36,120 bases of DNA, taken from the NCBI GenBank assembly GCA_022775805.1, contig JALFKB010000076.1, positions 1-36,120 on the forward strand, read 5' to 3'. This DNA is from Clostridiales bacterium. Lineage in GTDB: Bacteria > Bacillota > Clostridia > Peptostreptococcales > Anaerovoracaceae. This document shows positions 1 to 36,120 of the stretch, in pieces (position 1 is the first letter of the stretch; the number at the start of each line of letters is the position of its first letter). The notes under the pieces were generated by a model. The model searched no databases, was not told the DNA's origin, and saw nothing but the letters and a program-made list of their open reading frames with translations. The translations under genes and the position numbers were made by a program.

Positions 1-40
1 TTGCTTCCAGATAGTTTTCTGCTGATTCCAGTAATTTCAT
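1..40 (-). CDS. Start of a probable DtxR-family metal-dependent regulator (partial)
   Basis: Only the first 13 codons are inside the window: an ATG preceded at a normal distance by an AGGTG ribosome site, reading MKLLESAENYLEA. This resembles the N-terminus of DtxR/MntR/IdeR-type regulators, where an E-x-x-x-x-Y-L-E helix opens the winged helix. That is a family resemblance over very few residues. It lies 8 bases downstream of the deoD stop, so it is probably cotranscribed with deoD. The rest of the gene is off the left edge. Confidence 0.4.
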   Translation of the reverse strand, partial: MKLLESAENYLEA

Positions 41-48
41 TCAAACAC

Positions 49-756
49 CTATTTTACAGCTGTCTCAAGAGCCAGCTTCATCATATCCGTAAATTTTTTT
101 TCTCTTTCATCTGCGGTTGCCTTTTCATTTGTTACGAAATTATCGCTTACAGTCATTATTGCCAGTGCGTTAACTCCCGCCACAGCAGCGTTCATGTAAA
201 GGGCCGCAGCCTCCATTTCAACTGCCATTATGCCCACATCTGCCCAGCTTTGCCACCAGTTTGGATCATGTTCATAAAAGACATCGCATGACACAACGTT
301 TCCTGCTTTGAATGGTATTCCGGTCTCCCGGCTTGCATCCCTGACCCTGCAGAGAAGCTCGTATCCGGCCGTTGGGGCGTAGATGCCCTTCAGATTGTAG
401 GTATGGGCAAAGTTGGAATCCGTTGATGCCCCCACAGCAACGATAACATCCCCAATGTCAAGGGACTCCAGGAATGCTCCTGCTGTTCCGACTCTTATCA
501 GATTCCTGCATTTATATTCATGTATGAGTTCATATGAGTATATGCCCATTGAAGGCATGCCCATGCCCGTTCCCTGTACAGACACCGGAACGCCTTTGTA
601 TGTTCCTGTGAAGCCCAGCATGTTCCGCACTGACGAATAGCATCTCGGATTATCAAGAAAGTTCTCCGCGATGTATTTCGCCCTCAGGGGATCTCCCGGA
701 AGGAGGACTGTTTCAGCGATATCACCATGCTCTGCCGCTAGAATATGTGTACTCAT
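49..756 (-). CDS. deoD: Purine-nucleoside phosphorylase, DeoD type
   Basis: Predicted to split purine (deoxy)ribonucleosides with phosphate into base plus (deoxy)ribose-1-phosphate in the cytosol. The 235-residue product has the expected length for the hexameric trimer-of-dimers DeoD family. Visible landmarks are His4 (subunit-border phosphate/ribose site), the phosphate loop GDPLRA at 21-26, the ribose-binding E180-M181-E182, and the base-protonating Asp in VSDN (Asp205). The start is set by an AGGAG site 10 bases upstream. The gene follows rpsT after a strong terminator, so it needs its own promoter. mtaD, another purine-salvage gene, lies one gene upstream. Identification is secure; substrate preference cannot be read from the sequence. 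Confidence 0.95.
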   Translation of the reverse strand: MSTHILAAEHGDIAETVLLPGDPLRAKYIAENFLDNPRCYSSVRNMLGFTGTYKGVPVSVQGTGMGMPSMGIYSYELIHEYKCRNLIRVGTAGAFLESLDIGDVIVAVGASTDSNFAHTYNLKGIYAPTAGYELLCRVRDASRETGIPFKAGNVVSCDVFYEHDPNWWQSWADVGIMAVEMEAAALYMNAAVAGVNALAIMTVSDNFVTNEKATADEREKKFTDMMKLALETAVK

Positions 757-778
757 TTAATAAATCTCCTGTCTCATT

Positions 779-826
779 AGATAATACAAACAAAATGTTT
801 TTTTGCGTAATGGTATTTTACCATAA
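779..826 (-). promoter_or_regulatory. Possible deoD promoter region with a palindrome
   Basis: Between the rpsT terminator and deoD there is a TATTAT hexamer (minus strand, 786-781) that could be a -10, without a convincing -35. Just upstream sits a perfect inverted repeat ATGGTA-TTT-TACCAT (810-824), which could be an operator. Both calls are weak. Confidence 0.25.
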
Positions 827-844
827 AATTCAGTCCTTTAACAC

Positions 845-878
845 AAAAAACCACCCGGCTGAGACATTCCCGGGTGGT
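845..878 (-). terminator. Intrinsic terminator after rpsT
   Basis: A perfect 9-bp stem (ACCACCCGG / CCGGGTGGT) closes an 11-base loop and is followed on the minus strand by a run of six T. It lies 66 bases beyond the rpsT stop codon and separates rpsT from deoD. Confidence 0.9.
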
Positions 879-943
879 CAGTTTCTCATGATGTGAAATC
901 ACATCGCACATTTAACTTATGTGCCGGTGGGGACGGGTGAGAA

Positions 944-1210
944 TTAGGCGTTAGCCTTGTTGAATCTCTGGTTTAATCTTGAAACTTTTCTTGAAGCGGC
1001 ATTCTTGTGAATGGTGCCCTTTGCAGCAGCCTGCATGAGCTTCTTCTCAGCCAGCTTAAGATCTGCCTTTGCAGCTTCCATTTCGCCTGCAGCGATGTTG
1101 GCTTCAAAAGACTTGAGAACATCCTTCAGGTGGTTCTTAACTCTTCTGTTTCTGGCAGTTTTCTTGTCGATTACACGGATTCTTTTCTTTGCGGATTTAC
1201 AATTAGCCAT
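944..1210 (-). CDS. rpsT: 30S ribosomal protein bS20
   Basis: This is an 88-residue, very Lys/Ala-rich helical protein beginning MANCKSAKKRIRV and carrying the conserved KNAASRKVSRL segment near residues 68-78. bS20 binds 16S rRNA early in assembly of the small subunit body. A GGGG site lies 8 bases before the ATG. The gene is monocistronic: it has its own promoter inside the end of mtaD and a strong terminator downstream. The roughly 60-base leader could host the autoregulation known for S20 in other bacteria, but no specific structure is obvious. Confidence 0.96.
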   Translation of the reverse strand: MANCKSAKKRIRVIDKKTARNRRVKNHLKDVLKSFEANIAAGEMEAAKADLKLAEKKLMQAAAKGTIHKNAASRKVSRLNQRFNKANA

Positions 1211-1278
1211 TAAATTACCCCACTTTCTTAATTAATTAGCCGCCGAACCTTATTGTCCGACCTAAATACGCAACTGGT

Positions 1279-1307
1279 ATTATATACCATCATCTACAGT
1301 GTTTCAA
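1279..1307 (-). promoter_or_regulatory. Sigma-A promoter of rpsT
   Basis: On the minus strand there is TTGAAA (1307-1302), a 17-base spacer and TATAAT (1284-1279). The -35 lies inside the last codons of mtaD. The -10 is embedded in a GGTATATAATACC palindrome. Predicted +1 is near 1272. Confidence 0.75.
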
Positions 1308-2589
1308 GAACTTTCTTGAAGCTTTCTGCAGCTTTCGCAATGGTTTCTTCTTCATCTATTAGAAGCGGCTTCCCGTCTTTGCATATAACTCTGCCGTCGC
1401 ACACAGTCATGACTATATCGGAACTGTTTGCCGAGAACAGTATATTTGCCAGTGTGTCCGTATCCGGAACAAGATGAGGCTTATCGAGATCGAACATGAT
1501 AAGGTCAGCCCTATAGCCCTCCCGGATAAGTCCGGTATCCTTTCTCCCCTGGGCAAGAGCGCCGTTTACAGTTGCCATTCTCATAATATCCCCGGGAGAA
1601 ATCGCCCCGGCATCAAGGGACTGGCCCCTGCAGAGCAACGCAGCAAGATTCACCTCCTCCAGCATGTTAAGGTTGTTGTTAGAAGATGCTCCGTCTGTGC
1701 CTATTGTCAAGTTCAGGCCCGCATCGAAATAGGACTTAATTGGGGCTATTCCACTGCCCAGCTTGAGGTTTGAGGAAGCATTGTGTGAAATGAATGCTCC
1801 GTTTTCCTTCAGAATCTCAACATCCCCTTCCTCCAGCCACACGCAGTGAGCCGCCAGAACCTGGCTCCTGAAAAAACCGCATTTTTCGAAATACTGCACC
1901 GGCGTGAGTCCTCCGCGTCTGCTCTTGCATTCCATTTGTTCCGATTTTGTTTCCGAAACATGGACATGGATAATAAGACCCCTCTCTGCTGCGAATTCAG
2001 CAACCTCAACAATAGGTCTCTCACTTTTGTTGGCATACTCGGAATGAGCAGATGCATCCCCTTTGATTCTGTCGTCATCAAGGGACTCTGTCCAGTCGAG
2101 AAGCTCCAGGATATCAAAATAGGATCTGTCTGTATAGTATGAAGCATTATCATCAAATGAAACTACTCCATTGCACAGATTCGCCTTGAGGCCGGCCTCA
2201 TGAATTCCCTTGCCGTAGGCCACAAGGTGAAAGTACATGTCTGTTAAGGATACACAGCCGGATTTCATCAGTTCAATCGCTCCAAGCTTTGCTCCCCAGT
2301 ACTTTGCCTCAGGGGTGAACTTGGCCTCAAAGGGATAAATTTTTTCATGAAGCCATCTCTGAAGGGGAACTCCTTCTCCGTACCCCCTCATAAGGGTCAT
2401 GGGTAAATGACAGTGGGTGTTATAAAATGCCGGCATAAGAAATTTCCCCTTACCGGAGATTATCTCCTGATCCTTAAATTCAGGTTTCTCACTGCCCACA
2501 TAGGTTATTTGGGTCCCCTCTGTAACAACATACATGTTGTCCCGGACGATGAAATCCTCATCCAGAATCTTTATTCTGTCAAAAATCAT
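1294..2589 (-). CDS. mtaD: Amidohydrolase, S-adenosylhomocysteine/5'-methylthioadenosine deaminase family
   Basis: This 431-residue TIM-barrel metal hydrolase is of the TrzA/AtzB/MtaD family, which deaminates SAH or MTA to the inosine derivative and so recycles by-products of SAM use. Metal-site motifs are visible: NTHCH near residues 57-61, HVHVSET, HCVW, and GTDGASSNN with the catalytic Asp. The short N- and C-terminal strands form the usual composite beta-sandwich. An upstream in-frame ATG at 2607 exists, but the good GAAAGGA ribosome site is spaced for the ATG at 2589, so that start is preferred. It follows comEA and precedes rpsT, with deoD close by. Related guanine or chlorohydrolase activities are not excluded by sequence alone. 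Confidence 0.85.
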   Translation of the reverse strand: MIFDRIKILDEDFIVRDNMYVVTEGTQITYVGSEKPEFKDQEIISGKGKFLMPAFYNTHCHLPMTLMRGYGEGVPLQRWLHEKIYPFEAKFTPEAKYWGAKLGAIELMKSGCVSLTDMYFHLVAYGKGIHEAGLKANLCNGVVSFDDNASYYTDRSYFDILELLDWTESLDDDRIKGDASAHSEYANKSERPIVEVAEFAAERGLIIHVHVSETKSEQMECKSRRGGLTPVQYFEKCGFFRSQVLAAHCVWLEEGDVEILKENGAFISHNASSNLKLGSGIAPIKSYFDAGLNLTIGTDGASSNNNLNMLEEVNLAALLCRGQSLDAGAISPGDIMRMATVNGALAQGRKDTGLIREGYRADLIMFDLDKPHLVPDTDTLANILFSANSSDIVMTVCDGRVICKDGKPLLIDEEETIAKAAESFKKVLETL

Positions 2590-2655
2590 GGAATTATCCT
2601 TTCTCATGTTATATCAGCTTTATCGCAATACATTATACGACAAATGATCGTCAAA

Positions 2656-3282
2656 TCATATGGTTATATAATCCTTTAGCTTTTCATAGGTCTTGTCCCC
2701 GATTCCCGAAACATTCTTTAAATCCTCAGGCCGCCTGAAGCTGCCGTTGTCACTTCGATAGTCAATTATCTTCTCTGCAGTTGCAGGCCCCACACCGTTT
2801 AGAGTCTGAAGGGTTGTTGAATCTGCAGTGTTTATGTTCACCTTGCCCGAGGCTTCTTCCTGCTGAGACAGCCCTGTCACCCGGCCGGCTTCTTCATCCA
2901 GACACGGTATGTATACCTTCTCACCGTCCTCAAGAAATTCGGCCCTGTTTATTCCCGAAAGATCTGCATCCTCTGTAAGTCCGCCTGCCGCTCTGATGGC
3001 ATCCTCAACCCTGCTGTTCTCGGGAAGCTCCGCCAGCATCGGCGTATTAACAGCTCCGCCGATATCCACAAAAATAGTGGAAGTCTCCTGCACCTCGGTC
3101 TGAGCTTCGGTTTTACCCTCCACAACCTCCGCACCATCGCTGCTTCCGTTTATTGCAAAAGCAGCAAATCCTGCAATCACCAGCAGAGCAACAATGCCTA
3201 TTCGCTTCAGCTGAGTCTCATTTTCTCTGATAAAACGGGTCAGCTTTTCTCTGTCCCCAATAATCTCCATTAATCTCTTCAT
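2656..3282 (-). CDS. comEA: ComEA family DNA-binding competence protein
   Basis: The 208-residue protein has a short cytosolic N-terminus, one membrane helix at about 27-45, a charged linker, an SLBB domain at about 69-126 and a helix-hairpin-helix DNA-binding tail at about 146-208 (KVNINTAD...LNGVGPATAEKI...VSGIGDKTYEKL). ComEA holds incoming double-stranded DNA at the outer face of the membrane and hands it to the ComEC channel during natural transformation. A GGAGG site precedes the ATG. It is driven by its own perfect consensus promoter. comEC is not next to it here. The HhH-plus-SLBB architecture is diagnostic; whether the cell is actually competent is not shown. Confidence 0.9.
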   Translation of the reverse strand: MKRLMEIIGDREKLTRFIRENETQLKRIGIVALLVIAGFAAFAINGSSDGAEVVEGKTEAQTEVQETSTIFVDIGGAVNTPMLAELPENSRVEDAIRAAGGLTEDADLSGINRAEFLEDGEKVYIPCLDEEAGRVTGLSQQEEASGKVNINTADSTTLQTLNGVGPATAEKIIDYRSDNGSFRRPEDLKNVSGIGDKTYEKLKDYITI

Positions 3283-3308
3283 AATAAAATACCTCCAATA
3301 CCGGTGAA

Positions 3309-3337
3309 ATTATACAGCAATTGGAAGTATTTGTCAA
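3309..3337 (-). promoter_or_regulatory. Perfect consensus sigma-A promoter of comEA
   Basis: Minus strand: TTGACA (3337-3332), spacer of exactly 17 bases, TATAAT (3314-3309). Predicted +1 is near 3302, giving a leader of about 20 bases before the comEA ATG. Confidence 0.85.
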
Positions 3338-4000
3338 TTATTCCTTGAATTGTATATTGGTTCTGCTTACATGGATGTCTGCCTTATCCACTGTGAACCC
3401 GAAGCACTCAATAAAGGAATCAATAACCAGCTCCGGACTGAGATTTGATTCACTGCCTGCATCGAGACAGCAGTCAATCCGGATACAATCGTCAGATGTC
3501 CGGAAATCTATCCTCCTGATTTTTGGCTTGATGTTCACCAGAACAGGCTCCTTCTTCTTTTTCTGCCTTTTGAAAGCCCTGATCTCCGGCTGATTCATGT
3601 ATTTTTCACCCAGCTCACTTCCCGACAGATCGGTTTCCACCGGAACAGTAATACTGTAATCGGCGGCAACTGTAATGGATGCCAGGGTCTTTTTTAATTC
3701 CGGGACTTTTTTGATTGAGATAAGATTCAGCCCCTCAGGCATTATGGCTCTCATGAGGCTGATTATTTCCTCCGGGGATTTGGATTCGTCTATGGTTTCG
3801 AACTCAAGATACTCGCAGTATCCGCTGTATCCCAGAGACAGAGGCTGTGCGAAGCCCATCTTGGGATGGGGATTGAACCCCTTGGAATAATCAAGCCTGA
3901 TATCAGCCCTCTTGAAGGACCTTTTGAAAACCTTAAGTATGTCAAGGTGTGATGTGTAGCATATCACACCTGTCTTTTCGAATTTAATAACGTATTTCAT
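3338..4000 (-). CDS. TIGR03936-family radical SAM-linked protein (DUF2344)
   Basis: This 220-residue cytosolic protein starts MKYVIKFEKTG and contains the segment YSKGFNPHPKMGFAQPLSLGYSG, typical of the DUF2344/TIGR03936 family. The family almost always sits beside, or is fused to, the large radical SAM protein encoded just upstream. The function is unknown; the fixed pairing suggests a joint role, perhaps in RNA or ribosome modification given neighbours such as rplU, rpmA and obgE. The start codon overlaps the stop of the upstream gene in an ATGA, so translation is probably coupled. A comEA promoter begins right at its stop codon. Confidence 0.85.
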   Translation of the reverse strand: MKYVIKFEKTGVICYTSHLDILKVFKRSFKRADIRLDYSKGFNPHPKMGFAQPLSLGYSGYCEYLEFETIDESKSPEEIISLMRAIMPEGLNLISIKKVPELKKTLASITVAADYSITVPVETDLSGSELGEKYMNQPEIRAFKRQKKKKEPVLVNIKPKIRRIDFRTSDDCIRIDCCLDAGSESNLSPELVIDSFIECFGFTVDKADIHVSRTNIQFKE

Positions 4001-5883
4001 TTCGCGTCACAATTTACAAAGCATTTGGCATATCTGTTAACTCCGCATCCTGTGCAGCCTTCCCTGCAGTCGGGAGTAACAGTGCAGCTTTCAGCCTTTC
4101 TCTTTTCTGAAATAAGGTATTCCCTGTCTATGAACGAATCGATGATGTCCCATGGCAGTATTTCTTCCTGGGTGCGCATTCTGCAGCTATAGAATTTCTC
4201 CAGAGCATCTCCATTCTCAAAACCCAGCTCCTCTGCCGTCTCATTAAATGCAGCTTCCCAGAGTTCCGGCTTGAAATGCTCCGTCCATCCGTCAAATTTG
4301 CATCCGGACTTCCAGGCTCTTTCAAGTATTCTGCCGCACCTTCTGTCACCCCTTGCGAATACGGCCTCCAGATTGCTCGTTGCCGTCTCGTGGTAATTGA
4401 AGGTAACGCCTTTGATTCTAAGCTTCCCGGAAAGGTAATTGTGCTTTTCAACGAATTCCTCCGGTGTGTTCTGAGCTTCCCACTGGAATGGTGTATGAGG
4501 CTTGGGAACGAAGTTGGAAACGCTGACGGTTACTCTAAACCTGCCTCCCTTCCTGCCGCGTACATCATAGTTTATTTCCATTATCTTTCTGGCTATTTCT
4601 GCTATTCCGTCAAGATCCTCCATGGTCTCAGTAGGAAGACCTATCATGAAGTACAGCTTGATATGCTCCCATCCCAGCTCAATTGCCTGTCTGGCTGCGC
4701 TGTAGATGTCATCCTCGGTTATGTTCTTGTTTATCACATCTCTGAGTCTCTGTGTTCCTGCTTCCGGTGCAAATGTCAATCCCGACTTGCGATAGCCCTG
4801 TATTTCCTCCAGTACTCTGAAGGAGAAGGAATCCAGTCTCAGGGACGGCAGCGACAGAGATACATTCTGACTCCTGCAAAGCCCCATAAGCTCGGTGGCA
4901 ACAGGCTCAAATCTGGAATAGTCGCTTGTTGAAAGGGACAGAAGAGACAGCTCCTCATGCCCTGTATTTTTCAGCTGCTCCATAGCCAGTTCTTTAATTG
5001 TTTCCGGAAGTCTTTCTCTAACAGGTCTGTATATCATTCCGGCCTGACAGAATCTGCAGCCTCTTGTGCAGCCCCTGAAGGTCTCAACCACTGCCCTGTC
5101 ATGAACCGTATCTATAAATGGAACGATGCTGGATACAGGAAATTCTGCGGAATCTATATCCTCCACAACAGCTCTTCTCACTCTCTCCGGCGCAATGCTG
5201 TTCAGAACTGTTACGGACTTTATCGGTCCACCGGACTCGTATTCAATATCATAGAATTCGGGCACATAAACCCCGTCAAGCCCTGCAGCCTGCTCCAGTA
5301 AAGCCCGTCTGTCGAGCTTTTTAGCCTTTGCATCTGCAAAGGCAAGACACACCTTCTCCAGAAGTTCCTCTCCGTCACCCACCAGAAAAATATCAACGAA
5401 GTCCGCCAGGGGTTCGGGATTAAAGGCGCATGGACCTCCGGCAATGATAAGAGGATAGCTGTACATGGAATCCGCCCTGTCCTCTCTTCTCACCGGTATT
5501 CCTGCCAGATCCATCATGTTCAGAATGTTGGAATAGGACATTTCGTACTGAAGGGTGAATCCCAGAATATCAAGCTCATCTGCTGGGGTGAAGGTTTCAA
5601 GGGTAAATAGCTTAATGTTGTCTTCCCGCATGAGAGCTTCCATGTCCCCTGCTGGAGCGAAGAGTCTCTCGCAGTAAATCTTCTCGTTTTTATTCAGTAT
5701 ATTGTAGAGAATCTGCATTCCCATATAGGACATGCCGATTTCATAGGTGTCCGGAAATGCGAAGCCAATACGGAGAGACACATCATCAGGGTTTTTTCTG
5801 ATCATGTTTACTTCACCGCCTGTATATCTGGCAGGCTTCTCAACTCTTTTCAGTATTCTCTCAAGATTTTTATCAATTCTCAT
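3997..5883 (-). CDS. TIGR03960-family radical SAM protein with B12-binding-like N-terminus
   Basis: The product of about 628 residues has an N-terminal Rossmann-like region resembling a cobalamin-binding domain (about 35-180, with GFTLQYEMSYSNI and GGPCAFNPEPL). A radical SAM core follows with the CxxxCxxC cluster motif at Cys272/276/279 (FRGCTRGCRFCQAG). The C-terminus has a Cys-rich tail (final 25 residues, at least five Cys). The substrate is unknown. It overlaps both neighbours, so it sits tightly in the obgE-HD-TIGR03960-TIGR03936 operon. The ATG at 5883 is preferred; an in-frame TTG two codons earlier at 5889 is possible. Neither has a strong ribosome site, consistent with coupling to the upstream gene. 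In many Clostridia the pair is followed by rng (RNase G), which is absent here. Confidence 0.88.
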   Translation of the reverse strand: MRIDKNLERILKRVEKPARYTGGEVNMIRKNPDDVSLRIGFAFPDTYEIGMSYMGMQILYNILNKNEKIYCERLFAPAGDMEALMREDNIKLFTLETFTPADELDILGFTLQYEMSYSNILNMMDLAGIPVRREDRADSMYSYPLIIAGGPCAFNPEPLADFVDIFLVGDGEELLEKVCLAFADAKAKKLDRRALLEQAAGLDGVYVPEFYDIEYESGGPIKSVTVLNSIAPERVRRAVVEDIDSAEFPVSSIVPFIDTVHDRAVVETFRGCTRGCRFCQAGMIYRPVRERLPETIKELAMEQLKNTGHEELSLLSLSTSDYSRFEPVATELMGLCRSQNVSLSLPSLRLDSFSFRVLEEIQGYRKSGLTFAPEAGTQRLRDVINKNITEDDIYSAARQAIELGWEHIKLYFMIGLPTETMEDLDGIAEIARKIMEINYDVRGRKGGRFRVTVSVSNFVPKPHTPFQWEAQNTPEEFVEKHNYLSGKLRIKGVTFNYHETATSNLEAVFARGDRRCGRILERAWKSGCKFDGWTEHFKPELWEAAFNETAEELGFENGDALEKFYSCRMRTQEEILPWDIIDSFIDREYLISEKRKAESCTVTPDCREGCTGCGVNRYAKCFVNCDAK

Positions 5884-6535
5884 AATCAATGTCTTTCATA
5901 AGCTCATCTATGGTCATGCCGATTCTATGCTCTATTGCCTCAAGAAGTTTGCGAGTCTCTTCCTTTCTTTTGAGGATTGCCTCCCTGGCTCCTGGTGCTC
6001 CATGTCTTTCGGCTTTTTTTATTATGTAATCCATTCTCAGGTCAAGACCTGCATAATGATCCTCCAGGCTAAGACGGTCACCCAAACTTACAAGATCCGC
6101 CTCAGTGAGATGAGCAGCATCATTTGTATACTGATACATCATGTGCACTCTGATTATCTGTTCCTCCTCAGGATAGCCCATATCCCTGCACCAGTCAGCA
6201 CATACATCCCAGTGTCTTTCTTCTACCCTTGCCATGTCGTGAAGCAATCCGGAAGCCCGAATCAGTTCAATATCAAATAATCTGGGCTCTGTTCTGCAGG
6301 TGTCAAAGCTGTGATCCTGAACATATGCGGTTCTTCCGTCCTCCCTGGTAAATTCTTTCATTCTTATGGAGCTGAAACTCCCTGCCAAAGTACCCCCGGC
6401 ATTGTTTAGGGCTTCACCCAGTCTGCAGGCTACTGCCGCAACGGATTTGCAATGCCCGATAACGTGCGAGGGTGTTCCGTAGGCCTCCAGGTATTCCATG
6501 CATTTTTTTCTGTCAGGATGATTTCCCTTTGCCAT
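5873..6535 (-). CDS. HD-domain phosphohydrolase-like protein
   Basis: This 220-residue soluble protein carries an HD metal-binding signature: His24/His28, the HD doublet His99-Asp100 in LLHDMAR, His131 and Asp153 in SLGDRLS. HD proteins typically hydrolyse phosphoesters such as nucleotides or cyclic dinucleotides; the substrate cannot be inferred. Residues 48-88 form an insertion between the first His and the HD doublet, which is unlike YqeK, the HD hydrolase that often follows obgE in Firmicutes. The ATG lies 2 bases after the obgE stop and uses a GAGGAC site inside the end of obgE. Its 3' end overlaps the next gene by 11 bases. Operon membership is clear, function is not. Confidence 0.8.
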   Translation of the reverse strand: MAKGNHPDRKKCMEYLEAYGTPSHVIGHCKSVAAVACRLGEALNNAGGTLAGSFSSIRMKEFTREDGRTAYVQDHSFDTCRTEPRLFDIELIRASGLLHDMARVEERHWDVCADWCRDMGYPEEEQIIRVHMMYQYTNDAAHLTEADLVSLGDRLSLEDHYAGLDLRMDYIIKKAERHGAPGAREAILKRKEETRKLLEAIEHRIGMTIDELMKDIDYEN

Positions 6536-6537
6536 TT

Positions 6538-7875
6538 CTAGTCCTCAAAAACGCTGTAATCTTCTTCGTAGTACTCAAATTCCATATCAAAGAGCTTGAT
6601 GGTATCTCCCTCATCAAGTCCCATTTCCTTAAGCACATCATAGACACCGCTGTCCTCGATGTATTTAAACAGATATCGTCTGGAACCATGATCGTTGAAA
6701 TTTGTCGAGTTAAAAATCTTCTCAAGCTGTCTGCCGGAGATAATATAGTTTTCTCCGTCAAAATCTCCTGTCACCTTCCTGTAGTCAGGATCGTAATCAT
6801 CGGCTTCGAAATCAAAGTATTCGTACTCGTCATCATCCTCCGCAGGATTGGCCTCAACTTCAAGAAGCAGTCTGTATGCTTCCTCGAGCACATCCTGAAC
6901 ACCAATGCCTGCAGCGGCAGACATTGGAAACAGTCTGTAGCCTTCTGCTTCAACGTGTTCCCTGAGCTGTATGTATTCCTCGCATATTTCAAGATCCTCA
7001 GGATCGCTGCTGCAGCCGAGAACATCGATTTTGTTTGCGACAACAATCTGAGGCTTCTTAAGAAGTCTCTCGCTGTAACGGGAAAGTTCGGTGATTATCT
7101 TATCGAAATCCTCCCGTGGATCTCTTCCCTCGCTGCCGGAAACATCTACAATGTGGATAAGAACCTTGGTTCTTTCGATATGCTTCAGGAAATAGTGTCC
7201 CAGGCCTGCCCCCTCATGGGCGCCTTCAATTATTCCGGCAATATCAGCCATTACGAAGCTTGAATCGTAAATGCTCACGACACCGAGATTAGGATCTATC
7301 GTTGTGAAGTGATAGTTTGCTATCTTCGGCTTGGCGCTTGTTGCCATTGCCAGAAGCGAAGACTTTCCCACATTTGGGAAGCCCACAAGGCCCACATCTG
7401 CTATCAGCTTCATTTCAAGAATGACATTTCGCTCCTTGGCAAAGCCCCCGGCTTCAGCAAAATTGGGAGCCTGTCTTGTTGGTGTCTTGAACCTGACATT
7501 ACCCTTGCCCCCCTTGCCGCCTTTCGCAGCAATAAAGGACTGTCCATGCTCTGTCATATCCATCATCACCTTGCCGGACTCCTCATCTATTACCATGGTT
7601 CCAACGGGAACCTTGATAACAAGATCCTGACCGTTTTTGCCGAAACGATTCTTTTTCATGCCGTTCTGGCCGTCTTCCGCTTCGTACTTTCTCTTATATC
7701 TGAAGTCCATAAGGGTTCTGAGATTCTCGTCAGCAAGAAATACCACATCTCCCCCCTTGCCGCCGTCTCCGCCGTCAGGACCTCCCTCCGGAACGAAGGG
7801 TTCTCTTCTGAAAGTAACGGCTCCGTTACCGCCCTTTCCTGATTTAATTGTAATTTTCGCTCTATCTACAAACAT
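6538..7875 (-). CDS. obgE: GTPase Obg/CgtA
   Basis: Essential ribosome-associated GTPase of 445 residues acting in late 50S assembly and stress control. Three domains are visible: the glycine-rich Obg fold (1-158); the G domain with G1 GFPNVGKSS at 165-173, G2 TTID, G3 DIAG at 211-214, G4 NKID at 281-284 and G5 SAAAG; and the Gram-positive OCT domain at the C-terminus with an acidic tail. MFVDRAKITIKSGKGG is the conserved family start, so the ATG at 7875 is chosen over an in-frame ATG at 7911. The chosen start has no Shine-Dalgarno and follows directly on a terminator-like hairpin with a T-rich tail, which is odd for an essential gene. Confidence 0.95.
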   Translation of the reverse strand: MFVDRAKITIKSGKGGNGAVTFRREPFVPEGGPDGGDGGKGGDVVFLADENLRTLMDFRYKRKYEAEDGQNGMKKNRFGKNGQDLVIKVPVGTMVIDEESGKVMMDMTEHGQSFIAAKGGKGGKGNVRFKTPTRQAPNFAEAGGFAKERNVILEMKLIADVGLVGFPNVGKSSLLAMATSAKPKIANYHFTTIDPNLGVVSIYDSSFVMADIAGIIEGAHEGAGLGHYFLKHIERTKVLIHIVDVSGSEGRDPREDFDKIITELSRYSERLLKKPQIVVANKIDVLGCSSDPEDLEICEEYIQLREHVEAEGYRLFPMSAAAGIGVQDVLEEAYRLLLEVEANPAEDDDEYEYFDFEADDYDPDYRKVTGDFDGENYIISGRQLEKIFNSTNFNDHGSRRYLFKYIEDSGVYDVLKEMGLDEGDTIKLFDMEFEYYEEDYSVFED

Positions 7876-7879
7876 AATA

Positions 7880-7909
7880 CAAAAAACAAAGGCCCCTAAA
7901 ATAGGGGCC
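7880..7909 (-). terminator. Terminator-like hairpin between rpmA and obgE
   Basis: A perfect 8-bp stem (GGCCCCTA / TAGGGGCC, 7891-7898 and 7902-7909) with a 3-base loop is followed on the minus strand by TTTGTTTTTTG. It ends only 5 bases before the obgE ATG. It probably attenuates read-through from rplU-rpmA into obgE, because no separate obgE promoter is evident. Confidence 0.7.
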
Positions 7910-7917
7910 ATGATAGT

Positions 7918-8178
7918 TTACGCTTCCTTAGGATATACACTTACCTGCTTTCTCTTCTTGTCGTATCTTTCGAACTTTACAGCTCCGTCAATCTTTGCAA
8001 ATAATGTATCATCTCCACCGATGCCAACATTGTTACCAGGGTGGAACTTTGTTCCTCTCTGTCTAACCAGGATGCTGCCGGCACTTACGAACTGACCATC
8101 ACCGGTCTTAATGCCTAAACGTTTGGACTCGGAATCACGACCGTTCTTCGAGCTACCTACACCTTTCTTACTTGCCAT
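7918..8178 (-). CDS. rpmA: 50S ribosomal protein bL27 without cleavable N-terminal extension
   Basis: The 86-residue protein begins [20 protein letters not shown], the mature N-terminus that reaches toward the peptidyl-transferase centre. In most Firmicutes L27 is made with about nine extra residues that are cleaved by the Prp cysteine protease, encoded between rplU and rpmA. Here the AAGGAGG site sits 7 bases from this ATG, so no extension is made. The 52-base rplU-rpmA gap cannot hold prp. The gene is cotranscribed with rplU. Confidence 0.96.
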
Positions 8179-8230
8179 GGTATACCTCCTTGTATATTCA
8201 ATCTAAAACTCTAATTTCAAATCCTTAATG

Positions 8231-8728
8231 CTATTTAGCTGCTTCGATTGTTTCAATGATTACGGCCTTTGTTGCCTTCTCATCGATTTCGATTCCCTGT
8301 TCCTTAGCATATTCAATCAGTTCAGCCTTCAGCATCTTTGCCAGGGGCTTGCTTTCTGCCTTTGCCTCATCAGGAGCTTCCTCTGCTGCAGGAGCTGCTG
8401 CCTTAGGGGCTGCCTTTTCACCGGCTACTGAAGTGATTTCAACCAGTGTATACGGCTGTCTGTGTCCCTGCTTCTTTCTGTAGTCCTTCTTAGCCTTGTA
8501 CTTGAAGATGATAACCTTATCACCCTTGCCTGATTCTACTGCTGTACCTTCAACTGTTACTCCCTCCAGGTAAGGTGCCCCGATTTTGATGTCAGCACCC
8601 TCGCCGGCTGCGAGAACCTTGTCAAATACTACAGCTCCGCCGTCTTCAACATTCAGCTTTTCAACTCTAATCTGATCACCGGCCTGAACCTTGTACTGCT
8701 TTCCGCCTGTTTCAATAATTGCGTACAT
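8231..8728 (-). CDS. rplU: 50S ribosomal protein bL21 with C-terminal extension
   Basis: Residues 1-101 are a normal bL21 (MYAIIETGGKQYKVQ... ending YTLVEITS), a 23S rRNA binding protein of the large subunit. The usual protein ends near residue 103. This one continues with an Ala/Pro/Glu-rich linker (about 102-128) and a 37-residue helix-extended-loop-helix segment (129-165, with the repeated pattern KAELIEYAKEQGIEID and KAVIIETIEAAK). The tail resembles HeH/SAP or Rho-N-like nucleic-acid-binding folds. A GAGGAGG site precedes the ATG. It is first in the rplU-rpmA-obgE operon behind a structured leader. Confidence 0.95.
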   Translation of the reverse strand: MYAIIETGGKQYKVQAGDQIRVEKLNVEDGGAVVFDKVLAAGEGADIKIGAPYLEGVTVEGTAVESGKGDKVIIFKYKAKKDYRKKQGHRQPYTLVEITSVAGEKAAPKAAAPAAEEAPDEAKAESKPLAKMLKAELIEYAKEQGIEIDEKATKAVIIETIEAAK

Positions 8729-8817
8729 TTATTTCTTTCCTCCTCTATCCAGTCTCGCCTACCGGGGCAGTCTGCAGTATGCAGACATTTAATCGGCCCT
8801 GTTCGAGCGGCTCATAC
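8729..8817 (-). ncRNA. Structured 5' leader of rplU (L21-leader-like)
   Basis: The roughly 90-base untranslated leader contains a 7-bp hairpin (GTCTGCA / TGCAGAC, 8771-8787) that can be extended by a GGGC/GCCC pairing around it. Further conserved-looking blocks (GAGCCGCTCGAACAGGGCC and GGTAGGCGAGACTGG) precede the ribosome site. L21 operons of Firmicutes are known to carry such a cis-regulatory leader (L21 leader family); assignment to that family here is by position and appearance, not by a covariance search. Confidence 0.55.
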
Positions 8818-8823
8818 TCTGCT

Positions 8824-8852
8824 ATGATACTACAAAAAAAATCCCTTGTAAA
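8824..8852 (-). promoter_or_regulatory. rplU operon promoter overlapping the recA terminator
   Basis: Minus strand: TTTACA (8852-8847), 17-base spacer, TATCAT (8829-8824), one mismatch in each hexamer. The -35 lies in the loop and 3' arm of the recA terminator hairpin and the spacer contains its T tract. Confidence 0.7.
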
Positions 8853-8862
8853 GGGATTTTTT
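8834..8862 (-). terminator. Intrinsic terminator after recA
   Basis: The hairpin AATCCCTT-GT-AAGGGATT is flanked by eight A on the left and six T on the right, so it can work in both directions. On the minus strand it lies about 26 bases after the recA stop codon. Confidence 0.85.
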
Positions 8863-8887
8863 CAGTGTTTCCAATGGTTTTCGGATT

Positions 8888-10006
8888 TTATTCGATAATA
8901 ACTCCATCCTCATCAATAAGCATTCCGTCTGTTACATCGTTTACATCCACATCGCCGTTTTCTCTGGATTTTTCTCTGCCCTCTCTCAATTTATCCAGAA
9001 GCTGTCCTTCGATTTTCTCAAGAATATCAGCATTGTTTTCCAGGAAATCCTTAACGTTTTCTCTGCCCTGACCGATTCTTTCGCCGTTGTAGCTGTACCA
9101 TGAACCGGCCTTGTCGATTATCTTGGCCTCTACGGCACAGTCGAGAACATCTCCGGACTTGGAAATTCCCTTGCCGTACATTATGTCAAATTCAGCCTGT
9201 TTAAACGGAGGAGCAACCTTGTTCTTAACAATCTTGGCTCTCGTTCTGTTTCCCAGAACCTGATCACCTGTTTTGATGCTCTCCACTCTTCTGACATCTA
9301 TTCTCATTGATGCGAAGAACTTCAGTGCACGGCCTCCCGTTGTTGTCTCGGGATTTCCGAACATTACACCGATCTTTTCTCTAAGCTGATTGATGAAAAT
9401 TATAGTTGTGTTTGTCTTGTTTATAACACCTGCCAGCTTTCTCAATGCCTGGGACATGAGTCTTGCCTGAAGGCCCACTGTAGTGTCTCCCATGGCTCCG
9501 TCTATTTCGTGCTTCGGAACCAGAGCAGCTACAGAGTCCACAACTATAACATCCAGGGCACCGCTTCGAACAAGGGTGTCGGCAATTTCAAGAGCCTGTT
9601 CTCCGTAGTCGGGCTGAGAAACCAGCAGTTCGTCAACATCCACTCCCAGATTAGCAGCGTATTCCGGGTCAAGGGCATGCTCGGCATCGATAAATGCAGC
9701 CCTGCCGCCTCTCTTCTGGGCTTCAGCTATAATATGAAGTGTCAGTGTGGTTTTACCTGATGATTCAGGTCCGTATATTTCAACAATTCTTCCACGGGGA
9801 ACACCGCCTATTCCTGTTGCAAGGTCCAGACTCATGGAGCCGGTTGAAATAGCTTCAATATTCAGTCTGGCACCGTCATCACCAAGCTTCATTACGGCTC
9901 CCTTGCCGTATTGTTTCTGAATCTGCGCCATGGCGCTGGCCAGAGCCTTATCTCTTTCTTCGTTGCTGGAAAACTGTGTTCCTCTCATGCTGTCGTTCTT
10001 TGCCAT
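8888..10006 (-). CDS. recA: Recombinase RecA
   Basis: The 372-residue strand-exchange ATPase loads on single-stranded DNA, drives homologous recombination and triggers LexA self-cleavage. Walker A is GPESSGKT at 79-86; the IDAEHALDP segment, the [26 protein letters not shown] loop-L2 region and an acidic C-terminal tail are all present. There is no intein and the length is normal. GGAGG lies 7 bases before the ATG. The gene is last after uppP-ftsK-rimO-pgsA-cinA, but has its own SOS-type promoter region in the 189-base gap upstream and a strong terminator. Confidence 0.98.
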
Positions 10007-10027
10007 ATGATTACCTCCAATAATCAG

Positions 10028-10041
10028 TGAACATCTGTTCT
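10028..10041. promoter_or_regulatory. LexA (SOS) box 1 at recA
   Basis: The sequence contains the perfect palindrome GAAC-ATCT-GTTC (10029-10040), matching the Gram-positive GAAC-N4-GTTC core of LexA operators. It lies 6 bases downstream of the recA -10, over the predicted start of transcription. Confidence 0.8.
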
Positions 10042-10047
10042 GTTACC

Positions 10048-10076
10048 ATGATACCCCCGAAGCGAACAAATGTCAA
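10048..10076 (-). promoter_or_regulatory. Main recA promoter (P1)
   Basis: Minus strand: perfect -35 TTGACA (10076-10071), 17-base spacer, -10 TATCAT (10053-10048). An imperfect LexA-like site (GAC-ATTT-GTTCG, about 10063-10076) overlaps the -35 and spacer. Confidence 0.85.
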
Positions 10077-10084
10077 CAACTATT

Positions 10085-10098
10085 TGAACATCCGTTCG
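10085..10098. promoter_or_regulatory. LexA (SOS) box 2 upstream of recA -35
   Basis: GAAC-ATCC-GTTCG matches the LexA operator core on both arms. It is 8 bases upstream of the -35, so LexA bound here and at 10028-10041 would bracket the promoter. Confidence 0.75.
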
Positions 10099-10140
10099 CA
10101 TTTCGGCAGCCCGAAATCATATGAGCTGCCATATATTTCC

Positions 10141-10168
10141 ATATTACCATATTTTACCTATTTGTCAA
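10141..10168 (-). promoter_or_regulatory. Possible second recA promoter (P2)
   Basis: Minus strand: perfect -35 TTGACA (10168-10163), 16-base spacer, TAATAT (10146-10141). No LexA-like core overlaps it, so it could supply basal expression. A 7-bp inverted repeat (ATTTCGG / CCGAAAT, 10101-10118) lies between it and P1 but lacks a T tract. Confidence 0.45.
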
Positions 10169-10195
10169 CCTGCAAGTATGTAATGTATCAGCAAG

Positions 10196-11452
10196 TTAAC
10201 ATAATATATTTCTGTATATCATGTCAAACATGGACAGCATTGCATTTGTTCTGTTTCCGTCTCTGTCTTTGATGTTTCTGCTGATCTTGCGGCAAATTAC
10301 CTCGTCGCCCCAGGCCAGACCGATATACACAAGACCAACGGGCTTTTCATCTGTTCCCCCATCAGGTCCCGCAATTCCCGTAACTGAAATGCCGATATCG
10401 CTTCCGCTGACTCTCCTGATGCCCACTGCCATCTCTTTAGCAGTTTCCTCGCTTACTGCCCCGTGCTCTGCCAGGGTTTCGGACTTCACACCAAGCTCCT
10501 GAATTTTGGCCGCATTGCTGTAGGTTACTATACCTCTGTCAAAGACCTGTGATATTCCCGAAATGTCAGTAAGGGCTGCTGCAAACTTGCCCCCTGTGCA
10601 TGATTCAGCACAGGAAACCGTAATTCCTCTCTCAATGAGCAGTCTGCCCACCATCGAAGGATAGTCCTCTCCATGGGTGCTGTAAACATAATCCCCAACA
10701 AGCTCCATTACCCTGTTAATCATTTCTTCGACAGCTTCCTTTGCCTCTTCTCTTGTTTTTCTCTTGGATGCAATTCTGACAGAGCACTCTCCTGTCTTTG
10801 CATATGTTGCTACGGTAGGATCCGTCTGTCCGTCGATTACGGGCAGCAGGCTTGTCTCCAGAGCCGACTCGCCTATTCCGAAGGTTCTGAGTTCTCTGTA
10901 GTAAAGAGCACCCTCAGAAAGTTCCTCAAGCCACGGCATCACCGACTTTTCGAACATTCTCATCATTTCTGACGGCGGTCCGGGCATGCAGGCTATCCAC
11001 TGTTTCTTTTCGGGGCACTGCGGATTGACCCTGTCCAGAGCAAAGCCCGGAGCTGTGCCCGCATCATTGTAGAACACTCTGCATCTTGACGGCATTTCAG
11101 CCTGCTTCCTGTTGTTGTCCGTCATAACGGTTCTGTAGCTCAGAACTCTCTTTTCGATGGACTCCAGAATGTCCTTGTGCATTACAAGGCTGTCTCCCAT
11201 AACACTGCAGGCGGTTTCCTTTGTAAGGTCATCCTGAGTCGGTCCCAGCCCACCTGTTGTGATTACAATATCGCAATCCCTAAACGAAATCTCTATCATT
11301 TCCGCAAGCCGTCCGGGATTGTCTCCAACGGTGAAATGATACATCACATCAATTCCCATTGAATTGAGTTTCTGCGAAAGATATACCGTATTCGTATTTG
11401 TAATCTGTCCGAACAGTATTTCTGTTCCTACGCTTAATAATGCTGCCTTCAC
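10196..11452 (-). CDS. cinA: CinA: competence/damage-inducible protein, NMN deamidase
   Basis: The product has 418 residues with a GTG start. The N-terminal half (1 to about 170) is a MoaB/MogA-like domain (AALLSVGTEILFGQITNTN, TTGGLGPTQDD). The C-terminal half is the PncC-type nicotinamide-mononucleotide amidohydrolase domain (SCAESCTGGKFAAALTDISG, TGIAGPDGG). It deamidates NMN to feed NAD recycling. The GTG is chosen because it overlaps the pgsA stop in a GTGA and gives the conserved family N-terminus; an ATG 24 codons upstream lies inside pgsA. The gene precedes recA, a classic arrangement. A role in transformation is suggested by the name and by comEA in the window, but is not shown. Confidence 0.93.
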   Translation of the reverse strand: MKAALLSVGTEILFGQITNTNTVYLSQKLNSMGIDVMYHFTVGDNPGRLAEMIEISFRDCDIVITTGGLGPTQDDLTKETACSVMGDSLVMHKDILESIEKRVLSYRTVMTDNNRKQAEMPSRCRVFYNDAGTAPGFALDRVNPQCPEKKQWIACMPGPPSEMMRMFEKSVMPWLEELSEGALYYRELRTFGIGESALETSLLPVIDGQTDPTVATYAKTGECSVRIASKRKTREEAKEAVEEMINRVMELVGDYVYSTHGEDYPSMVGRLLIERGITVSCAESCTGGKFAAALTDISGISQVFDRGIVTYSNAAKIQELGVKSETLAEHGAVSEETAKEMAVGIRRVSGSDIGISVTGIAGPDGGTDEKPVGLVYIGLAWGDEVICRKISRNIKDRDGNRTNAMLSMFDMIYRNILC

Positions 11453-11994
11453 TGTGAAAATACCTGCCTGTTTCTCATAATGTATTCGATTCCCGAAATG
11501 ACTGTCATAATAAGGGATGCCCACAGGACTGCCTGTCCCACTGTCATAATGATGCTGTATGCCGGAAGACCATGGGCAAGAATCAGAATAGGCACTGCAA
11601 TCATCTGCAGTACAGTCTTCAGCTTGCCGCTATTTCCTGCAGCCACAACAATTCCTTCACTGGCAGCAACTGTTCTCATTCCCGAAACAGCAAATTCCCT
11701 TGCCAGTATCACAATGAACATCCACCCCGGAACGGTTCCGTCAGTAACCATCAGACAAAACGCCGAGTAAACAAGAATCTTGTCTGCCAGAGGGTCCATT
11801 ATCTTTCCGAAATTTGTAACCAGATTGTGCTTTCTGGCAATCTGTCCGTCAAGCATGTCCGTAAATGAAGCTGCAATAAACAGACCAAGAGCTACGAAAA
11901 ACCACCAGGCTTCAAGTGCTCCAAGCATATAGGCAGCCACAAAGAACGGAACAGCAATAACTCTGATAACTGTCAGTTTGTTTGGTAAATTCAT
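11449..11994 (-). CDS. pgsA: CDP-diacylglycerol--glycerol-3-phosphate 3-phosphatidyltransferase
   Basis: A 181-residue integral membrane enzyme making phosphatidylglycerol-phosphate, the first committed step to phosphatidylglycerol and cardiolipin. The CDP-alcohol phosphotransferase signature is complete: D46-x2-D49-G50-x2-A53-R54-x8-G63-x3-D67-x3-D71. About five to six hydrophobic helices are present and the length is normal. A GGAGAGG site precedes the ATG. The 3' end overlaps cinA by 4 bases; rimO ends 13 bases upstream. ftsK-rimO-pgsA-cinA-recA is a common order in Clostridia. Confidence 0.93.
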   Translation of the reverse strand: MNLPNKLTVIRVIAVPFFVAAYMLGALEAWWFFVALGLFIAASFTDMLDGQIARKHNLVTNFGKIMDPLADKILVYSAFCLMVTDGTVPGWMFIVILAREFAVSGMRTVAASEGIVVAAGNSGKLKTVLQMIAVPILILAHGLPAYSIIMTVGQAVLWASLIMTVISGIEYIMRNRQVFSQ

Positions 11995-12007
11995 CTCTTA
12001 ACCTCTC

Positions 12008-13339
12008 CTATCCGCATACTGTGCCGGTTAAATCATAATCAAAGGCATCCGTAATTCTCACCTTAACCATGTCCCCGGGCTTATAAACTCTATCATCATC
12101 TCCGCTGAATATCACCGTATTGTCAATTTCAGGAGCATCATACACTGTTCTTCCCAAATATGCTCCCTCCTCATCAATTCCGTCAACAATGACTTCAAAA
12201 ACCTCACCGATTTTTTTCATGTTGTTTCTTCGGGATATGTCCACCTGACGCCTCATTATGGAATCAGCTCTTTCAGCCTTTGTATCCTCATCTATCTGAC
12301 ATTCCATGTCTCCTGCAGGAGTCCCCTCTTCCCGTGAGTAGGCAAATACTCCCAGACGTTCAAACTCCGTTTCCTCTGCAAAGGCTGCAAGCTTCTCGAA
12401 GTCTTCCTCTGTTTCTCCCGGAAAGCCTGTAATAAATGTTGTTCTGATGTGTATGTCCGGAATCGCCCTTCGAAGCGCATCTATGGTGTTTCTGATGCTG
12501 CTTTCAGTGGATCTCCTTCTCATTGCCTTGAGTACGGAATCGGAAATGTGCTGAAGAGGTATATCAATGTAATTGCATATTTTTTCCTCCTCTGCCATTG
12601 TCCTTATCAGTTCCTCGGTAATCTTATCCTCGTAGCAGTACATGAGCCTTATCCATCTAATGCCCTCCACTCTGCAAAGACGGCGCAAAAGCATAGGAAG
12701 TCTCAGCTCGCCATATATATCCCTGCCGTACTCCGTTACATCCTGGGCAATAAGAATCAGTTCCTTTGTTCCTGCCTTTGCCAGAACCTCCGCTTCCTCT
12801 ATTATGCTGTCCATGGGTCTGCTTCTGTAACCGCCTCTGATTTGAGGTATTACGCAGTAGGCGCAGCAGTTATTGCAGCCCTCGGCAATCCTCAGTGTTG
12901 CAGCATATGGATTGGATTCAAGCTTTCGTGAGGTGAATTCCACGAACTGCTCCGGAGTTCCGCTGCAGTAGAGTTTCTTTCTTTCAGCCACAATTTCAGG
13001 GAGCTTTTCGTAATCGTTTACCCCCATGAAAACATCCACCTCAGGGATTTCATCCACAAGTTCACTTCCGTATCTCTGACCCAGGCATCCAGCCACAATA
13101 AGCAGGGGTTTTGGAAGACCTGAATCCTCCCTTTCCCGAGCCAGTCTTGTCATGTCAAATATGGTATTGATAGACTCCGTTTTGGCATCGTTAATGAATG
13201 CACAGGTGTTAACCAGAATAACATCGGCTTCCCATGGATCATCAGTTACGGTCTGCCCGCTCCTTTCCCATATTCCCCCGATGCCCTCGGAATCGTTTGA
13301 ATTCTTCAGACATCCCAGTGTCTCTATATACAGTTTCAT
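12008..13339 (-). CDS. rimO: Ribosomal protein uS12 methylthiotransferase
   Basis: The 443-residue radical SAM enzyme adds a methylthio group to an Asp of ribosomal protein S12. The UPF0004 domain carries one Fe-S cluster (Cys10, Cys46, Cys85); the radical SAM core has Cys155, Cys159 and Cys162 (GCNNCCAYCVIP); a TRAM domain forms the last 65 residues. The YRSRPMDSIIEEAEVLAKAG stretch and the length fit RimO rather than the tRNA enzymes MiaB or MtaB. The start codon overlaps the ftsK stop in an ATGA, so translation is probably coupled. Confidence 0.9.
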   Translation of the reverse strand: MKLYIETLGCLKNSNDSEGIGGIWERSGQTVTDDPWEADVILVNTCAFINDAKTESINTIFDMTRLAREREDSGLPKPLLIVAGCLGQRYGSELVDEIPEVDVFMGVNDYEKLPEIVAERKKLYCSGTPEQFVEFTSRKLESNPYAATLRIAEGCNNCCAYCVIPQIRGGYRSRPMDSIIEEAEVLAKAGTKELILIAQDVTEYGRDIYGELRLPMLLRRLCRVEGIRWIRLMYCYEDKITEELIRTMAEEEKICNYIDIPLQHISDSVLKAMRRRSTESSIRNTIDALRRAIPDIHIRTTFITGFPGETEEDFEKLAAFAEETEFERLGVFAYSREEGTPAGDMECQIDEDTKAERADSIMRRQVDISRRNNMKKIGEVFEVIVDGIDEEGAYLGRTVYDAPEIDNTVIFSGDDDRVYKPGDMVKVRITDAFDYDLTGTVCG

Positions 13340-15807
13340 ATTCCGCTTTCCTTCATGTTTTCGAGATCCTCCTCGGAAATGAGAACAGACCTCGGTCTGC
13401 TTCCGTCAGGAGGCCCTACAATCTGTCTGTCCTCCATCATGTCAATTATACGGGCAGCACGGTTATATCCGATTCTGAATCTGCGCTGCAGCATCGAAAC
13501 CGAAGCGTTTCCCGCGCCTACAACAAGTTCGATTGCATCAGGCAGGAGATCGTCCTCCAGATCTCTGTTGCCCTTTTCGGCATCCGGAGTGTTGGCCCGT
13601 TCAATAGTGTCCAGCACATCAGCCTCCGCAGCCTCATCAGCCGTTCCCTGCTGTTTCACATATTCAATAAGGCGCTTAACCTCCTCATCGGAGATGAATG
13701 AGCCCTGAACACGGGTCGGCTTACTGCTGCCTATAGGAGCAAACAGCATGTCTCCTTTGCCCACCAGGCGTTCGGCTCCCACAGTATCGAGAATTGTTCT
13801 AGAGTCTACATTTGATGTTACCGCAAAGGCAATCCTGGAAGGAATGTTCGCCTTGATAAGACCGGTAACCACATTAACCGAAGGTCTCTGGGTGGCAACA
13901 ATAAGATGCATTCCCGCAGCTCTTGCCTTCTGGGCAAGTCTGCATATGGACTCCTCAACCTGGGAGGATGCCACCATCATCAGATCAGCCAGCTCGTCTA
14001 TTATTATCACAATCTGAGGGATAGGACCATCTATTTCCCCGTCCTTGACTCTGTTCTTTTCCTTTCTCTTCAGCTTGTTGTAAGATGCGAAATCTCTAAC
14101 GCCGTTTTCTGCAAATTTCTTGTAACGTTCATCCATCTCCGCAACGGCCCAGTTTAACGCAGCCGCTGCCTTCTGGGCATCGGTTACAACAGGAATCAGA
14201 AGATGAGGTATTCCGTTGTAATCGGAAAGCTCAACTACCTTAGGGTCGATAAGTACCATCTTAACCTCATCGGGACCGGCCTTGTACAGCAGACTGGCTA
14301 TTATTCCGTTTATGCATACCGACTTTCCCGAACCGGTGGAACCCGCTATTAGCAGATGGGGCATTGTGGCCAGATCCGCAACTATCGGATTGCCGCCGAT
14401 ATCCTTGCCCACCGCGAAGGTGAGCTTTGACTTCCCGTTTCTGAAAGCATCTGAAGAGATTATCTCCCGAAGCATTACCGGGTTTGTCTTCTCGTTCTGT
14501 ATTTCTATGCCCACTGCTCTCTTGCCGGGAATGGGAGCTTCAATTCTGATGCTCTTAGCCTCCATGTTCAGGGCAATATCGTCAATAAGATTCTTTATCT
14601 TTGATACCTTCACGCCGCTGCTTGGGTGAACCTCATATCTGGTAACGGTAGGACCCTGAATAACATTTGTGACTGTAGCGTCTATGCCGAAGCTTCCCAG
14701 AGTCTCCTCCAGAAGGCCCGCTCTGTCTCTCAGTTCTCCCTCGCTAGCCATTGATGCCGTCCTTGAAGGCGGATTCAGCAAATCCAATGAAGGAAACTCG
14801 TATTCCCTGTCACTGTCGTTCTTGATGAAGTCCTCTGATTCCAGCATGCTGTCGGCAGCTTCCTGCCTGCTCAACTTCTTCGGAGGCTCAAGAACCGACG
14901 GTTCAGATGCGGCATCAATTCCCTGCTCCGCACCTTTGATTTCAAGCTTCCCGGTTTTAATACCTCCTTCAGGCTTCCTTGGCTTTGCCTGAGGTTCTGC
15001 TGCAGCGTCTGCCTTTGGTTCCGCAATGCTTTCCGACATGTAACCCATGATTTTCCTCTGGCTGTCGCTCATTGCCGGAGCTGAAGCTGCCGCTGTCTCG
15101 CGGACCTCTCCTGCCTGAGCCTGCTGTCGCTTTCTCTCCTTCGCTCTTTCCTCTCTTTCAAGAGCCCGTCTCTGTTTTCTCAGCTTAAAGCTCTCGAAGA
15201 ACCTGGATACAGGTGTGTTTACCAGCAAAAGCAGGAATACGAATATTACAACGAAAGAGAATATGTACAGTCCCGGTATTCCCAGAAGATTTACTATAAT
15301 GCTTCCAAGTCCCATTCCGAAGACACCGCCTCCGGAAAGTGTCGTGCCGTTGGCGAAGCTTTCTCCGAAGCCGCCCCAGCTGCCGCCATTGGCAATAGGT
15401 TCCATAAACCTTCCCGCATTCACCAGATCAATTGCCAGATAGATTATCACGAGATAAACAGCTGACTTGATGCCAATATGGATTGTCTTCTTCAAAAACA
15501 GAAGAAGTCCGTAGATTATGAAATAATAAGGCATCAAAAATGCTACGAAGCCGAAGAGTCCCTTAAGAACCCTGGAGATTCCCTCTCCTGCAATTCCTGC
15601 AGCGTGTGTCTGCAGTGCTATAATGAGAAAAACTCCCAGAGCCATGAGAACTATTCCCAGTATCTCATCCTTAAGCTGGGCCTTAGCTTCGATTCGCATT
15701 TCCTGTTTTCTCACGTTACGCTGTCCTTCTCTGGAAATGCCGCTTCTGCCTCCTGTTTTTTTCTTGCTTCCCGGGGGTCTTCCCGGGCCTCTCTTCTTCT
15801 CAGCCAT
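13336..15807 (-). CDS. ftsK: DNA translocase FtsK/SpoIIIE
   Basis: An 823-residue septum-located motor that pumps chromosomal DNA during division (and into the forespore in sporulating relatives). Four membrane helices lie between about 50 and 200. They are followed by a charged, low-complexity linker (about 205-370), the alpha/beta motor with Walker A GSTGSGKS at about 489-496 and Walker B VIIIDELADLM, and a C-terminal gamma winged helix (SVSMLQRRFRIGYNRAARII) that reads orientation sequences. The ATG at 15807 has an AGGAAAGG site; an ATG 21 codons earlier lies inside uppP. The N-terminus (KKRGPGRPPGSKKK) resembles an AT-hook. Confidence 0.95.
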   Translation of the reverse strand: MAEKKRGPGRPPGSKKKTGGRSGISREGQRNVRKQEMRIEAKAQLKDEILGIVLMALGVFLIIALQTHAAGIAGEGISRVLKGLFGFVAFLMPYYFIIYGLLLFLKKTIHIGIKSAVYLVIIYLAIDLVNAGRFMEPIANGGSWGGFGESFANGTTLSGGGVFGMGLGSIIVNLLGIPGLYIFSFVVIFVFLLLLVNTPVSRFFESFKLRKQRRALEREERAKERKRQQAQAGEVRETAAASAPAMSDSQRKIMGYMSESIAEPKADAAAEPQAKPRKPEGGIKTGKLEIKGAEQGIDAASEPSVLEPPKKLSRQEAADSMLESEDFIKNDSDREYEFPSLDLLNPPSRTASMASEGELRDRAGLLEETLGSFGIDATVTNVIQGPTVTRYEVHPSSGVKVSKIKNLIDDIALNMEAKSIRIEAPIPGKRAVGIEIQNEKTNPVMLREIISSDAFRNGKSKLTFAVGKDIGGNPIVADLATMPHLLIAGSTGSGKSVCINGIIASLLYKAGPDEVKMVLIDPKVVELSDYNGIPHLLIPVVTDAQKAAAALNWAVAEMDERYKKFAENGVRDFASYNKLKRKEKNRVKDGEIDGPIPQIVIIIDELADLMMVASSQVEESICRLAQKARAAGMHLIVATQRPSVNVVTGLIKANIPSRIAFAVTSNVDSRTILDTVGAERLVGKGDMLFAPIGSSKPTRVQGSFISDEEVKRLIEYVKQQGTADEAAEADVLDTIERANTPDAEKGNRDLEDDLLPDAIELVVGAGNASVSMLQRRFRIGYNRAARIIDMMEDRQIVGPPDGSRPRSVLISEEDLENMKESGI

Positions 15808-15821
15808 TATCCTTTCCTCTA

Positions 15822-16658
15822 TCAGCCGGAAATCAGCGCATATCCCAGTACAACAGCGGCCACAAGCCATACATACGCGGTAAATCCGATGAGTTTCTTT
15901 CCTGAAACAATTTTTATCATTACTTTAATTGCTGCGATTCCGGAAATGACTGCAACAATAACACCTGCTATTACAGGTCCTATCAGCGCCATGTCAAGAC
16001 CCTCTGCGAAGGCGTCGGGAGCCTCCAGAATAACAGACCCGAGAATTGACGGAATGGAAATAAGAAATGCGAATTTTACCGCAAAAGCTCTCTCCAGACC
16101 TGCCACAAGGCCTCCAAAGAGTGTTGAGCCCGAACGGGAAACCCCGGGGGCAATAGCAATTCCTTGCATGCATCCGATAAATACAGCATGCCTGAACTTC
16201 ATGGACATGATATCCTTATTGTCTTTGTTGAGTTTTTCTGCAACGAAGAGTATTATTCCGGTAATTATTAGACCAACTGAAATGGAAACAACGGATGAAT
16301 ACAGGCTGCCGAAGAAATCCTCGAACAGCAATCCGATTACAGCTGTCGGAATGGATGCAACGATAATCATGAATCCCAGCCTTCTTGTCGGGCTGGAATT
16401 GATTCTAAGTCCCTTTCCCGTGAATATGTCCTTAATGGTCCTGCCAAGTTCAACAATAAGCTCGGCAATGTCCTTTCTGTAGATAATGAATACTGACACC
16501 AGCGTTCCCACATGCATCAGAACAGTAAACATCAGTACGCTTTCGGCCTCAACACCGAAAAAATACTGCAGCAGGGCAAGGTGCCCGGAGCTGCTGATAG
16601 GAAGAAACTCTGCCAGTCCCTGAACAAGTCCCAAAATGATTGCCTGTAAATAAGTCAT
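15822..16658 (-). CDS. uppP: Undecaprenyl-diphosphate phosphatase
   Basis: A polytopic membrane protein of 278 residues that recycles the lipid carrier undecaprenyl diphosphate for peptidoglycan and other wall polymers, and gives bacitracin tolerance when abundant. The two BacA-family motifs are present: GLAEFLPISSSGH near the N-terminus and PGVSRSGST in the middle, with about seven or eight hydrophobic helices. Two adjacent ATG codons follow an AAGGAG site; the second (16658) has the better spacing. The ftsK start is 14 bases downstream, so it probably heads the uppP-ftsK-rimO-pgsA-cinA unit. Confidence 0.95.
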   Translation of the reverse strand: MTYLQAIILGLVQGLAEFLPISSSGHLALLQYFFGVEAESVLMFTVLMHVGTLVSVFIIYRKDIAELIVELGRTIKDIFTGKGLRINSSPTRRLGFMIIVASIPTAVIGLLFEDFFGSLYSSVVSISVGLIITGIILFVAEKLNKDNKDIMSMKFRHAVFIGCMQGIAIAPGVSRSGSTLFGGLVAGLERAFAVKFAFLISIPSILGSVILEAPDAFAEGLDMALIGPVIAGVIVAVISGIAAIKVMIKIVSGKKLIGFTAYVWLVAAVVLGYALISG

Positions 16659-16712
16659 CATATTCTCCTTTTATTGTTTTTATGCTATCCTGCACGTTTT
16701 ATCTCAGTGTAT

Positions 16713-16757
16713 ATGATAGCACAAAGCCACAATAATTGGTAGTATCAGCTTTTGCAA
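16713..16757 (-). promoter_or_regulatory. Candidate uppP promoter elements
   Basis: On the minus strand there are two alternatives: TTGCAA (16757-16752), 17 bases, TATTGT (16734-16729); or a TGC-extended -10 TATCAT (16718-16713). Neither is decisive. The region is divergent to the strong asd promoter. Confidence 0.35.
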
Positions 16758-16776
16758 GACACATTATTTGGAGCCT

Positions 16777-16805
16777 TTGACAGTACTAATTTGTCGTTGT
16801 ATAAT
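16777..16805 (+). promoter_or_regulatory. Perfect consensus sigma-A promoter of asd
   Basis: TTGACA (16777-16782), exactly 17 bases, TATAAT (16800-16805). Predicted +1 is near 16812, leaving a leader of about 30 bases. That is too short for a lysine riboswitch. Confidence 0.9.
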
Positions 16806-16841
16806 TACCGTTAGACGATATTACTATAGGAGGTCAGTATA

Positions 16842-17849
16842 ATGAAAAGAAAACCAAACATTGCAGTAGTAGGAGCAACGGGAGTTGTAGGATCAACTTT
16901 CCTGAAGGTTCTGGAAGAAAGGGATTTCCCTTTTGAAAACATCTATCTTATGGCATCGGCCAAATCAGCCGGCAAAAAGATAACCTTCAAAGGAAAAGAA
17001 TACACCGTTGAAGAGCTGACCGAGCATTCATTTGATAAACCGATTGACATCGCCCTGTTTTCCGCAGGCGGCGGTACGAGTGCCAAGTTCGCACCTATTG
17101 CTGCGCAGCACGGAACAACAGTAGTAGATAATTCCAGCCAGTGGAGAATGGACAAGGATGTTCCCCTTGTTGTTCCTGAAGTAAATCCTGAAGACATTGC
17201 AACAAACAAGGGCATAATTGCCAACCCTAACTGCTCAACCATTCAGGCTGTAGTGGCTCTTAAGCCTCTCCAGGATAAATACGGAATCAAGAGAGTTGTA
17301 TATTCAACTTATCAGGCTGTTGCAGGTTCCGGCCTCAAGGGAATTAACGATCTCAAGAACGGTATCGAGGGCAATGACGAGCCACTTCAGGCATATGCAC
17401 ACCAGATAGCATACAATTGTCTGCCGCATATCGATGTATTCCTTGAGAACGGCTATTCCAAGGAAGAGATGAAGATGGTTAACGAAACCCACAAGATTCT
17501 CCACGATGATAACATAGGCGTTACAGCAACTACAGTAAGAGTGCCTGTATACTACGGTCACAGCGAATCAATCAACATCGAGCTGGAGAAGCCGTTTGAG
17601 CTTGAAGACATATTCGAACTCTTCAGAAATGCTCCCGGAATTGTTCTTCAGGATGATCTGGAAAACAATGTTTACCCTCTGGCAACTGAGGCAGCAGGAA
17701 CAGATCCGGTATATGTGGGACGTATCAGAAGAGACTTCTCAGTGGAAAACGGCATCAATCTCTGGTGCGTAGCGGATAACGTAAGAAAGGGTGCAGCAAC
17801 AAATGCAATCCAGATTGCCGAAAAGCTCCTGGAAGTTCTCCCTGACTAG
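16842..17849 (+). CDS. asd: Aspartate-semialdehyde dehydrogenase
   Basis: The 335-residue enzyme reduces L-aspartyl-4-phosphate to aspartate semialdehyde with NADPH. This is the branch point for lysine/diaminopimelate, threonine and methionine, so it also supplies peptidoglycan precursor. It shows the N-terminal NADP loop GATGVVGS at 11-18, the active-site cysteine Cys131 in NPNCSTIQ, and conserved His-containing segment NETHKI. A GGAGG site lies 8 bases before the ATG. It is one of only two plus-strand genes, is monocistronic, and has an exact consensus promoter and a strong terminator. No lysine riboswitch or other aptamer is visible. Confidence 0.96.
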   Translation: MKRKPNIAVVGATGVVGSTFLKVLEERDFPFENIYLMASAKSAGKKITFKGKEYTVEELTEHSFDKPIDIALFSAGGGTSAKFAPIAAQHGTTVVDNSSQWRMDKDVPLVVPEVNPEDIATNKGIIANPNCSTIQAVVALKPLQDKYGIKRVVYSTYQAVAGSGLKGINDLKNGIEGNDEPLQAYAHQIAYNCLPHIDVFLENGYSKEEMKMVNETHKILHDDNIGVTATTVRVPVYYGHSESINIELEKPFELEDIFELFRNAPGIVLQDDLENNVYPLATEAAGTDPVYVGRIRRDFSVENGINLWCVADNVRKGAATNAIQIAEKLLEVLPD

Positions 17850-17877
17850 GGTATCTGAATAACCAGGTTAACAAATC

Positions 17878-17908
17878 AATCCCCCGGCACAGATCCGGGG
17901 GATTTTAA
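17878..17908 (+). terminator. Intrinsic terminator after asd
   Basis: A 10-bp stem (AATCCCCCGG / CCGGGGGATT) with a 7-base loop is followed by TTTAAT, 28 bases past the asd stop codon. Confidence 0.85.
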
Positions 17909-17924
17909 TATTATGGAATACACT

Positions 17925-17952
17925 AAAAAAGCGACAGCTGTGCTGTCGCTTT
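17925..17952 (-). terminator. Intrinsic terminator after rpmF
   Basis: An 11-bp stem (AAAGCGACAGC / GCTGTCGCTTT) with a 3-base loop, followed on the minus strand by a T run. With the asd terminator 20 bases away it insulates two convergent genes. Confidence 0.9.
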
Positions 17953-17975
17953 CGTCCTGTCTTCATTAAAGCAGA

Positions 17976-18152
17976 CTATGCTTCCATGATGTCTTTGCCA
18001 TCATAGTAGTTGCAGTTAGGGCAAACTCTGTGAGGAAGCTTAGGTTCGTGGCACTGTGGACAAATTGAAACGCCAGGAGCCTTCTTCTTCATGTTTGCTG
18101 CCTTTCTCTGATGAGTTACTGCCTTTGAAGTTTTTCTCTTAGGTACTGCCAT
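17976..18152 (-). CDS. rpmF: 50S ribosomal protein bL32
   Basis: The 58-residue protein starts MAVPKRKTSKAVTHQRKA and has a zinc ribbon with two CxxC pairs (CPQC and CPNC). The true start is the ATG at 18152 behind GGAGGTG; the longer in-frame reading upstream is untranslated leader. In many Firmicutes a DUF177 gene (ylbN) sits directly upstream of rpmF; it is missing here and replaced by a structured leader of about 100 bases. tmcAL and ackA precede it as in related genomes. It is closed by a strong terminator. Confidence 0.96.
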   Translation of the reverse strand: MAVPKRKTSKAVTHQRKAANMKKKAPGVSICPQCHEPKLPHRVCPNCNYYDGKDIMEA

Positions 18153-18254
18153 TGTTACACCTCCTTCGTGCCGATTATGTGAGCACGCCTCGCCGACCGG
18201 CATCGGCGCAGAAATTCTCAGTCTATGGCATATGGTAATTCCATATGTCGCAAC
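18153..18254 (-). ncRNA. Structured 5' leader of rpmF
   Basis: The leader begins with a hairpin CATATGG-AATTA-CCATATG (18229-18247) near the predicted 5' end. A second hairpin follows (CGCCGA / TCGGCG, about 18191-18208), then the ribosome site. No known leader family is recognised. Structure is seen by inspection only; a regulatory role is inferred from position before a ribosomal protein gene. Confidence 0.4.
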
Positions 18255-18260
18255 ATTGAA

Positions 18261-18290
18261 AGTATACACGCCAAATGAGACGTTTGTCAA
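18261..18290 (-). promoter_or_regulatory. rpmF promoter
   Basis: Minus strand: perfect -35 TTGACA (18290-18285), 18-base spacer, -10 TATACT (18266-18261), starting 14 bases past the ackA stop codon. Confidence 0.75.
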
Positions 18291-18304
18291 TATCTTTTTT
18301 TGTC

Positions 18305-19507
18305 CTATCTGCGGCCCTCTACGATATCTCTTGTATCTCTGGCAATCATAAGCTCTTCATTTGTAGGGATAAGGATAAGCTTTACTCTTGAGTCATCTCT
18401 TGAAATTATGCACTCTCTGCCCTTTACTCTGTTCTTTACAACGTCCAGCTTGATTCCCAGGTTACCCAGGTCGTTACAGATAATGTCTCTCATGCCTATA
18501 TCGTTTTCACCAACGCCGGCAGTGAATATGATAGCGTCGCAGCCATTCATCTCAGCAATGTATGCTCCGATGTAGAATCTCACCTTGTGAGCGAAAACCT
18601 TAAGAGCCAGCTGTGCTCTTTCGTTTCCTTCCTCAGCTGCGGTTTCCAGATCTCTGAAGTCGCTTGAAACACCTGAAATGCCCAGTACGCCTGACTTCTT
18701 GTTCAGGATTTCGTTGGCAACACCCTGGTCAAGATTTTCAACCTGTCTCATGTATGTAACGATTGCAGGGTCGATATCTCCGGATCTTGTTCCCATAACG
18801 AGACCCTCCAGCGGAGTGAATCCCATTGATGTATCGATGCACTTTCCTCTCTTGATTGCGGAAACGGAAGCGCCGTTGCCAAGGTGGCATGTAATCAGCT
18901 TCAGATCGTCCAGGTTAACATTGAGTATGTCAGCAGCTCTTTCTGCTACGTACTTATGTGAAGTTCCGTGGAAACCGTATCTTCTTATGCCATGCTTTTC
19001 ATAGAATTCATAAGGGATAGCGTAAATGTATGATTCAGGAGGCATTGTCTGATGAAATGCAGTATCAAATACAGCAACCATAGGTGTTCCAGGCATAAGC
19101 TCCTTGCATGCTGCAATACCCAGAAGGTTTGGCGGATTGTGCAGCGGTGCCAGTGCGGTACATTCTTCAAGTACCTTGATAACATCGTCGGTAATGAGAA
19201 CCGATGATGAATACCTTTCACCTGCGTGAACAACTCTGTGTCCCACAGCACCGATTTCGCTCATATCCGTCACTACACCGTGCTCGGCATCCTGAACGGC
19301 ATCAAGAACGTGGCCGATGGCATCCTTATGGTCAGCCATAGGTGCTTCAAGGATGAACTTGTCCATTCCGATTTTCTCGTGCTTGATTACGGAACCGTCC
19401 ATGCCGATTCTCTCAACAAGACCCTTACAAAGAAGCACTTCATTTGCCATATCAAGTACCTGATACTTAAGTGAAGAACTTCCACAGTTAATTACTAATA
19501 CTTTCAT
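18305..19507 (-). CDS. ackA: Acetate kinase
   Basis: The 400-residue enzyme converts acetyl phosphate and ADP to acetate and ATP, the energy-conserving step of acetate fermentation. Phosphotransfer motifs are present: [10 protein letters not shown] at the N-terminus, [26 protein letters not shown] and FTAGVGEN. The length is typical. AGGAGGA lies ahead of the ATG, and a good promoter is found upstream. The usual partner pta is not adjacent. Its upstream neighbour tmcAL encodes an acetate-activating tRNA enzyme. Confidence 0.96.
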
Positions 19508-19534
19508 CTATAGTGTCCTCCTGCTATTAATTGT

Positions 19535-19547
19535 GGCGCAATGCGCC
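19535..19547. repeat. Inverted repeat in the ackA leader
   Basis: GGCGCA-A-TGCGCC is a near-perfect GC-rich palindrome about 15 bases upstream of the ackA ribosome site and downstream of the -10. It could be a small hairpin or an operator; no regulator is identified. Confidence 0.4.
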
Positions 19548-19568
19548 TGATAAACAATTTGCATTAAA

Positions 19569-19597
19569 ATTATACAGCCCTGCCCCGGGTTTTTCAA
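19569..19597 (-). promoter_or_regulatory. ackA promoter
   Basis: Minus strand: TTGAAA (19597-19592), 17-base spacer, perfect TATAAT (19574-19569). Confidence 0.8.
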
Positions 19598-19619
19598 GGC
19601 ATTACTAACCTTGTGTGAA

Positions 19620-20819
19620 TCACATTACAATCGCCGGTCTTCGCACATAATCTGATTCCACGTACAGACTTCTGCCGCAAAGCAGATTGTAGAAGTCCGC
19701 TGCCTTTGCATCCAGCTCCAGCACTTCCCGGGTCCACCTGAGTTTCTCCGGCATTTTATTAAGATTAGGTACAAAGGCAATACGGTCCGGGTCTGAATTA
19801 CGGATTATTTCACGACCCTTTGCATCAGCCGCCAGAAGTCGTGCTCCCTCCGGGTCTCCCTCAAGGAGCCGGTCAGCCTGTTGTCCCGCAAGACCCAGGA
19901 CTATATAAGTAAGAATTCGCCTTACCGTCGAGGCGGTATACCTTCTGGAAACAAGCCTGTCAACAAGTTCCCCGTAGTCCTGTATCTGTCTTATTTCCTT
20001 GATTATTCTGTTTTCAATTCCTTCGCCTACGGAGTAGATTTCCTGCAGCTCCCGGGAAGTGCTTCGCAGCACAATACCCTTAAGAATCACCAGCATCTCT
20101 TTGTCGATTTTTTCCCGGTTTTCGGCCTCTATGATTCCCGGAACATAGGCTGAAACGGATTTACCCTCCGCCAGCAGTCTCCTTATTTCAGAAGCTCCTG
20201 CGAAGCCCCTCTCCCCGAGATTCTCTATTCCGAAATACCCGGCACCTTTTCTGGGAACGAGGATGTCTTCAATATCGATGCCTCTGTTTCTCCAAAATTC
20301 CATTCTCTTGAGATACTCCACCCCCAGAATGTTGTTGGGGGTCCTTATTGTTTCCGCGGCATCCTTCCCTAAGATTTCACGAACCGCCTCCTGGTGAGCA
20401 GCCGCATGGGAACAGCCCTCCTTCATTATTTCACCGGTTCTTTCCGCAATAGTGCCTTCCTCAGCCAGAAGTGCACTGGCAGTATTTCTCAACAGCTCCG
20501 GTTCGCTGCACTCGCATCCGAAGGAAATGCAGCCGACACCTGCCTTGACAAGGATGTCAACTCCTCCCCTGGCGAAGACAGGAGCTCTGTTGCAGGCAAA
20601 AATAAAGGGCAGTTCAACTACAAGATTTGCCCCGTATCTGACAGCCTGTTCCGCCCTCTGCCATTTATCTGATACAGCAGGTTCCCCCCGCTGGGTGAAA
20701 TCCCCGCTCATAACCACCATGCATGCGTCAGCATTCGAAAGATGCCTTGCTGTCTCCATGTGATATTTGTGTCCGTTGTGAAACGGATTGTATTCAGCTA
20801 TTATTCCTAGGGTTTTCAT
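19620..20819 (-). CDS. tmcAL: tRNA(Met) cytidine acetate ligase
   Basis: The 399-residue nucleotidyltransferase-fold protein (YlbM family) activates acetate with ATP and forms N4-acetylcytidine at the wobble base of elongator tRNA-Met. MKTLGIIAEYNPFHNGHKYH carries the HxGH nucleotide-binding motif at the very N-terminus. The later sequence matches the family: FGCECSEPELL, a central PNNILGVEYLKRM motif and a helical C-terminus. The ATG at 20819 gives the conserved start but has no Shine-Dalgarno; a GTG 16 codons upstream is a poor alternative. A long hairpin ends just before it. Placement beside ackA and rpmF agrees with ylbM gene order in B. subtilis. Confidence 0.9.
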   Translation of the reverse strand: MKTLGIIAEYNPFHNGHKYHMETARHLSNADACMVVMSGDFTQRGEPAVSDKWQRAEQAVRYGANLVVELPFIFACNRAPVFARGGVDILVKAGVGCISFGCECSEPELLRNTASALLAEEGTIAERTGEIMKEGCSHAAAHQEAVREILGKDAAETIRTPNNILGVEYLKRMEFWRNRGIDIEDILVPRKGAGYFGIENLGERGFAGASEIRRLLAEGKSVSAYVPGIIEAENREKIDKEMLVILKGIVLRSTSRELQEIYSVGEGIENRIIKEIRQIQDYGELVDRLVSRRYTASTVRRILTYIVLGLAGQQADRLLEGDPEGARLLAADAKGREIIRNSDPDRIAFVPNLNKMPEKLRWTREVLELDAKAADFYNLLCGRSLYVESDYVRRPAIVM

Positions 20820-20825
20820 ATACAA

Positions 20826-20871
20826 TAAACAGAGTGTGTCATGAAGGGGAACCCCGCTTTCCAACACACTC
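20826..20871 (-). terminator. Large hairpin between the coiled-coil gene and tmcAL
   Basis: An outer 8-bp stem (GAGTGTGT / ACACACTC, 20832-20839 and 20864-20871) encloses an inner GGGG/CCCC stem. It is followed on the minus strand by CTGTTTATTG, a poor T tract. It may be a weak terminator or attenuator; it ends about a dozen bases before the tmcAL start codon. Confidence 0.5.
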
Positions 20872-20888
20872 CCGTATTATTCAGATTC

Positions 20889-21461
20889 TTATTCTTTATC
20901 CTCCATTTTAGGAAGAGGCGCTAACTCCGGCTTAGCCTCAGCATCCATCTGAGCTCTGTATGCCATGTCCTGAAGTTCTTCTCTGTTTGCGGCAAGAGCA
21001 GAGTTAATATCGTTAAACGCCTTCTCTATGCTGGTGAACATCTCACCGAAATAGATAGAACTGAGATGCTCCATCTTGCCCTGGAAGTTATAGAGAATAC
21101 TGTCAAGGTATTCATAAGTTCCAATCTTGAGCTGCTTGGCTGTATCTTCTGTTACTGACATGAGCTCATCAGCTCTGATCTTTGACCTGACAGTAATGTC
21201 GTTGTTCTCAACAAGAGCATCGGCCTGCTTCTGGGCATCGTCAATAACCGCCTCGTACTGCTGCTTTGCCTCGGCGATGATTCTTTCCCTTTCATTCTTT
21301 ATCCACTGAGCCTGCTGTATTTCATCAGGGAGTTCTGATCTTATCTCCCTTACTATCTCAAGCAGTTCCTCGGAATCTATCATAATCTTGCCTGTAAGCG
21401 GAAAACCTGCCGCAGTATCAACTATTTCTTCAATTTCTTCCAGTAATTCTAAAACCCTCAT
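20889..21461 (-). CDS. Coiled-coil protein of unknown function
   Basis: This 190-residue soluble protein is acidic and mostly helical. A short N-terminal region (MRVLELLEEIEEIVDTAAGF) leads into a long coiled coil (about 45-110, rich in Glu, Lys, Gln and Ala), with a C-terminal part ending in a Pro/Glu tail. Similar proteins in Clostridia are often loosely labelled ATPase or ATP-synthase subunit-like, but no nucleotide-binding motif is visible, so I make no functional call. A DivIVA-like or scaffold role is only a guess. GGAGG precedes the ATG. It lies between coaD and tmcAL, where B. subtilis has other ylb genes. Confidence 0.75.
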   Translation of the reverse strand: MRVLELLEEIEEIVDTAAGFPLTGKIMIDSEELLEIVREIRSELPDEIQQAQWIKNERERIIAEAKQQYEAVIDDAQKQADALVENNDITVRSKIRADELMSVTEDTAKQLKIGTYEYLDSILYNFQGKMEHLSSIYFGEMFTSIEKAFNDINSALAANREELQDMAYRAQMDAEAKPELAPLPKMEDKE

Positions 21462-21483
21462 TGCATCCTCCTATCAAACGGCC

Positions 21484-21957
21484 TTACTTTGACATTCTCT
21501 TCATAATTTCATCCGGAACCAGACCTTCAATACTGCCTCCCAGTGAATTCACTTCCTTTACCATGGATGAACTGATAAATGAGTACCTGGGATCCGTCAT
21601 CAGAAACACCGTTTCAACATTCTCGTTAAATAGACGTGCATTCATCTGTGCCATCTGGATCTCATAATCAAAGTCTGTCGTCCCCCTGAGACCTCTGACA
21701 ACTACATTATACCCGTTACTGTTAACGTAATCTGCCAGGAGCCCGGCGAAATGATCCACCCTGACATTATCAAGATCCTTAACCGCTTCGGAAATCATCT
21801 CTTTACGTTCTTCCAGAGCGAACATTGTTTTCTTTTGAGGATTATCTATGACTCCAACGGTTACCTCATCATAAAGCCTTGATGCCCGCCGGATAATGTT
21901 CATATGACCCATTGTCAAAGGGTCAAAGGACCCGGAATATAACGCCTTGGTTTGCAT
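21484..21957 (-). CDS. coaD: Phosphopantetheine adenylyltransferase
   Basis: The 157-residue hexameric enzyme adenylates 4'-phosphopantetheine to dephospho-CoA, the penultimate step of CoA synthesis. The nucleotidyltransferase motif GSFDPLTMGHMN near residues 8-19 and the ISSSMVKE motif near 130 are present. The ATG at 21957 sits 5 bases after a GGGAGGAG site; the longer reading from 21993 is rejected. rsmD-coaD adjacency is widely conserved in Firmicutes. A promoter is visible in the short gap upstream. Confidence 0.95.
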   Translation of the reverse strand: MQTKALYSGSFDPLTMGHMNIIRRASRLYDEVTVGVIDNPQKKTMFALEERKEMISEAVKDLDNVRVDHFAGLLADYVNSNGYNVVVRGLRGTTDFDYEIQMAQMNARLFNENVETVFLMTDPRYSFISSSMVKEVNSLGGSIEGLVPDEIMKRMSK

Positions 21958-21983
21958 AGAAACTCCTCCCGTTTTCTCAAAAA

Positions 21984-22012
21984 ATTTTATCACAGCTCAT
22001 TTATTAAAGCAA
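21984..22012 (-). promoter_or_regulatory. coaD promoter
   Basis: Minus strand: TTGCTT (22012-22007), 17-base spacer ending in TGA, TAAAAT (21989-21984), an extended -10 configuration directly after the rsmD stop codon. Confidence 0.55.
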
Positions 22013-22579
22013 CTACATATTGTCATAAATTGACAGTGCCACCACACCATATCGTCTCTCTTTTATACGATGAAAACCGCTTATTTCCTCAGGCAGAATT
22101 TCCTCTTTCCTGTGCTCCGCCACAATCACGCCATCGCTGGCCAGTATGTTTCCCTGCTTAATAAGCTCGAAGGCTTCAGGAAGAAGCCCTTTGTTGTAAG
22201 GCGGATCGAGTAAAATGATATCAAAGGGTTCCTCCAGCCCGTCCTCAATGCGATCTGCCAGATTCTTGAGAATCTTTTTGTAGTCCCCGGCTGCAACCCT
22301 GGTCTTCTCCTCCACCTTGCAGTGTTCAAGATTCTCCTTAACAAGCTTGAGGCTTTTGCCGGATGCATCCGCGAAGAGACAGTAGGACGCTCCCCTTGAG
22401 AGAGCCTCTATGCCCAGGCTCCCCGTGCCTGCAAACAAATCGAGAACACGGCTGTCGTATAATTGATTCGCCAGGATACTGAACAGGGCCTCCTTGGCCT
22501 TGTCAGATGTTGGTCTTATGTCATAATCCTGCGGCGTATTCAGTTTTCTTCCTCTGTATTTTCCCGTTATTACTCTCAT
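22013..22579 (-). CDS. rsmD: 16S rRNA (guanine(966)-N2)-methyltransferase
   Basis: The 188-residue class I SAM-dependent methyltransferase acts on G966 of 16S rRNA (E. coli numbering) in 30S assembly. SAM-binding motif I is DLFAGTGSLGIEALSRGA and the catalytic motif is LLDPPYNKG, typical for base N2 methylation. The N-terminal MRVITGKYRGRKL is the family signature. The ATG at 22579 follows a GAGG site; an in-frame GTG two codons upstream is possible. It begins 7 bases after the recG stop, so it is cotranscribed. Confidence 0.94.
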   Translation of the reverse strand: MRVITGKYRGRKLNTPQDYDIRPTSDKAKEALFSILANQLYDSRVLDLFAGTGSLGIEALSRGASYCLFADASGKSLKLVKENLEHCKVEEKTRVAAGDYKKILKNLADRIEDGLEEPFDIILLDPPYNKGLLPEAFELIKQGNILASDGVIVAEHRKEEILPEEISGFHRIKERRYGVVALSIYDNM

Positions 22580-22586
22580 GTTCACC

Positions 22587-24644
22587 TCATAGGTTCAAAG
22601 AAAAATCTTCTCCGAACAGTTTAATTACTCTAGCTTTAAGCGGCTGGTTTTCGGCCTTCAAAAGCCTTGGATCCTCCTCAATAATTGCCTTTGCCTCATC
22701 CCTGGCTCTGCTCAGCACATCCATGTGACGGACCATGTCGGCAATTTTCATATCAGGGAGTCCGTGCTGTCTCGTACCGAAGATTTCCCCCGGTCCGCGA
22801 TTTTTCAGATCCTCCTCTGCGATATAAAACCCGTCTGAAGACTCCTCCATTATCTCGCCCCTTCTTTTGGCAATCTTCGATTCGCTTCCCAGTATCAGGA
22901 AACAATAGGACTGAAATCTTCCTCTGCCCACACGGCCTCTCAGCTGGTGGAGCTGGGCAAGTCCGAACCTCTCCGCATTTTCCACAACCATTACCGTGGC
23001 GTTGGGAACATTGATTCCCACCTCTATAACAACAGTGGCAACGAGAACATCTATATCCCCGCTGTTGAATTTTTCCATTATTTCATCCTTCTCGGACTGT
23101 TTCATTCCTCCGTGAATCAGGGCTGTCCTCTCAAAAATCGATGACAGTTCCTCATGCACCTCACTGGCGGATCTGGCGTCCATTGCCTGGGACTGATCAA
23201 TGAGAGGGGTTACAACATAAGCCTGCCGTCCCTGATGCACCTGTCTTTTCACAAATTCGTAGCATTTTCTTCTTGATTCTTCACCTTCAATGCAGCGGGT
23301 CTTAACAGGCTGTCTGCCCGGGGGCATTTCGTCTATTACAGACACATCCATGTCACCGTACAGAACCACTGCCAGAGTTCTTGGAATCGGGGTTGCCGTC
23401 ATAACCATTACATTGGGATTCTCCCCCTTCTCCTTCAGCCTTATTCTCTGATTAACGCCGAATCTGTGTTGTTCATCTGTAATGACAAGCCCCAGATTGC
23501 AGAATTTCACCTCCGGCTGTATCACCGCATGGGTTCCGACGATAATATCGGAGCTGCCATCCTCAATCCCGGCAAGGGTCTCTCTCTTTTCAGACGCCTT
23601 CATGCTTCCCGACAGAAATGCAACCTTTATCCCATATCTTGCAAAGGCAGCCTTCAGCCCTTCGTAATGCTGCCTGGCAAGTATCTCCGTAGGCGCCATC
23701 ATCACAGCCTGATAGCCGCTTTTTGCTGCCTTGAACATTGCGATCTCGGCTACTGCCGTCTTGCCGGAACCCACATCACCCTGCACAAGTCTGTTCATGG
23801 CCTTCCTTCCCGAAAGATCAGCCATAATCTCCTTCACACATCTTTGCTGAGCAGAGGTCAATGGGAAAGGCATGGAATCAATATACTCCTCCTCCAGCGG
23901 ACTTCCGCTGAAAACAGCCCCGGTTTCAGTTCCGGAATTTCCCCTTCCGGCAGCCATAAGGCCTGTTTCCAGAACCATGAATTCGTCAAATACCAGCCGG
24001 TACTTACCCTCCAGAAGTTTCTTCTTGTCTACGGGAGAATGGATGTTCTCCAGAGCATATTCAATCCCGCAGAGTCTGTATTTATTTATGGTTTCCTCAG
24101 GGAGAATGTCAGGAACCTGAGCATAAAGAGGTTTGACAATCCTTTGAATTCGCCTCATTTCTCTCTGAGAAATGCCCTTGGTGAGGGGATAAACAGGAAG
24201 TATCTCTCCTTTTACCTCTTCAGTTTTCTCGAATTCAGGATGGATAACCTGAAGCCTTCCTCTGTTCATCCGCGGAACGCCGAAGCACACAAGAAAGTCT
24301 CCGGGCTTCACTGTTCCTGCCAGATAGGAGGCATTAAAAAAAACAACCTCAACAGAGCCTGTGTTGTCAGAAATCAGCAGCTTCAGCACCCTCCTGCCTC
24401 TGCTTCTGAAGCCCGAGGGATTCACAAGATCAACCTTTCCCGCAAAAACAGCAGGTTCACCCTCCTTAAGCCCACTGACGGGCACAACATTTCGGCGGTC
24501 TTCGTATATCCGCGGAAGGGTGAAAATCAGGTCTTCGATGGTTTCTATTCCTATGCGCGCAAAAGCCTCGGCCTTTTTAGGGCCGATTCCTTTTATCGTT
24601 GTGATGCTGTCTTGAAGTTTCATGTTCTGATAACAGGTCATCAT
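22587..24644 (-). CDS. recG: ATP-dependent DNA helicase RecG
   Basis: A 685-residue branch-migration motor that regresses stalled forks and processes recombination intermediates. It has an N-terminal HhH-like segment (ITTIKGIGPKKAEAFARIG), the wedge OB domain (about 60-160), a helicase domain 1 with Walker A QGDVGSGKTA at 288-297 and a DEQH box, and helicase domain 2 with QLRGRVGRG. The first ATG overlaps the gls24 stop (ATGA); an ATG seven codons later at 24623 gives the more usual N-terminus, and neither has a strong ribosome site. The fakA/yloV gene commonly found between gls24 and recG is absent. Confidence 0.95.
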   Translation of the reverse strand: MMTCYQNMKLQDSITTIKGIGPKKAEAFARIGIETIEDLIFTLPRIYEDRRNVVPVSGLKEGEPAVFAGKVDLVNPSGFRSRGRRVLKLLISDNTGSVEVVFFNASYLAGTVKPGDFLVCFGVPRMNRGRLQVIHPEFEKTEEVKGEILPVYPLTKGISQREMRRIQRIVKPLYAQVPDILPEETINKYRLCGIEYALENIHSPVDKKKLLEGKYRLVFDEFMVLETGLMAAGRGNSGTETGAVFSGSPLEEEYIDSMPFPLTSAQQRCVKEIMADLSGRKAMNRLVQGDVGSGKTAVAEIAMFKAAKSGYQAVMMAPTEILARQHYEGLKAAFARYGIKVAFLSGSMKASEKRETLAGIEDGSSDIIVGTHAVIQPEVKFCNLGLVITDEQHRFGVNQRIRLKEKGENPNVMVMTATPIPRTLAVVLYGDMDVSVIDEMPPGRQPVKTRCIEGEESRRKCYEFVKRQVHQGRQAYVVTPLIDQSQAMDARSASEVHEELSSIFERTALIHGGMKQSEKDEIMEKFNSGDIDVLVATVVIEVGINVPNATVMVVENAERFGLAQLHQLRGRVGRGRFQSYCFLILGSESKIAKRRGEIMEESSDGFYIAEEDLKNRGPGEIFGTRQHGLPDMKIADMVRHMDVLSRARDEAKAIIEEDPRLLKAENQPLKARVIKLFGEDFSLNL

Positions 24645-25006
24645 CCTATTTCGATATGTCGTCTGGCAATTTCTCTGGACTGAACCCCCGTAACCACGAT
24701 TTTAACCCGGTTAGGACGTTCCCCCATTACCTTTTCCACATTATCAAATATGTAATTGCGAATTTTCTCTGTTGAATCGTGAATGCTGACACCGAAATTA
24801 ATTACAACATAAACAGTAATATCGACGCCCTCCGGTGTTTCCACAAAAACCACTTCGTCGTTTCCAGGCATTACGCGCTTGTATTTACCTTTGTAGTTCA
24901 ACAGTGAAACCCGCCCGTCACAGGATGCAACAGCATCCTCTACAATCTTTAATATGACGTTTCTTGAGAAACGTATATCTCCCAGTCTGTTTCTTATTTC
25001 CAGCAT
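24641..25006 (-). CDS. Asp23/Gls24 family envelope stress response protein
   Basis: A 121-residue cytosolic protein of the Asp23/DUF322 family (YloU-like). Family marks include the N-terminal GDIRFSRNVILKIVEDAV, the central hydrophobic strand VDITVYVVINFGVSI and the C-terminal VKIVVTGV. These proteins are linked to envelope stress and often to fatty-acid kinase. It directly precedes and overlaps recG. There is no Shine-Dalgarno; a perfect TGN-extended -10 ends 6 bases before the ATG, so the messenger may be leaderless. Confidence 0.88.
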   Translation of the reverse strand: MLEIRNRLGDIRFSRNVILKIVEDAVASCDGRVSLLNYKGKYKRVMPGNDEVVFVETPEGVDITVYVVINFGVSIHDSTEKIRNYIFDNVEKVMGERPNRVKIVVTGVQSREIARRHIEIG

Positions 25007-25012
25007 ATCAGT

Positions 25013-25021
25013 ATTATATCA
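25013..25021 (-). promoter_or_regulatory. Extended -10 promoter giving a leaderless gls24-recG transcript
   Basis: Minus strand TGATATAAT: TGA (25021-25019) plus consensus TATAAT (25018-25013), directly after the rpmB terminator T tract. No clear -35. With the usual 7-base step the +1 is position 25006, the A of the gls24 ATG. Confidence 0.6.
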
Positions 25022-25023
25022 TA

Positions 25024-25050
25024 AAAAAACACCTGCGTCCTGCAGGTGTT
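25024..25050 (-). terminator. Intrinsic terminator after rpmB
   Basis: An 8-bp stem ACACCTGC / GCAGGTGT with a 5-base loop, followed on the minus strand by seven T. It begins 10 bases after the rpmB stop codon. Confidence 0.9.
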
Positions 25051-25059
25051 AAATCCAGA

Positions 25060-25251
25060 TTAGAGGGCACGTTCAACTTTGCCTGATCTGAGGCATCTAG
25101 TGCATACCTTTGCTCTTCTAACTGTTCCATTGTCGTTAATTCTAACAGTCTGGATGTTTGCATTCCACTTTCTTCTGGTGTGTCTGTTTGAGTGGGATAC
25201 ATTGTTTCCGGAAACCTGTCCTTTTCCGCAAATTTCACACTTGTTTGACAT
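25060..25251 (-). CDS. rpmB: 50S ribosomal protein bL28
   Basis: The 63-residue protein begins MSNKCEICGKGQVSGNNVSH and continues with HTRRKWNANIQTVRI. It retains two CxxC zinc-ligand pairs (CEIC and CTRC), the C+ paralogue type. GGAGG lies 8 bases before the ATG at 25251; three upstream in-frame codons are untranslated. It has its own promoter and terminator. gls24 next door is a conserved neighbour. Confidence 0.96.
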   Translation of the reverse strand: MSNKCEICGKGQVSGNNVSHSNRHTRRKWNANIQTVRINDNGTVRRAKVCTRCLRSGKVERAL

Positions 25252-25318
25252 CTCTCGCACCTCCTTGTTTATTTGGTATATTCAGCCTTAGGCATAATTT
25301 CAGACTCGAACATTAGAG

Positions 25319-25347
25319 ATTATAGCACAGTACATTGTCCTATGCAA
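25319..25347 (-). promoter_or_regulatory. rpmB promoter
   Basis: Minus strand: TTGCAT (25347-25342), 17-base spacer ending TGC, perfect TATAAT (25324-25319), also an extended -10. It lies in the gap after nrdG, for which no terminator is visible. Confidence 0.8.
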
Positions 25348-25369
25348 GAAGTATTTTATCATTAAATTC

Positions 25370-25879
25370 TTAACCTTCCCATAAAACAATTTTCATTTCT
25401 TCTCTCGTTCTGTTCATATCGATGACACGCTGATTGGAACTGCCCCTGAACTGCAGATTCAAGTCACGCTTATCCATTATGAATGGACCGTCAATCAGTA
25501 TATCACACATCTCAAGGAGCTCACCGATAGCAGGAGTATCCTCCGCCATTTTCAGAAGCTGCTCCAGTGTATACCCCGTATAGATGGTGATTGTCTTTCC
25601 TCTAGCCTTAACCTCTCTTCCCAGCACTGCAAATCCTTCAGGCTGGCACATGGGCTCTCCGCCGGAAAATGTCATTCCCGACAGCAGAGGATTCTTGTCG
25701 AATTCCTGAAGAATCCTGTCAATTTTAACTTCATTTCCCCCTGCCGGATCGTGAGTTTCGGGATTGTGACATCCCGGGCAACCATGGGGACAGCCCTGAC
25801 AAAAGACCGCAAATCTTATGCCCGGGCCGTCTACTATCGACTCTCTCATTATTCCGGCGATTCTCAATGAATCAGCCAT
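25370..25879 (-). CDS. nrdG: Anaerobic ribonucleoside-triphosphate reductase activating protein
   Basis: A 169-residue radical SAM activase that installs the glycyl radical on NrdD. The cluster motif is CPHGCPGC (CxxxCxxC), preceded by ESIVDGPGIRFAVFCQG. A GGEPM motif for SAM binding follows. The ATG at 25879 sits 6 bases after AGGTG; a GTG three codons earlier is less likely. It follows nrdD by 17 bases and is cotranscribed with it. Confidence 0.95.
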   Translation of the reverse strand: MADSLRIAGIMRESIVDGPGIRFAVFCQGCPHGCPGCHNPETHDPAGGNEVKIDRILQEFDKNPLLSGMTFSGGEPMCQPEGFAVLGREVKARGKTITIYTGYTLEQLLKMAEDTPAIGELLEMCDILIDGPFIMDKRDLNLQFRGSSNQRVIDMNRTREEMKIVLWEG

Positions 25880-25896
25880 CTTATGCACCTCTTTTC

Positions 25897-28251
25897 CTAC
25901 TGAAGCTGTTCAAGCTCCTCACCGCTGTCCATGGTGTGCTTAACACGATCAGCCTCCTCAGCCGATTTGGCATCGTTCCAGTTATCCATTGTGCCCACAA
26001 GATAACCTGTTATCCTTCTTATTCTTTCGAAGCCCACATCACCGTAATCCTCTGTTCTGCCGCAGCATGGACACTCGTTGTTTATGATTCCGGTAAAACC
26101 GCATACAGGATCTCTGTCAACAGGGTGATTGATGGAACCGTAGCCTATTCCGCTCTCCTTCATGCATCTGACAACCTGTTCGAAGGCATCGAGATTCTTT
26201 GTAGGATCTCCGTCAAGCTCGATGTAACTGATGTGTCCTGCATTTGTAAGCGCATGGTAAGGCGCTTCCTTCTTAATCTTCTCGAAGGCATTGATGTTAT
26301 AGTATACAGGAACATGGAAGGAATTAGTGTAGTACTCCCTGTCTGTTACACCCTCGATAACTCCGTACTTGGCTCTGTCTATTCTCACGAAACGACCTGA
26401 CAGACCTTCAGCCGGTGTTGCCAGAAGAGTATAATTGAATCCTGTCTTCTTCGACTCTTCATCAAGCTTCTTTCTCATGAACCCGATTATCTCCAGGCCC
26501 ATTGACTGAGCCTCCATAGATTCACCGTGGTGAACTCCCATAAGAGCCTTCAGACACTCGGCGAGACCAATGAAACCTACGCTGAGAGTTCCGTGTTTGA
26601 GAATCTCGCCCACGGTATCGTCTTCCTTGAGCTTATCGGAATCAATCCATACTCCCTGTCCCATAAGGAATGGGTAGTTCCTGACTTTTTTTGCTGCCTG
26701 AATCTTGTATCTCTCCATGAGCTGATCCATAGCCAGATTGATCTTTCTGTCAAGCTCTTCGAAGAACCAGTCAATATCTCCATGTGCCTTAATGGCAATT
26801 CGCGGCAGATTGATGGATGTGAAGCTGAGATTTCCTCTTCCCCCCACAACCTGTCTTGACGGATCGTAAATGTTTCCTATAACTCTGGTTCTGCAGCCCA
26901 TATATGCAATTTCAGTATTAGGATCGCCTTCCTTGTAATACTGAAGGTTAAACGGAGCATCAATAAATGCGAAATTAGGGAAGAGCCTCTTGGCAGAAAC
27001 CTTCATGGCAAGCTTGAACATGTCGTAGTTCGGATCTTCCGGATTGTAGTTGATGCCCTCCTTTACCTTGAAAATGCTTACCGGGAAGATAGCTGTTTCC
27101 CCGTTACCAAGCCCTGCTTCGATTGCAAGCAGGATATTCTTTATTACAAGTCTTCCCTCAGGAGAAGTATCCGTACCGAAGTTTATGGATGAAAACGGAA
27201 CCTGAGCTCCGGCTCTGGAATGCATGGTGTTGAGATTATGTACAAACGCCTCCATGGCCTGATAAGTAGCCCTGTCAACCTCATCGTTTGCATACTTGGT
27301 AGCCTTCTTCTGGATTGTTGCTATGTACTTTCTGTCAATAAGCTTCTGGAGATACTCTGCCTCGACTTCCTTGTAGCCGTTATCGTCGGCGATAATCGGA
27401 TAGAGATCGTATTTCTCCATTATTTCTCTGCCGATTTCCTTAACCTTGTCAACACCTTCCTCTATATCGAAGAGGAGATTCAGCATTTTGCCAACATTTG
27501 TCCAGTAAAGCTTTCTGAAGGTCTTCACCACGCCGTTCTTCATTCCGTAATCAAAGTCTGCGATACTCTGACCGCCGTGCTGGTCATTCTGGTTAGACTG
27601 AATGGCAATGCAGGCAAGGGCTGAATAGCTCTGAATATCATTAGGTTCCCTCAGGTGACCATGTCCCGTCGAGAATCCGCCCTTAAACAGCTTCTCTATA
27701 TCAATCTGACAGCATGTAGTTGTCAGTGTAAGGAAGTCCATGTCATGAATGTGAATATCTCCCTCCCGGTGAGCCTTGGCATGCTCAGGCTTGAGTACAA
27801 ACATTTCATAGAACTGCTTGGCTCCCTCGGAACCGTACTTGAGCATTGTACCCATAGCGGTGTCGCCGTCGATATTGGCGTTTTCCCGCTTGGTGTCGTT
27901 GTCCTTGGCATCCTTGAAAGTGAGATCCTCATAAGTCTTCATGAGCCTTGTGTTCATGTCCCTTACACGGGTACGCTCAGCTCTGTATAGTATGAACTCC
28001 TTAGCAGTTCTGGCATGACCGTTCTCAATGAGAACCTTCTCTACCGCGTCCTGAATTTCTTCAACAGTAGGAATATCGTTATGACGAACTTCTGTAAGAT
28101 AAAGCTCAACCTGTCTTGCCAGGTAGTTGGAGGTGTCTCTGTCCTGTCCTCCCAGAACTTCCGCTGCCTTATATATCGCATCGGATATCTTGGCAATATC
28201 GAAGTCAACAGTTCTGCCGTCTCTTTTTATTATCTGTTTAATTTCACTCAT
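25897..28251 (-). CDS. nrdD: Anaerobic (class III) ribonucleoside-triphosphate reductase
   Basis: The 784-residue glycyl-radical enzyme makes deoxyribonucleotides from NTPs without oxygen. An N-terminal ATP-cone (about 1-95) gives allosteric control. The ten-stranded barrel follows. A C-terminal zinc site uses Cys in VCGFTGIINNECPCCG, and the radical-site glycine lies in RITGYLVGTMDNWNDAK. The ATG at 28251 follows GAGGG at 7 bases; earlier in-frame codons are leader. It is followed by nrdG. A promoter with NrdR-box-like sequences precedes it. Confidence 0.96.
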   Translation of the reverse strand: MSEIKQIIKRDGRTVDFDIAKISDAIYKAAEVLGGQDRDTSNYLARQVELYLTEVRHNDIPTVEEIQDAVEKVLIENGHARTAKEFILYRAERTRVRDMNTRLMKTYEDLTFKDAKDNDTKRENANIDGDTAMGTMLKYGSEGAKQFYEMFVLKPEHAKAHREGDIHIHDMDFLTLTTTCCQIDIEKLFKGGFSTGHGHLREPNDIQSYSALACIAIQSNQNDQHGGQSIADFDYGMKNGVVKTFRKLYWTNVGKMLNLLFDIEEGVDKVKEIGREIMEKYDLYPIIADDNGYKEVEAEYLQKLIDRKYIATIQKKATKYANDEVDRATYQAMEAFVHNLNTMHSRAGAQVPFSSINFGTDTSPEGRLVIKNILLAIEAGLGNGETAIFPVSIFKVKEGINYNPEDPNYDMFKLAMKVSAKRLFPNFAFIDAPFNLQYYKEGDPNTEIAYMGCRTRVIGNIYDPSRQVVGGRGNLSFTSINLPRIAIKAHGDIDWFFEELDRKINLAMDQLMERYKIQAAKKVRNYPFLMGQGVWIDSDKLKEDDTVGEILKHGTLSVGFIGLAECLKALMGVHHGESMEAQSMGLEIIGFMRKKLDEESKKTGFNYTLLATPAEGLSGRFVRIDRAKYGVIEGVTDREYYTNSFHVPVYYNINAFEKIKKEAPYHALTNAGHISYIELDGDPTKNLDAFEQVVRCMKESGIGYGSINHPVDRDPVCGFTGIINNECPCCGRTEDYGDVGFERIRRITGYLVGTMDNWNDAKSAEEADRVKHTMDSGEELEQLQ

Positions 28252-28261
28252 GATTGGTCCC

Positions 28262-28277
28262 TCACTATATATTGTGT
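28262..28277. promoter_or_regulatory. NrdR box 1 upstream of nrdD
   Basis: TCACTATATATTGTGT matches the NrdR operator pattern ACACwATATATwGTGT at 15 of 16 positions. It lies just upstream of the nrdD ribosome site, downstream of the predicted +1. Confidence 0.7.
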
Positions 28278-28297
28278 TATTTTCGACTCCATTGAAA

Positions 28298-28325
28298 ATT
28301 ATACACAAAATATCCGCACCGTCAA
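28298..28325 (-). promoter_or_regulatory. nrdD promoter with degenerate second NrdR box
   Basis: Minus strand: TTGACG (28325-28320), 16-base spacer, perfect TATAAT (28303-28298). A half-conserved NrdR-like site (ACACAAAATATC, 28303-28314) overlaps the spacer and -10; its start is 41 bases from box 1, about four helical turns, as expected for paired NrdR sites. Confidence 0.65.
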
Positions 28326-28346
28326 TACGCAAACGCACAAAACAGG

Positions 28347-28373
28347 AAAAAACCCCGAATCAATTTCGGGGTT
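28347..28373 (-). terminator. Intrinsic terminator after the GNAT gene
   Basis: A 9-bp stem AACCCCGAA / TTCGGGGTT with a 5-base loop and a T tract on the minus strand, directly past the acetyltransferase stop codon. Confidence 0.9.
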
Positions 28374-28386
28374 AACTGTAATTTTT

Positions 28387-28941
28387 TTATGTATATAACT
28401 TGAAGTATTCCTCACTCAGCATGGACATCAGATTGAGATCGTAATATACACCATCCTTGATACAGGCGTTTCTGGCAACCCCCTCGTCGACAAAGCCCAG
28501 CTTCCTGTAAAGCTTTGCCGCCTTTGCATTTCCTGTGAAATAATCAAGGGTTACCCTCTCCAGTTTCATCTCTTCGAAGAAATGTTTAAGAAGCCCCAGA
28601 AGCACTTCCGTACCCACACCTCTTCCTCTATTGCTGCCTCCAACATAGATTTTAGTGATGTCAAGGGATCTGTAGTGGGGCTCCATCCTCGTTATTATTA
28701 TGCGACCCAGGGGTTCCTTTGTGTTCTTGTCAGTAATGGTCATGTCACGGGAATAACTGCCGTTTCTCAGTTCAAATCCCTCGGTAACTACCTGTTCATA
28801 GGTCCTGCCTTCATCTATGGCGAAGTACTTCACCATTTCCCTGTCCCTCTCCCATTCGGTAAATAATTCATAGTCGCCGAATTCAGCGTCCCTGATAATG
28901 AAATTTTCTGTTATTATTGTTGATTTCATTGATACTTTCAT
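28387..28941 (-). CDS. GNAT family N-acetyltransferase
   Basis: A 184-residue acyl-CoA transferase of the RimJ/RimL-like branch (Acetyltransf_3 type). The pattern starts TENFIIRDAEFGDYELFTEW, with the CoA pyrophosphate loop SNRGRGVGTEVL at about 107-118 and the late GNAKAAKLYRKLGFVDEG motif. The acceptor is unknown: it could be a ribosomal protein N-terminus, an amine or an antibiotic. The ribosome site AGGTG is 10 bases before the ATG, a rather long spacing. It is monocistronic with a strong terminator, and diverges from the lipoprotein gene. Confidence 0.85.
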   Translation of the reverse strand: MKVSMKSTIITENFIIRDAEFGDYELFTEWERDREMVKYFAIDEGRTYEQVVTEGFELRNGSYSRDMTITDKNTKEPLGRIIITRMEPHYRSLDITKIYVGGSNRGRGVGTEVLLGLLKHFFEEMKLERVTLDYFTGNAKAAKLYRKLGFVDEGVARNACIKDGVYYDLNLMSMLSEEYFKLYT

Positions 28942-28985
28942 CTGTTTTTTTCACCTAACTATTACATTTATCTTTTTAACTGATG

Positions 28986-28995
28986 TATAATATCA
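28986..28995. promoter_or_regulatory. Overlapping divergent -10 elements (lipoprotein and GNAT)
   Basis: TATAAT on the plus strand (28986-28991) overlaps a TGA-extended TATTAT on the minus strand (TGA 28995-28993, TATTAT 28992-28987). The same bases may serve both divergent genes. No good -35 is seen for either. Confidence 0.4.
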
Positions 28996-29051
28996 CTTGT
29001 GCAATATCATTATATTAACACTTAGATTACGAGACAAGGAGATTTTGACGC

Positions 29052-30449
29052 ATGAGACGTGTCATACCGTTTATTATTTCAATAACAATGCTGTCTGTTC
29101 TGCTTTTTTCAGGCTGCGGTGAAGTTAACAGGGACAATGAGTTAAAAGAAATGCTTAATGCAAACGAGGATTCACTGGAGGATACCATAACAGAGGACAC
29201 TTGCGATTTCGAGATGTTCTCCGATTATATGAAGACCTGGGCCAAGAGCAGCGATGTTAACCTGGCATTCAGAGGCAGCCACAGCCTTGCAATAGTAAAC
29301 GATGCCACACAGGGTTGCGAAAACGAGCCTTCCGTAACACTGCTCTGCAGCTTCTGCACCACCGATACACAAAGCAGTATCCAGACTGTTGCTACAGCGT
29401 CAACTGCCCTTCTGGGACCGGTAGATCACGGGAAAATCACACTGATTATTACCGAAAACAATGATGGCCGTCACATGGGAATTAATGAGGTACCGAACAG
29501 ATTCATTGCTTCAGACTATCTTATTAATCTTCAGACTTCATCAAGTGACACCATTCTGGTTTCGGGGCCAAAGAATGCAGTCTGCAGCTTCCGCATGAAT
29601 GGCTCAACTGAAGCTCCACGGTACGCCAAGGCATACGAAATCAAAATGACCATGCCGAAATATACTGATCCCTACAACTTTGTAAAGGGCAGCAACTATC
29701 CAAATCCCATCAATACCATAGGATCTCTTTTGGCTAACTCCAAAAGTTCGGGAAAGCTGTTTGACATAGCCTCCTTCACCTGTAATACAAAGGAGGGCTA
29801 CACACCGAATACTGCCACTGCTGTAATAGTAATAGACTCAAACAGCGTTGACAGTATTCTGAGCAAATTCGAAAAGTCTTACAGCGGTGTGGAAGACAAG
29901 TTTGAGAGCCTTGAATCAAATTTTGTATATACAATGACTGAAACCGAGATGCCTGAAACCGTTCTCAGTGACGAAACCAGCAACAATCTCGTCAGCCTCA
30001 TGTATACCTTGAATACAGGAATGTGTTTGCAGGAGGAGGAAACGGGCATCGTTCTGGCCGCATCCTACATTCAGAGCATAGATACTGACAATGGTAATCT
30101 GAGCATGAAGCTGGATTTGAGAACAAGGGGCGAGAGCTATCTTGACAGCATTTCATCAGAATATGAAACGACTGCAGGACTGTGCAACACCGATTACAAA
30201 TGTTTGAAGAAGGGCTATGTATGGCATTCCGCCGAGAAATCAAAACTCGTATCATTCTTCTCATCCACTGTTCCTCTTCTTGAGGGTGACAGCAACATAA
30301 GCCTGAAGAAGTACGAGAATGATGAGATTGCCCCTCGTCTACCCAATCAGGATATGATAATATACACCTTCGAAAAGAATAACCGCAAAACCGTTCTCCA
30401 GAACATCACTCATTTCATTGATCCCGATTCGGCAAAGGAACAGCAGTAA
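29052..30449 (+). CDS. Lipoprotein, probable inactive homologue of PepD (M20C) dipeptidase
   Basis: A 465-residue protein with a lipoprotein signal (MRRVIPFIISITMLSVLLFS) and lipidated Cys22 (FSGC), so it is exported and membrane-anchored. From about residue 50 it follows the layout of aminoacyl-histidine dipeptidases: FSDYMKTWAK; then ATQGCENEPSVTLL, matching the family pattern ATPGYENAPTVILQGHLDMV; then HGKITLIIT, LINL, the lid-domain segment with GYTPNTATAVIVI, and LVSLMYTLNTG. Expected metal and catalytic residues are replaced: His to Ser100, Asp to Cys102, the Glu-Glu pair to Asn136-Asn137, and the LDSEE Asp to Gln161. It is therefore likely a pseudoenzyme, perhaps a peptide-binding or structural protein. 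AAGGAG precedes the ATG by 10 bases. Confidence 0.65.
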   Translation: MRRVIPFIISITMLSVLLFSGCGEVNRDNELKEMLNANEDSLEDTITEDTCDFEMFSDYMKTWAKSSDVNLAFRGSHSLAIVNDATQGCENEPSVTLLCSFCTTDTQSSIQTVATASTALLGPVDHGKITLIITENNDGRHMGINEVPNRFIASDYLINLQTSSSDTILVSGPKNAVCSFRMNGSTEAPRYAKAYEIKMTMPKYTDPYNFVKGSNYPNPINTIGSLLANSKSSGKLFDIASFTCNTKEGYTPNTATAVIVIDSNSVDSILSKFEKSYSGVEDKFESLESNFVYTMTETEMPETVLSDETSNNLVSLMYTLNTGMCLQEEETGIVLAASYIQSIDTDNGNLSMKLDLRTRGESYLDSISSEYETTAGLCNTDYKCLKKGYVWHSAEKSKLVSFFSSTVPLLEGDSNISLKKYENDEIAPRLPNQDMIIYTFEKNNRKTVLQNITHFIDPDSAKEQQ

Positions 30450-30461
30450 CACCAATAAAAG

Positions 30462-30497
30462 AGCTGCCGCGCTTTAAGTATAGCGCAGCAGCTTTTT
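30462..30497 (+). terminator. Bidirectional terminator between the lipoprotein gene and murA
   Basis: Stem AGCTGC-C-GCGCT / AGCGC-A-GCAGCT (one mismatch) with an 8-base loop, followed by TTTTT on the plus strand and by a TCTTTTATT tail on the minus strand. It can end both convergent transcripts. Confidence 0.85.
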
Positions 30498-30544
30498 AGA
30501 TTTTTTGATTTACTGTTATTCTGATTGGTCATCAGTTTCTGTTA

Positions 30545-31816
30545 TTAATCCTCTACCCTTTCGATTAAGGCACCGAGACCTCTCAGCTTATCAACAAAAT
30601 GTTCATACCCTCTATCGATATGGTAAATCTGTGAAACTTCTGTAGTTCCCTCTGCCACCAGACCGGTGAGAACTACGGCTGCTCCGGCTCTAAGGTCGGT
30701 TGCTGCCACCTGGGCGCCCTTAAGCTCTCTATTTCCGGGTATTATGGCACATTTCCCCTCAGTTCTGATGTTTGCACCCATCTTGTTGAACTCGGCAACA
30801 TGCATGAAACGGTTCTCGAAAACCGTTTCCATCACAACACTTGGGCCCTTTGCCACAGTCAGAAGTGCCATGAACGGAGACTGCATGTCCGTTGGAAAAC
30901 CCGGATAAGGCAGTGTTTTGATATCAGTTGATACTATAGGGTTCCTGCTGCCGTCAACGATAACACCCCTGTCAGTTACATCAATCTCAACTCCGCACTC
31001 TCTCAGTTTGGCTATTACTGCCTTGAGATGATCCGGAAGCATGTTTTTTATCAGTATTTTTCCTCCTGTAATTGCCGCACTGACCATGAATGTTCCAGCC
31101 TCTATCCTGTCCGGAATTACATGGTGGGAAACCCCGTGAAGCTTCTCAACACCTTCAATTTTAATTGTTCCGGTACCGGCGCCCTTGATCTTAGCTCCCA
31201 TCTTGTTAAGGAAGCTTGCCAGATCCACTATTTCTGGCTCCTGGGCTGCGTTTTCCAGAACCGTGGTTCCCTCCGCCAGTGCTGCAGCCATGATAATCAC
31301 CTCTGTTGCGCCCACACTCGGAAAGTCCAGATAAATTGTTGCTCCGTGAAGTCTATCTGCCTTTGCATCCACAATTCCCTTCTGCAGGGACTGCTCATCT
31401 ATCTCGGCACCGAGAGCCTTAAGCCCCTTCAGGTGAAGTTCAACAGGTCTCTCTCCTATGGCACAGCCCCCCGGCAGATGGATAAGGGCTCTTCCGCTTC
31501 TCAGAAGCAGTGCCCCAAGAACCAGAATAGATGCTCTCATCATTTTTACCAGATCAAAGGGCGCTTCACTGATTATCTCTCCCTCGGCCTTAACCGTTAC
31601 ACGGTTTTCGTCCAGGTTTTTGCGGACACCTGCTCCCAGACTTTCAAGAAGGCTGCACATCACATCCACATCTCTAAGGGCGGGTACGTCCTTGATGACA
31701 CACTCCTCATCTGTAAGAAGCGTAGCAGCCATAATAGGCAGCACAGCATTCTTGGAACCGCTTATAGTTACTTCGCCTCTCATCGGACCGCTTTTTTTTA
31801 CTAGAAATTTTGCCAC
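30545..31816 (-). CDS. murA: UDP-N-acetylglucosamine 1-carboxyvinyltransferase
   Basis: The 423-residue enzyme transfers enolpyruvate from PEP to UDP-GlcNAc, the first committed step of peptidoglycan synthesis and the fosfomycin target. It has Lys22 in SGSKNAVLP, and the reactive Cys118 in PGGCAIGERP, which predicts normal fosfomycin reactivity; in some phyla this residue is Asp. It starts at a GTG 9 bases after GAGGAG. It follows the abrB-like gene across a terminator-like hairpin, with no clear promoter between them. Confidence 0.96.
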   Translation of the reverse strand: MAKFLVKKSGPMRGEVTISGSKNAVLPIMAATLLTDEECVIKDVPALRDVDVMCSLLESLGAGVRKNLDENRVTVKAEGEIISEAPFDLVKMMRASILVLGALLLRSGRALIHLPGGCAIGERPVELHLKGLKALGAEIDEQSLQKGIVDAKADRLHGATIYLDFPSVGATEVIIMAAALAEGTTVLENAAQEPEIVDLASFLNKMGAKIKGAGTGTIKIEGVEKLHGVSHHVIPDRIEAGTFMVSAAITGGKILIKNMLPDHLKAVIAKLRECGVEIDVTDRGVIVDGSRNPIVSTDIKTLPYPGFPTDMQSPFMALLTVAKGPSVVMETVFENRFMHVAEFNKMGANIRTEGKCAIIPGNRELKGAQVAATDLRAGAAVVLTGLVAEGTTEVSQIYHIDRGYEHFVDKLRGLGALIERVED

Positions 31817-31835
31817 TGCTTTCTTCTCCTCATGT

Positions 31836-31865
31836 AAAAAAAGGGCAATAACTTGCTCCTTTTTT
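31836..31865 (-). terminator. Terminator-like hairpin between the abrB-like gene and murA
   Basis: AAAAAAGG-GCAA-TAAC-TTGC-(T)-CCTTTTTT: a 12-bp A/T-based stem with one bulged T, flanked by A and T runs, so it is potentially bidirectional. It ends 20 bases before the murA GTG. Confidence 0.65.
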
Positions 31866-31894
31866 GTCTTCGTGTTAATCTTAATCTTTAATCC

Positions 31895-32137
31895 TTATAA
31901 GCTCTGCAGCTCCTTAATGCACTTGCCGCAAACGTTCTTGCCGTGAACCTGCTTAACATCGTCCGAGCTGCCGCAGAAAATGCATGCAGGCTGATATTTC
32001 TTCAGCATGATTGATTCTCCATCCACATAGATTTCCAGCGGATCTCTAATATCAATATTCAAAGTTCTTCTAAGTTCAATAGGAAGAACTATTCTGCCAA
32101 GCTCATCAACTTTTCTCACAATTCCTGTAGCCTTCAT
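31895..32137 (-). CDS. AbrB/SpoVT-type transition-state regulator with zinc-ribbon tail
   Basis: The 80-residue protein has an N-terminal swapped-hairpin DNA-binding domain (MKATGIVRKVDELGRIVLPIELRRTLNI, about 1-50). A short C-terminal CxxC-x(15)-CxxC element (CIFC...CGKC, about 53-75) probably binds zinc. AbrB proteins are global regulators of growth-phase transitions. The ATG at 32137 is spaced correctly after AAAGGAG. The gene lies in the yaa/yab-like cluster where B. subtilis has abrB, but the zinc tail is a clostridial trait, so I do not assign the symbol. Confidence 0.88.
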   Translation of the reverse strand: MKATGIVRKVDELGRIVLPIELRRTLNIDIRDPLEIYVDGESIMLKKYQPACIFCGSSDDVKQVHGKNVCGKCIKELQSL

Positions 32138-32177
32138 CATTACTCCTTTCAGCATTTCCCTGAGGAAAAATGGTATA

Positions 32178-32513
32178 TTACTTCGCCTTGTCCGCTTCCT
32201 TTGACATCATTCCCTTTATTGATGCCACGGACTTGGCAATACTCGCAATAGCAGATACAACGCTCTGGTTTCCCTTTAATGCATCAGATATTCCCGATAC
32301 AGAGCCGGATATGTTCGATATTATCTCGTTAACATCCTGACTTCTCTCCGAGGCAATACCCGAAACAACCTCTACATCCTCAAGGATTCTATTTGTATGC
32401 TCCAGTGTAACCATAAGCTTTCTTATCATAAGAATGGCATATACAACCATGATGATAAGCGCAATCAGGAGCAGGACAATGCATAATGCCTTAATATCAA
32501 TAGTTACATTCAT
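32178..32513 (-). CDS. Small single-pass membrane protein, DUF948-like
   Basis: 111 residues with one hydrophobic helix at about 9-31 (ALCIVLLLIALIIMVVYAIL). The following soluble part is predicted helical (HTNRILEDVEVVSG...) and rich in Ser and Ile with a heptad-like pattern, ending in a Lys-rich tail. This layout resembles DUF948 proteins of unknown function. GGAAGGA precedes the ATG. It is placed between trmN6-like and abrB-like genes; a role at the membrane is all that can be inferred. Confidence 0.75.
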   Translation of the reverse strand: MNVTIDIKALCIVLLLIALIIMVVYAILMIRKLMVTLEHTNRILEDVEVVSGIASERSQDVNEIISNISGSVSGISDALKGNQSVVSAIASIAKSVASIKGMMSKEADKAK

Positions 32514-32550
32514 GATAAATCCTTCCTTTTTCGTATATTATATTATGACA

Positions 32551-33303
32551 CTATTTGGAAATTTTTTCAACATTTTTTTCGTATATTTCCAGTATTTCAC
32601 GGCTGTAGCCACCATCTGAATTTCTCACAAAAAGGGTATCCGAAACATTCAGCTGGTGCCCTCCTCCCAGAACACAATGGATAAGTGCTATATTGGCAGA
32701 TGCCCCTTCAACAGGCGCCACAAGCCTCAAATCCTTCGGCTCCAGCCGGTGCTTTCTGCAGTAATAGAATATGTCCACCAGCCTTGACGGGCGATGAACA
32801 AGAAAGAAATGACCTCTTTCTTTCAGAAGCCTCTCGGCAGCAGAAATGAAATCTTCAATTCCGGCAGTTGTTTCCTGGCGGGCTATCATTCTGCTGCTTT
32901 CCCTGGTTATTCCGCAGCCCTTTTCAATATACGGAGGATTTGACAGTACAATATCTGCTGTTCCTTTAAGGCAGCTGTGCTCCGAAAGCAGATTATTAAC
33001 ATCGCAGCAGACGAACTCCATCCTGTCCTGCAGTCCGTTAATGATACAGGATCTTTCTGCAATATCAACGGCCTCCTGCTGAATGTCCACTCCTGTAATC
33101 CGGCAGCCGGGAATCTTGTGACTTAGAATGAAGGAAACTGCTCCGTTGCCAGTTCCCAGATCCACTGCAGTTGCAGCCTCCGGACAGAATCTCCAGGCAT
33201 AATCCGCAAGTATTACCGCATCCACTCCGAAACGAAAGCCCTCGTTTTTCTGTATGAGCCGAAGTCCTCCGAAGCCTATGTTGTCAACCCATTCACCATT
33301 CAT
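32551..33303 (-). CDS. TrmN6/YabB-type tRNA (adenine-N6) methyltransferase
   Basis: The 250-residue SAM-dependent methyltransferase shows motif I VDLGTGNGAVSFIL and catalytic motif NPPY in IVLSNPPYIEKG, as expected for N6-adenine methylation. The N-terminal QKNEGFRFGVDAVILADYA is the hallmark of the TrmN6 family, which modifies A37 of tRNA-Val(1). Gene order (ricT then yabB) matches B. subtilis. The start is 4 bases after the ricT stop with only a weak ribosome site, suggesting coupling. Exact target is inferred from the family. Confidence 0.88.
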   Translation of the reverse strand: MNGEWVDNIGFGGLRLIQKNEGFRFGVDAVILADYAWRFCPEAATAVDLGTGNGAVSFILSHKIPGCRITGVDIQQEAVDIAERSCIINGLQDRMEFVCCDVNNLLSEHSCLKGTADIVLSNPPYIEKGCGITRESSRMIARQETTAGIEDFISAAERLLKERGHFFLVHRPSRLVDIFYYCRKHRLEPKDLRLVAPVEGASANIALIHCVLGGGHQLNVSDTLFVRNSDGGYSREILEIYEKNVEKISK

Positions 33304-33307
33304 GCTC

Positions 33308-34258
33308 TTATTCTTTCATAAGTTTCTTTATTTCCTTCAGCTGCTCTTCATCCAGTCCGCTGAAATCGTCATCCTTCTGCTTCCTGCCGCCGTTTCCGCC
33401 GCCTTTGCTTCCCTTCTTGCCCAGTCTCTTAATCTCCTCTTTACCGTATGTATAGAATTCAGTGCTGAGCTTTTCTTCGTTGTCGTTGGACTTTGAAGCC
33501 TCTTCCACCACAAGGCGGGTCTTAATAAGGTTTTCCAGTATATTCACATCTGTAACCACTGCTACACCGTCAGGTGTCCTGATTCTCTCTCCGGTGTTCG
33601 GCATTCCCTTCTTTAATTCCGTGTATATTTCGTTTTCATACTTGAGGCAGCACATGAGTCTGCCGCAGATTCCCGAAATCTTCGTAGGATTCAGGGATAG
33701 ATTCTGCACCTTCGCCATCTTTATTGAAACAGGCTCAAAATCTCTCAGCCATGTGTTGCAGCAAAGGCCCCGTCCGCAGTTTCCAACGCCTCCGATCATC
33801 TTCGCTTCATCTCTTGCTCCTATCTGCCTCAGTTCTATTCTCATTCTGAAAACGGCAGCAAGATCCTTAACCAGTTCTCTGAAATCAACTCTTCCGTCTG
33901 CTGTGAAATAGAACACCACCTTGCTGTTGTCAAAGGTATATTCAACATCTATAAGCTTCATTTCCAGCTTGTGAGCATCGATTTTTTCCTGGCAGAGCCT
34001 TAATGCCTCTTCCTTCTTGGAAAGGTTCTCCTGATGTTTCTTGTAATCGTTTTCCGTTGCTACTCTTATAATGCTCTTTAATGGTGCAACCAGCTCAGAT
34101 TCATCCACCTGTTTCTCTCCCAGGCAAACAGTGCCGAACTCAAGCCCTCTTGCAGTTTCAACGATTACGTTGTCCCCGATTTCCACATGCATTTCTCCGG
34201 GTGAGAAGTAATACATTTTACCTGCATTTTTAAATTTAACACCAACAACACTTGTCAT
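33308..34258 (-). CDS. ricT: PSP1-domain protein RicT/YaaT
   Basis: A 316-residue cytosolic protein. The PSP1 domain covers about 60-150 and is followed by two Cys-rich motifs, GNCGRGLCCNTW and GICGRLMCCLKYE, that hold a [4Fe-4S] cluster in the B. subtilis RicA-RicF-RicT complex. That complex aids RNase Y mRNA maturation and stimulates phosphorelay, competence and biofilm functions. The last 40 residues are a Gly/Lys-rich then acidic tail. GGAGG lies inside the end of holB and the ATG overlaps the holB stop by one base (TAATG). Confidence 0.92.
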   Translation of the reverse strand: MTSVVGVKFKNAGKMYYFSPGEMHVEIGDNVIVETARGLEFGTVCLGEKQVDESELVAPLKSIIRVATENDYKKHQENLSKKEEALRLCQEKIDAHKLEMKLIDVEYTFDNSKVVFYFTADGRVDFRELVKDLAAVFRMRIELRQIGARDEAKMIGGVGNCGRGLCCNTWLRDFEPVSIKMAKVQNLSLNPTKISGICGRLMCCLKYENEIYTELKKGMPNTGERIRTPDGVAVVTDVNILENLIKTRLVVEEASKSNDNEEKLSTEFYTYGKEEIKRLGKKGSKGGGNGGRKQKDDDFSGLDEEQLKEIKKLMKE

Positions 34259-34259
34259 A

Positions 34260-35087
34260 TTATATTATTCCTCCGTTAATCTGCTTGTTAGTTCCCATTA
34301 ATACGAGCTTTTTAAGGGAATATGATGTTGACATACCCCTTCTAATCTGCAGTCTCGCATCCTCAATGGCATGAATAAAATTGTAGATATCGTCAAAAGA
34401 ATACATGTGCATAAGCTTGTTCCTGTCATTCATGAGATTTCTGCAGGAAAGCTCCATTGAATCGAGAAGGATTTCCGCCTTCTCCCTGTCTCTCAAACAA
34501 CTTTTAAGCTCTTTGCATATCCTGTAAAAAGGCTCTCTGTTCATGCACATGCCGACTATTTTCTCTGCTCTCTCGGAATCGGCGGGCAGTTCATCTCCCT
34601 CTATTCTGAACTTGACACAGCGGCTCAGAATCGTCTGTGTCAGGTTTTCCATGTTTTCTGACAGAAGTATCAGAAGTGACTGTCCCGGCGGCTCCTCCAG
34701 GGTTTTAAGCAGTCTGTTCTGTGCTCTGTCGGTCATGGTGTCGCAGTCCTTGATTATAACGACATTCGTCTCACCCAGTGGCTTCACATTCAGCTTTTCC
34801 TGGATCAGAGTTACAGCCGCGTCCTTTACCGACCGCCCATCCTTCTCTGTAAGGAACACATCCTCATGGTTATTGTGATCCACCTTGCTGCATATCTCAC
34901 ACTTTCCGCAGTTTTCTCCTCTGCCGTCAGGACAGAGAACACCCTTCACCAGACCCTTTGCAAAGGCAAGCTTATCAATATTGGAAGGCCCTTCAAAGAT
35001 ATAGGCATGTGAAATTCTGTTTTCGCTGACAGCCTTCTCAAGATGCTGCTGCAGTCTTGCATTCCTATCGCTGCATGGTAATTTCAT
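34260..35087 (-). CDS. holB: DNA polymerase III delta' subunit
   Basis: The 275-residue clamp-loader subunit of the AAA+ fold helps load the beta sliding clamp. The N-terminal SHAYIFEGPSNIDKLAFAKGL has a degenerate P-loop, as expected because delta' does not hydrolyse ATP. Four cysteines (CPDGRGENCGKCEIC) form the usual zinc module near residues 52-66. Sensor and arm motifs NRLLKTLEEPP and TILSRCVKFR follow. At 275 residues it is somewhat short against about 320. The ATG immediately follows the tmk stop codon with a GGAGAG site inside tmk. Confidence 0.9.
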   Translation of the reverse strand: MKLPCSDRNARLQQHLEKAVSENRISHAYIFEGPSNIDKLAFAKGLVKGVLCPDGRGENCGKCEICSKVDHNNHEDVFLTEKDGRSVKDAAVTLIQEKLNVKPLGETNVVIIKDCDTMTDRAQNRLLKTLEEPPGQSLLILLSENMENLTQTILSRCVKFRIEGDELPADSERAEKIVGMCMNREPFYRICKELKSCLRDREKAEILLDSMELSCRNLMNDRNKLMHMYSFDDIYNFIHAIEDARLQIRRGMSTSYSLKKLVLMGTNKQINGGII

Positions 35088-35708
35088 CTATCTCTCCAGT
35101 AATCCGGCAATTCTCTCGGAAATTATGCCGGAAATGTTTTCTATGGTATCGGCAGCGTCGATTCCTACGATCCTTTCAGGATACAGTTTTTCAAGCTGCA
35201 AATAACCCTCATAAACCTTTTTATGAAAATCACTTGACGCCAGTTCAATTCTGTCACGTTCTCTATTGCCGATTCTGCTGCTTCCAACCTGGGGATTAAC
35301 CTTCAATAGTATTGTCAAATCAGGCATGCAGTCACCAACTGCGAAGGCATTGATTGTTTTTACCGAATCGCCAAGCCCCCTGGCATATGCCTGATAAGCC
35401 ATGGAGGAATCTACAAATCTGTCGCAAATTACAACCTTACCCTCCTCCAGTGCCGGTCTGATTATCTGGGACACCAGCTGAGCTCTTGCAGCTGCATATA
35501 GAAGAGCCTCTGTCATATCATCCATCTCGCTGTTTGCCTTATCCAGAATTATGCTGCGTATCTTCTCGCTGATAGGGGTTCCACCCGGCTCTCTGGTAAG
35601 AATCACATCATATCCCCTTTCCTCAAGGAATTCCCTGAGGATCTGTATCTGTGTTGACTTTCCTGATCCGTCCCCTCCCTCAAATGAAATAAAATATCCT
35701 TCTCTCAT
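35088..35708 (-). CDS. tmk: Thymidylate kinase
   Basis: The 206-residue kinase phosphorylates dTMP to dTDP for dTTP supply. P-loop GGDGSGKSTQ at 11-20, the LTREPGGTPISE dTMP-site motif and DRFVDSSMAYQAYARG are all present. The ATG overlaps the stop of the preceding small gene in an ATGA and has only a weak ribosome site, indicating translational coupling. tmk-holB-ricT is a conserved replication/RNA-processing cluster. Confidence 0.96.
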   Translation of the reverse strand: MREGYFISFEGGDGSGKSTQIQILREFLEERGYDVILTREPGGTPISEKIRSIILDKANSEMDDMTEALLYAAARAQLVSQIIRPALEEGKVVICDRFVDSSMAYQAYARGLGDSVKTINAFAVGDCMPDLTILLKVNPQVGSSRIGNRERDRIELASSDFHKKVYEGYLQLEKLYPERIVGIDAADTIENISGIISERIAGLLER

Positions 35709-35902
35709 GGTTTTCTTTTTCTTCTGCGTCTTTTTCTTATGTATCTTCGTTTATTGTGTCGCCTGTTATCTAAAATTTCCTCTTCTTCATTTTCCCTTTT
35801 CAGCACTGCACATTCATCCATCAGCTTATCAACTATATACAGGATAAAGATTGCGAATGGCAGGATTAGAAGAACCAGAAAAACAAATTTCATAAAAGCC
35901 AT
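35705..35902 (-). CDS. Small basic single-pass membrane protein
   Basis: This 65-residue protein is not recognised. Residues 4-25 form a strong hydrophobic helix (MKFVFLVLLILPFAIFILYI), then an acidic stretch (about 35-43) and an extremely basic tail (final 20 residues, mostly Arg/Lys). It is probably real: GGAG lies 8 bases before the ATG, an extended -10 promoter is upstream, and the stop overlaps the tmk ATG. The basic tail could touch RNA, DNA or anionic lipid; that is a guess. Confidence 0.65.
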   Translation of the reverse strand: MAFMKFVFLVLLILPFAIFILYIVDKLMDECAVLKRENEEEEILDNRRHNKRRYIRKRRRRKRKP

Positions 35903-35937
35903 TGTCTATCTCCAATTACACAAATTCATACATAGAC

Positions 35938-35946
35938 AGTATATCA
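35938..35946 (-). promoter_or_regulatory. Extended -10 promoter of the small gene-tmk-holB operon
   Basis: Minus strand TGA-TATACT: TGA (35946-35944), TATACT (35943-35938), immediately after the T tract of the 5S rRNA terminator. No clear -35. Predicted +1 near 35931. Confidence 0.55.
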
Positions 35947-35974
35947 CAAAAAGAAGCGCCAGAGCGCTTCTTTT
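35946..35974 (-). terminator. Intrinsic terminator of the rRNA operon
   Basis: A perfect 11-bp stem (AAAAGAAGCGC / GCGCTTCTTTT) with a 4-base loop, T-rich on exit on the minus strand, 13 bases beyond the 5S gene. Confidence 0.9.
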
Positions 35975-35986
35975 GAAATAAAATAA

Positions 35987-36100
35987 GCGGCAACGTCTTG
36001 CTTTCCCAGGCGGTCGCCCACCAAGTATCATCAGCGCTAAGGAGCTTAACTTCTGTGTTCGGTATGGGAACAGGTGTGGCCTCCTCGCTATAGTCACCGC
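35987..36100 (-). rRNA. rrf: 5S ribosomal RNA
   Basis: Read on the minus strand, GCGGTGACTATAG at the 5' end pairs with GTTGCCGC at the 3' end to form helix I. The diagnostic segments CCACACCTGTTCCCAT, CCGAACACAGAAGTTAAG and GATGATACTTGG lie between. Length about 114 bases. The 23S gene is expected just beyond the right edge; bases 36101-36120 would be the 23S-5S spacer. Confidence 0.95.
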
Positions 36101-36120
36101 ATATTTCATGTTTAATGTGC

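Follow-up and report, generated by a model that had tools for sequence, protein, structure and literature searches.

The window analysed here, a stretch of 36,120 nucleotides from a Clostridiales bacterium (contig JALFKB010000076.1), carries at 29052..30449 on the plus strand a gene for a 465-residue protein that we describe as a putative membrane-anchored M20C pseudo-peptidase, based on its open reading frame, the TIGR01893 profile, an AF2 model and a fold match to 2qyv and 3mru. The gene stands alone on the plus strand, as an earlier note made from the letters alone had observed, between two minus-strand genes, one for a GNAT acetyltransferase (28387-28941) and the other murA (30545-31816). 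By eye, a ribosome-binding site (AAGGAG, 29036..29041, +) can be recognised 10 bases 5' of the ATG, together with a possible -10 element (TATAAT, 28986..28991, +) that is absent from the promoter scan output. A 12-pair hairpin lies between the gene and the convergent murA (30462..30493); no strand is assigned to it here, the hairpin scan reports it on the minus strand, and the hairpin count is not above that of shuffled sequences. The assembly, of 1.49 Mb in 139 contigs and 94% complete, holds a single copy of the pseudo-peptidase gene.

A conserved run of core genes (19620-28941, minus strand) points away from this gene and comprises those for a HIGH nucleotidyltransferase, CoaD, RsmD, RecG, Asp23, NrdG, NrdD and the GNAT protein. 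The anaerobic ribonucleotide reductase genes, located between Asp23 and the pseudo-peptidase gene, are inserted in some genera and missing in others. Between the CoaD and HIGH nucleotidyltransferase genes, a further reading frame (20889-21461, minus strand) encodes a 190-residue protein without a Pfam match, relatives of which occupy the equivalent place in 11 of 61 loci.

The protein opens with a signal peptide and an FSGC lipobox (29052..29117, +), read directly in the sequence, with Cys22 (29115-29117) as the predicted lipidation site; this feature had been recognised in the earlier note, and Cys22 is kept in all 45 same-genus copies. Alignment to 3mru and 2qyv places the first part of the catalytic domain, with its metal site lost, at residues ~27-186 (29130..29609) and the second part at residues ~396-458 (30237..30425). 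The intervening lid (dimerisation) domain spans residues ~187-395 (29610..30236), as indicated by the conservation comparison and by Pfam M20_dimer in a few members; all three parts are on the plus strand, and their limits, including those of the lid, are estimates from DSSP of the model. Conservation among the copies also delineates a family motif, Ser315-Glu329 (SLMYTLNTGMCLQEE; 29994..30038, +).

Several lines of evidence identify the fold. The AF2 model has a pLDDT of 92.4, and a fold search matched the protein from end to end to the M20C fold with its two domains. TIGR01893 matches it at E 2.7e-20, below the curated cut-off, and matches 42/42 members of set A2 at 1e-3 or better, and a profile search of the PDB with the window protein returned PepD at E 5.8e-35. 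The Pfam M20_dimer model matches 3 of 48 family members at 0.01 or better (best E 1.5e-4), and a Pfam scan of the window protein itself gave chance matches only (BAP 0.3, SAM_KSR1 0.88). Since PepD chains were ranked first by both Foldseek and VIA-align for two separate models, with no other fold above them, a non-PepD fold was rejected and the PepD fold proposed earlier is upheld.

For the Vibrio alginolyticus enzyme, the relevant passages of PMC6271292 give the metal ligands as His80, Asp119, Glu150, Asp173 and His461, state that catalysis requires Asp82 and Glu149, and describe lid residues Arg369, Asn260 and His219 as holding the substrate, with Arg369 contacting its carboxylate and the Arg369Ala variant being dead. 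Alignment of the window protein (all positions on the plus strand) shows Ser100 and Cys102 replacing His80 and Asp82 (29349..29357), Asn137-Asp138 replacing Glu149-Glu150 (29460..29465), Gln161 replacing Asp173 (29532..29534) and Lys446 replacing His461 (30387-30389), as well as a deletion of ~32 residues that includes the bridging ligand Asp119 and whose exact point is uncertain (29376..29402). None of the five metal ligands is identical, the Glu150 position being Asp. The earlier list of lost residues was right for Ser100, Cys102 and Gln161, but its Asn136-Asn137 was off by one. It also overlooked that the substrate arginine is retained in the lid, where Arg357 (30120..30122) is the counterpart of Arg369, Asp206 (29667..29669) replaces His219 and Gly249 occupies the Asn260 position. 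No conserved His/Asp/Glu set that could replace the two-metal site is evident elsewhere in the sequence; His126, which also occurs in active PepDs, is the sole His kept in at least 85% of same-genus copies. Lacking a metal site, the window protein is unable to use the PepD mechanism, and judging from its sequence it is almost certainly a PepD descendant that no longer cuts peptides and is anchored outside the cytoplasm.

We compared 88 pseudo-peptidases, 45 from the same genus and 43 from other genera, with 30 cytosolic PepDs that were selected for passing the TIGR01893 cut-off. All five metal ligands are present in 30/30 PepDs, whereas the pseudo-peptidases keep at most three: among same-genus copies 31 keep none, 11 keep one and 3 keep two, and among other-genus copies 21 keep none, 15 one, 6 two and 1 three, counts that are if anything too high since the aligner sets the Asp119 column in deleted copies. 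The positions of the ligands vary freely from copy to copy. The His80 and Glu149 columns are 37 residues apart in the pseudo-peptidase versus 68-70 in PepD, and the Asp119 segment is deleted in 45/45 same-genus and 35/43 other-genus copies; the remaining 8 of 43 (L081, L100, L105, L106, L113, L118, L119 and L120) have at least 59 residues between these columns. Asp82 is kept in 19/45 same-genus and 18/43 other-genus copies, and Glu149 in 2/45 and 7/43. In the lid, Arg357 is kept in 44/45 same-genus but 14/43 other-genus copies, and Asn260 in 0/45 and 9/43; both His219 and Asn260 are lost throughout the genus, where 43/45 copies have Asp at 206. Outside the genus, covariation of the two lid positions is weak, with Asp in 5/14 copies that have the Arg and 2/29 that do not. 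These counts exclude L002 and L003 (from the genomes of L004 and L005) and L092; L026 and L064, which have doubtful starts, were left out of set A1.

The pseudo-peptidase is present in 45 of 49 same-genus genomes. Of 100 related genomes, 62 match the window protein: 45 belong to its genus, 6 to the rest of the family and 11 to other parts of the order, and in these 11 the matched places overlap those of cytosolic PepD. A family-wide profile search was positive in 207 of 296 genomes, which represent 62 of the 92 genera, with active PepDs mixed in, and the 43 other-genus copies were read from 40 genera, mostly among the better scores. The check suggested earlier, whether the loss of these ligands recurs across a conserved family, is therefore positive in 41 genera, the window genus and 40 others. 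Wider searches with the profile matched at least 232 of 297 genomes in the order and, at E 1e-30, at least 62 of 391 in the class, active PepDs included in both. All four copies read outside the taxonomic family (L170, L171, L175 and L176) have intact residues, and the dead clade is likely to be restricted to one family.

By a hydropathy and lipobox rule, 88/88 pseudo-peptidases carry an anchor (L092 left out; L091 and L101 borderline), comprising 76 with a lipobox and 12 with an N-terminal membrane helix instead; a lipobox Cys with a signal peptide was found in 50/50 members of the first set of copies. Of the cytosolic PepDs, 29/30 have neither lipobox nor helix, and none is anchored once the upstream extension of the exception, L038, which precedes its likely start, is set aside. 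Since the type of anchor changes while anchoring persists, membrane location itself appears to be under selection. Profile, fold and the comparison with the 30 PepDs all agree with the earlier proposal of an exported, anchored PepD-fold protein that has lost its metal and catalytic residues. One record, L092 (G353, genus g5), lies on a 3.5 kb contig and is identical on kept columns to L064 of the window genus, and its contig was probably assigned to the wrong MAG.

In a 122-row tree a branch with support 100 separates the cytosolic PepDs from the rest. In a reduced 89-row tree, which omits the long branches L107, L114, L115 and L119, L092 and 30 of the 45 same-genus rows, 54 anchored dead proteins form one clade with support 100, and L172 and L175 group with this clade, also with support 100, the inner order being open. 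L172, a cytosolic M20C PepD of genus g70 in the same taxonomic family, branches beside the dead clade but, unlike the pseudo-peptidases, has all ten active-site and substrate residues and no anchor. L175 (genome G752, of another family in the same class) shares with the pseudo-peptidases an N-terminal membrane helix and a close tree place, whereas its metal, catalytic and substrate residues are all intact. This M20C protein, with its membrane helix and all ten residues (6498-8171, + of its locus), is apparently an anchored, active PepD; 19 of 38 genomes in its family match, and among the matches listed coverage begins at residue 1 in L175 alone and at residue 49 or later in the rest. The copies with a less-shortened segment that were included in the trees fall outside the main deletion-bearing clade, which suggests that the ligands were lost first and the Asp119 segment later. 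The material can be arranged as a series from active cytosolic M20C through active anchored, and anchored with the Asp119 segment, to fully dead.

Among the less degraded anchored copies, L100, L105 and L106 (genera g108, g76 and g95) retain the Asp119 segment. L105 keeps three of five metal ligands and has lost the general base, and in L100 and L106 the scores with a PepD profile equal those with the dead-family profile. Among such copies the best TIGR01893 match has E 4e-102, and sequence-based naming could mislabel them (e.g. L100, L106) as dipeptidases.

The chromosomal setting is also conserved. The pseudo-peptidase gene lies beside the Asp23-RecG-RsmD-CoaD group in 20/20 same-genus loci and in 28-29 of 38 other genera, often with NrdD, NrdG and GNAT genes in between, and this synteny extends to the TM-anchored L111, L112, L116 and L117 and to the less-shortened L113 and L120. 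The nine genera without syntenic neighbours are not all true absences, since some contigs are short. The gene has one ancestral chromosomal place, and its product is an ancient surface protein of a large Clostridia group, inherited vertically and not yet named.

The pseudo-peptidase gene is under purifying selection, with dN/dS of 0.059-0.211 in the 12 closest same-genus pairs (simple counting of the Nei-Gojobori type, several dS values being above 1). For the catalytic domain and the lid, respectively, conservation is 0.540 and 0.652 among the 45 same-genus copies, 0.377 and 0.427 among the 43 other-genus copies, and 0.680 and 0.558 among the 30 PepDs; when the domain labels are shifted circularly, 8 of 422 shifts reach the genus-PepD contrast. 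The emphasis of conservation has shifted, from the catalytic domain in active PepDs to the lid in the pseudo-peptidase. Marker residues of the clade include Trp63, Cys99, Pro219, Pro301, Tyr318 and Leu377. A decaying pseudogene or a misaligned active enzyme could account for ligand positions that are free to vary, and for the large rmsd of 7.5 Å over 423 residues (Foldseek TM 0.54) at which the model superposes on the PepD crystal structures. However, this rmsd would fit a different inter-domain angle, the L111 model superposes on PepD at 4.8 Å, and around the lost ligands the profile alignment to 3mru runs without a break. With retention in 45/49 same-genus genomes, dN/dS of 0.06-0.21, occurrence in 41 genera and synteny in 29/38 as well, decay or misalignment is hardly credible.

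The retained fold and dimerisation domain could also be those of an inactive partner subunit that regulates an active PepD of the same cell, and a cytosolic PepD above the TIGR01893 cut-off does occur in 22 of the 45 same-genus genomes with a dead copy. The other 23 encode none above the cut-off (a partial PepD occurs in two of them, G024 and G041), and 7 of the 23 are at least 94% complete, the window genome included; moreover, the dead protein is exported whereas active PepD is unanchored. Co-occurrence and location together make such a partnership very improbable.

We infer that the protein serves as a surface binding protein, and slightly favour the capture of a ligand over the docking of a protein. 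The two-domain clamshell may stay folded without metal, leaving as its working part the lid, which in PepD holds the peptide carboxylate and makes the dimer. In the window genus, Arg357 and the Asp206 that stands for His219, both presumed from PepD to face a pocket, would hold a small carboxylate ligand, possibly a peptide or amino acid retained at the cell surface so that it can be taken up or sensed. The lid has Arg357 in 44/45 and Asp206 in 43/45 copies of the genus, consistent with such a pocket. Ligand binding through the lid of the anchored dead PepD is our tentative preference, a little short of an even chance. It is doubtful that the whole clade shares one carboxylate ligand, given the counts for Arg357 (14/43) and Asn260 (0/45 and 9/43) across genera; with the Arg in 14/43 other-genus copies, either the genera bind different ligands or what they share is protein docking.

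That docking function would be a scaffold, in which the anchored dimer binds an envelope protein (a protease, secretion part or cell-wall enzyme) via its lid and no small ligand is involved. Anchor and fold, not substrate residues, are common to all 88 copies, and the residues conserved across genera (Trp63, Pro219, Pro252, Pro301, Tyr318, Leu377) are mostly Pro, Gly, Tyr, Trp or hydrophobic, as expected for fold or docking. An Asp23-family gene, which has the Pfam label 'cell envelope-related function', is often near, although this neighbourhood may merely reflect inherited gene order, no partner gene other than core housekeeping genes is linked, and the retention of Arg357 in 44/45 same-genus copies is left unexplained. 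We consider the scaffold a real but lesser possibility. Less still speaks for a new catalytic site on the fold, metal-independent or with new ligands: in its favour are new residues fixed in the clade, namely Cys99 (89% of same-genus, 67% of other-genus copies) and Tyr318 (100% and 93%), and Glu329 (93% of the genus), but beyond such single residues there is no conserved His/Asp/Glu/Cys cluster, and we regard this alternative as improbable.

Returning to ligand capture, no transporter gene recurs beside the pseudo-peptidase gene in same-genus neighbourhoods, where the recurrent neighbours are housekeeping genes, and no linked ABC permease or ATPase genes were found among recurring neighbours in the clusters shared by several loci. 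Nor do the recurring neighbours (GNAT, NrdD, NrdG, Asp23, RecG, RsmD, CoaD and, within the genus, MurA) include a same-strand operon partner. A more far-reaching proposal, which we rate as rather unlikely, is that the dead PepD is a dedicated surface receptor across the whole Clostridia family, whose lid captures or reports peptides or amino acids and whose ancestor was anchored outside the membrane and lost its zinc site once.

A search of the open-access literature found no description of an M20C pseudo-peptidase or an anchored PepD, which is a weak absence, and the two 'M20' hits in PMC11266112 are DOI strings. From their sequences, these proteins appear to form a class of surface M20C pseudo-peptidases that is specific to this lineage and has no annotation, and the role of a dead dipeptidase at the cell surface becomes directly testable. 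With PepD, the aminoacyl-histidine dipeptidase (M20C; 3mru, 2qyv), they share the full-length two-domain fold, the profile match and, in the window genus, the counterpart of Arg369. Unlike PepD, they are exported and anchored and have lost the metal ligands, the general base and the Asp119 segment, together with His219 and Asn260 in all 45 same-genus copies. Transferrin receptor and nicastrin are dead clan-MH peptidase relatives of the M28 type in eukaryotes, surface-anchored zinc-exopeptidase folds without metal that animals reuse for binding or docking. The likeness lies in the metal-free anchored fold and, if the receptor proposal is true, the Clostridia proteins would be a bacterial counterpart of these animal dead zinc-exopeptidases reused as surface receptors.
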